Origin: an uncultured Clostridia bacterium
GTDB taxonomy: Bacteria > Bacillota > Clostridia > UBA1212 > UBA1255
Assembly: GCA_904420095.1 (NCBI GenBank)
Contig: CAJFUB010000003.1
Location: forward strand, 1-64,000
DNA: 64,000 nucleotides
Direction of reading: 5' to 3'
The position numbers were made by a program, and so were the translations under genes. Shown one piece after another: positions 1 to 64,000 of this stretch; within the stretch, counting starts at the first letter, position 1; every line of letters starts with the position of its first letter. The notes below the pieces were generated by a model. That model saw only the letters and a list, made by a program, of their open reading frames with translations. It searched no databases and had not been told where the DNA came from.

Positions 1-32
1 CTCTCATTCTAACAGCTTTGGCAACGATGCGG

Positions 33-56
33 AAAAAAACACGGCTGGCTGCCGTG
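33..56 (-). terminator. Hairpin with T-run on the minus strand
   Basis: The stem CACGGC (40-45) pairs with GCCGTG (51-56) around a 5-base loop, and seven A's at 33-39 become a T-run when read on the minus strand. It has the form of an intrinsic terminator for leftward transcription, but no leftward gene is seen immediately to its right, so its role is unclear. Confidence 0.35.
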
Positions 57-96
57 CCTTATCCCGTAAATATATTGTAATAGGAGGGCTTCTGCC

Positions 97-960
97 GTGA
101 AAATCAGTACGTGCACCGAATGCGCTTGCCGCCGTCTTCCGACCTCGGAGGCAATGCGCCTGCTGGCTGCCGCGGGCTTTGCATTCGTGGATTACGAGCG
201 GCCGTGTTCCGACTATCGGGCGTTTGGCGGACTCTATGCGGCCTCTGAAACGGAATTTCGCGCTTTTTTCGAACAAGAGCGGGACGCCATGGAACGGGCC
301 GGAATAAAGGCCTGCCAGGCGCACGCCCCTTTTCCGACCTGGACGGAGGACCGCGAGGAACAGGAATATATGCTGCGCGCCATCCAGCGCGCTGTGTTCG
401 CCGCGTCGGTTGTCGGGAGCCCATATCTGGTGATCCATCCCGCAATGCCGGCCGGCTGGACTCCGGATCCCGATCCGGAACGGACGAGAAAAGTCAATTA
501 TGAATATTTCAGCCGATTTCTTGAGGCGGCTCATAAGCATGAGGTGAAACTTGCTCTGGAAAACATGCCCGGGCGCGGCGTGCCGTGCGATACGGCGGAA
601 GCGCTCTCGGATTATATCGATATGATGCGGGACTCCTATTTCTGCGCGTGCATGGATACTGGTCATGCAAATATGAGCGGGATTGCCTGCGGCGAAATGG
701 CAGAGCGGCTGGGCCACCGGCTCCAGGTATTGCATATTCATGATAACGGCGGCACGGCCGATCAGCACCTTGCGCCGTACCTTGGGACAGTAGACTGGGA
801 CGCCTTTCTGCGCGCCCTGAAGCACATCGATTATCCCGGCGCGCTTAGCTTTGAAGCGACAAATTCCGAGCGCGTGCCGGCCGGGCTTCTTCCCGCAGCA
901 GAGCGATATCTATACGAAATTGGGCTCTATTTTATGCAGAAATTCAAAAAAATGGTCTGA
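97..960 (+). CDS. Sugar phosphate isomerase/epimerase (xylose isomerase-like TIM barrel)
   Basis: This is a 287-residue cytoplasmic protein of the AP-endonuclease-2/xylose-isomerase-like TIM barrel superfamily, whose members isomerise or epimerise sugars using a divalent metal. The expected metal ligands are visible: Glu155 in LALENMPG, Asp187 and His190 in DTGHAN, His213/His215 in the HIHDN strand, and Glu253 in LSFEAT near the C-terminus. The length is normal for the family. The GTG start at 97 is chosen because TAGGAGGG lies 8 bases upstream and no other start has such a site. The gene stands alone, and the next gene has its own promoter. The substrate cannot be read from sequence; inosose isomerase, hydroxypyruvate isomerase and ketose epimerase activities all occur in the family. 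Confidence 0.85.
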   Translation: MKISTCTECACRRLPTSEAMRLLAAAGFAFVDYERPCSDYRAFGGLYAASETEFRAFFEQERDAMERAGIKACQAHAPFPTWTEDREEQEYMLRAIQRAVFAASVVGSPYLVIHPAMPAGWTPDPDPERTRKVNYEYFSRFLEAAHKHEVKLALENMPGRGVPCDTAEALSDYIDMMRDSYFCACMDTGHANMSGIACGEMAERLGHRLQVLHIHDNGGTADQHLAPYLGTVDWDAFLRALKHIDYPGALSFEATNSERVPAGLLPAAERYLYEIGLYFMQKFKKMV

Positions 961-992
961 TAAAAATTTTTTGGAAAAATTTTTAAAAAGGG

Positions 993-1020
993 TTGACATT
1001 CCGTTTTCAGCCACTAGAAT
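993..1020 (+). promoter_or_regulatory. Sigma-A type promoter for the ABC exporter/DUF1854 operon
   Basis: TTGACA (993-998), a 16-base spacer and TAGAAT (1015-1020) lie about 43 bases upstream of the ATG at 1063. Confidence 0.7.
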
Positions 1021-1062
1021 ATAACTGCTAAAAACAAGAACCTCCGGTAAGGGGTGATTCGT

Positions 1063-3324
1063 ATGGATCAACATATGGAAATGCTGAAGAATAAAAACGT
1101 ATCGGAACGACTGGCAAACGAGCTGAAACGCTTCGAAACGGAAGAAGAACCGATATTGTTTGCGGTGATCGGAGATCTGTCCCTGAACTGCAGTTATTGT
1201 GAGACGATGCTCGCCATAACGAAGAACCGCACGATCGTCATTGATTCTTCACTGGAAGGCGGCGCCGCCGTATATCCGCACGCCGATGTCGAAAAGGCTG
1301 TGGTGAAAAGGATGTACGGCAACGCCGTTTTGAAATATACGGTAAAAGGCAAAGCGCTTTCCGTATTCCGTTTTACATATTCCGTCGCGGCGCTCTGTGA
1401 CACTGCGGCGGTGTTTGTAGAGCATATGCACGATGGGGGAGACCTGGCCGAGGAGCTGGACGTCGTTGCGGCGATGTATGAAAAGATGATGAACGTCTGT
1501 CCCCGATGCGGCAGAACGCTTCTGCGCGCCGGGGCGGAGTGCATTCACTGCCAATCCAAAAAGAAAATGGCGGGAAAGCTCTATAAATACCTCAAGCCGC
1601 AGATCAAGGTTCTGGTACTGTGCCTGTTTTTATCCTTCTTTACGACGGGCGCCCTGCTGCTCCCGCCGTATCTGACGAAAATGCTCGTAGACGAGGTTCT
1701 GCCGCAGAAGGATACTCATATGCTTGTGATTATCTCGGTTGTTCTGCTTGTCAGCTACCTGATTTTCCTGGTAATCGGCATCCTCAGGAACTATCTTCTG
1801 CGCGTCAGCGGCGATAAGATCGTGGCGGACATCCGGAATGACGTATATGAAAAAGCGCAGTACCTTCCCATGAAATTTTATGATAAGACATCGACGGGCT
1901 CCGTTATTAACAGGATCTCCGGAGATACCGCAACGCTGCAGTCTTTTATGCTGCGGATTACGCAGGAAGCCATTGCGCAGTTCGTGCTGATGATCGGCAT
2001 CATTGTTCTCATGTTTGTCATGGATTGGAAGCTGACGCTGCTGGCTCTGATCCCCGTCCCGATCGTAGTGCTCGGCGCGCGGATTTTCAGCAGAAAAATT
2101 TTCCCCTTTTATCTCAAAATCTGGCGGCGCTGGGCGGCGGTTTCCTCCGTCCTGACGGATACAATCCCCTGCATCAAGGTGGTAAAATCCTTTGCGGGCG
2201 AAAAGCGGACGGTAAAAAAGTTCGAGAAATATAATAACGAATGGCTGCGTGTCGATATACAGGCGTCTAAGATCGTAACCATTTTTCCGCAGACCGTATC
2301 CTTTTTTATCTCCTGCGGCACGCTTCTGCTGTGGGCGGTCGGCGGACAGTGGGTCATCAAAGGCACGGACAGCTCTCTGACGGCAGGTCTTCTCGTTTCC
2401 TTTTTGTCGTATGCGGGGACGTTTTACGGTCCGGTCAACTTTTTTGCCAATCTGAGCGACGCGTATAATCAGGCGCTTTCTGCAGCCGAACGGATTTTTG
2501 ACATTCTCGACGCAGAACCGGAGCCCGATTTCAATAAAGAAAACTGTCCTCCGATCCGGGGAAAAATCGAATTCCGGAACGTCAACTTTTCTTTCGACCG
2601 GACGAAGAAAGTCCTTTCCGACATCAATCTGACGATCGAGCCGGGAGACATTGTCGGCATTGTCGGAACGACCGGCTCCGGAAAATCCACGCTGATTAAC
2701 ATTCTGATGCGCTTCTATGATCATTATGAGGGTGAAATTTTTGTAGATGGGCATAATATCAAGGAGCTCAGCCTGGAATACTACCGTTCCAAAATCGGCT
2801 ATGTGCAGCAGGAGCCTATGATGTTCAGCGATACGATTTTCAACAATATTGCTTACGGAAAACCGGATGCGCATGTAGAAGAGGTCATCCATGCTGCGGA
2901 TATCGCAAATGCGCATGAATTTATTGCAAGGCAGCCGGACGGCTACGATTCCATGCTTGGAGAACGCGGAATCGGCTTATCCGGCGGAGAACGCCAGCGG
3001 ATTTCCATCGCGCGGGCCGTCCTGAAAAATCCAAGCCTCCTGATTTTCGACGAGGCTACGGCGTCTGTGGATTCGGAAACGGAAAATCTTATCCAGGAGG
3101 CCATCGAACGTCTGATTAAGGGCAGAACGACCCTGATGATCGCCCACCGACTTTCGACGCTTCGCAAAGCAAATAAAATCATTGTGGTCGATCAGGGAAA
3201 AATCATAGAAAACGGCTCCCATGAAGAATTGATGGCGCTGAAGGGCAAATATTACAAGCTCGTCGAGATCCAGTCGATGTCTGAGAAGATCAGGCAATCT
3301 AAAGAGCAGGAACATTTTGAATAA
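1063..3324 (+). CDS. ABC exporter (TM-ATPase) with N-terminal extra domain and zinc ribbon
   Basis: A 753-residue half-transporter. Residues 1-140 form a domain not found in ordinary exporters. A zinc-ribbon-like knuckle follows, with Cys146/149 and Cys160/163. Six membrane helices span about 175-460, and the ATPase domain is complete: Walker A GTTGSGKST near 535, signature LSGGERQR, Walker B LLIFDEAT and a switch His. ATG 1063 is preferred over GTG 1054 because AAGGGG lies 8 bases before it. The following gene encodes a DUF1854 protein. This ABC/DUF1854 pairing is a recognised one, annotated in databases as 'cyanophycin metabolism-associated', although no cyanophycin synthetase or cyanophycinase is seen here. 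It should export an unknown substrate as a homodimer or with a partner encoded elsewhere. Confidence 0.88.
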   Translation: MDQHMEMLKNKNVSERLANELKRFETEEEPILFAVIGDLSLNCSYCETMLAITKNRTIVIDSSLEGGAAVYPHADVEKAVVKRMYGNAVLKYTVKGKALSVFRFTYSVAALCDTAAVFVEHMHDGGDLAEELDVVAAMYEKMMNVCPRCGRTLLRAGAECIHCQSKKKMAGKLYKYLKPQIKVLVLCLFLSFFTTGALLLPPYLTKMLVDEVLPQKDTHMLVIISVVLLVSYLIFLVIGILRNYLLRVSGDKIVADIRNDVYEKAQYLPMKFYDKTSTGSVINRISGDTATLQSFMLRITQEAIAQFVLMIGIIVLMFVMDWKLTLLALIPVPIVVLGARIFSRKIFPFYLKIWRRWAAVSSVLTDTIPCIKVVKSFAGEKRTVKKFEKYNNEWLRVDIQASKIVTIFPQTVSFFISCGTLLLWAVGGQWVIKGTDSSLTAGLLVSFLSYAGTFYGPVNFFANLSDAYNQALSAAERIFDILDAEPEPDFNKENCPPIRGKIEFRNVNFSFDRTKKVLSDINLTIEPGDIVGIVGTTGSGKSTLINILMRFYDHYEGEIFVDGHNIKELSLEYYRSKIGYVQQEPMMFSDTIFNNIAYGKPDAHVEEVIHAADIANAHEFIARQPDGYDSMLGERGIGLSGGERQRISIARAVLKNPSLLIFDEATASVDSETENLIQEAIERLIKGRTTLMIAHRLSTLRKANKIIVVDQGKIIENGSHEELMALKGKYYKLVEIQSMSEKIRQSKEQEHFE

Positions 3325-3340
3325 AGGCGGGTGGAACGGA

Positions 3341-3829
3341 ATGGCAAGATTATATATAAACGGTGATGAAGTGCGTTTTACCAAAAGAGACATGTGCCTC
3401 GTCGACGCGGAATTTTACGACGGAAGGAGGTTTGAAAATCTGGAGCCGAGAAGACTGTTCCCCATAAGCGGTTTGACGCGGTATATCACTCTTTTGGATC
3501 CGGACGGAAAAGAAATGGCGATCATCCGCAATATTGATACGCTGATGCCGGAGTCGAAAAAAATAATTGAAGCCTGCCTGCGGGAATATTATATGATCCC
3601 CAAAATCAAACGCCTGATTGACTCGACCGAAAAATATGGTATCCTGAAATGGACGGTCGAAACGGATCGCGGGATGTGTTCCTTTGAGATTCGCAACAGG
3701 CACAGCGATATCAAAATGCTTTACGACGGCAGAGTTCTGGTGCGGGATTCCAACGACAACCGGTATGAGATCACGGACTGCAAGACGCTCGACAAACACA
3801 GCATGGCGATTTTGAACGCCGAGCTGTGA
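3341..3829 (+). CDS. DUF1854 family protein, partner of the upstream ABC exporter
   Basis: A 162-residue soluble protein matching the DUF1854 family: an N-terminal half with PRRLFPISG and a central segment ITLLDPDGKEMAII followed by an Ile/Leu/Lys-rich helix. The ATG at 3341 is used because AAAGGCGGG lies just upstream; a TTG at 3317 would overlap the transporter stop. It lies 16 bases behind the ABC gene and is certainly cotranscribed. Family members occur almost always beside this type of exporter, so a regulatory or structural subunit role is inferred. The biochemical function is unknown. Confidence 0.8.
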   Translation: MARLYINGDEVRFTKRDMCLVDAEFYDGRRFENLEPRRLFPISGLTRYITLLDPDGKEMAIIRNIDTLMPESKKIIEACLREYYMIPKIKRLIDSTEKYGILKWTVETDRGMCSFEIRNRHSDIKMLYDGRVLVRDSNDNRYEITDCKTLDKHSMAILNAEL

Positions 3830-3854
3830 GTATAATAAAAGAGGAGGATTTTTT

Positions 3855-4181
3855 ATGAAACTTGTTTTGGCAATCGTAAATAACGATGACAGCGCTGTCG
3901 TCGCATCCGCTCTTACGCAAGAGGGCTTCTTTGTAACAAAGCTTTCTACCACAGGCGGATTTCTCATGGTAGGAAACGCGACGCTCCTGATCGGAACGCA
4001 GGACGATAAAACGGGCCGGATTAAAGAAATTTTGAAAAAATATTGTTCAACGCGAAAACAGCTCAACAGATCCTCCAATTCCTTCGGAAAGGGTCTTGAC
4101 CGCGACGGATTGGGAGATGAGGTCGTCGTAGGAGGCGCCACATTTTTCGTTTTAAATGTGGAAGAATTTGAAAAATTGTAA
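3855..4181 (+). CDS. pstA: Cyclic-di-AMP receptor, P-II-like (DarA/PstA)
   Basis: A 108-residue protein closely resembling Bacillus DarA/Staphylococcus PstA, a trimeric P-II-like protein that binds cyclic-di-AMP. Shared landmarks are the N-terminal MKLVLAIVNNDD strand, the TKLSTTGGFLMVGNATLLIG block that forms the ligand pocket, and the C-terminal VVVGGATFFVLNVEEFEKL. The length matches the family. AGGAGG lies 8 bases upstream of the ATG, and the gene is 25 bases behind DUF1854. The downstream effector of DarA/PstA is not known in general, so its proximity to the exporter/DUF1854 pair is worth noting but proves nothing. Confidence 0.92.
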   Translation: MKLVLAIVNNDDSAVVASALTQEGFFVTKLSTTGGFLMVGNATLLIGTQDDKTGRIKEILKKYCSTRKQLNRSSNSFGKGLDRDGLGDEVVVGGATFFVLNVEEFEKL

Positions 4182-4205
4182 AATATAGCCGTACTGTGAA
4201 TTTTA

Positions 4206-4234
4206 TTGACAAAACGTTTTCTGAGTTGTAAAAT
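4206..4234 (+). promoter_or_regulatory. Promoter of secreted protein gene
   Basis: TTGACA (4206-4211), exactly 17 bases, then TAAAAT (4229-4234), about 30 bases before the ATG at 4265. The next surface-protein gene carries the same -35/17/-10 combination. Confidence 0.8.
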
Positions 4235-4264
4235 ACAGAAAAATACGTTTTGGAGGAATTACTT

Positions 4265-5026
4265 ATGAAAAAGAAACTGATCGCCTTTTCGGTTATCGCA
4301 GCGCTCCTGATCTCCATGCTTTCGATGAGCAGCGTTTTTGCGGCAGAAGAGCCGGTTTGGATCTGGAGGCCTGCGGAGGACGGATATGTAACCGACGACG
4401 GAATGGGAACGGGAGAGGACGCGGAGGACGGTTCCTATACGACCTTTACGACGGTGGAAGGAACCGTGGAAGGGTATTTCTATCCGGGCTCGGCCGGGGG
4501 GAATCTGACCGCGGGCGGCATGGACCCGATAGATACGATCGCGACCATTGCGCTTGTAAAATACAGAACGACGGTGCCGTCGTCCGTAAACGCCCAGTTC
4601 GCATGGCATAACGGATCGGCGCACGATTTCAAGAGCTTCCGTTACACGGGCGACGGCGAATGGCATTTTGCGATCGCGGATCTTACGACGGACACCGATT
4701 CCGGTGCAGGACCGTGGACGGATGCCGCGTCGATAAACTGGTTCCGCTTCGACTTTGCAAACAATATTGCGGCCGATCAGACGTATTCGGTAGACGTGGC
4801 TTATATCGCGCTTTTTGAAAGTGAAGAGGACGCGCAGGCATATGCCGAGGCGGACGGCGGAGCTGTCGTTCCGGCACCGGGCGAGGATGAGGATCAAGAC
4901 GGCGATGGAAGCGGCGGGACCGAAGAACCGGCGCCTCCGCAGACAGGCGACGTGAGCGTCATCGTTGCGGTTGCCGCCGCGGCGTTGGTTCTTACGATGC
5001 TTCTGAAGAAGAAGCTTGCCGCATAA
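4265..5026 (+). CDS. Secreted surface protein with C-terminal PPQTGD membrane anchor
   Basis: A 253-residue exported protein. A signal peptide occupies residues 1-27 (KKK, hydrophobic core, cleavage near VFAAEE). The body (about 28-200) is a beta-rich Asp/Gly-rich domain ending in a segment VDVAYIALFESEEDAQAYA that recurs, loosely, in the surface protein at 28882. An acidic Gly/Asp/Glu linker follows (200-222), then PPQTGD (224-229), a hydrophobic helix and a KKK tail. This C-terminus has the layout of a sortase signal but not the canonical LPxTG; it may simply be a membrane anchor. The ATG at 4265 is fixed by GGAGG 8 bases upstream. The ligand is unknown; a carbohydrate-binding-type fold is a guess. 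Confidence 0.8.
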   Translation: MKKKLIAFSVIAALLISMLSMSSVFAAEEPVWIWRPAEDGYVTDDGMGTGEDAEDGSYTTFTTVEGTVEGYFYPGSAGGNLTAGGMDPIDTIATIALVKYRTTVPSSVNAQFAWHNGSAHDFKSFRYTGDGEWHFAIADLTTDTDSGAGPWTDAASINWFRFDFANNIAADQTYSVDVAYIALFESEEDAQAYAEADGGAVVPAPGEDEDQDGDGSGGTEEPAPPQTGDVSVIVAVAAAALVLTMLLKKKLAA

Positions 5027-5033
5027 GCTTTTT

Positions 5034-5058
5034 CTTTTCCGGTGCGAAGCCGGAAAAG
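5034..5058. terminator. Hairpin between the two surface-protein genes
   Basis: CTTTTCCGG (5034-5042) pairs with CCGGAAAAG (5050-5058) around a 7-base loop, 8 bases after the stop codon at 5026. No T-run follows on the plus strand, so it is either a weak terminator or an mRNA 3'-end stabiliser. Confidence 0.45.
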
Positions 5059-5072
5059 CCGCTTGAAAAATA

Positions 5073-5101
5073 TTGACAAATTATTTCTTACGGATTAAAA
5101 T
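5073..5101 (+). promoter_or_regulatory. Promoter of second secreted protein gene
   Basis: TTGACA (5073-5078), 17 bases, TAAAAT (5096-5101). Same elements and spacing as the promoter at 4206. Confidence 0.78.
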
Positions 5102-5158
5102 TAAATGCCTTGAGTATAAGTGTTATTATACAAATATTTCATTTGGGAGGTTAAAGAA

Positions 5159-5911
5159 ATGAAAAAACTAATTGCTTTGGTGATTTCCTGTGTTCTGGCG
5201 CTGTCGGCCTTTCTTCTGCCGGCTGCCGCCGCGGGCGATCTGGAGATTGACTTTTCCACGCTGGATACGAGCAAAAAGGGATCACAGACAACGATTCATG
5301 TGTTTTCGCCTGCCGGATACACGGATACGGTCATCCAGTTCGGAGGACCGGAAAACTATGTCAGCCTCGGCGAGATCGATCTCAGTCAGTACGGCTCCGT
5401 TACCATTGAGTACGGGGCGGACATGAATGCGGTATTTGAAAGCAGCGACGGTACGATGTCCTATGTGGCGCTGACGTCGTACGAGGGCCCGATCGCGGAG
5501 CTGAAGGATGGCGACGAGGTCTACACGCTGGTTGACGGCGTCGATATTATCGGCCAGGGCGAGTTGGAAGAAGTGACCGGAAACTGGGCGGGAGGAAGCA
5601 ATACGCTGACCTTCGAGTTCAATACGAATTATAATGGGGAAGTCTTCCTTTCTCAGCTACCTGCACGGGATCTGGGAATCGACGAACCGTACGGAAGAGG
5701 CGACGGAATTGCGATTACCAGCATTACGTTCCATGAAAAGGAAGGCGGCACGACAGAACCTTCGGATCCTTCCGAGCCGTCTACGCCTTCGGATCCTTCG
5801 GATCCTTCGGACGAGACTCCTCCGGAGACGGGCGACGCCCATATTATCTTTGCCGTTGCGGCAGCTGGAATTGCTCTGACGGTACTGATCCGTAAGAAAG
5901 TTACGGTATAA
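5159..5911 (+). CDS. Secreted surface protein with PPETGD anchor and Pro/Ser/Asp linker
   Basis: A 250-residue exported protein. The signal peptide is at 1-25 (cleavage near AAAAGD) and a beta-rich domain fills about 26-195. A linker built from repeats of SDP and SEP (200-218) is followed by PPETGD (221-226), a hydrophobic helix and an RKK tail. The C-terminal region closely parallels the preceding gene (PPQTGD plus helix), so the two share an anchoring mode although their exposed domains differ. GGGAGG 8 bases upstream selects the ATG at 5159 over the upstream in-frame ATG at 5120. The gene has its own promoter and a strong terminator, so it is monocistronic. Function of the exposed domain unknown. 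Confidence 0.8.
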   Translation: MKKLIALVISCVLALSAFLLPAAAAGDLEIDFSTLDTSKKGSQTTIHVFSPAGYTDTVIQFGGPENYVSLGEIDLSQYGSVTIEYGADMNAVFESSDGTMSYVALTSYEGPIAELKDGDEVYTLVDGVDIIGQGELEEVTGNWAGGSNTLTFEFNTNYNGEVFLSQLPARDLGIDEPYGRGDGIAITSITFHEKEGGTTEPSDPSEPSTPSDPSDPSDETPPETGDAHIIFAVAAAGIALTVLIRKKVTV

Positions 5912-5929
5912 CAATTTTAATGAAATTGG

Positions 5930-5959
5930 AATCCCGGCCGATTGCGGCCGGGATTTTTT
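5930..5959 (+). terminator. Intrinsic terminator after the PPETGD protein gene
   Basis: AATCCCGGCCG (5930-5940) pairs perfectly with CGGCCGGGATT (5945-5955) around a 4-base loop, followed by a T-run to 5959. Confidence 0.92.
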
Positions 5960-5979
5960 ATATTACCCAGATGAAATTT

Positions 5980-6007
5980 TTGAAAAAGCATGATATACTG
6001 ATACAAT
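5980..6007 (+). promoter_or_regulatory. Probable promoter of GH2 gene
   Basis: TTGAAA (5980-5985), 16 bases, TACAAT (6002-6007), 35 bases before the ATG at 6043. Confidence 0.55.
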
Positions 6008-6042
6008 CAAATTACTATTTGACAGAAAGAAGTGAATACAAT

Positions 6043-7764
6043 ATGAGTACGATTTTCAGACCGGAGCATCCGAATCCGCAGTTTATGCGGAAGCAGTGGA
6101 TGAATTTAAACGGAACGTGGCAGTTCGAGAAGGATATGGGAAGAAGTGGAAAGGCAAAGGGCTATATGGAGGAGGATCATGAGCTGGCCGAAACGATCTG
6201 CGTCCCGTTTTGCCCGGAGAGCCGGCTATCCGGAATTGAATATAGAGATTTTATACCGGCAGTATGGTATAAGAGGCGCTTTTGCCTTACAGAGGAGCAG
6301 ACGAAGGGAAACCGTGTGAGGCTGCAGATCGGCGCGTGCGATTATTTTACCGAGGTATGGATCAACGGCGTATTGGCAGGACACCATAAGGGCGGCTATT
6401 CCTCCTTTTCGTTTGACATTACGGACATGATTCGGACGGGAGAGAATACGATTACCGTATATGCCGAGGATGATACGCGGAATCCGATGATTCCGAGCGG
6501 GAAGCAGTCGCACGAGTATGCGTCGTTCGGATGCTTTTACACGAGAACGACGGGAATTTGGCAGACCGTATGGCTGGAATTTGCCCCGGAAGCACAAATA
6601 CAGAGCTTTCGGTTTTATCCCGATATCCGAAGGGGAACGGTATCGCTTGCCGCGCAGTTCGAGGGGACTGCGGATTTTACAGCGGAAATTTCCTACCGGG
6701 GAAAGCCTATGGGAGAGATCGTCTGCCCGTCCTGCGAGGGCTTCCGCATATTTACTGTTCCATTAAAAGAAATCCATTTGTGGGAACCGGGCTGCGGCCG
6801 TTTATATGACATCACAATGCGCTTCGGACGCGACGAGGTGCAGAGCTATTTCGGGCTGCGCGAGATTGCGCTGAGCGGACGGAAGCTTCTGCTCAACGGA
6901 AGATCTGTTTTTCAAAGGCTTGTATTGGATCAGGGGTTTTATCCGGACGGCATCTATACGGCGCCGGACGATGCGGCGCTGAAGCGGGACATCGAGCTTT
7001 CCATGCAGGCTGGCTTTAACGGAGCGAGACTTCACGAGAAGGTTTTCGAACCGCGCTTCCTGTATTACTGCGATCAGATGGGCTATCTGGTATGGGGCGA
7101 GTACCCGAACTGGGGGCTCGATCATTCCAAAAAGGACGCTGTTTATTCAATTTTACCGGAATGGACGGAAATTTTGAAACGGGATTTCAATCATCCCGCG
7201 ATTATCGGATGGTGCCCGTTTAATGAGACCTGGGATTGCGGAACTCCCGTTTCGAGGCAGCAGGACGACCTGCTCAGAATGGTTTACCGGCTGACGAAGG
7301 AAATGGATCCGACGCGGCCCTGCATCGATACGAGCGGCGTTTCCCATGTCGAAACGGATCTCTATGATGTGCATGATTATGATCAAAATCCGGAAACGTT
7401 TGCAGCGCGTTATGATGCCCTTCGAACATCCGGAACCTTTGAAGATCCGCATTATGCCGACCGGCAAAGGTATGACGGCAAGAAACCGGTATTTCTCAGC
7501 GAATACGGCGGCACCGGGCTTTCCCTGAAAGACGGCTCCTGGAGCTACGGCAGCGCCGCAAAGGACTGCGAGGAATTCATCAAGCGGTATGAAGGTCTTA
7601 CAAACGCGCTGATGAAGAATCCGGAAATCTGCGGGATGTGCTATACGCAGCTGTATGACGTAGAACAGGAACAAAACGGGTTATATACATATGAAAGAAA
7701 ACCGAAAATAGACATTGCAAGAATTCGTGAAATCAATACGAAAAAAGCGGCAATTGAAGAATAA
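6043..7764 (+). CDS. Glycoside hydrolase family 2 (beta-galactosidase/beta-glucuronidase-like)
   Basis: A 573-residue cytoplasmic GH2 enzyme with no signal peptide. Order: sugar-binding jelly-roll (about 20-180, with LNGTWQFEKD and VWINGVLAGHHKGGYSSF), Ig-like domain (about 180-270), then TIM barrel. The expected acid/base Glu395 sits in CPFNETWD and the nucleophile Glu487 in FLSEYGG, so catalysis should be intact. It is short for GH2 because it lacks C-terminal extra domains. The start at 6043 follows an AAGAAG-type site, whereas the upstream in-frame ATG at 5920 precedes the terminator and is not plausible. The next gene, a phosphohexomutase, is 20 bases downstream, so released hexose could be channelled there. 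The exact glycoside is not determinable. Confidence 0.9.
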   Translation: MSTIFRPEHPNPQFMRKQWMNLNGTWQFEKDMGRSGKAKGYMEEDHELAETICVPFCPESRLSGIEYRDFIPAVWYKRRFCLTEEQTKGNRVRLQIGACDYFTEVWINGVLAGHHKGGYSSFSFDITDMIRTGENTITVYAEDDTRNPMIPSGKQSHEYASFGCFYTRTTGIWQTVWLEFAPEAQIQSFRFYPDIRRGTVSLAAQFEGTADFTAEISYRGKPMGEIVCPSCEGFRIFTVPLKEIHLWEPGCGRLYDITMRFGRDEVQSYFGLREIALSGRKLLLNGRSVFQRLVLDQGFYPDGIYTAPDDAALKRDIELSMQAGFNGARLHEKVFEPRFLYYCDQMGYLVWGEYPNWGLDHSKKDAVYSILPEWTEILKRDFNHPAIIGWCPFNETWDCGTPVSRQQDDLLRMVYRLTKEMDPTRPCIDTSGVSHVETDLYDVHDYDQNPETFAARYDALRTSGTFEDPHYADRQRYDGKKPVFLSEYGGTGLSLKDGSWSYGSAAKDCEEFIKRYEGLTNALMKNPEICGMCYTQLYDVEQEQNGLYTYERKPKIDIARIREINTKKAAIEE

Positions 7765-7784
7765 TCAGATAGGAGATCGACAAT

Positions 7785-9293
7785 ATGTTAAATGAAACGT
7801 GGAAAAAGCTGCAAAACGGAAGCGACATCAGAGGCGTCGCCATGGAAGGCGTAGCGGGACAGCCCGTAAATCTTACGCCAGAAATCGCAAAACAAATCGC
7901 CTGCTCATTTGGCGCATGGCTTTCCGAACGGACGGGAAAGCTTCTTTCAGAGCTTACCGTTGCCGTGGGAAACGATTCCCGCCTGTCTGCCGGAGAACTG
8001 AACGGCGCCGTAACCCAGGGCCTTTCCATGCTGGGCATTACAGTGGTGAACTGCGGTCTGTGCTCTACGCCGGCGATGTTTATGACAACCGTGATGGAAG
8101 GATATCGGTACGACGGCTCCGTTATGCTGACGGCGAGCCATCTGCCGTTCAACCGCAACGGCCTTAAATTTTTCACAAAGGACGGCGGACTTGAGAAGAG
8201 CGATATTACGGCGATTTTGGAGCTTGCGCAAGAGAAAATCTATACAAAGGCGGGAAAGCCCGGAGCAATTAAATCGCTGGACTTTATACAGGTCTATGCC
8301 GCGGACATTGTACGGAAGATCCGGAATAAAACAGGGGAGGAGCGTCCTCTGGAGGGATTTCGGATCATTGTAGACGCGGGCAACGGCGCAGGCGGTTTTT
8401 ATGCAGATCAGGTGCTGAAGCCGCTCGGAGCCTGTACAGAGGGCAGCCAATTTCTGAATCCGGACGGCAGCTTTCCGAACCATATTCCCAATCCCGAGGA
8501 TAAAACGGCTATGGCCTCCATTCAAAAAGCAGTGCTTGCATTTCATGCGGATTTGGGCATTATATTTGATACGGATGTCGACCGGGCGGGCGCGGTCGAC
8601 AGATTCGGCAGGGAAATCAACCGCAACAGAATCATTGCCCTGATCGCCGCCATCGCGCTTGAGGAACATCCGGGAGCCACCATCGTTACGGATTCCATTA
8701 CGTCCAGCGGACTTAAAAAGTTTATAGAATCCGAGCTCGGCGGCGTACATCACCGTTTTAAAAGAGGCTACAAAAACGTAATCAATGAAGCCATCCGCCT
8801 GAACAGAGAAGGGATTTTTACTCCCGTTGCCATTGAAACATCGGGACACGGTGCGCTCAAGGAAAACTATTTCCTGGATGACGGCGCGTATCTGATTGCT
8901 AAAATTCTGATTAAAATGGCACAGCTCAAGAAGCAGGGGAAAACGATTGATTCGTTGATCGAAAAGCTGGAGGAGCCGGCAGAGGCCAAGGAATTCCGGA
9001 TGGCGATTTCCTGCTCGGATTTTAAGACGTACGGAAATAGCGTAATTGAAAAGCTCGAAACGTTTTCCCAGAAACAGGAAGGGTGGAGCGTGGAGCCGAA
9101 TAATTATGAAGGGATCCGCGTGACCTGCGACAAGGATCACGGAGATGGCTGGTTCCTGCTGCGCCTTTCCCTGCATGATCCGCTGATGCCGCTCAACGTA
9201 GAATCCAATACGCCGGGCGGAACAAAGGTCATTACGGATGTGCTCCGCGGGTTTTTCGGCGACTTTGCCCAGTTGGATTCCTCTTCTTTATAA
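7785..9293 (+). CDS. Phosphoglucomutase/phosphomannomutase family protein
   Basis: A 502-residue alpha-D-phosphohexomutase that interconverts hexose 1- and 6-phosphates. The active-site phosphoserine is Ser118 in TASHLPFNRNGLK, and the Mg2+ loop DTDVDR is at 262-267. A sugar-recognition segment (GHGALKENYF) and the C-terminal phosphate-binding loop VESNTPGGT are also present. The Ser loop has TASHLP where many members have TASHNP, and the C-terminal loop differs from the usual RxSGTEP; both variants mark a distinct subfamily rather than loss of function. GGAGATCG precedes the ATG, 20 bases after the GH2 gene, so the two are probably one operon. Whether glucose- or mannose-phosphate is preferred cannot be told. 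Confidence 0.88.
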   Translation: MLNETWKKLQNGSDIRGVAMEGVAGQPVNLTPEIAKQIACSFGAWLSERTGKLLSELTVAVGNDSRLSAGELNGAVTQGLSMLGITVVNCGLCSTPAMFMTTVMEGYRYDGSVMLTASHLPFNRNGLKFFTKDGGLEKSDITAILELAQEKIYTKAGKPGAIKSLDFIQVYAADIVRKIRNKTGEERPLEGFRIIVDAGNGAGGFYADQVLKPLGACTEGSQFLNPDGSFPNHIPNPEDKTAMASIQKAVLAFHADLGIIFDTDVDRAGAVDRFGREINRNRIIALIAAIALEEHPGATIVTDSITSSGLKKFIESELGGVHHRFKRGYKNVINEAIRLNREGIFTPVAIETSGHGALKENYFLDDGAYLIAKILIKMAQLKKQGKTIDSLIEKLEEPAEAKEFRMAISCSDFKTYGNSVIEKLETFSQKQEGWSVEPNNYEGIRVTCDKDHGDGWFLLRLSLHDPLMPLNVESNTPGGTKVITDVLRGFFGDFAQLDSSSL

Positions 9294-9318
9294 ACGTCCC
9301 TGCGCCGCAGCGTTTCGT

Positions 9319-9347
9319 TTGACAAATTCATATAGATGTAATATATT
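9319..9347 (+). promoter_or_regulatory. Promoter of DUF402 gene
   Basis: TTGACA (9319-9324), 17 bases, TATATT (9342-9347), about 34 bases before the ATG at 9381. Confidence 0.65.
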
Positions 9348-9380
9348 ATCTTCAATATAGAAAATGTCAGGTGACGCGAT

Positions 9381-9890
9381 ATGGATTATACGTTTATCAG
9401 GAAGCGGTTTATCCCGGAGGAGGAAGTCGACATATCTGGCGACGAGGTGCTGTATGACGATGGAGCCCTGATCGTGACGCGCTGGCTTCCGATCAGGGCA
9501 CGGAACGATATCGGATGGGGATTTTCCTACATATGGATATTGGGACATTATAAGATCAGCGCGGTTTTCGACCGGACCGGGAAATTCAAATACTGGTACT
9601 GTGATGTCATTAAAACGGAATACGAGAAAGATAAAAATAAATATGTGTTTACGGACCTCCTGATAGACGTCGTCATAGAGCCGGACGGAACCTGCCGGGT
9701 GCTCGACGAGGACGAACTGCAGGAGGCCTTTTTACGTGGCTTCATCAGTGCGGAGGACGTTAAAATTGCACAGGAAACGCGCGACACGCTTCTGCGGATC
9801 TTCCGAAAGCAGGAACCTGCACCCGCTTCTCCCGGGGCGCCGCTGCCAGGTGAAATATTGCCCCCGGCAGGGTTTACGAAACTGGCCTGA
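9381..9890 (+). CDS. DUF402 family protein
   Basis: A 169-residue soluble protein with the DUF402 signature: an aromatic beta-barrel (YWYCDVIKTEY) followed by DLLIDVVIEPDG and DEDELQEAF, the conserved acidic cluster that binds divalent metal in characterised relatives, which hydrolyse nucleoside di/triphosphates or related phosphoesters. The C-terminal 20 residues are Pro-rich and poorly conserved. It has its own promoter and lies 52 bases upstream of the PRPP synthetase gene, so it may be cotranscribed with it. The substrate is unknown. Confidence 0.78.
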   Translation: MDYTFIRKRFIPEEEVDISGDEVLYDDGALIVTRWLPIRARNDIGWGFSYIWILGHYKISAVFDRTGKFKYWYCDVIKTEYEKDKNKYVFTDLLIDVVIEPDGTCRVLDEDELQEAFLRGFISAEDVKIAQETRDTLLRIFRKQEPAPASPGAPLPGEILPPAGFTKLA

Positions 9891-9942
9891 TGTGATAAAC
9901 TAAAAGCGAAAAAAATACATCATATCGGAGGTAAACTATATT

Positions 9943-11106
9943 ATGAGTCCGGAAAGAGCACCGTTTTCCACGCTTTCGTTCCCGGTCGGATCGCTTGGAA
10001 TCATTGCCATGGACAGCTGCAAAGAACTGGGAGAGCATGTCGACAGGTGGCTGATTTCAGAGCGTCAGAAGGAAATGCGGGGAGCGGAGGCGCCTGTTTC
10101 TTTTTTGATCAAGTCGAGATGTCCGCGGTTCAGCAACGGCGAATCAAAGGCGATTATCGACGAATCGGTACGAGGAAAAGACTTATATATTTTGGTGGAT
10201 GTCGGAAATTACAGCTGTAAATACAACTTTATGGGCGTGGAAAACCATATGTCACCGGACGATCATTACGCCGATCTCAAACGGGTTATTTCGGCTATAG
10301 CGGGAAAAGCAAAACGAATTAACGTCATCATGCCGTTTTTATACGGCGGCAGACAGCATAAGCGTTCGGTTCGAGAATCTCTGGACTGTGCGGCGGCGCT
10401 TCATGAGCTTGCGGCGCTGGGCGTGCAGAATATCATAACCTTTGACGCACACGATGCGCGCGTGGCGAACGCTATCCCGCAGATCGGCTTCGAGGATGTA
10501 CATGCCTACTATCAATTTATCAAAGCGATGCTTCATGAAATCCCGGATCTTGAAATCGATAAGAAGCACATGATGATGGTAAGCCCGGACGAGGGCGGCA
10601 TTCACAGAAACCTGTATTACTCTACCCTTTTCGGAATCGATCTCGGAATCTTCATTAAACGGCGCGATTACAGCAAGATTGTGAACGGCCGGAATCCGAT
10701 CGTAGCGCATGAATTTATCGGAGACGACGTGGAGGGCAAGGATATTCTGGTGCTTGACGACATGCTGTCGTCGGGGGATTCTCTGCTCGATATCGCGACG
10801 GAGCTGAAGAGGAGAAAAGCGCGCAGGATTTTTGCGGCCGTAACCTACGCGCTGTTTACCGACGGCATCGGGGAATTTCAGAAGTGCTACGAAGAGGGAA
10901 TCATCGATAAAATTTTTGCCACGAATCTTACATACCGGCGGCCGGAGCTTTCCGAGGCGCCCTGGTTTGTTGAGGTGGATATGTCGAAGTATATTGCCAA
11001 GCTTATTGACGCGCTGAACTATGACGAATCGCTTGGCGTTCTTGTAAATCCCGCGCAGCGGATCATGAATCTGATCTACAGGCGCAACTGCGGAGAGAAA
11101 ATATAA
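9943..11106 (+). CDS. prs: Ribose-phosphate pyrophosphokinase (PRPP synthetase), long clostridial form
   Basis: A 387-residue enzyme making PRPP from ribose 5-phosphate and ATP. The PRPP-binding loop DDMLSSGDSL begins at Asp272, and the VMPFLYGGRQHKR segment matches the catalytic flexible-loop region of the family. It is longer than the usual 310-320 residues, with an N-terminal extension of about 40 residues and inserts, as in the long variant seen in some Clostridia. CGGAGG lies upstream of the ATG. It is 35 bases in front of the Gnd-LarA fusion gene. Gnd makes ribulose 5-phosphate, the precursor of this enzyme's substrate, so the pairing makes metabolic sense. Confidence 0.85.
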   Translation: MSPERAPFSTLSFPVGSLGIIAMDSCKELGEHVDRWLISERQKEMRGAEAPVSFLIKSRCPRFSNGESKAIIDESVRGKDLYILVDVGNYSCKYNFMGVENHMSPDDHYADLKRVISAIAGKAKRINVIMPFLYGGRQHKRSVRESLDCAAALHELAALGVQNIITFDAHDARVANAIPQIGFEDVHAYYQFIKAMLHEIPDLEIDKKHMMMVSPDEGGIHRNLYYSTLFGIDLGIFIKRRDYSKIVNGRNPIVAHEFIGDDVEGKDILVLDDMLSSGDSLLDIATELKRRKARRIFAAVTYALFTDGIGEFQKCYEEGIIDKIFATNLTYRRPELSEAPWFVEVDMSKYIAKLIDALNYDESLGVLVNPAQRIMNLIYRRNCGEKI

Positions 11107-11141
11107 GAGACAACAGAAGAATCAACTTGGAGGACTGAAAT

Positions 11142-13844
11142 ATGCAGGCAGATATCGGATTAATCGGACTGGCGGTAATGGGCGAGAACCTCGTTCTGAA
11201 TATGGAAAGCAAGGGCTTTACCGTTGCTGTATACAATCGGACTGTGGAAAAGGTTCGGAATTTTGTCAGCGGACGGGCGGCGGGGAAAAATATCCTTGGC
11301 GCCGATTCACCCGCGGAGCTTGTTTCTCTGCTTAAAAAGCCGCGCAGGGTTATGATGATGGTGAAGGCCGGAACGGCGGTAGACATGCTGATCGAGACGC
11401 TGCTGCCTCTTCTTGAACCGGGCGACATCATCATTGACGGAGGAAATTCACATTATAAAGATACGGAAAGAAGAACAAAATACGTGGAAAGCAAGGGCCT
11501 TTTCTATATCGGGACAGGGATCTCCGGCGGAGAGGAGGGCGCTCTGCACGGGCCGAGCATTATGCCCGGCGGCTCGGAAGCCGCATGGCCGTACGTTCGG
11601 GATCTTTTCCGTAAAATCTGTGCTTTTGCGGACGACGGACACGGCGGAACGGCGCCGTGCTGTGAGTGGATCGGAACGGGGGGCGCAGGCCATTTTGTAA
11701 AAATGGTGCACAACGGAATCGAATACGGCGATATGCAGCTGATTTGTGAAACGTATGACCTGATGCGCAGATATCTGAAAATGACGGCGGACGAAATGGC
11801 GGACGTATTTTCCCGCTGGAACGCCGGTGAGCTCGACAGCTATCTGATCGAGATTACGGCAGATATTTTACGGAAGAAGGATAAGGACGGTCTCCCGCTC
11901 GTTGATCATATTTTGGATGTTGCCGGGCAAAAGGGCACGGGCCAATGGTCCTCACAGGCGGCGTATGAAGAGGGCGTGCCGCTTACTCTGATCGGAGAAT
12001 CCGTATTTTCCAGATATTTAAGCGTACTGAAGGAGGAACGCAGCGCAGCCTCCCGCGTCCTGTCCTGGACGGCACCGGAAGACGGCGCGGAGCTGCAGGA
12101 GGCGGAGAAGGCGTCTTTCCTCACTGCGCTCCATGATGCGCTTTATGCTTCTAAAATCGTATCCTATGCGCAGGGCTGCGCGCTTATGGCAAAAGCCTCC
12201 GAGGTGAACGGCTGGAATCTGGATTTGGGCTCCGTTGCTTTGCTTTGGAGAGGCGGATGCATCATCCGCAGCAGCTTCCTGGGCAAAATCAAAGACGCGT
12301 ACGAGCAGAATCCAAATCTGAAAAATCTTATGCTCGATTCCTTTTTCGCGAGCCGGCTGTCCGCCGCGCAGAAAGGGTGGAGACTTGTTTGTGCAAAAGC
12401 CGCGGAAACGGGGATTCCGACGCCGGCGTTTTTTGCAGCCCTGAGCTACTTCGACGGTTATCGCGCGGAGCGTCTCCCGGCCAATCTGCTGCAGGCGCAG
12501 CGCGATTATTTCGGCGCGCATACTTATGAAAGGACGGATACGCCGCGCGGTGAATTCCGGCATACGGACTGGCAGGAGGGGCTGAAGTCCGGAACCTATT
12601 ACGGCCCGCTGGACGAAAAGAAGCTTGAACGGATCCTGGAGAAAACAATCGGGGATTATACGTTCCGCGGAAAGAAAGTAAGACGGCTTCTGATTATTCC
12701 GCCTGATTATACGCGCTATTATTCGGGCGCAGGAATCGTAACGCAGATTTTATATCGGAAATACACGGAGGCCGGGGCAGAAGTCGATATTTTGCCGGCG
12801 CTGGGGACGCATGCGCCGATGACGGCTGCGGAAATTTCCGATCTGTACGCAGGAATTCCGCAGGAACGGTTCCTGGTTCATAATTGGCGGGAGGATGTCG
12901 TTAAAATCGGCACGGTGCCGGCGGAATTTATATCCGAGATCTCGGACGGCATCGTCAACGAGCCCATCGACGTGGAGGTCAATCGGCTGCTTGTCAGCGG
13001 GAACTATGATCTGATCCTTTCGGTCGGTCAGGTTGTGCCGCATGAGGTCGTCGGGATGGCAAACCGAAATAAAAATATTTTCGTGGGCTGCGGCGGAAAT
13101 TCCATGATAAACGGCTCGCATATGCTCGGCGCGTTTTACGGGCTTGAGCGTATCATGGGACTGGATCATACGCCGGTCCGCCGAGTATTCGATTATGCGG
13201 AGGAAAAATACCTTTCAGAGGTACCGCTTTCTTATATCCTTACGGTCACGGATCTTGATCCGGCCGGTAAAATGCGGATGCACGGATTGTTTGTCGGCCG
13301 GGAACGTCACATCTTTGAAAGCGCTGTGGCGCTGAGCACGCAGGTCAATATCATACATGTGGAAAAGCCGCTGAATACGGTTGTCGTCATGCTTGAAGAA
13401 AAGGAATTTAAGAGCACCTGGCTTGGCAACAAGGCGATTTACCGCACGCGCAAGGCCATTGCGGACGGAGGAGAGCTGTATGTACTGGCTCCGGGCGTCG
13501 ACCGGTTCGGCGAAGACGCGGAAATCGATGCGCTGATCCGTAAATACGGTTATACGGGCAGGGAGAATATTCTTCGTAAAATACAGGAGGCTCCCGATCT
13601 GCGGGAGAATCTTTCCGCGGCGGCTCACCTGATCCATGGTTCCTCAGATGGAAGGTTCCGCATTACTTACTGTACGAGGCATTTATCTGCGGAAGAGGTG
13701 GAGGGTGTCGGCTTCCACTATCTGCCTTATGAGGAAGCCGTACGGAGATTCCAGCCGGAACAGCTTGCGGAGGGGATGAACCAGACGGATGCCGGAGATA
13801 TATATTATATCGGAAATCCCGCTCTGGGCCTCTGGTCCGTTTGA
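11142..13844 (+). CDS. Fusion: 6-phosphogluconate dehydrogenase + LarA-type hydroxyacid racemase/epimerase
   Basis: A 900-residue two-domain protein. Residues 1-479 are a complete decarboxylating 6-phosphogluconate dehydrogenase: dinucleotide loop GLAVMGEN, IIDGGNSHYKDT, GISGGEEGA, the catalytic FVKMVHNGIEYGD, GQKGTGQWS and the C-terminal substrate motif RTDTPRGEFRHTDW. Residues about 485-900 are a full LarA/DUF2088 domain. The positions equivalent to L. plantarum LarA Arg75, His108, His174, Lys184 and His200 are Arg525 (DYTR), His557 (GTH), His634 (PHEVVGM), Lys644 and His660, with the family spacing (+10 and +16 after His634/Lys644). No in-frame ATG, GTG or TTG lies at the junction, so one polypeptide is expected. 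The NPN cofactor genes larB/C/E are not in the window. LarA-clade enzymes include D-mannonate/gluconate epimerases, which fits the Gnd partner, but the substrate is inferred. Confidence 0.9.
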   Translation: MQADIGLIGLAVMGENLVLNMESKGFTVAVYNRTVEKVRNFVSGRAAGKNILGADSPAELVSLLKKPRRVMMMVKAGTAVDMLIETLLPLLEPGDIIIDGGNSHYKDTERRTKYVESKGLFYIGTGISGGEEGALHGPSIMPGGSEAAWPYVRDLFRKICAFADDGHGGTAPCCEWIGTGGAGHFVKMVHNGIEYGDMQLICETYDLMRRYLKMTADEMADVFSRWNAGELDSYLIEITADILRKKDKDGLPLVDHILDVAGQKGTGQWSSQAAYEEGVPLTLIGESVFSRYLSVLKEERSAASRVLSWTAPEDGAELQEAEKASFLTALHDALYASKIVSYAQGCALMAKASEVNGWNLDLGSVALLWRGGCIIRSSFLGKIKDAYEQNPNLKNLMLDSFFASRLSAAQKGWRLVCAKAAETGIPTPAFFAALSYFDGYRAERLPANLLQAQRDYFGAHTYERTDTPRGEFRHTDWQEGLKSGTYYGPLDEKKLERILEKTIGDYTFRGKKVRRLLIIPPDYTRYYSGAGIVTQILYRKYTEAGAEVDILPALGTHAPMTAAEISDLYAGIPQERFLVHNWREDVVKIGTVPAEFISEISDGIVNEPIDVEVNRLLVSGNYDLILSVGQVVPHEVVGMANRNKNIFVGCGGNSMINGSHMLGAFYGLERIMGLDHTPVRRVFDYAEEKYLSEVPLSYILTVTDLDPAGKMRMHGLFVGRERHIFESAVALSTQVNIIHVEKPLNTVVVMLEEKEFKSTWLGNKAIYRTRKAIADGGELYVLAPGVDRFGEDAEIDALIRKYGYTGRENILRKIQEAPDLRENLSAAAHLIHGSSDGRFRITYCTRHLSAEEVEGVGFHYLPYEEAVRRFQPEQLAEGMNQTDAGDIYYIGNPALGLWSV

Positions 13845-13861
13845 TGCAGAGGAAGGAAAAG

Positions 13862-13909
13862 AAAAACCCGCAGGCTTTCCAGAGGATTGGAGCCTGCGGG
13901 TTTCCTTTT
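13862..13909. terminator. Bidirectional terminator between convergent genes
   Basis: AAACCCGCAGGCT (13864-13876) pairs with AGCCTGCGGGTTT (13891-13903). T-rich tails follow on both strands, so it serves the fusion gene and the convergent lipoprotein gene. Confidence 0.9.
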
Positions 13910-13924
13910 GATTGAATCGTTTTC

Positions 13925-14911
13925 TTACGGTTTATCGAAGACCATCAGTTCCGCGAACTGAACGCGGTACGGCACTGCCGCTGTCCCTTCGTCGGCGGCG
14001 ATATTCCCGACTTTTGTAACGCTCAGACGGAGATACTGTGCGGTCTGTGCGCCGACATCGTAGCTTTGCACCATGTCGTTTATGTTTTCTTCCAGAGAAA
14101 CGCTCTGAACGGAAGTGTAGTTTGTTCCGTCGCTGCTTACGAGGATTTCAAACGCAAACGGATAATTCGGTACGCCGTCTTCCAGATCGAGCGTGTCTGT
14201 TCTGGGGAACAGAGAAATAATATCGAAATTCTTGGCTTCTCCCATGTCGATGTCAATGGTAACCGGTTCGGCCAATTCCATCGTTTCCTCGTCAACATTG
14301 GCAAGCGTTGTAGTTGAAAAGCGTGTGTTGATATCGCCGTCGGTCAGAAAGGCTTTGCCCCATCTTGATGTTGGGTTTTCTTCCGTTCCGACAGAACATG
14401 TAACAGTGGAATCTACCGCAAGATTTTCGCCGTACAGTGGTTCTATATCGATATTCAGGCTGACGGCGTCCTTGGCGGGCGTAAATTTGATCGTTTCTCC
14501 TTCTGCGGCTGCATCCCCGCTCCATCCGGTCACTTTATACGGAGCGCCCTCCTGCAAAACGGCGGTCAGCTCCACTTCGCTTCCGTTGTTTGGGACGAGG
14601 AGCTCAATTGCCAGATAGTCGAGCTCGAGTCCTTCCGAGGAGGCCGGAATGATCTTATCCCATGTTGCGAGTTCGTCCTGATATTGCACGTTAACAAGGT
14701 AAATATAAGCAAGATCGTCCACGGTGACTGCGATGGATACGTTTTCCGAGGGCTCCTTTGTTGCCGATGAAGTAGGCCGTGCCGTGGCCGCAGCGGTGGC
14801 TCTGGCCGTGGCCGTCGGTGTCGCCGCTGCCGGATCCTCGCTCTCTGAACATGCCGCGAAGCAGAAACAGAGCGCAAAAAGCGCTATAAGACACAAGAAA
14901 AATTTTTTCAT
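13925..14911 (-). CDS. Lipoprotein with Ala/Thr linker and discoidin (F5/8 type C)-like domain
   Basis: A 328-residue exported lipoprotein. The signal peptide ends in FAAC, with the lipidated Cys at 21. An Ala/Thr/Pro-rich linker follows (27-52), then a beta domain (about 55-165). The C-terminal F5/8-type-C-like domain (about 170-326) carries SRWGKAFLTDGDINTRF, ITIDIDMGEAKNF and a terminal YLRLSVTKV...VQFAELMVF, the usual jelly-roll strands that bind glycans. TAGGAGG precedes the ATG. It is divergent from the DUF1538 gene and has its own promoter. A role in glycan binding at the cell surface is likely. No enzymatic domain is seen. Confidence 0.8.
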   Translation of the reverse strand: MKKFFLCLIALFALCFCFAACSESEDPAAATPTATARATAAATARPTSSATKEPSENVSIAVTVDDLAYIYLVNVQYQDELATWDKIIPASSEGLELDYLAIELLVPNNGSEVELTAVLQEGAPYKVTGWSGDAAAEGETIKFTPAKDAVSLNIDIEPLYGENLAVDSTVTCSVGTEENPTSRWGKAFLTDGDINTRFSTTTLANVDEETMELAEPVTIDIDMGEAKNFDIISLFPRTDTLDLEDGVPNYPFAFEILVSSDGTNYTSVQSVSLEENINDMVQSYDVGAQTAQYLRLSVTKVGNIAADEGTAAVPYRVQFAELMVFDKP

Positions 14912-14953
14912 AAATTTTACCTCCTATTGAGATTACATGTAATAATTGATTCA

Positions 14954-14982
14954 ATTATACAATAATTAAATACAGTAAGCAA
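14954..14982 (-). promoter_or_regulatory. Promoter of the discoidin-type lipoprotein gene
   Basis: Read on the minus strand: TTGCTT (14982-14977), 17 bases, TATAAT (14959-14954), about 43 bases before the start codon. Confidence 0.7.
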
Positions 14983-15014
14983 TAATCTTTAAATAAAAAG
15001 TGAATAAAATTTAT

Positions 15015-15043
15015 TTGCGGTGTTTTAAAAATTTCATTATAAT
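15015..15043 (+). promoter_or_regulatory. Promoter of the DUF1538/P-II operon
   Basis: TTGCGG (15015-15020), 17 bases, TATAAT (15038-15043), 31 bases before the ATG at 15075. Divergent from the promoter at 14954-14982. Confidence 0.65.
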
Positions 15044-15074
15044 ATATAAGATATGAATGATCGGAGGTGGATGT

Positions 15075-16592
15075 ATGCTGAATAACAGATCAAAGCTTCG
15101 CGAAAAGGTTTCGGAGGCCCTGTCCTCAGTGCTCCCGATTACCGCAATCGTTTTGCTTTTATGTTTTACGATCTCTCCGATTCCAAGCAGCCTGCTGCTT
15201 GCGTTTGTACTTGGCGCCGCACTGCTGATTGTCGGAATGGCGTTGTTTACGCTGGGTGCCGATACCGCCATGGCGCCGATCGGTAACAAGGTCGGTGCGA
15301 GCATAACGAAATCCAAAAAGCTCTGGCTGATCCTTCTGGTAAGCTTGCTTTTGGGAATTATCATAACGATATCGGAGCCGGATCTCCAGATCCTGGCAAA
15401 CCAGGTGCCGGGCATCCCGGACGCTGTGCTGATCGGCGCGGTGGCCGTTGGCGTCGGTGTTTTTCTGGTCATCGCCATGCTCCGGATTCTGATCGGCATC
15501 CGGCTTTCCTATTTGCTGATCGGATTTTATGCAATTGTATTTATCCTTGCTTTTTTTGTACCAAAGAATTTCTGGGCGATCGCATTTGATGCGGGCGGGG
15601 TAACGACGGGCCCGATGACCGTTCCTTTTATTATGGCGCTCGGCGTCGGCGTTTCTTCGATCCGAAGCGACCGGCATGCGGGCGACGACAGCTTTGGCCT
15701 TGTCGCGCTTAGTTCTATTGGTCCTGTAATCGCCGTTCTGGTTTTGGGCCTTTTGTATCCCACGCAGGGAAATTATGTTCCGGTGGAAATTCCGGATATG
15801 GAGAACTCCAGAACGCTGGCAACGCTGTTTTTAGAGGCGCTTCCCGATTACATGAAAGAGGTTGGCGTTGCGCTTGCTCCGATCCTCGTGTTTTTCCTGA
15901 TATTCGACTTTTTTATTTTGAAAATGGGCAAGCGGCCGTTCTTTAAGATTCTGATTGGTATTGTATATACATATGTCGGTCTGGTTCTTTTCCTGACAGG
16001 CGTCAATGTTGGTTTTATGCCGGTGGGAAATTATGTCGGAAAGGAAATTGCTTCGCTTGATTATAACTGGATTCTGATTCCGATTTCCATGATCGTCGGA
16101 TATTTTATCGTTGCGGCGGAGCCGGCGGTGCATGTACTGAATAAGCAGGTGGAGGAAATCACGGCGGGCTCGATCCCCGCCCGGGCGATGAGCCTCAGCT
16201 TGTCCGCAGGCGTTGCGGTATCGCTGGCGCTTGCCATGATCCGGGTTCTGACGGGGATTTCCATTATGTGGTTCCTGCTCCCGGGATATATCATAGCGCT
16301 TGTTCTGACCTTTTTCGTGCCTAAGATTTTTACGGCCATCGCCTTCGACTCCGGCGGCGTGGCTTCGGGAACCATGACGGCGACTTTTCTGCTTTCTTTT
16401 GCGATGGGAGCGTGCGAGATCATCGGAGGAACGGATCGGATCGTTACGGATGCCTTCGGCGTCGTTGCTTTGGTGGCCATGACGCCCCTGATTACCATAC
16501 AGATCCTGGGACTTGTTTATAACCTGAAGCTGAAGCGGCGCGGCGCGGAACCGCAGGCAGTGTATGGCGACGACGATATCATAGAGCTATAG
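15075..16592 (+). CDS. DUF1538 integral membrane protein, internally duplicated
   Basis: A 505-residue polytopic membrane protein made of two homologous halves of about 240 residues. Each half has an FVPK-x-F-x-AIAFD-[AS]-GGV motif followed by a Gly/Thr-rich helix, then DxFGxVAL and an LVLGLLY/ILGLVY helix. Around 12 membrane segments are predicted by eye. This matches DUF1538, proposed but not proven to be a transporter. GGAGG 7 bases upstream selects the ATG at 15075. It is followed after 19 bases by a P-II-like gene, a conserved partnership that suggests P-II-style gating as AmtB is gated by GlnK. The transported substrate is unknown. Confidence 0.85.
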   Translation: MLNNRSKLREKVSEALSSVLPITAIVLLLCFTISPIPSSLLLAFVLGAALLIVGMALFTLGADTAMAPIGNKVGASITKSKKLWLILLVSLLLGIIITISEPDLQILANQVPGIPDAVLIGAVAVGVGVFLVIAMLRILIGIRLSYLLIGFYAIVFILAFFVPKNFWAIAFDAGGVTTGPMTVPFIMALGVGVSSIRSDRHAGDDSFGLVALSSIGPVIAVLVLGLLYPTQGNYVPVEIPDMENSRTLATLFLEALPDYMKEVGVALAPILVFFLIFDFFILKMGKRPFFKILIGIVYTYVGLVLFLTGVNVGFMPVGNYVGKEIASLDYNWILIPISMIVGYFIVAAEPAVHVLNKQVEEITAGSIPARAMSLSLSAGVAVSLALAMIRVLTGISIMWFLLPGYIIALVLTFFVPKIFTAIAFDSGGVASGTMTATFLLSFAMGACEIIGGTDRIVTDAFGVVALVAMTPLITIQILGLVYNLKLKRRGAEPQAVYGDDDIIEL

Positions 16593-16611
16593 CAAGGGGG
16601 CTTGAAAGCGA

Positions 16612-17328
16612 ATGGGCGATGCGCATTTAATGCTGGTAATTACGGAACGGGGAAAGGCCGAGAAATTTATCCGGCTTTTCACGGAGCATCATGTATACGC
16701 CGTTAACTGCCTGCTGGGAGAGGGAACGGCAACAAGCGAAATTTTGGATTATCTGAGCCTGGAAGACAGCGAGAAAACGCTGCTGCTGGCGATTGTCACC
16801 GGGCATACGCTGAAGCCGCTTTTTCACGATTTTACGGAGAAGCTGTTTATCGATATCCCGGGGAACGGAATCGTTGCCACGGTTCCCGTCAGCAGCGTCG
16901 GCGGGATGCGGTCGTTAAAGTATCTGACAGAAGGTCAGCTGTTCAGAATGGAGGAAGGAAAAAAGATGTCGCTGAATACGGAATACGAGTTGATTTTTGT
17001 AATTGCGAATGAAGGCTATACAGAGCTGGTCATGGATGCAGCACGCGGCGCCAAAGCAATGGGGGGAACCGTGGTACGCGCCAAAGGCCTGGGCGCGGAA
17101 TATGCCAAGAAGTTTCTCGGCTTTACGATATCCGCGGAGAAGGAGATGATCCTGATCGTTTCGCCCACGAAGGACAGAAGCAACATTATGAAAGCGATCA
17201 TGGAGAATGCGGGCTTGGAGAGCAAAGCTCAGGCCATTGTTTTTTCGCTGCCTGTCAGCAGCGTCGCAGGTCTTAGAAAGCTTGAGGATGACGACGACGC
17301 GTCAGTCGATCTCGATATGACGGAGTGA
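16612..17328 (+). CDS. Tandem P-II-like regulatory protein, partner of DUF1538
   Basis: A 238-residue cytoplasmic protein holding two P-II-like (ferredoxin-fold) domains in one chain: residues 3-105 and about 120-228. The second half shows typical P-II features (VVRAKGLGAEYAKKFLGFTIS corresponds to the T-loop region, then EKEMILIVSPTKD). Both halves end in matching PVSSVGGMRSL and PVSSVAGLRKL segments, which is the evidence for duplication. The acidic tail DDDDAS is extra. A run of five G's 11 bases upstream is the ribosome site. Cotranscribed with DUF1538, so it probably senses a nucleotide or metabolite and controls that protein. The last 27 bases overlap the convergent gene's 3' end. Confidence 0.82.
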   Translation: MGDAHLMLVITERGKAEKFIRLFTEHHVYAVNCLLGEGTATSEILDYLSLEDSEKTLLLAIVTGHTLKPLFHDFTEKLFIDIPGNGIVATVPVSSVGGMRSLKYLTEGQLFRMEEGKKMSLNTEYELIFVIANEGYTELVMDAARGAKAMGGTVVRAKGLGAEYAKKFLGFTISAEKEMILIVSPTKDRSNIMKAIMENAGLESKAQAIVFSLPVSSVAGLRKLEDDDDASVDLDMTE

Positions 17329-18021
17329 CATGCAGTACATGGAAAGTCCCCCGCCGCAGGTAAACAGCGGTGCCGCCCAGTTATAAACGGAAAGGGACAA
17401 AACCGGATTCCCGGAGAGCAGAAAGCAGAGCGAGACAACGGCAAATACCGCCATAAACAGAAACAGAAGCCAGCGCGTCAGCTTATGGGAATATGCCAGA
17501 CCGCAGAGATCGGAGATCAGGTAGCCGATCCGAAGCAGCGCGAAAAGAACCAGCCCTCCGAATATAAAAGAGAAAATATAAGAAACCAATATACTGATTT
17601 CAAGAAAAGTAATAGAGCTGAATGAAATCGTATCGATGTGAAACTTGTAAAGCAGCGCCTGCGTGAGTCCAAGCGCGGACCGCCTCGTGAAAACTGCCAT
17701 TCCAATGAGATTGACGATATATACGGCATAAAGAATTACTCCGCCCAGCACGGCGCGTTCCGACAGCAAAACGGCCAGTCTGGAAAGAACGGAGTCTTTT
17801 TCTCCCGCGGAAGCTGCGCTTCCGCGGATTTTTAATGGCTTTCCCGCCGTGTTTTTTATTTGATCCTCAGAATTAACCGGCTCCACCGGCACCTTGTCAG
17901 GCCGCGCCGGTTCCGGTGCTGCCGGCGCATCTTCCTGAATGGGGGCCTCTTCTTCTGCCGTAGTAAACGCTTTGATATGCTTAACGATATTATTCACAAA
18001 TTTTTTCTTGTTATCATCCAT
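17302..18021 (-). CDS. Membrane protein of unknown function, Pro-rich cytoplasmic N-terminus
   Basis: A 239-residue protein I do not recognise. Residues 1-75 are hydrophilic and rich in Pro, Ala and Glu. Four hydrophobic helices follow (about 92-112, 140-162, 178-198, 205-225), separated by short charged loops. There is no signal peptide. Its stop lies inside the 3' end of the convergent P-II-like gene (27-base overlap). It is divergent from the acyl-CoA ligase gene. No catalytic motif is visible. Confidence 0.7.
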   Translation of the reverse strand: MDDNKKKFVNNIVKHIKAFTTAEEEAPIQEDAPAAPEPARPDKVPVEPVNSEDQIKNTAGKPLKIRGSAASAGEKDSVLSRLAVLLSERAVLGGVILYAVYIVNLIGMAVFTRRSALGLTQALLYKFHIDTISFSSITFLEISILVSYIFSFIFGGLVLFALLRIGYLISDLCGLAYSHKLTRWLLFLFMAVFAVVSLCFLLSGNPVLSLSVYNWAAPLFTCGGGLSMYCMSLRHIEID

Positions 18022-18068
18022 TTTTTTTGCTCCGCAATCATAGTATAGATATGAAAATATTTGTTTAC

Positions 18069-18097
18069 TTTAAAGCTGCTTTTTATTATACTATACT
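18069..18097 (+). promoter_or_regulatory. Promoter of the acyl-CoA ligase operon
   Basis: TTTAAA (18069-18074), 17 bases, TATACT (18092-18097), about 60 bases before the proposed TTG start at 18157. Confidence 0.55.
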
Positions 18098-18156
18098 CGA
18101 TGCAGCTTACTGTAAAATTAGTATATCACCTTTTTATTTTGAAAGGAATGATTTTT

Positions 18157-19959
18157 TTGAAAAACGACAAGAAAATATTGTCTCAGGAAGACAGAATCGA
18201 TAATTTCAGAGAACTTCTGGACCGCTCCGTCCGGCGTTACGGCGAGCGGGAAGCGTTTATTTTAAAGATAAATCATAAGGAACCGGCGGAGTACCGCAGA
18301 ATTATATATAAAGAATTCCGGGAAGAGGTTGACCGGCTCGGCACGGCGCTGACGGAGCTGGGGCTGAAGGGCGCCAAGATCGGCGTGATCGGAGAAAACA
18401 GATATGAGTGGTGCCTCTCGTATCTTGCCGTAACATGCGGCTGCGGAGTAATCGTGCCGATCGACAAGGAGCTTCATGCCGATGAGGTTGCCATGATTCT
18501 GAACCAGTCCGAGGCTGAGGTCCTGATTTTTTCCGGTAAAATTTTCGACAAAAATCTGCAGGACGCTTTAAAGCTGAACGATACGGTGCGGATCCTGATC
18601 TGTATGGACGAGGAACGTCATGAAGCCGAAAACAAAGAATATTTTACGATCGGAGAGCTGCTGCAGCGGGGAGCGCAGCTTTTGGAAAACGGGGACAGAA
18701 GTTATCTCGACGCCGAAATCGACAGCCATGCAATGAGCGTGCTGCTGTTTACGTCGGGAACCACCGGCGTCGCAAAGGGCGTGATGCTCTCCCAGAGAAA
18801 TATCTGTGCGGATATCGAAAGCGTTACGCAGTGTCTTGACAATGACTGCACGGATTCGGTGCTTTCCATCCTTCCGATTCACCATACATATGAATGTACC
18901 TGCGACTTCCTTGAGATTCTTTACATGGGAGCGCGGATCGCTTTTTGCGACGGGCTGCGGTATATCGCAAAAAATGTGCAGGAGTATCAGCCGACGATTC
19001 TTATGCTTGTTCCGCTTATTATCGAAAACGTTTACAGTAAGATCATGAAGCAGGCAAGCTCCAATCCCGTAAAGCGTGTAGCGTTCCGCTGTATGCTTTG
19101 GACGTCGGGAGGTCTGCAGCATATCGGCTTTAAAAACGCCGGGAGAAAAATGTTCCGGCAGGTACATGAGACGCTTGGCGGAAGGCTGCGCCTGATCATC
19201 GCCGGCGCGGCGGCCATGAATCCGAAAATTTCTAAAGATATGAACCGGATGGGCTTCAAGCTCCGGCAGGGATATGGTCTGACGGAATGTTCTCCGATCC
19301 TGTGCGTGAGCCGCGATACCGGAAATGCGGACGCCTCCGTAGGGCCCGCGATGCCGCGCATTGAGGTGAAAATTGTCAACCAGGATAAAGACGGACGCGG
19401 AGAAATCGTTGCCCGCGGGGAAAATATCATGCTTGGCTATTACAGGGATCCGGAAGCGACCGCGGCCGTACTGAAGGAAGACGGCTGGTTCTACACGGGA
19501 GACCGCGGTTATATGGATAAATACGGAAGGGTATATATCACCGGAAGAATTAAAAACATGATCGTGAACAAAACCGGCAAGAATATATACCCGGAGGAGC
19601 TGGAGGAAAAGCTCATGAAGATCCCATATATCCTTGAATGCGTCGTCTGGGGCGACGACGATGCAAAAGAAGACGATACCGTCATCTGCGCGACGATCGT
19701 TCCGAAGGAGGAGGTCATTACCGAGAAAACCCGTCTTTCCATGGAGGATACGCAGGGGATCCACGATCTGATCTGGAAAGAAGTCAAAAAGGTAAACAAA
19801 GGCCTTCCAACCTATAAAAAGATCCAGAGGCTTGTAATCCGTAGGGAGGAGTTCGAAAAAACGACAACGAAAAAAATCAAGCGTTACTTGTCCAATATCA
19901 CCAAATTTTTAACCAGCGGAGACGGAAACGACAGCGGCAGCTCTGGGAAGGCGGTTTAG
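18157..19959 (+). CDS. AMP-dependent long-chain acyl-CoA synthetase/ligase
   Basis: A 600-residue member of the ANL adenylating enzymes, of the FadD/long-chain type, activating a fatty acid to acyl-AMP and then acyl-CoA. The P-loop TSGTTGVAKG is near 199-208, the long-chain-type IHHTYE is near 250, RQGYGLTEC is the A5 motif, YTGDRGYMDKYGRVYITGR the A7/A8 region, and the C-terminal Lys lies in TTTKKIKR. The TTG at 18157 is chosen because AAAGGA lies 9 bases before it; the in-frame ATG at 18148 directly abuts that site. It heads a tight four-gene operon. An acyl-ACP/acyl-CoA role in lipid remodelling is likely, but the chain length is unknown. Confidence 0.87.
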   Translation: MKNDKKILSQEDRIDNFRELLDRSVRRYGEREAFILKINHKEPAEYRRIIYKEFREEVDRLGTALTELGLKGAKIGVIGENRYEWCLSYLAVTCGCGVIVPIDKELHADEVAMILNQSEAEVLIFSGKIFDKNLQDALKLNDTVRILICMDEERHEAENKEYFTIGELLQRGAQLLENGDRSYLDAEIDSHAMSVLLFTSGTTGVAKGVMLSQRNICADIESVTQCLDNDCTDSVLSILPIHHTYECTCDFLEILYMGARIAFCDGLRYIAKNVQEYQPTILMLVPLIIENVYSKIMKQASSNPVKRVAFRCMLWTSGGLQHIGFKNAGRKMFRQVHETLGGRLRLIIAGAAAMNPKISKDMNRMGFKLRQGYGLTECSPILCVSRDTGNADASVGPAMPRIEVKIVNQDKDGRGEIVARGENIMLGYYRDPEATAAVLKEDGWFYTGDRGYMDKYGRVYITGRIKNMIVNKTGKNIYPEELEEKLMKIPYILECVVWGDDDAKEDDTVICATIVPKEEVITEKTRLSMEDTQGIHDLIWKEVKKVNKGLPTYKKIQRLVIRREEFEKTTTKKIKRYLSNITKFLTSGDGNDSGSSGKAV

Positions 19960-19962
19960 CCC

Positions 19963-22900
19963 ATGAATTGGAAAATTCACAAGCAGACAATTTTAATTGC
20001 GATCATCGTGGGGGTGATTTGTGTGGCGGGAGTTTGCACTGCTCTTTATCTTACGCGGGACAAAAGCGAAGCGTTAACAGGAAATTATGAGGAGCAGCCT
20101 TTGCCGGATTATACACAGTTTCTTCCGGAAAACGCAATCCGGGCTCTGTTTGGAGAGAAGGGCGGCTGCGCCTATTATGACGGAGCGCTGCTTTATTACG
20201 AGAACGGCGAGTACCGGAATGCGGAAACGGCTCCATGCGTTTCGGAAGACGGCGTTTTGCATATTACGACGGAACAGTTCGGCACAAAGACTCCGGAGGA
20301 GCTGGCGGCCGCCATGGACGCGCACTACGTCGTATATGACGACAAATTAGCGGTGTTTTCCTATGAAGCGGACTTTGCCGACACGTTCTCGGATATTTAT
20401 ACGCTGGAGGCGCTGGCGCTGCGGCTTAAGGGCGCGGAGGAAGCGGATATCATAAACGCATTTATTACGCTTCCGAATTTTATTTCAAATGGTACGACGA
20501 ATTCGGTTTATTATACGGAGCCGAACCTGAACCTCGGTGTGCAGACGGAAATCTACGGCCTGCAGCTTGCGGATTACGACACCGGCTACGAAAAAGTCAG
20601 CCAGGCGCCTATGATTGTAGCGGGACAGGGAGAGGACGGCGCGAATTATACGCTGATCCGCGTGTTTAACAGCAGTCAGGCGTGTATTTCGCAGTTCCTG
20701 GCGTTTCCTGCGGAAGTGCGCGGCGGCGTTCTCGTAAAAGCAGGGCATGCTTCTTCCGGGCAGGCGCTGATTGCTGCTGCGGCTTATGATGCCTCCAAAA
20801 ATGCGGCGAAAACCATTAAGGTCTTCGATACGGCCGGCTCGCTCCGGTATTCTTTTATTCCGCAGGGAGTGGAGGCGCCCTTCACGATCGAAATCGGGAA
20901 ATTTCTCCCCGGAAGCGACAAGGATTATCTTTTTGTCGCATCTAAGCTCTCCGGCGGGGACGGATCGAAGTATGAGCTGTATGATCTTGACGACGGATCT
21001 TTTGTAAAAGCCATTAATGGCGAATTTGATAAACAGATAGAAGCGCAGCGCATCACGCTGTCTGCCTCTTCCGAAGAGGGAGATGACGCGCAGAAGCTGA
21101 TTATCACCTTTAAAGAAAGCAAAGAGGTTTATTACCTGGACTGCGGCGATTCTTCCTGGACAAAATCGGAAATTCGGCTGCCGGATAACGCAACCGGCGT
21201 ATATGCTTCTGCATTTTCCGGAGAACTCATTGCTTCCCTGGATGAGGATACGTTTTCCAACGTAAGAATTTACGGAAGCGGCGCCTCGGAGAATCTGGAG
21301 GGAAGCCTGCTGAACGTAGGATATAAAGAGAACCGCTTTTATTCTACCTATGCGGAGGATAATCCGGAGGGATACGTCGATTACGCGGCGTTCAACCATA
21401 TCCGGACCGACCTTTCAAACGGCGTCATAAGCGAACTGAACGGGCTCGCAACGGAGGAAACCGAGGCGCTTCTGGAATGTCTGGAAAATGCGGTGTACGC
21501 GGACTGGGAATACGTCCTGAGCGAAGCGCAGAAGACGAGCTATCATTCGCAGTATAACGTATGGGAGCCGTGCTTCACACATCGCTGGAACGCCATTCAG
21601 GCCATGCTGAATTTGGTTGCCGTGGTCGATACGGAAACGGGGTATCCGGCGTACGCCTCGATCGGAAGAGATAACGCAGGAGGCGTTTATCAGGAGCTTG
21701 ACAGCTCGTTCCTGATCGGAACGTATGCGGACGGGATCCTGGATCTGGCAAAGCTTCGCATTTATCCGCTCCGGACGATGCTTCAGCAGCTCGCGGCGGA
21801 ATTCCGCGGGAGCAACGGGGAGCCGGAGCGTCTGGTGGACGTTTCGCCGGTGCATGAGCAGGAAATTAATGTCGCCGGCTCGATTGGCGATTACCATCCC
21901 AACATGATAGAAGGCTTCCGGAAGTATCTGCTCGGCCTCTACGGAAGCGTTGAAAACATCAACAAGAGATTTGGCACTGATTTCGCCTCGGAAGAGGAGA
22001 TCGACGCGCCGCGATATGATCCCGCAGGCTCGAATGCGCAGGATAGCAGAGGCGAATGGGACGTATACGGCCAGAGCGATTATTTTACCCAGTGGAGTCT
22101 TTATACCAGAAACATTGTAAATAAACGGATATTGGAGGCATACCGCGAAGCGCTGCTTGCGGGATTCCCGCCGGAGGCCATTAACGCCCATCAGATTCCG
22201 GAGGGAGACGCGGTCAGCGGCTTCCTGGGCGAGGCCGATACGCGGATTTCGCCCACGGATGTGGTTTCCATCTGCGGTACGGCGTACGGCGGAACGCGGT
22301 ACGGCTATTTCTGCAGCGATTTGAACAATTTTATCGAGCTTGCGTACGGAGCGGGCCATAACAACATTACGTTGGGAGAATATTCCTCTCTGTCCTCCAG
22401 CTGGCAGGATGCCTACACCCAGCTGAAATACCTGTTCGACCATGGCGTCAAATTTACGCATATTATTGTGCCGTACGATACGAGGGATATGATGTATACC
22501 ATGGTAAAACAGGCGGAGGAAGGCGCGGTGGATCAGCTGCAGCAGGATAATCAGCCCAGAAGCTCGGCAACCGGCGGCACAGGCGCTTCGGAACCGGTTC
22601 TAAGGGGAGAGGACTCTTACAACATCGTTCAGATCGGAGATGCGGACAAAAACGGGCTCCTCAAATCGGTAAAACAGGACGGCTCTTGGGAGGGCTCCGT
22701 ATATCTGGTTCCGTTCCACTCCCAGGTCACCGTAGAAAACGTGGAGATGACAAAAACGGAGAACGGATATGTTTCCGCTGCGATTTCAAACTTTCAGTAT
22801 GGAGATCAGGCGGAGCTGACGTTCCTTGCGTCTTATTCGGGCGGAACCGCCTCTGTTAAAATTGAAGTATATCATGCGGGATATCTGCTGGAGGATGCGA

Positions 22901-23133
22901 CGGCCGTTTACGAGGTTGGTTCGCAGCTGACACCGTACCGCTACGTCCTTTCTAACCAGCTTGCCCTGGAAGCTGTAGAAATCAGAATGACATTTGTCTG
23001 CGACGATCCCGGCAGCATGAAGCTTGACGCTTTACAATGCACCTCCCAGGTGGAAAACGTGGCGCATAAATATTTTGGCGATTTAACCGGCGCCGCCAGT
23101 AAAGGAGGCGTCTCGTTTGATGTTCTCGACTGA
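19963..23133 (+). CDS. Membrane-anchored extracellular protein with GH42-like barrel region
   Basis: A 1056-residue protein. A single N-terminal helix (about 9-31) follows a KIHK stretch, so the rest is outside the cell. Residues about 60-500 are beta-rich and unassigned. Residues about 530-860 resemble a GH42/GH-A barrel: PVHEQEIN near 631-636, then FRKYLLGLYGSVENINKRFG, a pattern close to the GH42 YGSIEALNxxWGT signature, and TLGEYSS with Glu806. Glu634 and Glu806 are candidate catalytic residues, which is inference. A beta domain closes the protein (about 900-1050). It starts 3 bases after the ligase stop and overlaps the next gene by 14 bases, so the operon is translationally linked. An extracellular or envelope glycosidase is likely; a non-catalytic relative is possible. 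Confidence 0.7.
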   Translation: MNWKIHKQTILIAIIVGVICVAGVCTALYLTRDKSEALTGNYEEQPLPDYTQFLPENAIRALFGEKGGCAYYDGALLYYENGEYRNAETAPCVSEDGVLHITTEQFGTKTPEELAAAMDAHYVVYDDKLAVFSYEADFADTFSDIYTLEALALRLKGAEEADIINAFITLPNFISNGTTNSVYYTEPNLNLGVQTEIYGLQLADYDTGYEKVSQAPMIVAGQGEDGANYTLIRVFNSSQACISQFLAFPAEVRGGVLVKAGHASSGQALIAAAAYDASKNAAKTIKVFDTAGSLRYSFIPQGVEAPFTIEIGKFLPGSDKDYLFVASKLSGGDGSKYELYDLDDGSFVKAINGEFDKQIEAQRITLSASSEEGDDAQKLIITFKESKEVYYLDCGDSSWTKSEIRLPDNATGVYASAFSGELIASLDEDTFSNVRIYGSGASENLEGSLLNVGYKENRFYSTYAEDNPEGYVDYAAFNHIRTDLSNGVISELNGLATEETEALLECLENAVYADWEYVLSEAQKTSYHSQYNVWEPCFTHRWNAIQAMLNLVAVVDTETGYPAYASIGRDNAGGVYQELDSSFLIGTYADGILDLAKLRIYPLRTMLQQLAAEFRGSNGEPERLVDVSPVHEQEINVAGSIGDYHPNMIEGFRKYLLGLYGSVENINKRFGTDFASEEEIDAPRYDPAGSNAQDSRGEWDVYGQSDYFTQWSLYTRNIVNKRILEAYREALLAGFPPEAINAHQIPEGDAVSGFLGEADTRISPTDVVSICGTAYGGTRYGYFCSDLNNFIELAYGAGHNNITLGEYSSLSSSWQDAYTQLKYLFDHGVKFTHIIVPYDTRDMMYTMVKQAEEGAVDQLQQDNQPRSSATGGTGASEPVLRGEDSYNIVQIGDADKNGLLKSVKQDGSWEGSVYLVPFHSQVTVENVEMTKTENGYVSAAISNFQYGDQAELTFLASYSGGTASVKIEVYHAGYLLEDATAVYEVGSQLTPYRYVLSNQLALEAVEIRMTFVCDDPGSMKLDALQCTSQVENVAHKYFGDLTGAASKGGVSFDVLD

Positions 23134-24382
23134 AGAGAAAAAGGAAGCGCTGCAGGAAAAGCTGAAACGCATCGGTCAGGACGGTCTGCTTGCTTTTTAT
23201 GAGGAATTGAATGAAGCGGAAAAATCAGCGCTTCTTTGCGATATCGAAGCTATTGATTTACCATTAATGGAGCGTTTATATCAAACCATCGGGAAGCCGT
23301 TGTCTGATTCTGCCGCCGGTGAGATTGAGCCGATCGGCGGCACGGATGCGGCTTCCCTGCCCGCTACGGAGCGGGAGCGGCTGTACCGCATCGGCCTTAA
23401 CGAGCTTGCCGCCGGCCGAATGGCGGCGCTGACGATGGCTGGCGGTCAGGGAACGCGTCTTGGGCACACGGGACCGAAGGGAACGTACGATATCGGATTG
23501 CCCTCCCACAAATCGCTTTTCGAAATTCAGTGCTGCGGCCTGAAAAAAATTTCTGAAGAGGCCGGACGCACTGTGCCGTGGTATATTATGACGAGCCGGA
23601 TCAATCATGACGAAACGACGGCGTTTTTCGCCGCGCATGATTATTTCGGCTACGGAAGGGAAAATATTTACTTTTTCCCGCAGATGATGATTCCCGCAAT
23701 GGATCGGGAAGGCAGGCTGCTTTTAGAGAATAAATATACTGTACTAAAAAGTCCGAACGGAAACGGCGGCCTGTTTGCTTCTCTTCTGCAATCCGGTGGA
23801 ATTGAAGACATGCGGCGGCGCGGGGTTACGCGTATTTTTATCTGCGGAATCGACAATTGCCTGGTAAAAATGGCGGATCCGCTGTTTCTGGGATTTTTTG
23901 AAGAATCGGGAGAGAAAGCTGCCGCGAAATCTTTCCTGAAGCGTACCGCGGACGAAAAAGCCGGCGTCTTCTGTAAACGCGGCGGCGCGCCGTGCGTCAT
24001 CGAATATACTGAAATTCCAAAGGCTCTCGCGGAACAAAAGGACGAGCAGGGCACCTGGGTGTACGGCGACACGAACGTCTTAAATTATATCTTTGAGCTG
24101 GATACCGCGGAGCGACTTGCGGACGCGGGCCTGCCATACCATATCGCCGTCAAAAAGCTGAACTATATTGATTTTCGTACGGGAACGCCTGCGATCCTGC
24201 CGGACGGCTATAAATTCGAGCTGTTCCTGTTTGACGCGTTTTCGCGCCTGGACGGCCTGGCGGTCCTCAGAATCGAGCGGACGGAGGAATTTGCTCCCGT
24301 TAAGAATCTTACCGGCATAGACAGTGCGGAAACCGCACGGGAAATGTATCTCAATATACATAAGGAGGAACTTTTACAGTGA
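23120..24382 (+). CDS. UDP-sugar pyrophosphorylase (UDPGP/UAP family)
   Basis: A 420-residue uridylyltransferase of the eukaryotic-like UDPGP type 1 family, making UDP-GlcNAc or UDP-glucose from UTP and the sugar 1-phosphate. The nucleotide loop MAGGQGTRLGHTGPKG is near 108-123, followed by the sugar-binding GLPSHKSLFEIQ; later FICGIDNCLVKMADP and NYIDF motifs match the family. Length is normal for bacterial members. ATG 23120 and TTG 23117 are both served by AAAGGAGG; ATG is preferred. It overlaps the upstream gene by 14 bases and the downstream icd by 4. The choice between UDP-GlcNAc and UDP-Glc is not resolvable by eye. Confidence 0.83.
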   Translation: MFSTEEKKEALQEKLKRIGQDGLLAFYEELNEAEKSALLCDIEAIDLPLMERLYQTIGKPLSDSAAGEIEPIGGTDAASLPATERERLYRIGLNELAAGRMAALTMAGGQGTRLGHTGPKGTYDIGLPSHKSLFEIQCCGLKKISEEAGRTVPWYIMTSRINHDETTAFFAAHDYFGYGRENIYFFPQMMIPAMDREGRLLLENKYTVLKSPNGNGGLFASLLQSGGIEDMRRRGVTRIFICGIDNCLVKMADPLFLGFFEESGEKAAAKSFLKRTADEKAGVFCKRGGAPCVIEYTEIPKALAEQKDEQGTWVYGDTNVLNYIFELDTAERLADAGLPYHIAVKKLNYIDFRTGTPAILPDGYKFELFLFDAFSRLDGLAVLRIERTEEFAPVKNLTGIDSAETAREMYLNIHKEELLQ

Positions 24383-25587
24383 ATGAAAAAATCAAGATGA
24401 AAACGCCGCTGGTCGAAATGGACGGCGACGAGATGACGCGCATCGTGTGGCAGAAAATCAAGGAAATTCTGATTACCCCTTTTGTGGACTTAAAGACAGA
24501 ATATTATGACCTTGGCCTGGAAAACAGAGACGCCACGGAGGACCAGGTCACCGTGGACGCAGCAAACGCAACGAAAAAGTATGGCGTCGCCGTAAAATGC
24601 GCGACAATTACTCCAAATGCCGCGCGTGTAGAGGAATTTCACCTGAAAAAAATGTGGAAAAGCCCAAACGCTACGATCCGCTCCATTTTGGATGGCACTG
24701 TATTCAGAGCGCCGATTCTCGTAAAAGGAATTTCACCGCTTGTTCCTTCCTGGGAGGCGCCCATCGTGATTGCCCGTCATGCTTACGGCGATATATACGC
24801 CGCTACGGATGCGGTAGTAGAAAAAGGCAGTAAAGCAGAGCTGGTCATAACGGCTCCGGACGGGACGCAGAGGATTCTGCCGGTCAAAGAATTTACTTCC
24901 TCCGCAGGCGTCGTTATGGGAATGCACAATCTGGATTCTTCCATAGAAAGCTTTGCCCGTACCTGCTTTGAATATGCGCTTTCCGTGAAGCTGGATCTCT
25001 GGTTCTCCGCGAAGGACACGATTTCAAAGCAATACGACCATCATTTTAAGGATATTTTCGCAGAGCTGTACGAAAAAGAGTATCAGCAGAAATTTGCTGC
25101 GGCGGGAATCACCTATTTTTATACGCTTGTGGATGATGCGATCGCGCGTGTTATGAAATCCAAGGGCGGATTTATCTGGGCATGCAAGAATTATGACGGA
25201 GATGTTTTCTCTGACATGCTTGCGACGGCCTTCGGGAGCCTTGCGATGATGACCTCCGTTCTCGTGTCTCCGCACGGCTACTATGAATATGAAGCCGCGC
25301 ACGGTACGATTCCGCGCCATTACCACAAATATCTGAAAGGAGAAAAAACCTCTACGAATCCCGTTGCAACAATTTTTGCCTGGACGGGCGCGCTTGCAAA
25401 GCGAGGGGAGCTCGACGCGCTTCCGGCGCTTTCAGACTTTGCGCACCGCGTCGAGGAGGCCGTGCTTTCTACGATTGCATCCGGGAAAATGACGGGGGAC
25501 CTTGCACAGCTGTCTTCGCTTTCTTCCGTACACGTGCTGGATCTTGAGGAATTTTTGCGGGAAACGGCCGCTGCTCTTTCCCGTTAA
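24379..25587 (+). CDS. icd: NADP-dependent isocitrate dehydrogenase (eukaryotic-type)
   Basis: A 402-residue enzyme converting isocitrate to 2-oxoglutarate with NADPH formation. Landmarks are TPLVEMDGDEMTRIVWQ at the N-terminus, the substrate loop SPNATIRSILDGTVFR, the metal-binding KNYDGDVFSDMLA region and the coenzyme motif AAHGTIPRHY. Length and motifs match the homodimeric IDH1-like group, not the E. coli type. The start is GTG at 24379, forming a GTGA overlap with the previous stop; AGGAGG lies 10 bases upstream. It ends the four-gene operon and is followed by a terminator. Confidence 0.92.
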   Translation: MNEKIKMKTPLVEMDGDEMTRIVWQKIKEILITPFVDLKTEYYDLGLENRDATEDQVTVDAANATKKYGVAVKCATITPNAARVEEFHLKKMWKSPNATIRSILDGTVFRAPILVKGISPLVPSWEAPIVIARHAYGDIYAATDAVVEKGSKAELVITAPDGTQRILPVKEFTSSAGVVMGMHNLDSSIESFARTCFEYALSVKLDLWFSAKDTISKQYDHHFKDIFAELYEKEYQQKFAAAGITYFYTLVDDAIARVMKSKGGFIWACKNYDGDVFSDMLATAFGSLAMMTSVLVSPHGYYEYEAAHGTIPRHYHKYLKGEKTSTNPVATIFAWTGALAKRGELDALPALSDFAHRVEEAVLSTIASGKMTGDLAQLSSLSSVHVLDLEEFLRETAAALSR

Positions 25588-25602
25588 TAGAAACGGACAG
25601 AG

Positions 25603-25641
25603 AAAAAGCCTCCTGCGGAAAATACCGCAAGAGGCTTTTTT
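25603..25641. terminator. Bidirectional terminator after icd
   Basis: AAAAAGCCTC (25603-25612) plus TGCGG (25614-25618) pairs with CCGCA (25625-25629) and GAGGCTTTTT (25631-25640). T-runs lie on both strands, serving icd and the convergent hpf. Confidence 0.9.
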
Positions 25642-25680
25642 GCTGTGCAATAGACGAAGCTTTAAAAACGGACGTTCCTC

Positions 25681-26223
25681 TCACAGAGGTTCTATCATTC
25701 CGTAGTCGTCCTCGGCACGGCGGTAGACAGTAGAAATTTTATCGGTCTCTTCGTTTTTGAACATGTAAAACGTATGCCCCAGCATGTTCATATTGAGAAT
25801 GGCATCCTGCACCGACATCGGCTTCATCTCGTAGGTCTTGATTCTGACTACGGAATATACATCCGGCTCTTCCTCCTCCTCCGGGATCGGCGGCGGTGCG
25901 GTCACGATCGTGCGATGCTTATTTTTCTGGATTTTCGTTTTGGATTTCGACATTCTGCTTTCCATGGCGTCCATGCTTTTGTCAAGCGCGGCCACAGGGC
26001 TGATATCGTCGTATGTCTCTGTTCTTAAAATAAAACCATAATATGGCAATGTAAGTTCTACTTTAAAACGAAACTTTTTGTCGGATATTTTAATGCTCAG
26101 CACGGTCGCATCCTCCGCCTCGTGCGCAAAATATCTCGAAAATCTCCTTGCAGCCTTACTTTCCATAATGCTCAAGGTGTTTCCGTCTACGTTGGAATTT
26201 TTTGTGTTGAATTGAACCAACAT
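25681..26223 (-). CDS. hpf: Ribosome hibernation promoting factor, long form
   Basis: A 180-residue protein that dimerises 70S ribosomes into inactive 100S particles. The N-terminal RaiA/YfiA-like domain spans about 1-98 (SRYFAHEAED, LKISD-like strand, ETYDDISPVAALDKSMDAMESRM). A Pro/Glu-rich linker follows (110-120), then the C-terminal dimerisation domain (about 122-178) with VVRIKTYEMKPMSVQDAI and MLGHTFYMFKNEET, diagnostic of the long form. AAAGGAGGAATC precedes the ATG. Single gene with its own promoter. Confidence 0.93.
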   Translation of the reverse strand: MLVQFNTKNSNVDGNTLSIMESKAARRFSRYFAHEAEDATVLSIKISDKKFRFKVELTLPYYGFILRTETYDDISPVAALDKSMDAMESRMSKSKTKIQKNKHRTIVTAPPPIPEEEEEPDVYSVVRIKTYEMKPMSVQDAILNMNMLGHTFYMFKNEETDKISTVYRRAEDDYGMIEPL

Positions 26224-26252
26224 AACGATTCCTCCTTTCGTTTTGTATCTTA

Positions 26253-26280
26253 ATTATACCACGCGGCGTATGAATTTCAA
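26253..26280 (-). promoter_or_regulatory. Promoter of hpf
   Basis: On the minus strand: TTGAAA (26280-26275), 16 bases, TATAAT (26258-26253), about 30 bases before the start codon. Confidence 0.7.
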
Positions 26281-26290
26281 ATTTGATTTC

Positions 26291-26890
26291 TTAAAAGTCG
26301 ACGGCGGAATACAGCGGATATCCCAGCTTCTCGGTAAAGGCCTCCGCCCATTCGGGCGTGTTATAAAAGACTACGATCATCTGGCACCCGCTGACTAAAA
26401 AGAAAAATCTGTGTTGACAGTTTTCTTCCTCTTGAATGGAATTAATGAAATTGAGAATGCGCAGGTCGAACCAGTCTCCTCCGCTTTGCGCGACGTATTC
26501 GTATGGCCTGCCGTTCTTCTGAAAGCGGATCATGTGGGCTTCCTCGTCGGCGGCATCATATTCCGCCGTTTCCGTAATTGAAAACTCGTTGCGGCTGATC
26601 GCAGAAAGTCCCTGCAGGAAAAACGTATACATCCTGCGGGGATCGAGCGCTTCGGGATCGAAGCTGTATACGGAGACGGAGGAGGGGGACCAGGTCCGCA
26701 TTGCGGAATCGAATTCCCCCATTCCTGTGTAAGACAAAACAGTGGTGGTGACGGCCCATGCCTCCGCGGCCTCCGCAGGAGGCGGGAAGAGGCTTCGTTC
26801 TGCCATTGTCTCTATTTCTCTGCTGATTTCGGTAATACCGAGTTCCTGCAAGGCCTGCAGATGCTTCTTTATTTCCGCAGAAAGCTCCAT
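26291..26890 (-). CDS. Hypothetical protein, unrecognised
   Basis: A 199-residue soluble acidic protein. I do not recognise a family. It opens with an amphipathic helix (MELSAEIKKHLQALQEL). The middle is beta-rich with an aromatic patch (GGDWFDLRILNFINSIQEEE), and the end reads as a compact alpha/beta unit (FFFLVSGCQMIVVFYNTPEWAEAF). No transmembrane segment or signal peptide. The start at 26890 is chosen over an upstream in-frame ATG at 26944 because GGAAG precedes it at the right distance. It is upstream of hpf on the same strand, but hpf has its own promoter. Confidence 0.65.
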   Translation of the reverse strand: MELSAEIKKHLQALQELGITEISREIETMAERSLFPPPAEAAEAWAVTTTVLSYTGMGEFDSAMRTWSPSSVSVYSFDPEALDPRRMYTFFLQGLSAISRNEFSITETAEYDAADEEAHMIRFQKNGRPYEYVAQSGGDWFDLRILNFINSIQEEENCQHRFFFLVSGCQMIVVFYNTPEWAEAFTEKLGYPLYSAVDF

Positions 26891-27049
26891 CCAGATCACT
26901 TCCCATAGCTGTTTTGTTTTTTCAGTATGGAAATCATAACACAAGAGAAAACTTTTGGCAATAAAAAATTAAAAATGTCGCATCCGCACTACGCGTTTGA
27001 CAGAATAAGGAACGGAGATTGAACTGAAAAGCAAAGCTCAGGAGGTGGC

Positions 27050-27367
27050 ATGAAAGATTGGAAACTCCAAACGTATGGCTGAATTGGGCAGTAGCTGCAG
27101 AGCCTTGCGCAGGCAGGGCCGGATTACGCAAAAGATCCGTATGATCTGGAGCGGTTCCGGAGAATCCGTGAGATTTCCGCAGAGCTCGTCAGCCGCCAGG
27201 CGGAAATACCGCGAGAACCGGCGATCGACTGATTTTGCGGAGAAACCGGCTATCAGACGCCGAAACTGGACCGCCGCGCCCGCCGTTGGCCGAGGAAAAA
27301 AACAATTAAAGAACAAGTTGAGATGTGCTTCGGCATATGCCGATCCGGATTGGAGCGTTCTTTTCGA
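27050..27367 (+). pseudogene. Decayed NUDIX hydrolase with NUDIX N-terminal helical domain
   Basis: No single frame is open, yet consecutive fragments match the NUDIX hydrolase subgroup that carries a helical N-terminal domain. WLNWAV (about 27076) is in one frame. From 27095 in another frame come LQSLAQAG and AKDPYDLERFRRIREISAEL, then after an in-frame TGA at 27230 FCGETGYQTPKLDRRA. These are the W-WA-ELQALAQ, DPYDxERxxxIRE and F-ETGYQTPKxDxRA landmarks in the right order. The catalytic NUDIX box is not recognisable. A good AGGAGG precedes ATG 27050, whose frame stops after ten codons. The gene has at least two frameshifts, one stop and a lost 3' half. Confidence 0.75.
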
Positions 27368-27370
27368 CTG

Positions 27371-27403
27371 AAAAAAAGCTCCGGCGCGGCCGGCGCCGGA
27401 GCT
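27371..27403 (-). terminator. Terminator of the MsmK/UgpC-type ATPase gene
   Basis: AGCTCCGGCGC (27377-27387) pairs with GCGCCGGAGCT (27393-27403). Seven A's at 27371-27377 give a T-run on the minus strand. Confidence 0.9.
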
Positions 27404-27418
27404 GTCAGACGGTCTGTC

Positions 27419-28531
27419 TCAGTTACAGATGATATTTTCCGTCTCTTTGTCGAAAACGTGCACTTTATTCGGATTCAGCGCAAACCGCATCGTATCGCCG
27501 ACATAAATATTGCTACGCGGCTTTACCCTGGCGACAAACAACGTATTTTCCAGCATCATATATACAAGAGATTCCGCGCCCAAAAGCTCAACAACCTCTA
27601 CTTTACATTCGATCTGGGAATCCTGATAGGCTTCGAGGTACATCTGCTCATCGTGAACTGCCTCGGGGCGGATGCCCATTACAACGGTTTTGTCGACATA
27701 TCCTCCGGCCAAAACTTTCTCGGCCTTCTGTTCAGGAAGCTTTACCGTCCAGCGGCCCATTCTCAGATAGAGATCGGAGCCCTGTTTTTCCACCTTGACG
27801 TCGATAAAATTCATTTGAGGACTTCCGATGAATCCTGCAACGAACATATTTACCGGTTTCTCGTAAAGGACCTGCGGACTGTCTACCTGCTGAATATATC
27901 CGTCCTTCATAACGACGATCCGGGAGCCCATCGTCATAGCCTCGGTCTGGTCGTGGGTTACGTATATAATTGTCGTCTGGAGCTTCTGGTGAAGCTTGAT
28001 GATTTCGGTACGCATCTGTGCACGGAGCTTCGCATCCAGGTTGGAAAGAGGCTCGTCCATGAGGAATACTTTTGGTTCGCGCACGATGGCACGCCCTAAT
28101 GCGACTCTCTGCCGCTGACCGCCTGACAGCGCTTTGATGGAACGGTCCAGGAGGTGTTCTATTTCAAGGATTCTGGCGGCCTCTGTTACCCGCTTTTTGA
28201 TTTCTCCCTTCGGTGTCTTTCTCAGCTTCAGACCGAAGGCCATGTTTTCAAAAACGGTCATGTGAGGATAAAGCGCATAATTCTGGAAAACCATCGCGAT
28301 ATCTCTGTCTTTCGGAGCGATATCGTTTACCAGTTTCCCGTCAATCAAAAGCTCTCCCGATGTAATTTCCTCAAGACCGGCAATCATTCTCAGGGTGGTG
28401 GATTTACCGCATCCGGAAGGCCCGACCAGAACGATGAACTCCTTGTCCGTGATATTGAGGTTAAAGTCGTTTACCGCCGTAACCCCGCCGGGATACTTTT
28501 TGTAGATGTTCTTAAGTACAACGCTTGCCAT
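27419..28531 (-). CDS. ABC transporter ATP-binding protein, MalK/MsmK/UgpC type
   Basis: A 370-residue ATPase subunit of carbohydrate (CUT1) ABC importers. Walker A GPSGCGKST is at 37-45, the signature ALSGGQRQR follows near 135, Walker B is FLMDEP, and the switch is YVTHDQTEAM. The C-terminal TOBE/regulatory domain (about 240-370) with VVMGIRPEAVHD is typical of MalK homologues. No permease or binding-protein gene is adjacent, so it is probably a shared ATPase serving several sugar importers, as MsmK does in streptococci. AGGAGGAAC precedes the ATG, and the gene is followed by its own terminator. Confidence 0.92.
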   Translation of the reverse strand: MASVVLKNIYKKYPGGVTAVNDFNLNITDKEFIVLVGPSGCGKSTTLRMIAGLEEITSGELLIDGKLVNDIAPKDRDIAMVFQNYALYPHMTVFENMAFGLKLRKTPKGEIKKRVTEAARILEIEHLLDRSIKALSGGQRQRVALGRAIVREPKVFLMDEPLSNLDAKLRAQMRTEIIKLHQKLQTTIIYVTHDQTEAMTMGSRIVVMKDGYIQQVDSPQVLYEKPVNMFVAGFIGSPQMNFIDVKVEKQGSDLYLRMGRWTVKLPEQKAEKVLAGGYVDKTVVMGIRPEAVHDEQMYLEAYQDSQIECKVEVVELLGAESLVYMMLENTLFVARVKPRSNIYVGDTMRFALNPNKVHVFDKETENIICN

Positions 28532-28544
28532 TTATTATGTTCCT

Positions 28545-28807
28545 CCTAGTAGTATTATATAATATAGACAATGCTTATATAATACCACCATATCCCAAAT
28601 AAAGAAATACGAAAACAGTACAATTTTTTGTCGGCGCTCTTATGCACTGTGCCCAAAGCAGAAATACTTAAATAATGCCTATTTTAAAAGATTTCTGTGC
28701 CTTTTCCGACGAATGATGCGAAGCGGAATTTAATAAAATGGCGGGAAACAGCAGCGCTGCAAAATCCGGCACATCATATTAAAAATATAAAATTAATAAA
28801 AGACCGG
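28545..28807. other. Intergenic region with no detectable gene
   Basis: The divergent region between the MsmK/UgpC-type ATPase and the surface protein gene is AT-rich. The first 40 bases contain overlapping TATAAT-like words on the minus strand that may form the ATPase promoter. I see no RNA gene or convincing small open frame in the rest. Confidence 0.5.
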
Positions 28808-28836
28808 TTGAAAAAAATGATAATATTTAATATAAT
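28808..28836 (+). promoter_or_regulatory. Promoter of the surface protein gene
   Basis: TTGAAA (28808-28813), 17 bases, TATAAT (28831-28836), 45 bases before the ATG at 28882. Confidence 0.7.
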
Positions 28837-28881
28837 ATTTTACAGCAGTTAAATATTATATTAAATTAGGAGGTAATATAT

Positions 28882-30306
28882 ATGAAAAAGAAATTGTTTT
28901 CGGCTCTTATTGCTGTTGCAATGCTGCTGACGATGGTGCCGTTCACCGCAGTTCAGGCGGCAGAGGCGACTCCGGTCGTACGCCCGCAAGCAGACGTTGA
29001 AAGGAATTTTTGCGGCGCCGACAATATGGCGTATGCCATGAATGCGGAGGATATCGTGGGGACGCACTTTTCTATTGCCGGCGACGCGACCTTTGTCGGG
29101 ATCGGTTGCCCGAGCTGGAGCGACAATGTAGGAAGCCTTACGGTTTCGCTGTATACATTTGACACAGACTACAATACCTCGGTGTCGAAGGATCCGATCG
29201 CGACGAATGAATTCGTGGATTTTCAGGATAACGGTTTCCTGGGCTTTGAGTTTGCGGAGAGTGATCCGTTGACGGCCGGGGAATATGTTCTTGAGGTTAC
29301 CGACGCGTACGATGACAGCGGCAGCGGCGTTGGAATATGGGCGCAGCTGCCCTATGAAGGTCAGCACTTTTATGAAAACGGAGAGTATAATCCTGGTCTT
29401 TCCATACGCATGGCAGTCGTGCTGACCACTCCTCTGGAGGTTCCTTACGGTACGCTTTCCGGTTCGACCTCGGACGGGGAAGACGGGGAGATCGACTACA
29501 TTCCGTATCTGGACTGCCTGATGCGCTTCTCGGATGACGACGCGGAGTACTACTATACCATAGATGGCTCTATGTACATCGACAATCTGGAAATTACGGA
29601 CGAGGGATACCTTCAGGTAGACGTCGGAGTAGGAAATGATCCGCAGTTTTATATCAATCTGCCTTCCTGGGTAGATGGGCCTACGAGGGACGACTATCCT
29701 GTAATGCTGATCCGCCTGAAGCGTTCGGCGGGCGCGCCCACAAGCGGAGAATTTTTCTTTAATACGACTGAATTCCCCGGACCTTCGGCCGGAGGCTCCT
29801 TAACGGTTCAGTATGAGGATACGGAAGAGTGGCAGAATGCGATCGTAAATTTCAAAACGAATAAGAATTTTACAGGTTCTCTGCTCAGCCTGCGGTATGA
29901 TATCGTAGGCGCAGCGACGGAGCCCTGCACATTCCTGATTGACTATATCCTTTTCTTCAGCAGCCCGGAAGCGGCCGCGGCGTTCAAGCATGAGGATCTG
30001 GAAACGTTGCTTGCAAATCAGCCGACACCGGAGCCGGCGACACCGACGCCGGAAGCGACGGCTACGCCTACAAAGGCGGCGACAGCGACGCCGAAAGCGA
30101 CTGCATCTGCTGCGCCGTCGGCGGGAGCAGAGGAGCAGGAGGGCGGCCTCTCTACTGGAGAAATCGCTGCCATCGTGGTTTGCGCCGTCGTAGTGGTCGG
30201 AGGCATCATTGTGATTATCGCGGTTGTAAATAAAAGGAAGAAAAACGGAGGAGGCTCCGGGGATTCGTCCGACGCCTCCGGGGAAAACGAAGAGAAAAAG
30301 GAATAA
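28882..30306 (+). CDS. Secreted single-span surface protein with Thr/Pro/Ala stalk
   Basis: A 474-residue exported protein. Signal peptide 1-27 (cleavage near VQAAEA). A beta-rich domain (about 30-180) and a second beta domain (about 190-370) follow, the latter ending in CTFLIDYILFFSSPEAAAAF. That segment mirrors VDVAYIALFESEEDAQAYA at the end of the domain in the protein at 4265, so the two probably share a module. A Thr/Pro/Glu/Ala stalk (about 380-415), a membrane helix (about 425-450) and a charged Lys/Gly/Ser/Glu tail close the protein. No LPxTG-like motif. TAGGAGG precedes the ATG. Ligand unknown. Confidence 0.78.
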   Translation: MKKKLFSALIAVAMLLTMVPFTAVQAAEATPVVRPQADVERNFCGADNMAYAMNAEDIVGTHFSIAGDATFVGIGCPSWSDNVGSLTVSLYTFDTDYNTSVSKDPIATNEFVDFQDNGFLGFEFAESDPLTAGEYVLEVTDAYDDSGSGVGIWAQLPYEGQHFYENGEYNPGLSIRMAVVLTTPLEVPYGTLSGSTSDGEDGEIDYIPYLDCLMRFSDDDAEYYYTIDGSMYIDNLEITDEGYLQVDVGVGNDPQFYINLPSWVDGPTRDDYPVMLIRLKRSAGAPTSGEFFFNTTEFPGPSAGGSLTVQYEDTEEWQNAIVNFKTNKNFTGSLLSLRYDIVGAATEPCTFLIDYILFFSSPEAAAAFKHEDLETLLANQPTPEPATPTPEATATPTKAATATPKATASAAPSAGAEEQEGGLSTGEIAAIVVCAVVVVGGIIVIIAVVNKRKKNGGGSGDSSDASGENEEKKE

Positions 30307-30338
30307 AAGAAATTCATTCCTAAATTTCTGAATAAGGA

Positions 30339-30367
30339 GCGGGCAGAGAAATTCTGCCCGCTTTTTT
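30339..30367 (+). terminator. Intrinsic terminator after the surface protein gene
   Basis: GCGGGCAGA (30339-30347) pairs with TCTGCCCGC (30353-30361) around GAAAT, followed by six T's. Confidence 0.93.
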
Positions 30368-30389
30368 GTAAAAATTATTCTTTTAGAAG

Positions 30390-30418
30390 TTGCAACATTT
30401 ACATAAAAGCGGTACAAT
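30390..30418 (+). promoter_or_regulatory. Promoter of the V-type ATPase operon
   Basis: TTGCAA (30390-30395), 17 bases, TACAAT (30413-30418), about 55 bases before the first ATPase gene. Confidence 0.65.
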
Positions 30419-30473
30419 GACATGACAATCTGACAGAGGGGAGAACAGATTGGAAGGAGGGCTGTTGAACGAT

Positions 30474-30794
30474 ATGGATGCGATTATTGCAAAAATACTT
30501 GAAATAGAACGCCGCTCGTGTGAGATTGTACGTGAGGCCGAAGAGAAGCGAGACACCCTTGACGAAACGTTGGATGCCAAACAAGAAGAACTCAAAAAAG
30601 CAATATTCAGCGGAGAAGAAAAACGTCTGGAAAATGACAAGGTATTGATTTTAAACAAGGCGCGAAGCCAAGCGCAGGAACAGGAAGAATACGCAAAGGA
30701 AAAAATTGCGGCAATGGAAGCTTTTGAGCAGAAGCACAGGGAGCAATGGCTGCAGGAGCTCTATACCCGAATTATCAGGACGGAAAAGGACTGA
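30474..30794 (+). CDS. V/A-type ATPase peripheral stalk subunit H/G-like
   Basis: A 106-residue, almost entirely helical, charged coiled-coil protein (REAEEKRDTLDETLDAKQEE, then KARSQAQEQEEYAKEKIAAM), the form expected of the H/G peripheral-stalk subunit that pairs with subunit E. It opens the ATPase operon. The start is uncertain: AAGGAGG at 30454-30460 is 4 bases before TTG 30465 and 13 before ATG 30474; the ATG is taken. Assignment rests on coiled-coil character and position rather than on a motif. Confidence 0.75.
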   Translation: MDAIIAKILEIERRSCEIVREAEEKRDTLDETLDAKQEELKKAIFSGEEKRLENDKVLILNKARSQAQEQEEYAKEKIAAMEAFEQKHREQWLQELYTRIIRTEKD

Positions 30795-30825
30795 CGGCGA
30801 AGCGGCAGACAAGGGAAGTGATGGA

Positions 30826-31890
30826 ATGTCGGCGTCGGCTATTTTACAATACAGCGCAGTAATCACGAAAATGCGCGCCATGTACACGGGAATCCTGAAA
30901 CGAAGCGATTACGAGAAGCTCATGTCCATGACGCGCGTAGGGGACGTAGTGCGCTGGCTCAAGGAAAGCAAGGGCTATGGAAACGCCCTGAAGGATGTGA
31001 GCGATACGTCCGTTCACAGAAATCTCCTTGAGAGCGCTTTTGATAATGCTCTGATCGAAGATGCCAATAAACTGAAGCATATGCTCGGCAATGACGGCAA
31101 ACGGATGCTGACCGTGCTTATGACACGCATCGAGATCATGATGCTGAAACGGATCCTGCGTGCGATTTACACGGGGATTCCCGCTCCGGAGCGTGCGCTG
31201 TACAGGCTGTATTCTCCCAAAACATACTCGAGCAGCAAATACCTGGATCCTTACAAATGCATCCGGGCCAAGGACTTTCACCAGTTGATCGACGCACTGC
31301 GCGGTTCAGGCTATGATAAAGTTCTCGAGCCTTATGTCATGCGCGAGATCACCGGCACCTTCGATATGGAGGAGGCGCTGGACGAGTATTATTTTAAAAC
31401 GGTGCTGGACAGCGCAAAGAAATACCTGACACAGGAAGATTATAATATAACGAAAAATTTTTTCGGCACGGAAGCCGATGTACAGAACATTATATGGATT
31501 TACCGATATAAAAAATATTACGATTTTACTGAGGAGGAGATTCTTGGCCATATTCTGCCGAATCGGAGGAAGCTGCGCAGGGAACAGATCCGCGCCCTCA
31601 GCGCCGCAAATGTTGAGGATTTCCGGTCGGTCGTATCGGAAACGAGATACCGCTTGCTGTTTGCAGGCGACGCCGCACAGTGGGACAGCAGCGCTTCGGA
31701 TTACCTCCGCAACATGTTTATGAGCCAGATGCGTCATAACCGGTACAGCTTTGCGGCGATTGTGGCATACCTTTTTCTGAAGGAAATTGACATACAAAAT
31801 ATCATTACGATTGTAGAGGGCGTGCGGTACGGCATGGAACCGCAGCAAATTGAACAATATTTAATATTGGGTGGTCAAAATGGGCATTGA
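30826..31890 (+). CDS. ntpC: V/A-type ATPase subunit C (central stalk, d/AC39 family)
   Basis: A 354-residue helical protein of the V-ATPase d/AC39 family that links the c-ring to the central stalk. Family features are the N-terminal YSAVITKMRAMYTGIL and the central DVQNIIWIYRYKKYYDFT, plus a matching ending DIQNIITIVEGVRYGM. Length is typical. The ATG at 30826 is used because AAGGGA lies upstream; frames reaching further 5' overlap the preceding gene. The 3' end overlaps subunit I by 11 bases. Confidence 0.88.
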   Translation: MSASAILQYSAVITKMRAMYTGILKRSDYEKLMSMTRVGDVVRWLKESKGYGNALKDVSDTSVHRNLLESAFDNALIEDANKLKHMLGNDGKRMLTVLMTRIEIMMLKRILRAIYTGIPAPERALYRLYSPKTYSSSKYLDPYKCIRAKDFHQLIDALRGSGYDKVLEPYVMREITGTFDMEEALDEYYFKTVLDSAKKYLTQEDYNITKNFFGTEADVQNIIWIYRYKKYYDFTEEEILGHILPNRRKLRREQIRALSAANVEDFRSVVSETRYRLLFAGDAAQWDSSASDYLRNMFMSQMRHNRYSFAAIVAYLFLKEIDIQNIITIVEGVRYGMEPQQIEQYLILGGQNGH

Positions 31891-33814
31891 AAGAATGAAA
31901 TACGTCAACTTTGTAGGCGGAAAAGAATATCTGGATGATTTTATCAATAAATATATGACCGGCGACTACGCGCTGCAGCCGGAATACGCTATGAGCGTGC
32001 TCAAGAACGTATCGGGACTGTACGCGTATAAAGGAGTCAATCCCTGCACGGAGCTGCTCAGAAGAAGCAAAAGCATCATGGACACGCTGCACGTGGAAGC
32101 GGAAACGACGGAACCGGAGGAGGAATACCGGCTTCTTTCCTTTGAAGATATCGCCGCAAAGCTGGCCGAGTTTGAGGAACACAGCGAGGAGTTCCGGCGG
32201 CAGCGCCAGGAAATCGAAGATTATATCAGGGAGCGCCGCCACGTTACCGGTCAGCTTTCCAAAATAAAAGAGATCGACGTAGAGCTTTCCAAGCTGTTTC
32301 ATCTTCGTTTCTTCAAGGTCCGGTTTGGAAAGATGCCGAAATCAACCTATGACAGGATCACCTCGTATCTCGATACGCTTGATGTGATCATGTTCCATGT
32401 TTCTTCTGATGAAAGCTTTGAATACGTATTGTATTTGATGCCTGCGGATTATGAGGTGCGTGTGGACGGCCTGTTCAACAGTCTGCAGTTTGAACGGATT
32501 CGAATTCCCGATACGGCGATCGACGGAGAAGACTCGCAAGGCACGCCGGCAGAAATCTGTACCAGAATTACGAGTGAAATCAACAAAAAACTGGCGGAGC
32601 TCGACGTGCTGGATAAAAATATCGCGGCGTATTCCGCTCAGTGCGGCCGGGAAGCGGCGCGCCTGTATCAGGTGATTGAGAAAAGAAACGAAATTTTTGA
32701 AATCCGGAAATATGTCGCCTTTAATCGAGAGTCCTTTTACCTCGTGGGCTGGATGCCGGAAGAGGAGCTGAACCGCCTCCAGCCGCTGATCGATAAAGAT
32801 CCAAAAGTAATTACGATCGTAGACGATATTGATAAGCTGCCGGAAACAACAAAGCCGCCGACAAAGCTGAAAAACAATTTTCTCTTCCGCCCGTTCGAGC
32901 CGATCGTGACGATGTATGGGCTTCCCTCTTATAATGAAATCGATCCTACGCCGTTGATCGCGGTCATTTACTGTCTGATGACGGGCTTCATGTTCGGCGA
33001 CGTAGGACAGGGACTTGTCTTTGCGATTGCCGGTCTCATCCTTCTGCGCAGAAAATCGATGCTTGCAGGCGTGTTTTTGGGGGGCGGGCTCTGCGCCATG
33101 ATTTTCGGTTTTCTTTACGGAAGCATTTTTTCGATGGAAGACGTAATAAAACCTATTTTTATGAATCCGATGGAAAGCGCGAACATCAATACGATGCTGA
33201 TTATCGGGATTGCAATCGGCGTTGTGCTGCTTGTGCTTGGAATGGTTCTGAACATTTTAAATGGAATCAAGGCAAAGGATAAAGGCAGAATTTTCTTCGA
33301 CAGAAACGGGATCGCCGGGATGGTATTTTATTTGCTGATCATCGGAAGCGCGGTTGGTTTTCTGCTGAACGGAAAATTATGGGTATCTGCCGGACTGCTT
33401 GCCGGAATGATCCTGATCCCGTTTGTGATTATTTTCTTTAAGCATCCTCTGGAGAACCTCTTGAACAAGAAGAAAGCGTTGCCTGCGGAGAAAGGGAGCT
33501 TCTTCATCGAAACGGCGTTCGAGATGGTCGACATGCTTTTAAGCTTTGCAAGCAATACGATTTCGTTCGTACGTCTGAGCGCATTTGCAATCAACCATGT
33601 GGGCCTGTCGATGGCGTTTCTCATTTTATCCGATCTGACCAGCGGCGCCGGAAAAGTGATCATCATGATTATAGGAAACGCGCTGATCATTGGTCTGGAG
33701 GGACTGATCGTGGGGATTCAGGGACTTCGTCTTGTATATTATGAGCTGTTCAGCAGGTTCTATTCCGGGGATGGGGTGCCGTATACGCCGGTGGTTACGA
33801 AAAATAAAAATTAA
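31880..33814 (+). CDS. ntpI: V/A-type ATPase subunit I (membrane a-subunit)
   Basis: A 644-residue a-subunit homologue. The N-terminal half (about 1-330) is cytoplasmic with long coiled coils. The C-terminal half has about seven to eight membrane helices, starting with the conserved PTPLIAVIYCLMTGFMFGD and including SFASNTISFVRLSAFAINHV, which carries the essential Arg of the ion channel. Length is normal. Its start overlaps subunit C. It forms the ion path with subunit K. Confidence 0.92.
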   Translation: MGIERMKYVNFVGGKEYLDDFINKYMTGDYALQPEYAMSVLKNVSGLYAYKGVNPCTELLRRSKSIMDTLHVEAETTEPEEEYRLLSFEDIAAKLAEFEEHSEEFRRQRQEIEDYIRERRHVTGQLSKIKEIDVELSKLFHLRFFKVRFGKMPKSTYDRITSYLDTLDVIMFHVSSDESFEYVLYLMPADYEVRVDGLFNSLQFERIRIPDTAIDGEDSQGTPAEICTRITSEINKKLAELDVLDKNIAAYSAQCGREAARLYQVIEKRNEIFEIRKYVAFNRESFYLVGWMPEEELNRLQPLIDKDPKVITIVDDIDKLPETTKPPTKLKNNFLFRPFEPIVTMYGLPSYNEIDPTPLIAVIYCLMTGFMFGDVGQGLVFAIAGLILLRRKSMLAGVFLGGGLCAMIFGFLYGSIFSMEDVIKPIFMNPMESANINTMLIIGIAIGVVLLVLGMVLNILNGIKAKDKGRIFFDRNGIAGMVFYLLIIGSAVGFLLNGKLWVSAGLLAGMILIPFVIIFFKHPLENLLNKKKALPAEKGSFFIETAFEMVDMLLSFASNTISFVRLSAFAINHVGLSMAFLILSDLTSGAGKVIIMIIGNALIIGLEGLIVGIQGLRLVYYELFSRFYSGDGVPYTPVVTKNKN

Positions 33815-33861
33815 CGTATTTTACGCATCATTATAATTTAACAGATTCTGGAGGTTATATC

Positions 33862-34332
33862 ATGTTGGAGTTTATTGTTGGGACTATGATTTTTGTGATA
33901 ATCGTTACTGTGTGTCTTGGAGTGTTTTCAAGAAAAATCGCGGCGAAATCCAAGGGAGGACAATATCTGCGCAGAGCGCTGAAGGGGAATATGGCTCTGA
34001 TGGCGAGTCTGGTTCTGGTTGCGGCGATCTTCCTGTTCTCCGGGGCCGCGATCCATTCCAGCGCGGCGGATACGGAAACCGTGTCAGAGACGGAGCAAAC
34101 GCAAAACGATTCCTCTTCGGCAGAGGGAATGGCCTATCTTGCGGCGGCGCTTTCTACCGGCCTTGCTACGATTGGCGCGGGCATTGCCGTTGCTGTCGCG
34201 GGCTCGGCGGCGCTCGGAGCGATCAGCGAGGATTCCAAGCTGCTCGGTAAAACGCTTATTTTCGTCGGCCTTGCGGAAGGAATTGCAATATACGGACTGA
34301 TTATATCGATCATGATCTTGAACCAGGTATGA
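33862..34332 (+). CDS. ntpK: V/A-type ATPase proteolipid subunit K (c-ring), unusual N-terminal half
   Basis: A 156-residue, four-helix proteolipid. The C-terminal hairpin is a classic c subunit: Gly/Ala-rich helix (ATIGAGIAVAVAGSAALGAI) and a helix with the ion-binding Glu139 in GLAEGIAIYGL. The N-terminal half is not a classic repeat. It has two hydrophobic helices without Gly zipper or carboxylate, joined by a Lys/Arg loop, and an acidic, Ser/Thr-rich extracytoplasmic linker at about 66-89. Thus one ion site per four helices. At the Na+-ligand positions the chain has Val110 and Gly140 rather than Gln and Ser/Thr, so protons are the likelier ion (inference). GGAGG precedes the ATG. Confidence 0.85.
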   Translation: MLEFIVGTMIFVIIVTVCLGVFSRKIAAKSKGGQYLRRALKGNMALMASLVLVAAIFLFSGAAIHSSAADTETVSETEQTQNDSSSAEGMAYLAAALSTGLATIGAGIAVAVAGSAALGAISEDSKLLGKTLIFVGLAEGIAIYGLIISIMILNQV

Positions 34333-34336
34333 TCGG

Positions 34337-34573
34337 ATGAAAATGCATGTAATCAGTAAAAGCAACGATGTGCTGGCGGGATTCCGCCTTGCCGGCGTTG
34401 TGGGAACGAACGTACGGAACGAAAAGCAGCTTGAGGACTGCCTCGAATTGCTGCTTGGCGACAGCGATACCGGCATTATATTAATCTCACAGGATGTTTA
34501 TGAAATGGGAAAGGATATCATTGCCCGCAGGATGCGTGACCGCCGGCTTCCGCTGCTTGTCACGATAGAATAG
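34337..34573 (+). CDS. ntpF: V/A-type ATPase subunit F, short
   Basis: A 78-residue protein with the subunit F N-terminal alpha/beta fold: MHVISKSNDVLAGFRLAGV, then DTGIILISQDVYEMGKDII and a final RRLPLLVTIE. Family members usually run about 20 residues further, with a conserved helix after the P-L-V-x-I strand that inserts into the central stalk. That tail is missing and no frameshifted continuation is seen before subunit E. It starts 4 bases after subunit K. Confidence 0.82.
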   Translation: MKMHVISKSNDVLAGFRLAGVVGTNVRNEKQLEDCLELLLGDSDTGIILISQDVYEMGKDIIARRMRDRRLPLLVTIE

Positions 34574-34623
34574 TGTAAACGCATGCCGCTTCCGCAGCGG
34601 CCAGAAGGAGAAAGTGACCTTAT

Positions 34624-35259
34624 ATGAGTTCTATAGATTCGAAACTGAGACGGTTCGAGCATAATGTAATCAATAAAGCAGCACAGGAAAGGGACCGCCT
34701 GCTTGCGGAAATTGACGAGGCCACAAAGAATGCGCTGAAGGAGACAAAGGAATCCTATACAAAGAGCGCGAAAGAGATGTACGCCAAGGGAATGGACGAG
34801 GTACGGAAGGAAGCGCGGATGATTATCTCTGCAGCGAAAAACGACGGACAGTCGAGTGTTGTTGCCAAGCGGGACGAAATCATAGATTCCGTTTTCCGCG
34901 AACTGGAAAACCGGCTCAGAGAATTTGTGCAGAGCAAAGAATATGAAACGTATTTTACTTATAAGCTGAACGAAGCTGCCGATGCGGTCCTGGCGATGAA
35001 GGCGATTCCAAGAAAGGCGGAAATCTGTTTTGCCGTATACGATTACGATCATCGCCTGAAGCTGGCGGAGACGGCCGCACAGCGTCTGATGGGACGCGGT
35101 ATCCGCGTGACGTTTCAGAAAAGCGAAAAGGACTTTGATTTTATCGGAGGATGCGTCATCGGCCTGCCAACCATCGGCAAGGTGATCGATAACTCCATGA
35201 AAAGCGATGTTTTGAAGGAACGAGAACAATTCCTTTCGTGGAGCAATTTATCGTTATGA
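34624..35259 (+). CDS. ntpE: V/A-type ATPase subunit E (peripheral stalk)
   Basis: A 211-residue peripheral-stalk protein: a long N-terminal charged helix (about 8-95, rich in Lys/Glu/Ala), then a globular domain ending in FIGGCVIGLPTIGKVIDNSM, the counterpart of the conserved GG-hydrophobic strand of subunit E. It should pair with the H/G-like coiled coil encoded first in the operon. The ATG at 34624 follows GAAGGAGAAAG. It precedes subunit A by 16 bases. Confidence 0.87.
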   Translation: MSSIDSKLRRFEHNVINKAAQERDRLLAEIDEATKNALKETKESYTKSAKEMYAKGMDEVRKEARMIISAAKNDGQSSVVAKRDEIIDSVFRELENRLREFVQSKEYETYFTYKLNEAADAVLAMKAIPRKAEICFAVYDYDHRLKLAETAAQRLMGRGIRVTFQKSEKDFDFIGGCVIGLPTIGKVIDNSMKSDVLKEREQFLSWSNLSL

Positions 35260-35275
35260 AAGACGGGAGGAAACA

Positions 35276-37075
35276 ATGAAATATATATCGCGTATAAACG
35301 GTTCGGTTGTAAAAGCCAAAGGAAACGACGATTTTTCCGTGCAGGATATGGTATACGTTGGAACGATCCGTCTGGTCGGAGAGGTCATCAGCGTGGACGG
35401 AGACGAAGCAACGGTTCAGGTCTATGAAAGCACCTCCGGCCTGAAGCCCGGTGAACCTGTAGAAACGACGGGAGAGCCGCTTTCCGTGTACCTGGCGCCT
35501 GGCATTATCGGAAATATGTTTGACGGCATACAGCGGCCGCTTGAGAAGCTTTATGAGACAAGCGGAGATTTTATTACGCGCGGACAGCAGATGGAGAACC
35601 TGGATACGCAAAAAAAGTGGCATTTTATCCCCGTGCTGCAGGAGGGCGCGCAGGTCGGTGCGCTGAGTGTTTTCGGAGAAATTCCGGAGACCGGTTCGGT
35701 GCGGCACAAGGCAATGATCCCGCTGCCGCTTTCTGGTGCCGCTTCGGCGGCAGACGGCGTTTTGGAATATATTGCGCCGGAGGGGGAATATACCATAACG
35801 GACTGCATTGCCAAGGTGCGCGCAGAGAATGGAGAACTGCGGGAAATCCGGATGCTCAGCCGCTGGCCGGTGCGGATTCCCCGGCCATACAAGAAACGGA
35901 TCAGTGCCGACGAGCCTCTCATCACGGGCCAGCGTGTAATAGACACGCTCTTCCCTCTGGCCAGAGGCGGAACGGCGGCAATTCCGGGAAGCTTCGGAAC
36001 GGGAAAAACGATGACGCAGCATCAGCTGGCGCAGTGGTGCGATGCAGATATTATTGTTTATATCGGCTGCGGCGAGCGCGGAAACGAAATGACGGAGGTT
36101 CTGGAGGATTTCCCCGGCCTGAAAGATCCGAGAAACGGCCGATCTCTGATGGAACGCACCGTTTTGATTGCAAACACCTCCAATATGCCGGTTGCGGCAA
36201 GAGAGGCGTCGATTTACACAGGGATTACGCTTGCCGAATATTACAGGGATATGGGATATGACGTCGCGATTATGGCGGACTCTACGTCAAGATGGGCGGA
36301 AGCACTGCGTGAGATCTCCGGGCGTCTGGAAGAAATGCCTGCGGAGGAAGGGTTCCCCGCATATCTGCCGTCTCGTCTTTCGGAATTTTACGGCCGGGCG
36401 GGACGAATCGTCAGCTATAACGACGCAAAAGGCAGCGTTTCTATTATCGGTGCCGTATCTCCGCAGGGAGGCGATTTTTCCGAACCGGTCACACAGAATA
36501 CAAAGCGCTTTGTACGCTGCTTCTGGGGGCTGGACAGGGAATTGGCGTACGCCCGGCATTATCCGGCGATCAACTGGCTGACGAGCTACAGCGAATACAT
36601 TGACGACATGACGAAATGGTACAACGAGAAGCTCGGAAGCGACTTTCTGGAAATGCGCGCAAAAATGATTAAGCTTTTGCAGGAGGAAAACGATCTTATG
36701 GAGATCGTAAAGCTGGTCGGGGCCGATCTGATGCCGGAGGATCAGAAGCTGATCCTGGAAATCGGCAGAGTGATTCGGGCCGGCTTTCTCCAGCAAAACG
36801 CATTTCATGAGGTGGATACGTTTGTTCCGCTCGAAAAGCAGTATGCGATGATGTCGTTGATTTTATTTTTATATGAACGGTGTGTGGAGCTGACGCGGAT
36901 GGGCGTCCCCGTATCTGTAATCAAGGACACGAAATTTTTTGACGACTGTATTTCCATGAAATACACCGTCGGAAATAAGGATTTTTCTCAAATCGACCGG
37001 CTTCGCGAGAAGTTTGATAAGGGAATCCGGGAGCTGCAGAGGGCGTATCGCGACATCAAAAAGCCGGAGCAGTAA
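35276..37075 (+). CDS. ntpA: V/A-type ATPase catalytic subunit A
   Basis: A 599-residue catalytic subunit that binds and hydrolyses or makes ATP. The P-loop is PGSFGTGKT at 237-245, the catalytic region GCGERGNEMTEVLEDFP follows, and ADSTSRWAEALREISGRLEE is the arginine/Walker B region typical of A subunits; the bulge domain lies at about 115-190. Length is standard. The next genes should be subunits B and D, but none follows: 137 bases later ileS begins. Unless B and D are elsewhere in the genome the enzyme could not work. Confidence 0.95.
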   Translation: MKYISRINGSVVKAKGNDDFSVQDMVYVGTIRLVGEVISVDGDEATVQVYESTSGLKPGEPVETTGEPLSVYLAPGIIGNMFDGIQRPLEKLYETSGDFITRGQQMENLDTQKKWHFIPVLQEGAQVGALSVFGEIPETGSVRHKAMIPLPLSGAASAADGVLEYIAPEGEYTITDCIAKVRAENGELREIRMLSRWPVRIPRPYKKRISADEPLITGQRVIDTLFPLARGGTAAIPGSFGTGKTMTQHQLAQWCDADIIVYIGCGERGNEMTEVLEDFPGLKDPRNGRSLMERTVLIANTSNMPVAAREASIYTGITLAEYYRDMGYDVAIMADSTSRWAEALREISGRLEEMPAEEGFPAYLPSRLSEFYGRAGRIVSYNDAKGSVSIIGAVSPQGGDFSEPVTQNTKRFVRCFWGLDRELAYARHYPAINWLTSYSEYIDDMTKWYNEKLGSDFLEMRAKMIKLLQEENDLMEIVKLVGADLMPEDQKLILEIGRVIRAGFLQQNAFHEVDTFVPLEKQYAMMSLILFLYERCVELTRMGVPVSVIKDTKFFDDCISMKYTVGNKDFSQIDRLREKFDKGIRELQRAYRDIKKPEQ

Positions 37076-37118
37076 GCCGCCCGTTTTAACGGAAAAATAA
37101 AAACCCATCTTTCAGATA

Positions 37119-37146
37119 TGGACAAACGCGAAAAAAGAAGTATTAT
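37119..37146 (+). promoter_or_regulatory. Possible promoter of ileS
   Basis: TGGACA (37119-37124), 16 bases, TATTAT (37141-37146), 66 bases before the ileS start. The leader is too short for a T-box and no T-box sequence is seen. Confidence 0.5.
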
Positions 37147-37212
37147 AAAAGGGACGCTGCTTGCAGAACAATCCGCTTTGATCCGCTTTGGATCGGCGAA
37201 TGGAGGAAAGAT

Positions 37213-40200
37213 ATGTACGAAAAGGTATCATCAAATTTGAATTTTGTAGAGAGAGAAAAGAAAACGGAAAAGTTTTGGGAAGACCATGACATCTTTCGAA
37301 AAAGTATAGACCTCCGCGCGGGCGGAAAGACGTATACATTTTATGACGGTCCTCCGACGGCAAATGGAAAGCCCCACATCGGACACGTGCTCACGCGTGT
37401 AATCAAGGATATGATCCCACGATATAAAACGATGAAAGGGTATCATGTCCTTCGGAAAGCGGGCTGGGATACGCATGGCCTCCCCGTGGAGCTGGAAGTG
37501 GAAAAGGAACTCGGGCTTGACGGAAAAGATCAAATTGAAGCATACGGACTGGAACCGTTTATAAAAAAATGCAAGGAAAGCGTCTGGAAATATAAGGGAA
37601 TGTGGGAAAAGTTTTCCAATACGGTCGGATTTTGGGCGGATATGGAGAATCCTTATGTTACCTATGATAACAACTTTATAGAATCCGAATGGTGGGCGCT
37701 CAAAAAAATCTGGGAAAAAGGTCTTTTGTATAAAGGCTTTAAAATCGTTCCTTACTGCCCGCGCTGCGGAACGCCTCTGTCGAGCCACGAGGTGGCGCAG
37801 GGCTATAAAGATGTGAAGGACAGATCCGTTACGGTGAAAATGAAAGTCAAGGACGCGGAAAATACGTATTTTCTCGTATGGACGACGACGCCCTGGACGC
37901 TGCCCTCCAACGTGGCGCTTTGCGTCAATCCCGATGTGACTTATGTCAAGGTTCAGACGGAAGCGGCTGCCTATATCCTGGCGGCGGAGCTGGTTGCCTC
38001 GAATATAGAAGGACCGTATGAGATTACCGCATCGTATACGGGCAGCGAGCTGGAAGGGATGGAATACGAGCCGCTGTATTCCTTCAAAGAACCGGAAGGA
38101 AAAGCATATTATGTTACCTGCGACGGTTATGTCACCACGTCGGACGGTACGGGCATCGTACACATTGCGCCTGCGTTCGGTGCGGACGACGCCCAGGTGG
38201 GACGGAAGTACGGGCTGCCATTCTTACAGCTGGTGGACAACAAAGGAAAAATGACGGCGGAAACGCCGTGGGCCGGGATGTTCTGCAAGGATGCCGACAA
38301 GGAAATCATAAAGGATCTGAATGCGAGAGGACTGCTCTACAAGGTGATCCCCTTTGAGCATTCCTATCCCTACTGCTGGCGCTGCGATACCCCGCTGATC
38401 TACTATGCGCGCGATTCGTGGTTTATTAAAATGACGGACGTGCGGGAGCAGCTGATTAAAAATAATGATAAGGTCAACTGGATTCCGGAGTCCATCGGAA
38501 AGGGACGCTTCGGCGACTGGCTGAAAAATGTGCAGGACTGGGGGATCAGCAGAGACCGGTACTGGGGAACGCCCCTGAATATCTGGGAATGCGCCTGCGG
38601 GCACAGGCATGCGGTCGGTTCCATCGCGGAACTGAAATCGATGTCCGACAATTGTCCGGAGGAGATCGAGCTGCATCGGCCGTATATTGACGCGGTAACG
38701 CTTCGCTGCCCGGAATGCGGCGGGACAATGACGCGCGTGAAGGAAGTCATCGATTGCTGGTTCGATTCCGGCGCCATGCCGTTTGCACAGTGGCATTATC
38801 CGTTTGAAAACAAAGAAATTTTCGAGGAAAATTTCCCGGCTGATTTCATCAGCGAAGCGGTTGACCAGACGCGGGGCTGGTTTTATTCCCTTATGGCGAT
38901 TTCTACGCTGATCTTTGACGAGACGCCATATAAAAATGTAATTGTACTCGGTCTCGTCCAGGATGAAAACGGGCAGAAGATGTCCAAATCAAAGGGAAAC
39001 GCTGTAGATCCCTTCGAAGCGCTCGAAACATACGGCGCAGATGCCATTCGCTGGTATTTCTATTCGAACAGCGCGCCGTGGCTTCCGAACAAATTTTACG
39101 CGAAGGCCGTAACGGAGGGCCAGCGGAAGTTTCTCGGCACGCTATGGAATACGTATGCGTTTTATGTGCTTTATGCGAATATCGATGCGTTCGATCCGAC
39201 GAAATACGCTCTGGAGTACGACCGGCTCTCCGTAATGGATAAATGGATCATATCAAGACTGAATACCGTTGTGAAGACGGCGGATTCTTATCTTGAGAAT
39301 TATAAAATTACGGAAACGGCGAAGCTTCTTCAGGATTTTGTTGACGAGCTCAGTAACTGGTATGTCAGGAGAAGCCGCGAACGGTTTTGGGTAAAGGGCA
39401 TGCCGCAGGACAAAATTAACGCGTATATGACGCTTTATACGGTTCTGACGACCTTTGTGAAAATCTGCGCGCCGATGATTCCTTTCATGGCGGACGACAT
39501 TTACCGGAATTTGGTATGCAGCGTAGATCCGACTGCGCCGGAGAGCGTACATCTCTGTGATTTTCCGACGGCGGAGGAAAGCAGGATCGATACCGCGCTG
39601 GAAGAGGAAATGGAGCTGGTGCTGGAAATCGTTGTCTTGGGCCGCGCCGCCCGGAACAATGCAAATCTGAAGAATCGGCAGCCGCTTCGCAGAATGCTTG
39701 TGAAGGCGGACCGGCCGCTCGATGCATTTTATGCTGAAATTGCGGCGGAAGAGCTTAACGTTAAGGAAATTGAATTTACTCAGGATGTCAGCGCGTTTAC
39801 CTCATATTCTTTTAAACCTCAGCTGAAGACGCTTGGGCCGAAATACGGAAAGGACCTCGGAAAGATCCGCGCGCTCCTTTCGGAGCTGGACGGCGCCGCC
39901 GCAATGCGGGAGCTGGAGGAATCCGGAACGCTGGTTTTGGATCTCGGGGAAAAAGAGGCTGTATTGGAGAAGGAGGATCTTCTGATCGATACCGCGCAGA
40001 AAGAAGGCTTCGAGACCGCTGCGGACCGCGGCGTCACGGTCGTGCTGGAAACAACGCTTACGCCGGAGCTGATCGAGGAGGGCTTCGTGCGTGAATTAAT
40101 CAGCAGAATCCAGACGATGCGGAAGGAAGCGGGCTACGAGGTTTTGGATCATATCGTCGTGTATCAGGCCGGCAGTCAGGAAATCAAAAACTATATGATG

Positions 40201-40341
40201 CGGAATGAACCGGAAATCCGGGCTGAGGTGCTTGCAGAATCCGTCTGCTATGGAGAAGAATTCATTCCATCGGACGCATATCGGAAGGATTGGAATATAA
40301 ACGGGTTCGATACGGCGCTTGCCGTCAGAAAAATCGGTTAA
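37213..40341 (+). CDS. ileS: Isoleucyl-tRNA synthetase, type 2
   Basis: A 1042-residue class I synthetase charging tRNA-Ile. The HIGH motif is HIGH at 55-58 within PPTANGKPHIGHVL, KMSKS is at 589-593, and the editing domain (about 190-400) carries WTTTPWTLPSN. Length, the PPTANGKPHIGH context and the C-terminal arrangement fit the eukaryote-like type 2 enzymes, many of which tolerate mupirocin. A Cys-rich CPRCG and CPECG knuckle pair lies in the body. GGAGGAAAG precedes the ATG. The gene follows the V-ATPase operon with a short leader. Confidence 0.95.
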   Translation: MYEKVSSNLNFVEREKKTEKFWEDHDIFRKSIDLRAGGKTYTFYDGPPTANGKPHIGHVLTRVIKDMIPRYKTMKGYHVLRKAGWDTHGLPVELEVEKELGLDGKDQIEAYGLEPFIKKCKESVWKYKGMWEKFSNTVGFWADMENPYVTYDNNFIESEWWALKKIWEKGLLYKGFKIVPYCPRCGTPLSSHEVAQGYKDVKDRSVTVKMKVKDAENTYFLVWTTTPWTLPSNVALCVNPDVTYVKVQTEAAAYILAAELVASNIEGPYEITASYTGSELEGMEYEPLYSFKEPEGKAYYVTCDGYVTTSDGTGIVHIAPAFGADDAQVGRKYGLPFLQLVDNKGKMTAETPWAGMFCKDADKEIIKDLNARGLLYKVIPFEHSYPYCWRCDTPLIYYARDSWFIKMTDVREQLIKNNDKVNWIPESIGKGRFGDWLKNVQDWGISRDRYWGTPLNIWECACGHRHAVGSIAELKSMSDNCPEEIELHRPYIDAVTLRCPECGGTMTRVKEVIDCWFDSGAMPFAQWHYPFENKEIFEENFPADFISEAVDQTRGWFYSLMAISTLIFDETPYKNVIVLGLVQDENGQKMSKSKGNAVDPFEALETYGADAIRWYFYSNSAPWLPNKFYAKAVTEGQRKFLGTLWNTYAFYVLYANIDAFDPTKYALEYDRLSVMDKWIISRLNTVVKTADSYLENYKITETAKLLQDFVDELSNWYVRRSRERFWVKGMPQDKINAYMTLYTVLTTFVKICAPMIPFMADDIYRNLVCSVDPTAPESVHLCDFPTAEESRIDTALEEEMELVLEIVVLGRAARNNANLKNRQPLRRMLVKADRPLDAFYAEIAAEELNVKEIEFTQDVSAFTSYSFKPQLKTLGPKYGKDLGKIRALLSELDGAAAMRELEESGTLVLDLGEKEAVLEKEDLLIDTAQKEGFETAADRGVTVVLETTLTPELIEEGFVRELISRIQTMRKEAGYEVLDHIVVYQAGSQEIKNYMMRNEPEIRAEVLAESVCYGEEFIPSDAYRKDWNINGFDTALAVRKIG

Positions 40342-40399
40342 AGGTCTGTAAAAAACGCGGTTCGTCAAAAAAAGGCACGCTCCGATAAGGATGTATTGG

Positions 40400-40426
40400 G
40401 ATAAAATCTGACCGGCTGATTTTATC
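40400..40426. other. Nine-base-pair hairpin downstream of ileS
   Basis: GATAAAATC (40400-40408) pairs with GATTTTATC (40418-40426) around a 9-base loop. There is no T-run; this may be an mRNA 3'-end structure. Confidence 0.35.
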
Positions 40427-40497
40427 TCAAACGTTCTCCGTTTTACCAATAAATCGCGGTGAACAGAGTGCATCCATAATCGAGAAGGGACTTTTTC

Positions 40498-41535
40498 ATG
40501 TTTACAGTCACAAAAGAAGATATTTCACGGATACTAAATGATTTTGGTATTTTTTCGGATGTCATAACTTTTTCAGAGTTACAAAGATATGATTATGAGA
40601 TAAATAATCCGTCGTCAAAAGAAGTCCGCCTCATTATTAAGGTGGACCTTAACAACGGACAATCTGTTGTTGTTCGGTTCAAAAATGAATCGGATGCCAC
40701 CCTGAAAGTCATCAACGAGCAGAGCCGATTTGCTAAGTTCCTGGCGGATAACGGCATTAAAACGCCCGCGCTCTTTATGACAAATTATGAATACGCCCGA
40801 TGGTATACCATAAACAGATACGATGTGATCGTGACCGTAGAAGAGTTTGTACCCGGAGAAATCCGTTTGGTCAGTGAGAAAATTGCCGAAAAAACCGGTA
40901 AACTGTTGGCACAGATGCACAACATTGCAGAAGCCGGCACGTTCCATGTTCAGAACGGGGTATTGTTTGATCCTCTGAGCGAAAACGATCTTTTTAGCTT
41001 TCAAAGTTTTCAAGAGCAAAAAGATTTTTTGCAATCTGTGGATGACCCGCTTTATAAAGATATCGTGGAGGAATATGACAGCCTTTTTCAAAAGATTTGT
41101 GTCTTTAAAAATGAACCGAGATATGCTGTTCAGGGAGATATCAGCAACTGTAATTTGTATCAAACCGCTGATGGAGAGGTCGGCGTATTTGATTTCAATC
41201 GATGCGGCGATAATGTTCTCTACTACGATGCAATTATGCAGGCGATTTTTGTAGCCAGACTTATGGATTATCCAAAAGAAATCGACGGAAATCAGGAAGA
41301 CGTAATTCTTCCCGCATTTTTACGTGGGTATCATCGGGAACGGCCCTTTACGGACAAGCAAAAAGATGTTTTTCCATATCTGTACGCCATGATTTGCGCT
41401 TTTTGGCGCGGCAGCATTCAATTTGACGAAGACAGTCTTTGTCATGCCATTGAGGCAGGAGATACGGAGTCCGTGCATAAATGGATGAAAGAAATCCACA
41501 GACGTACAGTATTCCGCCCGGAAATGACTTTTTAA
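40498..41535 (+). CDS. Aminoglycoside phosphotransferase/choline kinase-like protein
   Basis: A 345-residue protein with the APH/choline-kinase fold. The N-lobe spans about 1-105 with an EEFVPGE hinge near 115-125. The catalytic loop QGDISNCNLY has Asp214 and Asn219 in place of the usual HGDLHxxN, and the metal motif is DFN at 232-234 instead of DFD. The replaced His and Asp make the substrate and activity uncertain. No antibiotic-resistance context is apparent. The gene is alone, with AAGGGAC upstream of the ATG. Confidence 0.75.
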   Translation: MFTVTKEDISRILNDFGIFSDVITFSELQRYDYEINNPSSKEVRLIIKVDLNNGQSVVVRFKNESDATLKVINEQSRFAKFLADNGIKTPALFMTNYEYARWYTINRYDVIVTVEEFVPGEIRLVSEKIAEKTGKLLAQMHNIAEAGTFHVQNGVLFDPLSENDLFSFQSFQEQKDFLQSVDDPLYKDIVEEYDSLFQKICVFKNEPRYAVQGDISNCNLYQTADGEVGVFDFNRCGDNVLYYDAIMQAIFVARLMDYPKEIDGNQEDVILPAFLRGYHRERPFTDKQKDVFPYLYAMICAFWRGSIQFDEDSLCHAIEAGDTESVHKWMKEIHRRTVFRPEMTF

Positions 41536-41703
41536 TCCTTCTGCATAGCGGCGGTGCTTTCCGGTATGTCTTTTACAGTAACAAGCAGGGAAAACGTGCG
41601 GACAGTTTCCAAAGATAATGAAAAACTTTCTTATCAGACGTTTCCCAAAAGGCGGACCGTGTTTTTTGAAAATAAGACAGCCGGGATTTTCTGCGGTCCG
41701 AAA

Positions 41704-41731
41704 CAGGAGACGGTAATTATACCGTCTCCTG
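41704..41731. terminator. Perfect 12-bp hairpin spanning the end of the ECF gene
   Basis: CAGGAGACGGTA (41704-41715) pairs with TACCGTCTCCTG (41720-41731) around ATTA. The ECF S-component stop codon lies in the loop. T-runs are weak on both strands, so termination is only probable. Confidence 0.5.
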
Positions 41732-42301
41732 TGCGGATGCGGATGGCGCCCGTTTTGCGGAACGTCCGGCAGGCAGACCGTTTGCCCTTTGCAGCGCAAT
41801 TACGATAAGCGGTACCAGAACGATCTGGCAGATGATCCCGGGAATCGCGTCAAGAAATGCGCCGCTGAGAAACAGCTGGAACGAAAACGTCGTGTTTGTA
41901 AGTCCCATCAGGGCAAATCGCGCAGCGCCCCAAACAATGCGTCCGATCAGCATGGAAAGAATCAGATTGACGTAAATGTATCCGGCTTTTTTGGGAAAAA
42001 CTTTATAAAACAGCCCCGTCATAAGCCCATATGCCGCCAATTCAAAAGCCATGAAGAGGCAGTTCGGAAACGGCGGCATTGTAAATAGCAGAAAACGAAG
42101 GGGAGCAGCGACGGCTCCTACGGCGAGCCCATACTGCCACCCGCAGAGAAATCCGCAAAGAAGCACGGGCAGATGCATGGGAGAAAGCTTACTCCCGATT
42201 TCCGGAATTTGGCCGGTAAGAAACGGCAAAACAAGACAGAGAGATAAGCACACCGCAGCGTAAACTAATTTTAAAGTACCTGTAAGATATTTCTGCTTCA
42301 T
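41717..42301 (-). CDS. ECF transporter S component, substrate unknown
   Basis: A 194-residue membrane protein with about six helices, matching the substrate-binding S component of energy-coupling-factor vitamin/cofactor importers. Family landmarks are the first loop LSPMHLPVLLCGFLCGWQYG and the following FLLFTMPPFPN, with a helix-terminal FELAAYGLMTGL. A Lys/Arg/Ala-rich tail follows the last helix. The shared EcfT/EcfA modules are not in the window. The ATG at 42301 lies 8 bases after AGGAG. The promoter overlaps the end region of the upstream lipoprotein gene. The vitamin transported cannot be inferred; no riboswitch is recognised in the leader. Confidence 0.8.
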   Translation of the reverse strand: MKQKYLTGTLKLVYAAVCLSLCLVLPFLTGQIPEIGSKLSPMHLPVLLCGFLCGWQYGLAVGAVAAPLRFLLFTMPPFPNCLFMAFELAAYGLMTGLFYKVFPKKAGYIYVNLILSMLIGRIVWGAARFALMGLTNTTFSFQLFLSGAFLDAIPGIICQIVLVPLIVIALQRANGLPAGRSAKRAPSASAQETV

Positions 42302-42341
42302 CATCAACACTCCTGTTAAATTAATAAAATGATATCAGATC

Positions 42342-42380
42342 AATACCTTCAGGTATTTTTTGATCCGCTTCTGCGGATCA
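42342..42380. other. Two adjacent hairpins in the ECF gene leader
   Basis: AATACCT/AGGTATT (42342-42348/42351-42357) and TGATCCGC/GCGGATCA (42361-42368/42373-42380) lie between the promoter and the start codon on the minus strand. They may form a small regulatory leader. They do not match a riboswitch class I know. Confidence 0.4.
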
Positions 42381-42390
42381 CATTATATAA

Positions 42391-42419
42391 ATTTTATATA
42401 AAACGGGATACGCTGTCAA
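42391..42419 (-). promoter_or_regulatory. Promoter of the ECF S-component gene
   Basis: On the minus strand: TTGACA (42419-42414), 17 bases, TAAAAT (42396-42391), 90 bases before the ATG. Confidence 0.8.
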
Positions 42420-42422
42420 GCT

Positions 42423-43565
42423 TCAATTGAAATACTGATCGAGCGATCGGAACTCATATCCCTGCGCATGGGCATAGTCGATAATTTCGCCGAGCGCATC
42501 CGCATTATCCTTGGAAATGGCGTGCAGCAGCAGGACTTCCCCCGGATGCAGGCTTTTTGTCACTTTGTCGAAAGCGTACTGCTTGCCGTGGATCACTTCA
42601 CTGTAATCGTCATATGCGAAGGACCAGAAGATACTGTGATATCCGAGGGAGGTTACCAGATCCATAGAGGCATCGCTGTACGCGCCCATGGGATATCGGA
42701 AATACCGGGTGGAGTAACCAAAATGAATGCGCAGATAATTTTCCACGCGCTGGAGCTCGGCCGCCATCCGCTCGCGTGATATTGCTGAAAAATCCGGATG
42801 CTTTGCGGAATGGTTTCCCACGATATGACCTTCGGCGATTATCCGTGCCGTTAGCTCGGGCGCTTCTTTTAAATAATCAAGCGTCACAAAAAAAGCGGCA
42901 GATACGTTCTTTTCTTTTAAAACGTCCAGAATCCTTGCTGTTTGTCCGTTTTCGTAGCCGCAGTCAAAGGTGAGGTAAATGATTTTCTCTTCGGTTTTTG
43001 TATCCACAGTCAGCGCGCTCCAGCCCATTTCCTCATAATGCTGCTGGAATCGGATCGGCTGCGCCGGGGTGTCCTTCCCAAACCAGTGGCTGACGCGCTG
43101 TGTAGAAAGACTGCGCTTGTTATTGGGATCGCTGATCGTAAATCCGACCTGCTTGAGCGGCTTTCTGCCGTTGAAGGTTTCCGCATAGGTTGGTTCCTCA
43201 AAATCAACGGGAAGCGTAATTTGCTCTCCCGAAATAGGACTTTGCGTAGGGGGCGCCTCGGTGGGCGGCACGGGCGTCGGTGTCGGGGTAGGAGTAGGAG
43301 TCTGCGTTGGAACGGGAGTCGCCTCCGAAGTTTGCGTGGAAGCCGAAACGGTTGACTCCGTAATTGGAGAGGCGGAACGATCAGCAGAAGCCGCGGTTGA
43401 ATTTCCCGGCATCGCGTTCCCGGCTGGCGTGTGATAAAAAACGACTCCGGAACCACTGCTTTTCTGTTCCTTTCCGCAGCCTGCGGCCAAAAAAAGGCAC
43501 AGACCGCCCGCCGCAAGCGTCAAAGCGGCAGACGTAAGGAAAAATTTGGATTTTTTCTGCTTCAT
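42423..43565 (-). CDS. PdaA-like polysaccharide deacetylase lipoprotein
   Basis: A 380-residue exported lipoprotein. The lipobox LAAGC gives lipidated Cys30, and a Thr/Pro-rich stalk occupies about 60-112. The NodB domain spans about 160-378. Motif 1 is TFDCGYENG (199-207, Asp201 retained, second Asp replaced by Cys). Motif 2 is HSAKH (252-256). Arg290 lies in RYPMG and the catalytic-side His348 in LLLHAIS. The TFD-x-GYENG form is typical of PdaA, the muramic-acid deacetylase needed for spore-cortex delta-lactam, so a role in sporulation or envelope peptidoglycan is likely. The start at 43565 has GGAG upstream; the longer in-frame start at 43592 lacks one. Confidence 0.85.
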   Translation of the reverse strand: MKQKKSKFFLTSAALTLAAGGLCLFLAAGCGKEQKSSGSGVVFYHTPAGNAMPGNSTAASADRSASPITESTVSASTQTSEATPVPTQTPTPTPTPTPVPPTEAPPTQSPISGEQITLPVDFEEPTYAETFNGRKPLKQVGFTISDPNNKRSLSTQRVSHWFGKDTPAQPIRFQQHYEEMGWSALTVDTKTEEKIIYLTFDCGYENGQTARILDVLKEKNVSAAFFVTLDYLKEAPELTARIIAEGHIVGNHSAKHPDFSAISRERMAAELQRVENYLRIHFGYSTRYFRYPMGAYSDASMDLVTSLGYHSIFWSFAYDDYSEVIHGKQYAFDKVTKSLHPGEVLLLHAISKDNADALGEIIDYAHAQGYEFRSLDQYFN

Positions 43566-43700
43566 GAAAGCATTCTCCTTTTTCTTTTGCATCGTTTTTG
43601 CGAAACAGCTTTATTCTAGCATATTCTTGGAAGGGAAGCAAATCAATGTTTTGTTAAATCGGCATCCGGAGAATGAATCCCTCTTTCCGGAAAATAAAAG

Positions 43701-43729
43701 TTGGCACGAAAAAATTTTGCCTATATAAT
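43701..43729 (+). promoter_or_regulatory. Promoter of the SPFH/zinc-ribbon/TPM operon
   Basis: TTGGCA (43701-43706), 17 bases, TATAAT (43724-43729), 61 bases before the ATG at 43790. Confidence 0.78.
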
Positions 43730-43789
43730 AAAGAGTGTGCGTATTGTAAATACGCCCCGATTCTTTGAATGTGAAAGGAGAGCTCTGCT

Positions 43790-45094
43790 ATGGGACTGAT
43801 CAAAGCCGGAATTGGAGCGCTGGGAGGCACGCTTGCCGATCAATGGAAGGAATTTTTCTATTGTGATTCGCTGGATTCCGATATTTTAATGATAAAGGGG
43901 CAGAAGCGTACCTCAGGACGTTCTTCGAATACGAAGGGTGAGGACAATATTATTTCAAACGGCTCCGGAATCGCCGTTGCGGACGGGCAGTGCATGATGA
44001 TCGTTGAACAGGGGAAAATCGTGGAGGTCTGCGCGGAGCCGGGCGAATTCACATATGACAGTTCTACGGAGCCGAGTATTTTTACGGGACCTCTTGGGGC
44101 GAGCGTTAAAGAAACCTTTAAAACGATCGGGCGGCGATTTACTTACGGTGGAGATACCGGAAAGGATCAGCGCGTATACTATTTTAATACGAAAGAAATT
44201 CTGGACAATAAGTTTGGCACGAAAGAGCCTGTGCCGTTCCGTGTGGTTGATCGGAATATTGGACTCGACGTTGATATATCCGTTCGCCTGAACGGCGTTT
44301 TTTCCTATAAAATTGCGAATCCTCTTGTTTTCTATACGAACGTTTGCGGAAACGTTGCGGAGGAATATCGCCGGGATACGCTGGATTCCATGCTGAAGCC
44401 GGAGCTTTTGACGCATCTGGGGCCGGCGCTTGCGAAGATCTCTGCAATGGGCATCCGGTACAGCGCGCTGCCGGGACACAACATGGAGATCCGAGACGCC
44501 CTGAAGGCGGAGCTTACCGAGGAATGGTTCCATCGCCGCGGAATCGAGGTTGTGAATGTAGCAATTAATTCCGTAGCGGCGTCCGACGAGGACGAGGAAA
44601 TGATTAAGCAGCTGCAGAGAACGGCTGTCATGCGAGATCCGACGATGGCGGCGGCGACGGTCACCAGCGCGCAGAGCGACGCTATGCGTGCCGCGGCGGC
44701 GAACGAAAACGGAGCGATGATGGGCTTTATGGGACTCGGCATGGCGCAGCAGGCCGGAGGCGTCAACGCGCAGACGTTATATGCGATGGGGCAGCAGGCC
44801 CAGCAGCAGAACGCACAGCCCGCGGCCGGGAACAGCTGGCTCTGTTCCTGCGGTACGCAGAACGGCGGAAAATTCTGCGAGAACTGCGGAAAGCCCAAAC
44901 CTTCGGCGGATTGGATGTGTTCCTGCGGAACACGAAATAAGGGGAAATTCTGTTCGGAATGCGGCAAACCGAAACCGGAACAATCTGAATTTTACCGGTG
45001 CGAGACGTGCGGCTGGACCCCGCCGGATCCGGCGCAACCGCCGAAGTTTTGCCCGGAATGCGGAAATCCGTTCCGCCGGAACGATTTAAAGTAA
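43790..45094 (+). CDS. SPFH-domain protein with three C-terminal zinc ribbons (YdjI-like)
   Basis: A 434-residue protein of the 'virion core protein'/YdjI type. A short amphipathic N-terminus is followed by an SPFH (band 7-like) domain (about 25-265) beginning FFYCDSLDSDILMIKG. An Ala/Gln-rich linker leads to three Cys4 zinc ribbons: CSCGTQNGGKFCENCG, CSCGTRNKGKFCSECG and CETCG...CPECG. It is the first gene of a three-gene operon in the order YdjI, YdjG, YdjH. In Bacillus the ydjGHI products act with PspA in membrane stress; no PspA gene is seen here. AAAGGAGAG precedes the ATG. Confidence 0.85.
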   Translation: MGLIKAGIGALGGTLADQWKEFFYCDSLDSDILMIKGQKRTSGRSSNTKGEDNIISNGSGIAVADGQCMMIVEQGKIVEVCAEPGEFTYDSSTEPSIFTGPLGASVKETFKTIGRRFTYGGDTGKDQRVYYFNTKEILDNKFGTKEPVPFRVVDRNIGLDVDISVRLNGVFSYKIANPLVFYTNVCGNVAEEYRRDTLDSMLKPELLTHLGPALAKISAMGIRYSALPGHNMEIRDALKAELTEEWFHRRGIEVVNVAINSVAASDEDEEMIKQLQRTAVMRDPTMAAATVTSAQSDAMRAAAANENGAMMGFMGLGMAQQAGGVNAQTLYAMGQQAQQQNAQPAAGNSWLCSCGTQNGGKFCENCGKPKPSADWMCSCGTRNKGKFCSECGKPKPEQSEFYRCETCGWTPPDPAQPPKFCPECGNPFRRNDLK

Positions 45095-45115
45095 AGGAAT
45101 CGGAGGTTTTCCGGA

Positions 45116-46195
45116 ATGTCTGAAACGATGCGGTACAAATGCCCTTGCTGCGATGGCGAGATCATATTCGACAGCACGACGCAGAAAATGAAATGCCCGT
45201 ATTGTGAAAATACGTTTGATGCGGAAACCTTGCGCGAATATGACGAGGAGACCGGCAGCGTCCCCGAAGAGAAAACGGAGTGGGAGCAATCCGGCGGCGC
45301 CGAGTGGAGCGAAGCGGAGCAAAGCGACGTCGTGTCTTATACGTGCGCATCATGCGGGGGCGAGATCATAGGAGATCGAAGCACCGCGGCGACAAGCTGT
45401 CCATACTGCGGAAATCCCGTCATTATGAAGGGCCAGTTTGCCGGCGCGCTGCGGCCGGATTGGGTGATCCCCTTCAAGCTGGATAAAAATGCTGCGAAAG
45501 CGGCGCTCGGGCGTCATCTTCAGGGAAAGCGCCTGCTGCCGAAGCTCTTCAAGGACAAAAACAGGATTGAGGAGATCAAAGGAATTTACGTTCCATTCTG
45601 GCTGTTTGACTGTAATACGGACGCAAGCGTCCGATACCGTGCCACCAGAACGCGTTTTTGGAGCGACCGGAATTATAATTATGTGGAAACGTCGCATTTC
45701 CTGCTCGTGCGGGAGGGAAGCGTCTCCTTCTCCTGCGTTCCTGTAGACGGCTCCAGTAAAATGCCGGACGCATTGATGGAGGCGATCGAGCCGTATGATT
45801 ATAAGGAAGCAGTCGATTTTCAGACGGCCTATCTCTCTGGTTTTTTTGCGGAGCGCTATGACGTCGCCTCAGAAGGCGCTGCGGAACGCGTCAACGAAAG
45901 AATCCGCCGGAGCACAGAGGAACTGTTCCGCGACACGGCGAACGGCTATGAAACGTGTGTCACGCAAAACTCGAGTGTCTGCTTTTCAAATGGGAGGATT
46001 CGTTACGCGCTGCTGCCCGTATGGCTTCTGAATACAAAATATAACGGGAAAATATATACTTTTGCAATGAACGGGCAAACCGGTAAGCTGATTGGAGATC
46101 TCCCGATGGATAAAGGCGCGTTCTGGAGATGGTTCACAGGAATTACCGCCGGAGTCGGAGCGGCCGTGATGCTGCTGCTGTGCCTGCTGATGTAG
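45116..46195 (+). CDS. Zinc-ribbon membrane protein (YdjG-like)
   Basis: A 359-residue protein with two zinc ribbons at the N-terminus: Cys9/12 with Cys27/30, and a second one near 79-101 (CASCGGE...CPYCGNPV). A conserved beta domain (about 110-330) containing YVPFWLFDC and PYDYKEAVDF follows, then a single C-terminal helix (about 335-357), so most of it is cytoplasmic. The layout corresponds to Bacillus YdjG. CGGAGG precedes the ATG, and the gene is 21 bases after the SPFH gene. It probably forms a membrane complex with its two neighbours. Confidence 0.82.
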   Translation: MSETMRYKCPCCDGEIIFDSTTQKMKCPYCENTFDAETLREYDEETGSVPEEKTEWEQSGGAEWSEAEQSDVVSYTCASCGGEIIGDRSTAATSCPYCGNPVIMKGQFAGALRPDWVIPFKLDKNAAKAALGRHLQGKRLLPKLFKDKNRIEEIKGIYVPFWLFDCNTDASVRYRATRTRFWSDRNYNYVETSHFLLVREGSVSFSCVPVDGSSKMPDALMEAIEPYDYKEAVDFQTAYLSGFFAERYDVASEGAAERVNERIRRSTEELFRDTANGYETCVTQNSSVCFSNGRIRYALLPVWLLNTKYNGKIYTFAMNGQTGKLIGDLPMDKGAFWRWFTGITAGVGAAVMLLLCLLM

Positions 46196-46215
46196 GAGAA
46201 GGAGGGGAAAATCCG

Positions 46216-47037
46216 ATGCTGCGCGGAAAACAGTTTTATATTTTCCTTGGTACGCTCCTTTTGCTTTCTATCTTTATTCTTCCTGTCATCGCAGCGGACG
46301 CGGGGACGCCGGATAAGGTTGTTGATGGAGCCGGACTGCTTACGGAGGAAGAAGAGGACGCGCTTCGGAGCCGGATCGCGGAAGTCGTTTCGCGCTATCA
46401 ATGCGATCTTGTTATTGTGACAGCGGATTCTACTCATGGGAAAACGCCCCGTGCGTTTGCCGACGATTATTTTGACGAAAACGGCTACGGCATCGGCGCG
46501 TCGAGAAACGGCGTGCTGCTGCTGGTTTCCATGGAAGAACGCGATTGGTACATCAGCACCAGCGGCACGGCAATCCGTGCGTTTACCGAGTACGGTCTTG
46601 ATTATATGGAGGAACGCATCCCTCCTCTGCTGACCTCCGGAGATTATATGGAAGCTTTTGAAACGTTTGTTTCGCTCTGTGAGGACTTCCTGCGGGAGAC
46701 GGAGGAGAACCGGCCGTATGATATTGACAACAAAATCCGCGAGCCCAAAACGCTTTCTGATTATCTTTTTTATCTGGTGATATCGGTTGCGGTGGGCGCG
46801 GTCATTGCATTTTTCGCAACGTCTTCTATGAAAAGAAAGCTCAAGACGGCGGTTCCGCAGCCCGCCGCGCATACGTATATCCGGGAGGACGGCGTGCAGA
46901 TTACCAAGTCAAAGGATCTGTATCTTTTCAGCAGCGTTTCAAGAACCCCAAGACCGAAAAATACGGGCGGAGGCGGCAGCAGGACGCATACGAGCGCAAG
47001 CGGCAGATCTCACGGAGGACGCGGAGGAAAGTTTTAA
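46216..47037 (+). CDS. TPM-domain membrane protein (YdjH-like)
   Basis: A 273-residue protein with a signal or anchor helix (6-27), an extracytoplasmic TPM domain (about 33-165: VVDGAGLLTEEEEDALRSRI, ASRNGVLLLVSMEERDWYIS), a transmembrane helix (about 180-203) and a basic tail ending in a Gly/Ser/Arg-rich run (HGGRGGKF). This matches YdjH and completes the SPFH/zinc-ribbon/TPM set. The ATG at 46216 follows GAAGGAGGGG; earlier in-frame starts lie inside the preceding gene. Confidence 0.85.
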   Translation: MLRGKQFYIFLGTLLLLSIFILPVIAADAGTPDKVVDGAGLLTEEEEDALRSRIAEVVSRYQCDLVIVTADSTHGKTPRAFADDYFDENGYGIGASRNGVLLLVSMEERDWYISTSGTAIRAFTEYGLDYMEERIPPLLTSGDYMEAFETFVSLCEDFLRETEENRPYDIDNKIREPKTLSDYLFYLVISVAVGAVIAFFATSSMKRKLKTAVPQPAAHTYIREDGVQITKSKDLYLFSSVSRTPRPKNTGGGGSRTHTSASGRSHGGRGGKF

Positions 47038-47075
47038 GTGCGCGGGCGGAACGCGGAGAAATTGTAAAATATGTG

Positions 47076-47104
47076 TTGACAATGCATGCTTATGTGGGTA
47101 TAAT
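47076..47104 (+). promoter_or_regulatory. Consensus promoter of the tRNA pair
   Basis: Perfect TTGACA (47076-47081), 17 bases, perfect TATAAT (47099-47104), 52 bases upstream of tRNA-Gly. Confidence 0.92.
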
Positions 47105-47156
47105 AGCACAGTCGGATTTTGGTTAACAGGTAAAATAACTTTGTCATCCGACGCAA

Positions 47157-47230
47157 GCGGGTGTAGTTCAATGGCAGAACATCAGCCTTCCAAGCTGATT
47201 GTGAGGGTTCGATTCCCTTCACCCGCTCCA
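47157..47230 (+). tRNA. tRNA-Gly (anticodon TCC)
   Basis: A full cloverleaf: acceptor GCGGGTG/CACCCGC, anticodon stem TCAGC/GCTGA with loop CTTCCAA (anticodon TCC at 47189-47191), T-arm GAGGGTTCGATTCCCTT region and an encoded CCA. It is cotranscribed with the next tRNA, 7 bases away. Confidence 0.97.
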
Positions 47231-47237
47231 TTCTTTT

Positions 47238-47314
<77 letters not shown>

Positions 47315-47316
47315 AC

Positions 47317-47359
47317 AAAAGCACAGCATTGAGGAGTTGAACTCCCGTGTTGTGCTTTT
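47317..47359 (+). terminator. Terminator of the tRNA operon
   Basis: AAAAGCACA (47317-47325) pairs with TGTGCTTTT (47351-47359), enclosing an inner GGAGT/ACTCC stem; a short T-rich tail follows. Confidence 0.7.
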
Positions 47360-47398
47360 ATTTCTAATATTATATAATGTCATTAAGGGGGTGAAAAA

Positions 47399-48169
47399 AT
47401 GTTTGAAAAATATTTTAATAGGCCATATGAAACTCACGATTTTCCGTATTTTGTACCGGAAAAAGAATTGGATTATAATGTCGACTACGCCAAACGGATA
47501 ACTGATGAAAAATGGGTGTATTACCGATGGAGAGAAGATGTAGAACGTGGCGGTTGGAAAAGAAACGAAGAAGCCGCTGAAAAAATAACGGCTCATGGCG
47601 GATTAAATCTTGAAATATGTGCTGGACCCGGTGCTGGTTTTGCACTCGCCACTTTAATGAAAAACTATAACGCTAATATCATGCTAAGTGATTTATGCCC
47701 AACTGTTGTAAAAGAATGGTATAAACTTTTTCAAAACATGGAAAATCCCCCACCAAACATAGAATATGCGGTTTTTGATGTTTGCGATATGCCTTTTGTT
47801 GATAATAGCCTGGATGTTATCTCCGGGAGAGGTGCTATTATTAATATTGAAGGAAACAGGGATAGGGCTCTTAAAGAAATTTATCGTGTACTTAAACCAG
47901 GCGGCTTGTTTGTATTTGATTATGGTTTTGTTACGGAAGAATATTATAGTCGGATGCCCAAAACAGCACGTGAAATTATAAAAGAAAGATATCCAACAGT
48001 CTTTTGGGATTCATTAAATATTTTTGACGAATTGGGATATTCGAAGATTGAAATCGTCGAAAAGAGTACATGGTCTAATAAAGATGATGAGAGTAACCTC
48101 GCAGATCTTTGTAGAGAGTTAAATACTGAACTGATATTTTCATGTTTTATCCGATATTGTACAAAATAA
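47399..48169 (+). CDS. Class I SAM-dependent methyltransferase, unknown substrate
   Basis: A 256-residue methyltransferase. The SAM-binding motif I is LEICAGPGAGFAL (about 71-83), followed by motif II acidic residues (MLSDLC), FDVCDMPFVDNSLDVIS (motif III/IV region) and VLKPGGLFVFDYG (motif V/VI). It is AT-rich, unlike the genes to its left, and sits directly behind tRNA-Arg, so it is probably an acquired gene. AAGGGGGTG precedes the ATG. It may belong with the peptide-export genes of the island or be independent; nothing in its sequence shows the target. Confidence 0.82.
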   Translation: MFEKYFNRPYETHDFPYFVPEKELDYNVDYAKRITDEKWVYYRWREDVERGGWKRNEEAAEKITAHGGLNLEICAGPGAGFALATLMKNYNANIMLSDLCPTVVKEWYKLFQNMENPPPNIEYAVFDVCDMPFVDNSLDVISGRGAIINIEGNRDRALKEIYRVLKPGGLFVFDYGFVTEEYYSRMPKTAREIIKERYPTVFWDSLNIFDELGYSKIEIVEKSTWSNKDDESNLADLCRELNTELIFSCFIRYCTK

Positions 48170-48185
48170 GCAAATATTTTTCTTC

Positions 48186-48207
48186 GAGAGTTCAAATCCC
48201 TCCGCCG
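48186..48207 (+). other. tRNA 3'-end-like sequence, candidate att remnant
   Basis: This 22-base stretch begins GAGAGTTCAAATCCCTC, which folds as a T-arm (one mismatch) with a TTCAAAT loop, and continues CGCCG like an acceptor 3' strand. The rest of a tRNA is absent. It is not identical to either tRNA at 47157-47314. Lying next to a broken integrase, it resembles an att core left by an integrative element. Confidence 0.5.
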
Positions 48208-48249
48208 AAATGCCGAAAATATCTTTTTCATGTGGTTTAGACATAGAAA

Positions 48250-48290
48250 AAAGCCTTTCGTTAAAGTAAAAACGAAAGGCTTTGTTTTTT
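48250..48290. terminator. Strong hairpin terminator by the integrase remnant
   Basis: AAAGCCTTTCGTT (48250-48262) pairs perfectly with AACGAAAGGCTTT (48271-48283), with a T-run on the plus strand and an A-run on the left flank, so it may work in both directions. Confidence 0.85.
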
Positions 48291-48343
48291 AGAGTTTGGC
48301 TGAGAAAGTGAATTTTCCCGTTATTTTTCCGTTATTTTAAAAA

Positions 48344-48760
48344 TTATCCTGTGATTTCATCGCTTTTTGTGTTCTGCTTGGTTGAGGAGTGTTGAGCGTT
48401 GCAGAGGCCTTTTATACGCGAATCTAACTTTGCCGCAGCCTGCTGTTTTTGTGAATCTATAATATGGCCATATATATTCAAAGTGGTGCTTGTCTGTGCG
48501 TGCCCAATTATACCGGTTAATAGGCGCTTTTTCTAATGCTCCCATAAGTTTTGTGAGTTGCTCTTCATTAAAAAAACGCGCTTCCTTTTTGGCTACCTTT
48601 GGCGGCTTAATGTGTGCGCTGTCTGCCGGGTTATATGGGATAAGATCATCCCGGACGGCCTGATTTAAAATGCTGTTAATCAGCTTATAATGCTTTTGTA
48701 TTGTATTGTCGGAAATGAGTTTTTCGGCTCCGGATATATTGAACAGTTTTTTACTTTGAT
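48344..48760 (-). pseudogene. Broken tyrosine recombinase (phage/ICE integrase)
   Basis: Read leftward, one frame gives the core-binding domain and hinge (NTIQKHYKLINSILNQAVRD, DDLIPYNPAD, FFNEEQLTKLMGALEKAPI). After a junction near 48511-48522 a second frame gives the C-terminus GHAQTSTTLNIYGHII, which holds the catalytic His and Tyr nucleophile region. The middle of the catalytic domain with the Arg and the HxxR is deleted, and the 5' end is missing. The gene cannot be functional. It ends at the TAA at 48344-48346. Confidence 0.85.
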
Positions 48761-48841
48761 GCCAACGATGTCATTAACATATTTTCTTATGTAAGTACTA
48801 TTTATATCTACACCCGTGTCAATAATTACGATTTTATTCAT
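48680..48841 (-). pseudogene. Truncated subtilisin-family (S8) peptidase, start only
   Basis: A 53-codon frame starting with ATG at 48841-48839, overlapping the ABC exporter stop as ATGA, so it was translationally coupled. Its first 30 residues read MNKIVIIDTGVDINSTY and onward. The IIDTGVD motif is the catalytic-Asp motif (Asp8) of subtilases. After about residue 30 the DNA is that of the integrase remnant in another frame, so the rest of the peptidase (His and Ser motifs) was lost by deletion. Subtilases coupled to exporters commonly trim leader peptides. Confidence 0.7.
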
Positions 48842-50622
48842 ATTTGTTTATCCTCATGCTGATAATATGCTATTTGCATATTATACATTTTTGCGTATAA
48901 TCCGTTGGCTGCCATCAACTCATTATGTGTTCCGCTTTCAATAAGTTTACCGTTATCCAATACTATAATTTTTGTGCAAAATCGAGTTGTGCTGAAACGA
49001 TGTGATACAAATAAGGTTAGTTTATCCTTTCTCACTTCGTATGTAAGATGGTTCATATTTCTTTCTGCAAGCGGATCTAAAGAAGCGGTAGGTTCATCCA
49101 TCGTGAGAACACATGACGATTCTTTACATAATGCCCTTGCTATTATGAATCTTTGTTCTTCTCCTCCGGAAAATAGTATTCCATCAGATGAAAACTCATG
49201 TGTATAAGGCGTTTCGAGTTTATTCGGTAAATTATTGATTTTATTCAGCATTCCGATTTGCTCCAAAAACATTTCAGTATTTGTACCGACGTGTCCAAAA
49301 AGGAGATTTTCTTTTAATGTCAATGCATACATATTATAATCTTGAAAAGCAGACGCAAAAAAACGACAATACTCAATCCAGTCATATGAATATATGCTTT
49401 TTCCATTCAACAGGATACGCCCCGAATCTATTTTATATAACCTCAAAAGTAATTTTATTATTGTACTTTTACCCGCGCCGTTTTCTCCCACAATTGCGAC
49501 AATGTCATTTCCGGAAAAACGAAAAGAAAGATTATCCACAGCGGGGGATATCTGATTGGGATATGTAAAAGAAACATTTTCGAAAATTATATCGGTTATA
49601 TGCGTTGGCATCGGATCATGACCATCCAAACTGCCGCAGACAGGCAGCGCCATATAGCGTTCAGTTGCTTCATAATATAATGCCATTGTTGATAAAGTTG
49701 TATATGAATTAAATACTTGACGTATAGCGCCTGACATCATCAGAGCGGCCGAAATATAAATTAGAAAATCATACAATTGAATGTTATCTAAGCTGAATTG
49801 CCATATAGCAAAACCGTAAATACCAATTGTCTGTAATGCATTTATAAAGGCTAAACTTGCCTGGTATTTCATTTTTGAAAAAGACCGCTTGTTTTCAAGT
49901 GCGCGAATATTTTTCTCATTATTATTATATTTTGAAATTAAAAAATCCTTTATATTATATAACCGTTCCTCCGCACCATAATCAATACTAAACATTATTT
50001 CGCTTATATAACCACGTATGTGCCGTTTTTTTGAAATTGCCTTATTGTGCAATTGTTCTACTTTTACAGCCTTCTCATCTAAAGCAAAGATAACCAGCAA
50101 TGTCAACACAACAAAAACAACAAGCATAAAATGAACGTTAATAAAAATAATTGAGGTTGTAATTATCGTTATAATACGACCAAGCAAGACAGAAAAAATC
50201 TCAAATACAACATTTTGCGTTTGATAAACACCCATCAAGGCTTCCTCCTCAAACTCAAGACATTCATTGCTTTCTGCTGTTTCCAAACTAAGTCCATGCA
50301 GCTGCGCGTCAAACCTTCCGATGCGTATATTAAACAATTTTTCCTGCTCATTATTAATTTTTCGATTCACAATATTTTGCAGTAGTGATAAAAGCGGTAT
50401 TGCGGCTGTGATAGAAACGGCAAAAATCACCGATTGTTCTATCGTATATATGCCTGATGCTATCCTAAGCATAAAGGACGGTAGGAAAACCCCTACTAAG
50501 ACTTTCCCTTCAAAAAGGATGGCATTGATAATACTCAAAGGCATTATGATTTTTGAAAGCTTATGTTGTTCAACTAAATTCTTTTTTAAGAATTTGACGT
50601 TTTTTATTATTTTATGCATCAT
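48838..50622 (-). CDS. ABC exporter half-transporter (second of pair)
   Basis: A 594-residue TM-ATPase protein. Six membrane helices span about 25-320. The ATPase domain has Walker A VGENGAGKST, signature FSGGEEQR, Walker B VLTMDEPTAS and switch VSHRFSTTR. AT-rich, as is its partner. The start at 50622 is chosen after AGGAG; an upstream in-frame start overlaps nothing useful. It lies 51 bases behind the other exporter gene and overlaps the truncated subtilase by 4 bases. The pair very probably forms a heterodimeric peptide exporter of the kind seen in bacteriocin and RiPP loci. The substrate is not certain. Confidence 0.86.
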   Translation of the reverse strand: MMHKIIKNVKFLKKNLVEQHKLSKIIMPLSIINAILFEGKVLVGVFLPSFMLRIASGIYTIEQSVIFAVSITAAIPLLSLLQNIVNRKINNEQEKLFNIRIGRFDAQLHGLSLETAESNECLEFEEEALMGVYQTQNVVFEIFSVLLGRIITIITTSIIFINVHFMLVVFVVLTLLVIFALDEKAVKVEQLHNKAISKKRHIRGYISEIMFSIDYGAEERLYNIKDFLISKYNNNEKNIRALENKRSFSKMKYQASLAFINALQTIGIYGFAIWQFSLDNIQLYDFLIYISAALMMSGAIRQVFNSYTTLSTMALYYEATERYMALPVCGSLDGHDPMPTHITDIIFENVSFTYPNQISPAVDNLSFRFSGNDIVAIVGENGAGKSTIIKLLLRLYKIDSGRILLNGKSIYSYDWIEYCRFFASAFQDYNMYALTLKENLLFGHVGTNTEMFLEQIGMLNKINNLPNKLETPYTHEFSSDGILFSGGEEQRFIIARALCKESSCVLTMDEPTASLDPLAERNMNHLTYEVRKDKLTLFVSHRFSTTRFCTKIIVLDNGKLIESGTHNELMAANGLYAKMYNMQIAYYQHEDKQI

Positions 50623-50673
50623 ATCTACGTTTTCTCCTATTGTCAAGCCTTGCAAAGCAGCGCAAATCTGATT

Positions 50674-52464
50674 TTATTCCGAAATCTTCAGGCCAAATAA
50701 TTCGATCTGACTGTTGTATAGATTTGTATATATCCCATTGTGTTTTATCAAGTCACGGTGACTACCGTCTTCAATTAATCTTCCGTTGTCAAATACTAAA
50801 ATTCGGTCGGATAACGAGCAGCTTGCAAGCCTATGTGAAATAAACAGAACCGTTTTAGAATGAGATATTGAGCCGAATCGATTGTATATTTCAAATTCAC
50901 TTTGCGGCGATAATGACGATGTGGGCTCATCTAATATCATTACCTGTGCGTCAGCGCATAAGCATCTTGCAAATGCAAGCTTCTGCGTTTCGCCACCCGA
51001 AAGCTCAACGCCCTCATCCGAAAACGTTTGCGTAATATATGTTTCTAACCCGTTAGACAGAGCGTTAATGGTTTTTGTCAGTCCTAAATCCTCTATAACC
51101 TGTTGAATCGTTTGGAGTCTATCGTGCGTTATTTTTTCATCAGTGGGAAACACAAGATTATCTATTATTCTAAAATCAAATATATGATAGTTTTGCATCA
51201 CGGGCGCAAACAGAGAAATATAATCAGTGTAGTCTATGGTCTCAATGTTTACTCCATTGTACGTTATTATACCTTTCGATGGCTTATATAGTCCCATCAG
51301 CAACGATATAAAGGTTGTCTTTCCCGCGCCGTTTTGTCCGACAATGGATATCTTTTCTCCTAAACGTATTTTTAAGGTCAAATTCTTCAGCGCATATTCA
51401 GTTTGTCCGGGATATGCAAACGACACATCAATAAATTCAAACACACCTTCTCCTTGCGGTAAAGAATTAACTCCTTTGTTGGCAGAGGGCAATGTTAAGA
51501 AGGCGTAAAAAGCATTCAAATAAGTTAGCTGCTCATTGATTGAAATACATTGCGAAAGAATGTTGTCCACTGAACCTGCAACTTGCTGAAGCGCCGAAAT
51601 ATTCAAAGAAAAGTGTCCAAGAGTGATTTTAGACTTTAACACTTGAAAAATATTATATATGTATATTGTGGCATCCTGAGGAATACCAATAACGTAAGCC
51701 CACCATGTTTTTCTTGTTATGTAATGATTGTATCTTTGCGTGATATGATATACCTCGTCGATATTTTCGCCGAGCTTGCGAAGAATAAAATCGCTGAGTG
51801 AAAAGGCTCTTATTTCCTTTGCATAATTTCGCCAAGTAAGCCCATCGCGAAAATACTCTAATTTTCGCATTGCTATTGCCTTTTCAGATTCCGCAGTATA
51901 GTTTTTACGCGCAACCTTCATTTGGCTGATACCACGTAATAGAGAAAATGCCGTTATTAAGACATAAACATACAAAGGCAAGTTGCGTAATATAACAATC
52001 GCACTGAAAAACACGGCAATGGAGTTTATAATTGAAAAAATGCTTGACATGATTCCTTTAACGCTGCCCTTTTCACGACAGGCTTTTGAAAGCTCATACT
52101 CATTTCTTACATTTGGTTCAACTAACTGCTCGTAACGCAGTGTCATCAATTTTTCATATTGTATAATATCTATCTGATTATCATACTCGCTTTCAGCGAC
52201 TTCAATTCTGTACTGAACTATTGTGCTTATAATAGAAATAACCATTTGAAGCCCTACAAAGCCAAGAACGACCATCGCAGCCGCAAAATAAGAAGCACTC
52301 TGCAAATTTGTAATCAGCATACTCGGGAAAAAAATAAAAATATAAGCATTTGCAAGCTGAATTATTGTGCGTGCAGAATAAAGTAAAAATAGTATTTTCT
52401 TGTATTTGACCATCATTTTTGCGGCGTATATTAAGCTTTTAATTTTTCCACAACTGTGCTTCAC
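50674..52464 (-). CDS. ABC exporter half-transporter (first of pair)
   Basis: A 596-residue TM-ATPase protein with six helices (about 20-320) and a complete ATPase domain: Walker A VGQNGAGKTT, signature LSGGETQK, Walker B VMILDEPTSS, switch FISHRLAS. The start is GTG at 52464, with ATAGGAG upstream. It is the first gene of the leftward unit exporter-exporter-subtilase. Both nucleotide sites keep the Walker B Glu. No peptidase C39 domain is fused, so leader removal would have fallen to the lost subtilase (inference). Confidence 0.86.
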   Translation of the reverse strand: MKHSCGKIKSLIYAAKMMVKYKKILFLLYSARTIIQLANAYIFIFFPSMLITNLQSASYFAAAMVVLGFVGLQMVISIISTIVQYRIEVAESEYDNQIDIIQYEKLMTLRYEQLVEPNVRNEYELSKACREKGSVKGIMSSIFSIINSIAVFFSAIVILRNLPLYVYVLITAFSLLRGISQMKVARKNYTAESEKAIAMRKLEYFRDGLTWRNYAKEIRAFSLSDFILRKLGENIDEVYHITQRYNHYITRKTWWAYVIGIPQDATIYIYNIFQVLKSKITLGHFSLNISALQQVAGSVDNILSQCISINEQLTYLNAFYAFLTLPSANKGVNSLPQGEGVFEFIDVSFAYPGQTEYALKNLTLKIRLGEKISIVGQNGAGKTTFISLLMGLYKPSKGIITYNGVNIETIDYTDYISLFAPVMQNYHIFDFRIIDNLVFPTDEKITHDRLQTIQQVIEDLGLTKTINALSNGLETYITQTFSDEGVELSGGETQKLAFARCLCADAQVMILDEPTSSLSPQSEFEIYNRFGSISHSKTVLFISHRLASCSLSDRILVFDNGRLIEDGSHRDLIKHNGIYTNLYNSQIELFGLKISE

Positions 52465-52572
52465 GATTTCTTCTCCTATGATTTTGTGATTGGGTTAAGT
52501 TTTCTTTCGATTAATCACCAACAGCTATAATCAAAACCAAAAGCCAAGCGGTGGTTTTGATTTATAAACATG

Positions 52573-52597
52573 ATGCGCAGATTTTGAATCTGCGCAT
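52573..52597. other. Perfect 11-bp hairpin upstream of the exporter operon
   Basis: ATGCGCAGATT (52573-52583) pairs with AATCTGCGCAT (52587-52597) around TTG. It lies between the Cys-rich stretch and the exporter genes. No T-run follows on either strand, so it is more likely an attenuating or mRNA-processing structure than a terminator. Confidence 0.55.
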
Positions 52598-52711
52598 ACA
52601 TAATCCCAGTACTGAACAGAGCAATCAAAAATGTATAGTATTCTTATTAAATAATTCGCCTTTTAATACAGCTAAATTGATTGCTGATATATGCTTAGCG
52701 AATTTAGTTTT

Positions 52712-52792
52712 TCATTTACATGAATTACACGCTTTCGCAGCACAAGCCTTTGGCAAATTGCAACCGCTGCTAACATTAATTAATATTCTCTT
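52712..52792 (-). other. Open stretch that reads as a Cys-rich peptide, no start codon
   Basis: Between two in-frame TGA codons the minus strand reads 26 residues ending GCNLPKACAAKACNSCK, with Cys at 11, 17, 22 and 25. There is no ATG, GTG or TTG in frame; an ATG sits one base out of register directly upstream. Its position, upstream of a two-gene exporter and coupled subtilase, is where a RiPP precursor would lie. It is either a frameshifted precursor or chance; AT-rich DNA gives such frames by accident. Confidence 0.3.
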
Positions 52793-52903
52793 TCATATTT
52801 TTACAATATCATACATTTTTCGTTTTATCAATATTTTTTTGTATTATACAGAAATAAACTTCTTGTTTGATTTTAACAATGAAAATAAATGTTGATATGT
52901 TTT

Positions 52904-53020
52904 TTGGAGGTGATTAAGCATAATCCTAATACGGATGAGTTCGATTATAGACAGTACGAATGCAACTTTATGATGCAGATATATCGCAGAAATAGCCGTA
53001 AAAGAAACGGATGTATTTAA
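52904..53020 (+). CDS. Possible small protein, unrecognised
   Basis: A 38-codon frame from TTG 52904 to TAA 53018-53020, encoding a charged peptide with EFDYRQYECNFMMQIYRR in the middle. A GGAGGTGA site lies inside rather than before the TTG, so initiation is doubtful. It may be the remnant of a longer gene. The remaining bases up to 53120 hold no other gene I can support. Confidence 0.2.
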   Translation: MEVIKHNPNTDEFDYRQYECNFMMQIYRRNSRKRNGCI

Positions 53021-53120
53021 CTGCCGTTTAAAATGTCGTATATTACTTGCTTTAAAATATCAAGATACTTATTATATACTTTATTGTATAAAAATATTTC
53101 TGAAAAATACAAGTTGATTA

Positions 53121-53149
53121 TTGACAAAAATGAATCATGAGTTTATATT
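53121..53149 (+). promoter_or_regulatory. Possible promoter upstream of the unknown membrane gene pair
   Basis: TTGACA (53121-53126), 17 bases, TATATT (53144-53149). It is about 330 bases from the start at 53478; the AT-rich stretch between contains no recognisable gene. Confidence 0.4.
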
Positions 53150-53477
53150 ATATATATTTTATAACAACATAGATGATGAAGTCAGTGTAATAGTATATAA
53201 AATACTTATATAAGTCGGAAATTAGAAATTTATGTAGTTTTAAAAAATATTATTGGCAATTATAGGTAAATGTTTCGTGTTTTGCAATGACACAAAGTTT
53301 AGTAATTTTGCAGTTTGAAAATTAAAAAGAGATTAGATAAATTATAAACATATAAACTAAAAACAATAAATATATCGGAAACTAGAGGAGAATTTACACA
53401 TGATTCATTGCATATTTATTAAAAACGAAAATCACAATGAAGTAAATAAATGGTAATTTAATAAAAAGGTGCATATT

Positions 53478-54380
53478 ATGGGTGGATCAAATTTCAAAAA
53501 AAAATTATTTACTGGAGTAGTAATATTTATTGTTCTCTGTATTGGGATAGGAACTATCTATTATATACATAAATATACCAACCTTCCGAGTGAAGAAGAA
53601 CTAATAAATTATAATTCATTAGAAAACATATTACAAAAAAAAGATTCGCTATATATCGAACAAAAAATAGTTATGAAAGATAAAGAGGAAAAGATTGGGC
53701 AGATCTGTTATCTAGAATATGCAGAGGGTATAATAAATAAGTTTAATAGTTTTTATGATAATCCAATCGAAGACATATTTTACAACGGATATCATTATAG
53801 AAATTATCAAGACACAATCTATGCAGTATGTGAGAAAAATGCATTAAATCTTTCCTCAATGATTGATATTTTTTCCAGCTGCGTTCAATATCTGAATTCA
53901 GCTGGAGCAGAAAGGGTAAAGCCGCAAAAATTAGAAAGAAACGGACAGGGGTATATTCTTTCTTACAACTGGAAAACATCTTATGATACAAATGTTTTTC
54001 AACATGAACTTTCATTTCGATTTTCAAAAGATATGGCCTGTAAGGAAATAAAACAAGTAGAAAACGACTCAACGATAATATATTCATTCGAATATGGGAA
54101 TAAAAAAGATTACTTTAATAAAGTCCGGGATATCCATCAAAACACCTATATAAAGATAAATGTGACAAATATAAGCGAAAATGAAAGATCGTTTGGTCCT
54201 TGTAAAATTCCTACAGGCATGTATGTATGGATCGAGCATATGACACAGGCCGAACTTTATTTAGATGCTGACGGTATCGTACCATATACGGCAGCAACTC
54301 ATGTAGGACCAAACGCATGGATTACAGCGGAACCAATCTATCAAGATCTGTCATTATTTTTGAAGGAGACATATGAATAG
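53478..54380 (+). CDS. Membrane-anchored extracytoplasmic protein, unknown
   Basis: A 300-residue protein I do not recognise. A short KKK-flanked N-terminal helix (about 8-32) anchors it, and the rest is extracytoplasmic, Tyr/Asn/Lys-rich and beta-prone, with Cys residues at several positions and an AATHVGPNAWITAEP segment near the end. It forms an operon with the next gene, 2 bases away. AT-rich like the island. AAGGTG lies 7 bases before the ATG at 53478. Confidence 0.65.
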   Translation: MGGSNFKKKLFTGVVIFIVLCIGIGTIYYIHKYTNLPSEEELINYNSLENILQKKDSLYIEQKIVMKDKEEKIGQICYLEYAEGIINKFNSFYDNPIEDIFYNGYHYRNYQDTIYAVCEKNALNLSSMIDIFSSCVQYLNSAGAERVKPQKLERNGQGYILSYNWKTSYDTNVFQHELSFRFSKDMACKEIKQVENDSTIIYSFEYGNKKDYFNKVRDIHQNTYIKINVTNISENERSFGPCKIPTGMYVWIEHMTQAELYLDADGIVPYTAATHVGPNAWITAEPIYQDLSLFLKETYE

Positions 54381-54382
54381 AA

Positions 54383-54922
54383 ATGAAGCTCAACAATCAA
54401 TTGGTGAAAAACGCATATATAATATTTTTATTTATCAGAAAAATTGCGTTATATCTAATAATATCTTTCGTTCCAAATTTCTTATTCTATTTCAGCGATA
54501 GTCTGCAAATTGAAAGGCGGCAATCGCCCGAGGCTGATATGGAATTGATCAGCATGATTTTGAGCATCATTTTTATGATCACATTTGTTGCTTTGCTATA
54601 TTCAACCAAAAAGCATATTTTTGATATAGGCGTTACAGATCGCATAAAAATTAAAGATCAGGTGAAGTTTGAGACCTGTTTAGCGGTTGGCTCTATATCC
54701 ATATATCTACTAATATCCGCCATTTTAGCCATTTTTTTAGATGACAAAATGTTTAAAATCAGTCTTTATATTCCTCTGTTCGTATTTTATAAGTTTCTTC
54801 ATAATGCTTGGTTGTCGCTTGTGCTAGCTATTTTAATGTATATTCTATTTGCATTTATTGTGTTAGTGATTCCATATATAAAACGAAAACGTTCTAGCAA
54901 TAGAGAAGAAAAATTAGATTAA
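54383..54922 (+). CDS. Small polytopic membrane protein, unknown
   Basis: A 179-residue protein with four hydrophobic segments (about 12-37, 52-75, 98-121, 128-166) and a Lys/Arg/Ser-rich tail. No family recognised. It starts 2 bases after the previous stop, so the two products probably act together, perhaps as an immunity-type or sensory membrane pair; that is a guess from position only. Confidence 0.6.
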   Translation: MKLNNQLVKNAYIIFLFIRKIALYLIISFVPNFLFYFSDSLQIERRQSPEADMELISMILSIIFMITFVALLYSTKKHIFDIGVTDRIKIKDQVKFETCLAVGSISIYLLISAILAIFLDDKMFKISLYIPLFVFYKFLHNAWLSLVLAILMYILFAFIVLVIPYIKRKRSSNREEKLD

Positions 54923-54969
54923 TACGATAAAGGATAAATTTATAAAATAGAGTTTAAGTATAGATCATG

Positions 54970-55320
54970 AAATCAAAATTGCAGTTATTACCAATCGCTC
55001 TTTAGAAGCTTTTCTGGATATAGCACAGATGGCTTCTTACGAAGACAATATGACGCGACAGTGTTCTTTTTTGAATTCATTCGGAACCTTGTGTCATCCG
55101 CGTATTTGAAAGCAGAACTTATTGCGTTTGGGAACGCTATGCGGAATTTTTAAATCTTATTAATAAAGCAATCAAAAATATGCTGACAGGCTCGATCCAT
55201 CAAGCTAAAATGGAAAAACAAGCGACAGCTTTGCAAGCTCTGGATTACCGACTTTTTTCCTTGCTGGGAAGACTATCGCAGGATCAGCATATTTTAAAAA
55301 AGCTTGGTAACGGCGGATAT
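54970..55320 (+). pseudogene. Decayed coding fragments, unidentified
   Basis: One frame reads EIKIAVITNRSLEAFLDIAQ before a stop near 55108. A second frame from about 55110 reads CVWERYAEFLNLINKAIKN and QALDYRLFSLLGRLSQDQ. Composition is gene-like but neither fragment has a start or a family I can name. Together they look like the broken remains of one or two genes at the right edge of the island. Confidence 0.4.
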
Positions 55321-55324
55321 CCCA

Positions 55325-55563
55325 TACAGCGGAGACAAAACCGTAAACGGCAAATACAGCGGATGAAGAAATGATGGAAAATCATTGGGTATCAAATGAC
55401 ACAGACGGGATCCACCGGCTTGCATATGATCCGGGCCAGGCGTATCCGGTCAAGAAGATCGTGCTTTATCATATAAAATGCAATGTACTGATTGACTACA
55501 CGATACAGGGGCGCCGCGATTCTCTGCAGCGGAAGGATTTGTACAGAGACGGACAGCCACGAT
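55325..55563 (+). pseudogene. Discoidin (F5/8 type C) domain fragment
   Basis: DKTVNGKYS in one frame continues after a shift as MENHWVSNDTDGIHRLAYDP, then YPVKKIVLYH and DYTIQGRRDS: the strand order of an F5/8-type-C domain (D-x-x-V-x-G-x-Y, W-x-S, I-x-x-I-x-I-x-H, F-x-IQ-S-D). Base composition is host-like here, in contrast to the island just left. No start, signal peptide or remainder of the protein is found, so it is a gene fragment, and its abrupt left edge near 55,310 probably marks the island's right junction. Confidence 0.6.
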
Positions 55564-55681
55564 GAAATTACTTCTTATTATTTAAATGGCCGGCCGTACT
55601 GATATTTTCGTCTATACATAACGAATCCCTCAGCCCGAGGGAACGCCGCCGGGCTGCTGGAATTTCAGGCCTGGGTGTGAG

Positions 55682-56425
55682 TCATTTCGATGCTTTTTCT
55701 CTTTCAAACGCCGCAGTCACGATTCCCTTTTTCTCGTGCCGGAGCTGAAAAAATCCGGAGATCGCCACGATGACCGCGCCCGCGGCGTCCAGAATCAGAT
55801 CCCACATGGTGTCTTTCAATGCTTCGTGTCCTACCAGCGGAACGGCGTCCGCTCCTCCGACCGAGCCGCCCGTGGACTCCAGATAAGTCTGCGTACTTGT
55901 TCCGAAAAGATCGTCGAAGGTGTATTCCAGAATTTCCCAGATCGCGCCGACCGCCAGGGCGAAACAAAAAACAGAAACGGCAACAAAAACCGGGCTCAGC
56001 TGCAGCGACACCGAATCCGCCTTATTCAGCGTATTGATCAATACGAAGCCCAGGCTGGCCAGCAATACTCCGGAAAAGAAATGCAGCAGCGAATCCCAAT
56101 ACTTAAATCGATCGAAAAAGTTGATCACGTCTCCCAGGACGATTCCGCAGAACGCAAACGCAACGTAAATGATCTGAAAGGAGCGTGGTATTTTAACCTT
56201 AAAAAATTTTCTGACGAATACCGGAAGGATCAGGAGAAGCAGCATGAAAAAACAGGAGACCGCGTTAAAGACCATTCGGCTTATCTGCGCAGGCTCTTCG
56301 GAAATTGCCGCAAAAATCAGGGAAGAGACAAATAACAGGAGCGTAATCAAAAATATAATGCGCGTGAACGCGTCGGGCATATGTTCTTTTAGTAAATATT
56401 GCGGTTTTTCGGAGTTTTTTTTCAT
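55682..56425 (-). CDS. DUF2238-type membrane protein
   Basis: A 247-residue protein with about six helices. The middle holds the family motifs: DSLLHFFSGVLLASLGF, VGAIWEILEYTFDDLFG and a terminal DTMWDLILDAAGAVIVA. These conserved Asp/His/Glu residues lie near membrane faces. The function of the family is not established. The start is placed at 56425 because GGAAGGGAG lies at the right distance; an in-frame ATG at 56434 directly abuts it. It stands alone on the minus strand. Confidence 0.75.
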   Translation of the reverse strand: MKKNSEKPQYLLKEHMPDAFTRIIFLITLLLFVSSLIFAAISEEPAQISRMVFNAVSCFFMLLLLILPVFVRKFFKVKIPRSFQIIYVAFAFCGIVLGDVINFFDRFKYWDSLLHFFSGVLLASLGFVLINTLNKADSVSLQLSPVFVAVSVFCFALAVGAIWEILEYTFDDLFGTSTQTYLESTGGSVGGADAVPLVGHEALKDTMWDLILDAAGAVIVAISGFFQLRHEKKGIVTAAFEREKASK

Positions 56426-56500
56426 GCTTCGCATCTCCCTTCCAAATATTATATATTTAGTATATTATGCGAAGCGCTGCTTGGCAAGGCGTATCCTGCG

Positions 56501-57254
56501 TCAGCCGAAGATTCTTCCAAGCATATATCCGGAAAACTCTTTCACCCGGCTTGCTTCAATTTGGAACGGCGCGCCGCACTGATAGCACGCAAGCGCCGCT
56601 TCAATCAAGGAGGTATAGGGCCGCGGAAGCTGACCGGCGCCCCACCTGCCGCCCTGCTCTTTTGAAAGAATCAGGCCGCTCTCCTGGACTGCGAGCACCC
56701 TGCAGAGATTCAGCAGGTAAGACACAATGTCTGCCCCTGCTCCGCCGCCCGATTCCCGGAGGTCGGCGCGAATGCTGTCCAGATAATATTCTGGGGGGAA
56801 CGGCTCCGAACACGGACGCGGCGGATTCCCCGCAAAGTGTGATCCCGACGGCTCGCGTCACGGTAAAATGTGCCGCCAGGTCCCGATCCGTTCCATGCAT
56901 GGCGCGGCAAAACGTTTTCCGGTCTTGCCTGCAGCGCTCTGTATACATTTTTGAAAAATGAAGTTCAAACGGCGTTGGATAAACGAAATTTACGCAGTAT
57001 TTTTTCAAAACGACGCTCATTTCGATTCCTTTTGCCGGCCAATCGTTTTCCAGCTTCAGCAGCGCATCGATCAGCGCTTCCTTCTCCGCAGGGGCAGGCG
57101 GATCCCGGGTTACCGTCAGAAAATCGATATCGCTTCTTTCCCGGCGGTAGCAGCCAAAGGCAAGAGATCCATGCACATAGATCCCAACCAGCCGTCTGCC
57201 AAGAATTTTTTGATATTCCAACGATATTTGATTTAACAGCGTCGTTTCGCACAT
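56501..57254 (-). pseudogene. Aminoglycoside nucleotidyltransferase-like gene broken at a C6 run
   Basis: Read leftward from ATG 57254, the first frame has the nucleotidyltransferase motif GSLAFGCYRRERSDIDFL (GS at 29-30, Asp42 and Asp44) of the ANT(9)/AadA-like group. At a run of six C's (plus-strand G's 56793-56798) the frame shifts. Removing one C gives PPEYYLDSIRADL and then SYLLNLCRVLAVQESGLILS, the expected helical C-terminal domain, to a stop at 56501. As written the product would be truncated and garbled. The cause is mutation, phase variation or a sequencing error in the homopolymer. Confidence 0.8.
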
Positions 57255-57334
57255 CTGCGCGGCCGCCCTTTCTGTGCCGTATTTTTCCTTTATTGTACCA
57301 CGCTGGCAAATAAAATTCACCGGGCGGCAGGAGC

Positions 57335-57363
57335 TTGACAGCCCGCGGCCGCCAGCGTATCAT
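57335..57363 (+). promoter_or_regulatory. Promoter of the nitrilase-family gene
   Basis: TTGACA (57335-57340), 17 bases, TATCAT (57358-57363), 46 bases before the ATG at 57410. Confidence 0.65.
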
Positions 57364-57409
57364 AGAACCCCATCAGAGTGGAATTTGAAGGAATATGAGG
57401 AGGCGTTTT

Positions 57410-58285
57410 ATGAAAAAACTGGTCGTTGCAATCATACAGCATCGCTGCCCCGGAGCGGATCAGCTGGTTAACACGGAAACGGGGATTGCTTACGTGCGCG
57501 AGGCAAAGCGGCGCGGTGCAGATCTCGTATTATTCCCGGAATGCTGGATTACCTCGTATGATTGTCCGGAGGCCGCCAGAAGGCTGCCGCCCTTGGAAGA
57601 GCTCGAAGCCGATCCCGACTTCCGCGCCTGGTGCGACGCGGCCCTTACAGAGGAAAGCGAACCGATCAGACGATTTCAAGCGGCCGCGGCAGAGCTTTCC
57701 GTGGGCATCGTGATTACCGCTTTTACAAAGGGCGTTAAATATCCGCAGAATTCCGCGTTTGTGATCGGGCGCGACGGGCAAATCCTGATGAAATACAGCA
57801 AAGTTCATACATGCGACTTCGATTGGGAGCGATATCTGGAAAGCGGCAGCCGCTTCTCTGTCTGCAGCTTTGACGATGTCTGCATCGGCATAATGATCTG
57901 CTATGATCGGGAGTATCCGGAAAGCGCCAGGGAGCTGATGCTCCAGGGCGCGGAGCTGATTCTTGTACCGAACGACTGCGATAACATGCGGCCGCGCCTG
58001 CGGGAGCTTTCTGTCCGCGCCATTGAAAATATGACGGGCATCGCAATGGCAAATCCGCCCGGTCCAGGAGCGGGGCGTTCCTGCGCATACAGTCCTGTCG
58101 CCTGGGATCGGGACGATAATACAATCCTGCTGGGGGATGAGAGAACGGAAGAGATTTACCTTGCCGCTTTTGACGTGGATGAAATCCGGGCGAACCGCGC
58201 GGAAGAGGACCTCGGAAAATATCGGAAGCCCGGAGCGTACCGTCATTTGCTGAGAACAAGGGAGGAGCTCCATGAAAACACTTGA
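57410..58285 (+). CDS. Carbon-nitrogen hydrolase (nitrilase superfamily)
   Basis: A 291-residue amidohydrolase. The catalytic triad is visible: Glu44 in LFPECW, Lys131 in KYSKVHTCDFD and Cys164 in IMICYDREYPE. Length is normal. The family hydrolyses amides such as N-carbamoyl compounds, omega-amides or formamides; the substrate here is not identifiable, though the KVHTCDFDWE loop is unlike that of omega-amidase. AGGAGG lies 8 bases before the ATG at 57410. Its last 14 bases overlap the GNAT-nucleotidyltransferase gene, so they are translationally linked. Confidence 0.87.
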   Translation: MKKLVVAIIQHRCPGADQLVNTETGIAYVREAKRRGADLVLFPECWITSYDCPEAARRLPPLEELEADPDFRAWCDAALTEESEPIRRFQAAAAELSVGIVITAFTKGVKYPQNSAFVIGRDGQILMKYSKVHTCDFDWERYLESGSRFSVCSFDDVCIGIMICYDREYPESARELMLQGAELILVPNDCDNMRPRLRELSVRAIENMTGIAMANPPGPGAGRSCAYSPVAWDRDDNTILLGDERTEEIYLAAFDVDEIRANRAEEDLGKYRKPGAYRHLLRTREELHENT

Positions 58286-59471
58286 AACGGAACGCCTGAT
58301 TTTACGGGCATGGAAGCTGGAGGACGCGGCGGATGTTTTTGCCTATGCGTCCGGCAGCCGCGTCGGCCCCATGGCGGGCTGGAAGCCGCACGAAACGCTT
58401 GCAGAAACAAAAGAAATCCTTCGGAAGTTTATTGAGCAGGATGACACCTGGGCTGTGGAATATAAAGAATCCCGCAAAGTAATCGGCTCCGTCGGGCTCC
58501 ATTGCCGGGAGCGGGAAGGAATCGCGTTTGACCGGGAGCTCGGTTACGTGCTTTCGGAGGATTACTGGGGACGTGGAATCATACCGGAGGCCGTGTCCGC
58601 CGTAATCCGCTTTGCCTTTGAAGAGCTCGGCGTCAATACGCTGCTTGCATCGCATTTTTCCTTTAACCGCCAATCGGAACGCGTAATCCGAAAGTCCGGC
58701 TTCCGCTATTTGAAGCATGCGGCGGAAAGCTGGCGGCGCTACGACGGCGCGGTGCTTGACGAAGAGCTTTATCTTCTGGAACGGGCGGATTATCCGTTTG
58801 AAATCGGGCGATGGATGGAATGCTTCATCAGAGAAATGAAGGCCAGCTTCTCGGATCGCGTTGCTTTTATCGGGCTACAGGGAAGCCGGGCGCGCGGCGA
58901 GGCGAGCGAAGACAGCGACATCGACGCAGTGCTGATCCTCGAGCGCAGAAACCCGGAGGACCTCAAGACGTATCGGGAAGCGCTGCGGCGGCTGCCGTGG
59001 AATGCAAAGGCATGCGGCTTTTTTTCGGATCTGGAAACGCTTTTGTGCTGGGATCGTGCGGATCTATTTCAATTATATTATGATACAACGCCATACTTCG
59101 GCAGTCTGGAGCTGCTCCGGCCCCTGATTGGAAGCGCGGATGTACTGCGCGCAGTACGGATCGGCGCCTGCAATCTTCGCCATGCCTGCACGCACAACTT
59201 TCTTTACGGCGGCTCCCGGACGGCTCTGGCAGGATTATACAAATCGGCGGTGTTTGTGCTTCAGGCGGAGCGGTTTTATAAAACGGGCGTCTATCTGCGC
59301 CGCAGATCCGAGCTGCTTCCGGCGCTCTCCGGGCGCAGCGCAGAGATTTTGCGCATCGCGGCGATTCTTCGGGAAAATGCAGACCTTTCTGAGGAAGCAT
59401 TCGAACGTTATTCCGCGCTTCTGCAGGAATGGGCGGGAGAATTGATCCGTAAATACGCGGAAATCGTATGA
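58272..59471 (+). CDS. Fusion: GNAT acetyltransferase + nucleotidyltransferase
   Basis: A 399-residue protein. Residues 1-170 are a RimJ-type GNAT acetyltransferase (ETERLILRAWKLEDA at the start, YWGRGIIPEA at 99-108 as the acetyl-CoA loop, NRQSERVIRKSGF). Residues about 175-395 begin with a nucleotidyltransferase domain: GSRARGEASEDSDID at 204-218, with Asp216 and Asp218 as metal ligands, then a helical C-terminal domain as in aminoglycoside nucleotidyltransferases. Two drug-modifying-type activities in one chain suggest, but do not prove, an aminoglycoside target. It overlaps the preceding hydrolase by 14 bases. GGGAGGAG precedes the ATG. Confidence 0.82.
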   Translation: MKTLETERLILRAWKLEDAADVFAYASGSRVGPMAGWKPHETLAETKEILRKFIEQDDTWAVEYKESRKVIGSVGLHCREREGIAFDRELGYVLSEDYWGRGIIPEAVSAVIRFAFEELGVNTLLASHFSFNRQSERVIRKSGFRYLKHAAESWRRYDGAVLDEELYLLERADYPFEIGRWMECFIREMKASFSDRVAFIGLQGSRARGEASEDSDIDAVLILERRNPEDLKTYREALRRLPWNAKACGFFSDLETLLCWDRADLFQLYYDTTPYFGSLELLRPLIGSADVLRAVRIGACNLRHACTHNFLYGGSRTALAGLYKSAVFVLQAERFYKTGVYLRRRSELLPALSGRSAEILRIAAILRENADLSEEAFERYSALLQEWAGELIRKYAEIV

Positions 59472-59477
59472 TTTTGC

Positions 59478-59505
59478 TTGCTTTATTTTCAAACCGGCGT
59501 ATAAT
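59478..59505 (+). promoter_or_regulatory. Promoter of the thiamine operon
   Basis: TTGCTT (59478-59483), 16 bases, perfect TATAAT (59500-59505), immediately before the TPP riboswitch. Confidence 0.75.
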
Positions 59506-59507
59506 AA

Positions 59508-59604
59508 ACGTCGCAGGGGTGCTCACGGCAGTGGGCTGAGATTAGGCTGATACCGCCTGGACCCGAGAACCTGATTTGGATAATGCCAACGTAGGGAGAT
59601 CGCT
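59508..59604 (+). ncRNA. TPP riboswitch (THI element)
   Basis: The conserved core is present: GGGGTGC, then GCTGAGA (here GGCTGAGATT), ACCC before GAACCTGAT, and TTGGATAATGCCAACGTAGGGA. Spacing is that of the standard P1-P5 fold. It binds thiamine pyrophosphate and should cause early termination at the hairpin at 59626-59659, upstream of thiM. Confidence 0.96.
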
Positions 59605-59625
59605 TTCGGAATATGCATACTTATG

Positions 59626-59659
59626 CGGTGATGTCTTTACAGCGGCATCACCGTTTTTT
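59626..59659 (+). terminator. Riboswitch-controlled terminator before thiM
   Basis: CGGTGATG (59626-59633) pairs with CATCACCG (59646-59653), followed by six T's. Placed between the TPP aptamer and thiM, it is the expression platform. Confidence 0.9.
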
Positions 59660-59675
59660 GTTGGGAGGAAATGCA

Positions 59676-60497
59676 ATGCTTGGAGTATATCTGGAGAATG
59701 TCAGGAGTAAAAAGCCTCTGATTCATAACATCACGAATTACGTTACGGTAAACGACGTTGCAAACATCCTGCTGGCCTGCGGCGCAAGCCCCATTATGTC
59801 CGACGATGCCGGAGAGGTAGAGGAAATTACCTCGGCTTGCGGGGGGCTTTGCATCAATATCGGTACGCTGAATCAAAATACGGTATCTTCTATGCTTCTG
59901 GCGGGCAAGCGGGCGTCGTCGCTTGGCCGTAAAACCGTACTGGATCCCGTAGGAGCCGGGGCGAGCAGGCTTCGGACGGAGACGGCATTTCGCCTGATCG
60001 AACAAATCCGCTTCGACGTCATCCGCGGCAATATTTCTGAAATGAAGGCGCTGGCGCTCGGAAGCGGCGGCGCGAAAGGCGTGGATGCCGATGTCGCCGA
60101 CGCCGTGACGGAGGATACGCTGGACTCCGCCGTTTCCTTTGTACAAGCTTTTTCACAGAAAACAGGCAGCGTCATCGCAGTGACCGGCGCGATTGATCTC
60201 GTTGCCGACGGAAAGCGCTGTGCGGTCATCCGGAACGGCCGGCCGGAAATGGGCAGGATTACGGGTACCGGATGCCAGCTCTCCGCAATGCTTGCAGCTT
60301 TTGTAACTGCAAATCCGGAAAAAGTGTGGGAGGCTGCGGCTGCCGCGGTATGCGCTATGGGGCTTGCGGGAGAAATCGGATACCGAAACATGCTGCCCGG
60401 AGACGGAAATGCCACCTATCGCAACCGGATTATCGATGCGGTTTATCATTTGGACGAAAAAACGCTGGAAGAGGGAGCGCGCTATGAAATTCGATAA
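59676..60497 (+). CDS. thiM: Hydroxyethylthiazole kinase
   Basis: A 273-residue ribokinase-fold kinase that phosphorylates 4-methyl-5-hydroxyethylthiazole for salvage. Typical are PLIHNITNYVTVNDVANILL at the N-terminus, SPIMSDDAGE, VLDPVGAGAS and the catalytic GTGCQLSAML with the anion-hole Gly-Thr-Gly-Cys. ATG 59676 lies 8 bases after GGGAGG. First gene of the riboswitch operon; it overlaps thiE by 14 bases. Confidence 0.95.
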   Translation: MLGVYLENVRSKKPLIHNITNYVTVNDVANILLACGASPIMSDDAGEVEEITSACGGLCINIGTLNQNTVSSMLLAGKRASSLGRKTVLDPVGAGASRLRTETAFRLIEQIRFDVIRGNISEMKALALGSGGAKGVDADVADAVTEDTLDSAVSFVQAFSQKTGSVIAVTGAIDLVADGKRCAVIRNGRPEMGRITGTGCQLSAMLAAFVTANPEKVWEAAAAAVCAMGLAGEIGYRNMLPGDGNATYRNRIIDAVYHLDEKTLEEGARYEIR

Positions 60498-61125
60498 AAA
60501 GGATTTACTGCTGTATGCAATTACCGACCGGAGCTGGCTCGGCGGAGAAACGCTGTATGCGCAGACGGAGAAGGCGCTTAAAGGAGGCGCGACATTTTTA
60601 CAGCTGCGCGAAAAGGATCTGGACTGCGAGTCCTTCCGCTCCGAAGCGATGGAGCTCAAGGCGCTGTGCCGGAATTATCACGTCCCGTTTTTGATTGATG
60701 ATAACGTGGAGCTGGCAATTGAAACGGACGCGGACGGCGTTCACGTTGGGCAGAGCGACGCTGAGGCCGGCGAGGTCAGGAAGCGTCTGGGAAATGGAAA
60801 AATTCTCGGAGTATCCGCACAGACGGTCGAGCAGGCGCGCCGCGCAGAACAAAACGGCGCCGACTATCTCGGTGTGGGAGCGGTTTTCCATACGGGCACA
60901 AAACCGGATGCGAAGGACGTTTCCTTTGACACGCTGAAAGAGATTTGCTCTGCCGTCCGCATCCCCGTTGTAGCCATCGGAGGGATTTCCAAAGACAACA
61001 TCCTCCGGCTTTCGGGCAGCGGAATCTGCGGCGTCGCCGTAATCAGCGCAATTTTTGCGCAGCCCGACATTGAAGCCGCAGCGCGCGAGCTGCGGCAGCT
61101 TGCGGAAAGAACGGTATCGTCATGA
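60484..61125 (+). CDS. thiE: Thiamine phosphate synthase
   Basis: A 213-residue TIM barrel joining HMP-pyrophosphate and thiazole phosphate. Motifs: LLYAITDRSWL, FLQLREKDLD, DADGVHVGQSD, GADYLGVGAVF and VVAIGGISKDNI, all family hallmarks. It overlaps thiM upstream and the HAD gene downstream (ATGA). Confidence 0.95.
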   Translation: MKFDKKDLLLYAITDRSWLGGETLYAQTEKALKGGATFLQLREKDLDCESFRSEAMELKALCRNYHVPFLIDDNVELAIETDADGVHVGQSDAEAGEVRKRLGNGKILGVSAQTVEQARRAEQNGADYLGVGAVFHTGTKPDAKDVSFDTLKEICSAVRIPVVAIGGISKDNILRLSGSGICGVAVISAIFAQPDIEAAARELRQLAERTVSS

Positions 61126-61793
61126 TTCGTGCCGCCGTTTTTGATGTGGACGGAACGCTGCTGGATTCCATGCCCATCTGGGAAAACGCCGCCGCAGTTT
61201 TTCTGGCAAAACACGGAATTGAAGCGGAAGCAGGGCTTGGCAAAAGGCTTTACCCGCTGAGCATGCAGGAAGGAGCAGCCTACTTGCAGAAAAAATACCG
61301 ACTTTCGATGTCTTCGGATAAAATTATAGAGGGAGTCGGCGCCGTGGTTTCCGATTTTTATGCAGAGGAAGCGCCTCTGAAGCCAAATGCGGATGCGTTT
61401 CTGAACGCATTGCGGGAAAAAAGCATCCCGATCGCGATCGCAACCTCAAACGAGCGCGGCGCCGTGGAAGCCGCGTTCCGCAGACTGGGGATTTTGCAGT
61501 ATTTTACAGAAATATTTACCTGCTCGGAAATCGGCGCAGGGAAAACGAAGCCCGATATCTATCGGAGCGCGGCGGAGGCGCTGCAGGCGCCGGTCGACTG
61601 TACCTGGATTTTTGAAGATGCGTATTACGCGGCGAAAACGGCGCACGACGCCGGCTTTCGAGTGGCGGGCGTTTATGATGCTTCCTCGGCGGAAGACTCG
61701 GAGCTCCTGCGGGCGGTTTCCGATATTTATATCGGAGATTTCAGCGACTTTGCCGGTTTTTACAGAAAAGCGCAGAGGGAGGGAACGAAATGA
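61122..61793 (+). CDS. HAD-superfamily phosphatase embedded in the thi operon
   Basis: A 223-residue HAD hydrolase: motif I FDVDGTLLDS with the nucleophile Asp, motif II ATSN, a Lys in GAGKTKPDI, and motif IV FEDAYYAAKTA. The cap is helical (about 20-85), beta-phosphoglucomutase type. It is tied by ATGA overlaps to thiE and thiD, so it probably acts on a thiamine intermediate, perhaps as a thiamine-phosphate or HMP-phosphate phosphatase. That role is inferred from position. Confidence 0.85.
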   Translation: MIRAAVFDVDGTLLDSMPIWENAAAVFLAKHGIEAEAGLGKRLYPLSMQEGAAYLQKKYRLSMSSDKIIEGVGAVVSDFYAEEAPLKPNADAFLNALREKSIPIAIATSNERGAVEAAFRRLGILQYFTEIFTCSEIGAGKTKPDIYRSAAEALQAPVDCTWIFEDAYYAAKTAHDAGFRVAGVYDASSAEDSELLRAVSDIYIGDFSDFAGFYRKAQREGTK

Positions 61794-62584
61794 AGACAGC
61801 TCTTACGATTGCGGGCAGCGACTGCTCCGGCGGAGCGGGAATTCAGGCGGATATTAAAACAATGACGGCCTGCGGCGTCTATGCGTCAAGTGCGATCACA
61901 TCGCTTACGGCGCAGAATACGACGGGCGTTTATGGGATTCTGGACGTAGCGCCGGAGTTTCTGGAAAAACAGCTGGACTGCATTTTCACGGATATTTATC
62001 CGGATGCGGTTAAGATTGGTATGACGGCCACGGCAGAGACCGTTTCCGTAATTTCGGAACGGCTGCGGTTTTACAAGGCGCGGAATATCGTGGTGGATCC
62101 TGTTATGGTGTCGACAAGCGGCGCCAGGCTGATCGGGGAAGAAGCCGCTGCGGCGCTGAAAGAACGGCTTTTCGGTCTCGCCATACTGCTGACGCCGAAT
62201 ATTCCGGAGGCGGAGGCGATTTCCGGGCGATCTGTTGAAACGCCGGAGGATATGCTCTGCGCGGCGCGGCAGATCAGCGAAACGTTTGGCTGCGCAGTGC
62301 TCTGCAAGGGCGGACATAACAGAAACGATGCAAACGACCTGCTGTATTGCGGCGGAACATACGAGTGGTTCCGGGGCGAACGCGTGGAGAATCCAAATAC
62401 GCACGGAACCGGCTGCACGCTTTCGAGCGCGATTGCCGCATATCTTGCAAAAGGCGCGGATCTGCGCAGCGCCGTGCTTCGAGCCAAGGAATATATTACG
62501 GGAGCGCTGAAATCGCAGCTCGATCTCGGACAAGGGAGCGGGCCGCTGGACCACATGTGGAATATAAAACAGGAGAAAGGATGA
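61790..62584 (+). CDS. thiD: Hydroxymethylpyrimidine/phosphomethylpyrimidine kinase
   Basis: A 264-residue ribokinase-fold kinase converting HMP and HMP-P to HMP-PP. Hallmarks: [44 protein letters not shown] and the catalytic [15 protein letters not shown]. It overlaps the HAD gene and thiC by ATGA. Confidence 0.96.
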
Positions 62585-63894
62585 CAAAGATGAGGGACTA
62601 TAAAACGCAGATGGAAGCTGCCAGAAAAGGAATCATAACAGAGGAGCTGAGAACCGTAGCCAGGAAGGAGCGCATGCAGCCCGAAGAACTCCTGCCGCTT
62701 GTGGCGTCGGGAAAAGCCGTAATTTGTGCGAATATAAACCACAGCTGCATCGATCCGGAGGGCGTCGGTTCGATGCTGAAAACGAAAATCAATGTAAATC
62801 TTGGCGTCTCGCGCGACTGCAAGGATTATAATATTGAAATGCAGAAGGTGATGGAGGCCGTCAAAATGGGCGCGCATGCCATCATGGATCTTTCTTCCCA
62901 CGGGGATACGCAGCCGTTCCGCAGAAAGCTGACATCCGAATGCCCGGCCATGATCGGGACGGTTCCGGTATATGATTCCGTGATCCATTACCAAAGGGAT
63001 CTCGATACGCTTACCGCCAAGGATTTTATCGACGTCGTGCGGCTCCATGCGGAGGACGGCGTTGATTTTGTAACGCTGCACTGCGGCATTACGCGCAAAA
63101 CAATCGACCAGATCAGAAATCACCAGAGAAAAATGAATATCGTATCCCGCGGCGGCTCGCTTGTTTTTGCCTGGATGTGCATGACGGGAAATGAAAACCC
63201 GTTTTACGAGTATTTCGATGAAATTCTGGAAATCTGCCGTGAATATGACGTGACGATTTCACTGGGAGACGCCTGCCGGCCCGGCTGCCTTGCGGACGCG
63301 TCGGACGCCTGCCAGATCGAAGAGCTTGTGCGCCTCGGCGAACTGACAAAGCGGGCGTGGGCCAAAGACGTACAGGTCATGATTGAAGGGCCCGGACATA
63401 TGCCGATGGACCAGATCGCGGCGAATATGAAAATACAGCAGACGATCTGCATGGGCGCGCCGTTTTACGTATTGGGGCCTCTTGTAACGGATATTGCGCC
63501 GGGCTATGATCACATCACCTCCGCCATTGGCGGCGCGATTGCGGCGCAGCACGGCGCGGCGTTTCTCTGCTATGTCACGCCGGCGGAGCATCTTGCGCTT
63601 CCGAATGTAGAGGACGTCAAGCAGGGCATCATTGCGTCAAAGATTGCGGCGCACGCAGCCGATATCGCAAAAGGCGTCCGCGGCGCCAGGGAGCTTGACG
63701 ATAAAATGGCAGATGCCAGGAGAAACCTCGACTGGGAGGCGCAGTGGGCGTGCGCAATCGATCCGGAAACGGCAAAGGCCATTCGCAGCGACAGGAAACC
63801 GGAGCATGACGACACGTGCTCGATGTGCGGGAAATTCTGCGCCGTACGGAGCATGAATAAAGCGCTTGCGGGAGAACACATCGATATCCTGTGA
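62581..63894 (+). CDS. thiC: Phosphomethylpyrimidine synthase
   Basis: A 437-residue radical-SAM enzyme rearranging aminoimidazole ribotide to HMP-P. The Fe-S motif CSMCGKFC is near the C-terminus (C-x2-C-x4-C with the following AVRSMN), and metal-site segments [12 protein letters not shown] and [10 protein letters not shown] are present. It lacks the N-terminal extra domain of the E. coli enzyme, as usual in Clostridia. ATG 62581 overlaps the thiD stop. No thiG/H/S genes are in the window, so thiazole must come from salvage or other loci. Confidence 0.96.
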
Positions 63895-63900
63895 CAAAGA

Positions 63901-63929
63901 TTGACAAATATCCGCATTTATAGTACATT
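63901..63929 (+). promoter_or_regulatory. Promoter facing the right edge of the window
   Basis: TTGACA (63901-63906), 17 bases, TACATT (63924-63929), just after the thiC stop. The gene it drives lies beyond the window. Confidence 0.5.
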
Positions 63930-63935
63930 TATTCG

Positions 63936-63967
63936 AAAGAACCTTCCTGAATGTTCTTTGTATTTTT
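63936..63967 (+). terminator. Possible terminator after thiC
   Basis: AAAGAAC (63936-63942) pairs with GTTCTTT (63953-63959), followed by a T-rich tail. The stem is short and it overlaps the leader of the possible downstream promoter. Confidence 0.4.
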
Positions 63968-64000
63968 ATGCCTGAATAAAGGGCAGATATTATAAATTTG

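Follow-up and report, generated by a model that had tools for sequence, protein, structure and literature searches.

The window analysed here, a stretch of 64,000 nucleotides from an uncultured Clostridia bacterium, appears to hold the ruins of a RiPP locus for peptide export and maturation, in which an intact pair of ABC half-exporters is preserved and the head of an S8 subtilase has been joined by deletion to a broken tyrosine integrase (Table 1). We place the probability of this reading at roughly 0.7. An earlier sequence-only reading, which had proposed a truncated RiPP locus with an integrase-linked deletion, was largely supported. The window is a decayed and mostly ordinary example of a known general kind of RiPP locus, and it offers a readable case of the loss of a modified-peptide locus with the exporters still intact; the intact relatives described below are of greater interest than the window.

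Table 1. Features of the decayed locus and its left edge (positions in the window)
Feature	Positions	Strand	Evidence
tRNA-Gly(tcc) and tRNA-Arg(tct), at the left boundary of the AT-rich island	47157..47314	+	tRNA positions, GC profile
Gene for a SAM-dependent methyltransferase, lying between tRNA-Arg and the integrase relic; no proven link to the locus	47399..48169	+	ORF call, domain
tRNA-3'-end-like repeat (T-arm), possible attachment-site relic	48183..48210	+	Repeat search
Terminator hairpin and integrase 3' end	48245..48367	.	Sequence match to contig C30
Tyrosine integrase C-terminal remnant, residues ~392-424 of a 433-aa relative, IGHAQTSTTLNIYGH, in another frame	48410..48508	-	Alignment
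Tyrosine integrase remnant, residues ~160-233 of the 433-aa relative (spanning the end of the SAM-like domain and the beginning of the catalytic domain)	48519..48746	-	Alignment
53-aa ORF as it stands today: subtilase head, then ~21 residues from integrase DNA read out of frame	48680..48841	-	ORF call
First ~32 codons of a putative cytoplasmic QhpE-like S8 subtilase, catalytic-Asp motif IIDTGVD, ATGA-coupled to exporter 2	48746..48841	-	S8-head HMM, sequence search
ABC half-exporter 2, permease and ATPase, without C39 domain	48838..50655	-	ORF call, domain and motif checks, tree clade
ABC half-exporter 1, permease and ATPase, without C39 domain	50674..52464	-	ORF call, domain and motif checks, tree clade

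The two exporter ORFs (596 and 605 aa, respectively, for exporters 1 and 2) are both intact. Walker A, the LSGGE/FSGGE signature, Walker B, and the H-loop were complete in each, alongside the membrane domain, and both proteins were matched by ABC_tran (Pfam). In all of the nucleotide-binding motifs the pair is like MsbA/bacteriocin-type half-exporter pairs (PF00005), from which it differs in that neither protein has the N-terminal C39 motif of a peptidase domain and neither reached an equivalog cutoff in an NCBIfam scan. As judged from their sequences, the two exporters look functional. They lie in an AT-rich island of about 22 to 40% GC, compared to 50 to 57% in the flanks. The genome carries many exporters of this sort; a search of genome contigs with exporter 2 returned just two weak matches, at unrelated exporter loci, and a search of viral contigs returned none.

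The stop codon of exporter 2 overlaps the next start codon (ATGA, positions 48838 to 48841), which opens a 53-aa ORF with the N-terminus MNKIVIIDTGVDINSTYIRKYVNDIVGIKVKN (start also given as MNKIVIIDTGVD) and with the catalytic-Asp motif of subtilases close to that end. The 32-residue head was scored against an HMM built from 17 different S8 heads of other genomes, the window head being left out of the build, and reached 22.3 bits (E value = 4.9e-5; about 9,640 sequences). The top score among 4,639 other ORF starts was 8.5 bits and that among 5,000 shuffled sequences was 12.1 bits; since even the best shuffle fell 10 bits lower, the likeness is beyond chance, and on sequence grounds the head is the start of an S8 subtilase. 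Its 32 residues, the sole basis for any finer placement, suggest the QhpE-like subfamily. Pfam and NCBIfam scans of the 53-aa ORF alone gave no subtilase match, probably because it is so short. When 291 genomes of the class were searched, the top foreign match to the head was found at the locus that we designated L083 (G083:C29), with 56% identity, where it covers the N-terminus of a QhpE-like S8 fused to TIGR04066. The catalytic His and Ser motifs are absent, integrase sequence taking over at position 48746, and no remainder of the S8 gene was found by tblastn with three S8 queries in the contig sequence searched.

From about position 48746 onward, in a different frame, the DNA encodes a piece of a tyrosine integrase (LFNISGAEKLISDNTIQKHYKLINSILNQAVRDDLIPYNPAD...) that is joined directly to the protease head. 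This piece and the C-terminal piece, whose frames differ, were mapped on a 433-aa relative (L198), which indicated that the integrase is missing its first ~159 residues and a further ~158 internal residues (~234 to 391); a complete catalytic domain in a single frame is not present. The remnant, whose two pieces align to full-length integrases of the class, resembles the tRNA-targeting tyrosine integrases of integrative elements (Phage_int_SAM_5 plus catalytic domain), but large N-terminal and internal portions are gone in the window and the frame has changed. Searches of phage and plasmid records with the integrase gave a single distant match in each. At a minimum, the junction has cost the protease its remaining part (at least 200 residues, judging by relatives) and the integrase ~159 residues, which together make more than 1 kb. 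The descriptive claims of the sequence-only reading were thereby borne out: that two AT-rich ABC half-exporters are followed by an ATGA-coupled frame with the subtilase catalytic-Asp motif IIDTGVD at its start, and that the frame runs into a broken tyrosine integrase after about 30 residues.

In the proposed course of events, a tRNA-targeting integrative element would have lain just downstream of the locus, and a deletion from about codon 32 of the protease to about codon 160 of the integrase would have taken out the remaining protease codons along with everything in between. The second, internal deletion in the integrase and the change of frame suggest gradual decay and not one excision. Of the two routes that had been offered earlier, decay would be the one that agrees with these ordinary-looking lesions. 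We also considered insertion of an integrative element within or beside the protease gene, with later decay of the element, so that the insertion, and not a protease-to-integrase deletion, cut the protease. The start of the integrase remnant exactly at the end of the S8 similarity and the tRNA-like relic beyond the integrase at 48183 both fit such an insertion; however, the integrase piece at the junction begins at residue ~160 and not at an element end, and the S8 remainder is absent on the far side as well as elsewhere in the contig sequence searched, which makes this route improbable. That the junction is an artefact of assembly is very improbable, even though the genome is a draft of 50 contigs in which a homologous integrase 3' end lies near a contig end (C30), because the junction piece occurs only once in the genome (elsewhere, just the 3' end and tRNA-like repeats are present) and because several separate lesions point to real decay. 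Deletion with decay is more likely than either insertion into the protease or misassembly.

The terminator hairpin and integrase 3' end are 91% identical to sequence that abuts tRNA-Met elsewhere in the genome, on contig C30, and a homologous integrase 3' end in that position fits a tRNA-targeting element. The tRNA-like relic is a dispersed repeat without a second copy in the window, and therefore there is no clean att pair. Similar copies, with the downstream bases conserved, were seen at G000:C29:29266 and C8:80372; such dispersed T-arm-like repeats are possibly old attachment sites. Searches of the genus and family brought up no close relative in which the site was intact or empty. The closest left-flank protein among the relatives compared was 55% identical at best, i.e., these are distant relatives; two genomes of the genus had the left-flank genes but neither the tRNAs nor synteny further on, the tRNA-Gly/Arg block being missing from the syntenic place, and the right-flank gene had no match in the genus and family search.

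The nature of the original locus is suggested by loci that contain related S8 genes. L083 encodes three 29- to 31-aa peptides ending in -CC, an S8-TIGR04066 fusion, a beta-lactamase-like protein, a radical SAM/SPASM enzyme that matches the Clo7bot and TIGR04463 models, a carrier-like protein, and two ABC exporters. Its three peptides (...ITLYKEKGxxCC) are in tandem (L083:5150-5525, plus strand), upstream of the S8-TIGR04066, radical SAM, and ABC genes, and matched no NCBIfam precursor family. L168 (G223:C166) has the order radical SAM, carrier-like protein, S8-TIGR04066, ABC, ABC. L169 (G270:C260) has, on one strand and in order, radical SAM, carrier, a 29-aa peptide, ABC1, ABC2, and an S8 gene that runs off the contig end, so that the order ABC1-ABC2-S8 is common to L169 and the window. 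The 29-aa peptide of L169 (MKKQLKKTMRKELSACYHVVPCKKYEGCC; L169:4728-4639, minus strand), located between the carrier-like protein and the ABC exporters, is likely the precursor. These three relatives, with radical SAM, carrier protein, and protease genes intact and tiny -CC peptides in two of the three, are open to experimental test. In the loci read, S8 proteases whose Asp motif lies within the first ~30 residues had a same-strand ABC exporter at a distance of 4 kb or less in 9 of 10 cases and a radical-SAM-like gene in 8 of 10, compared to an ABC exporter in 0 of 4 for S8s with a deep Asp motif; the counts are biased upward because L083 and L166 were chosen with a fragment or exporter match already known, and without these two the count is 7 of 8. 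The co-occurrence of exporters with subtilases in RiPP loci, cited as known in the sequence-only reading, was encountered directly, next to radical SAM maturases.

In a tree of 78 exporters, ABC1 and ABC2 of the window fell into two mirrored clades of five rows (support, 99 and 100) with identical partners, namely, L043, L045, L046, and L169. The ABC1 clade includes L169_2705_4534 and L043_10743_12530, the ABC2 clade includes L169_933_2714 and L043_8936_10792, and each window exporter groups with its L169 counterpart. Among the four partners, only L169 has an S8 gene beside the exporter pair; neither S8 nor radical SAM genes adjoin the pairs of L043, L045, and L046, and hence the exporters by themselves imply no RiPP. 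The window pair might accordingly be a self-contained exporter of peptides or of multiple drugs, like the pairs of L045 and L046, an option that the many such exporters of the genome would also allow, with the protease head adjoining by chance rearrangement only. Yet overlapping stop and start codons, like the ATGA that joins exporter 2 to the protease, are typically seen in true operons, and the gene order recurs with kindred exporters in L169; we therefore consider a chance association quite improbable. In a separate locus of the same genus, L044 (G004:C13:32000-44212), an exporter pair adjoins radical SAM, FkbH-like, carrier protein, HPr-kinase-like, and S24/PqqD-like genes, named by eye and not by profile; this is possibly another peptide-modification locus.

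Under the preferred reading of a decayed RiPP locus, a peptide-type ABC exporter still adjoins what remains of a putative leader protease. In the contig sequence searched, there was no carrier gene and no radical SAM/SPASM maturase, which L083, L168, and L169 all have; no good homologue of the L169 maturase was found in the window genome, and neither the region upstream of exporter 1, which has no convincing Cys-rich or RBS-preceded small ORF, nor the rest of the window yielded a convincing precursor. Given these absences, the former presence of maturase, carrier, and precursor is something that we infer rather than observe. The sequence-only reading had the deletion remove most of the protease as well as the biosynthetic genes. 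Loss of the protease stands, the integrase being joined straight to the S8 head; loss of biosynthetic genes in the same event is conjectural, because L043, L045, and L046 lack S8 and because L169 carries its maturase upstream of the exporters, a place where none is present in the window. By analogy with the relatives, the intact locus would have made a short ribosomal peptide, which would have been modified (the relatives use a radical SAM/SPASM enzyme and a small carrier-like protein), freed of its leader in the cytoplasm by the S8 protease, and exported via the exporter pair; after the deletion, the exporters would have been left without a visible peptide of their own.

In the qhp system, the subtilisin-like protease QhpE acts in the cytoplasm, removing the leader of QhpC after a radical SAM enzyme has crosslinked it and before the ABC transporter QhpF exports it (PMC7876137), and S8 proteases act in other RiPP pathways too (PMC10885120). 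The window protease would be of the same type as in QhpE/QhpD/QhpF of quinohemoprotein amine dehydrogenase (NF049966), with cytoplasmic leader removal after the radical SAM step and before ABC export, but just the 32-residue head is present, dehydrogenase genes were not seen, and relatives in the class score below the NF049966 cutoff. Clostridial Cys-rich radical SAM RiPP loci (Clo7bot TIGR04334, TIGR04463, TIGR04066, and TIGR04069) resemble L083 in the S8-TIGR04066, radical SAM, carrier-like, tiny Cys peptide, and paired exporter genes, although L083 scores far below the curated cutoffs and nothing but the exporters and the protease head survives in the window. The literature on Clo7bot/CLI_3235 yielded no paper about loci of this type. 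It is conceivable, if doubtful, that what remains here belonged to a radical SAM/carrier-protein RiPP subclass not described before, with 29- to 31-residue -CC precursors, a dedicated pair of exporters, and a QhpE-like protease that two relatives carry as a TIGR04066 fusion.

Elsewhere in the AT-rich island, two adjacent genes (303 and 179 aa; 53469-54922, plus strand) are divergent from the exporters and have no Pfam match, and the right edge (54940-55560) consists of broken reading frames with the look of gene debris.
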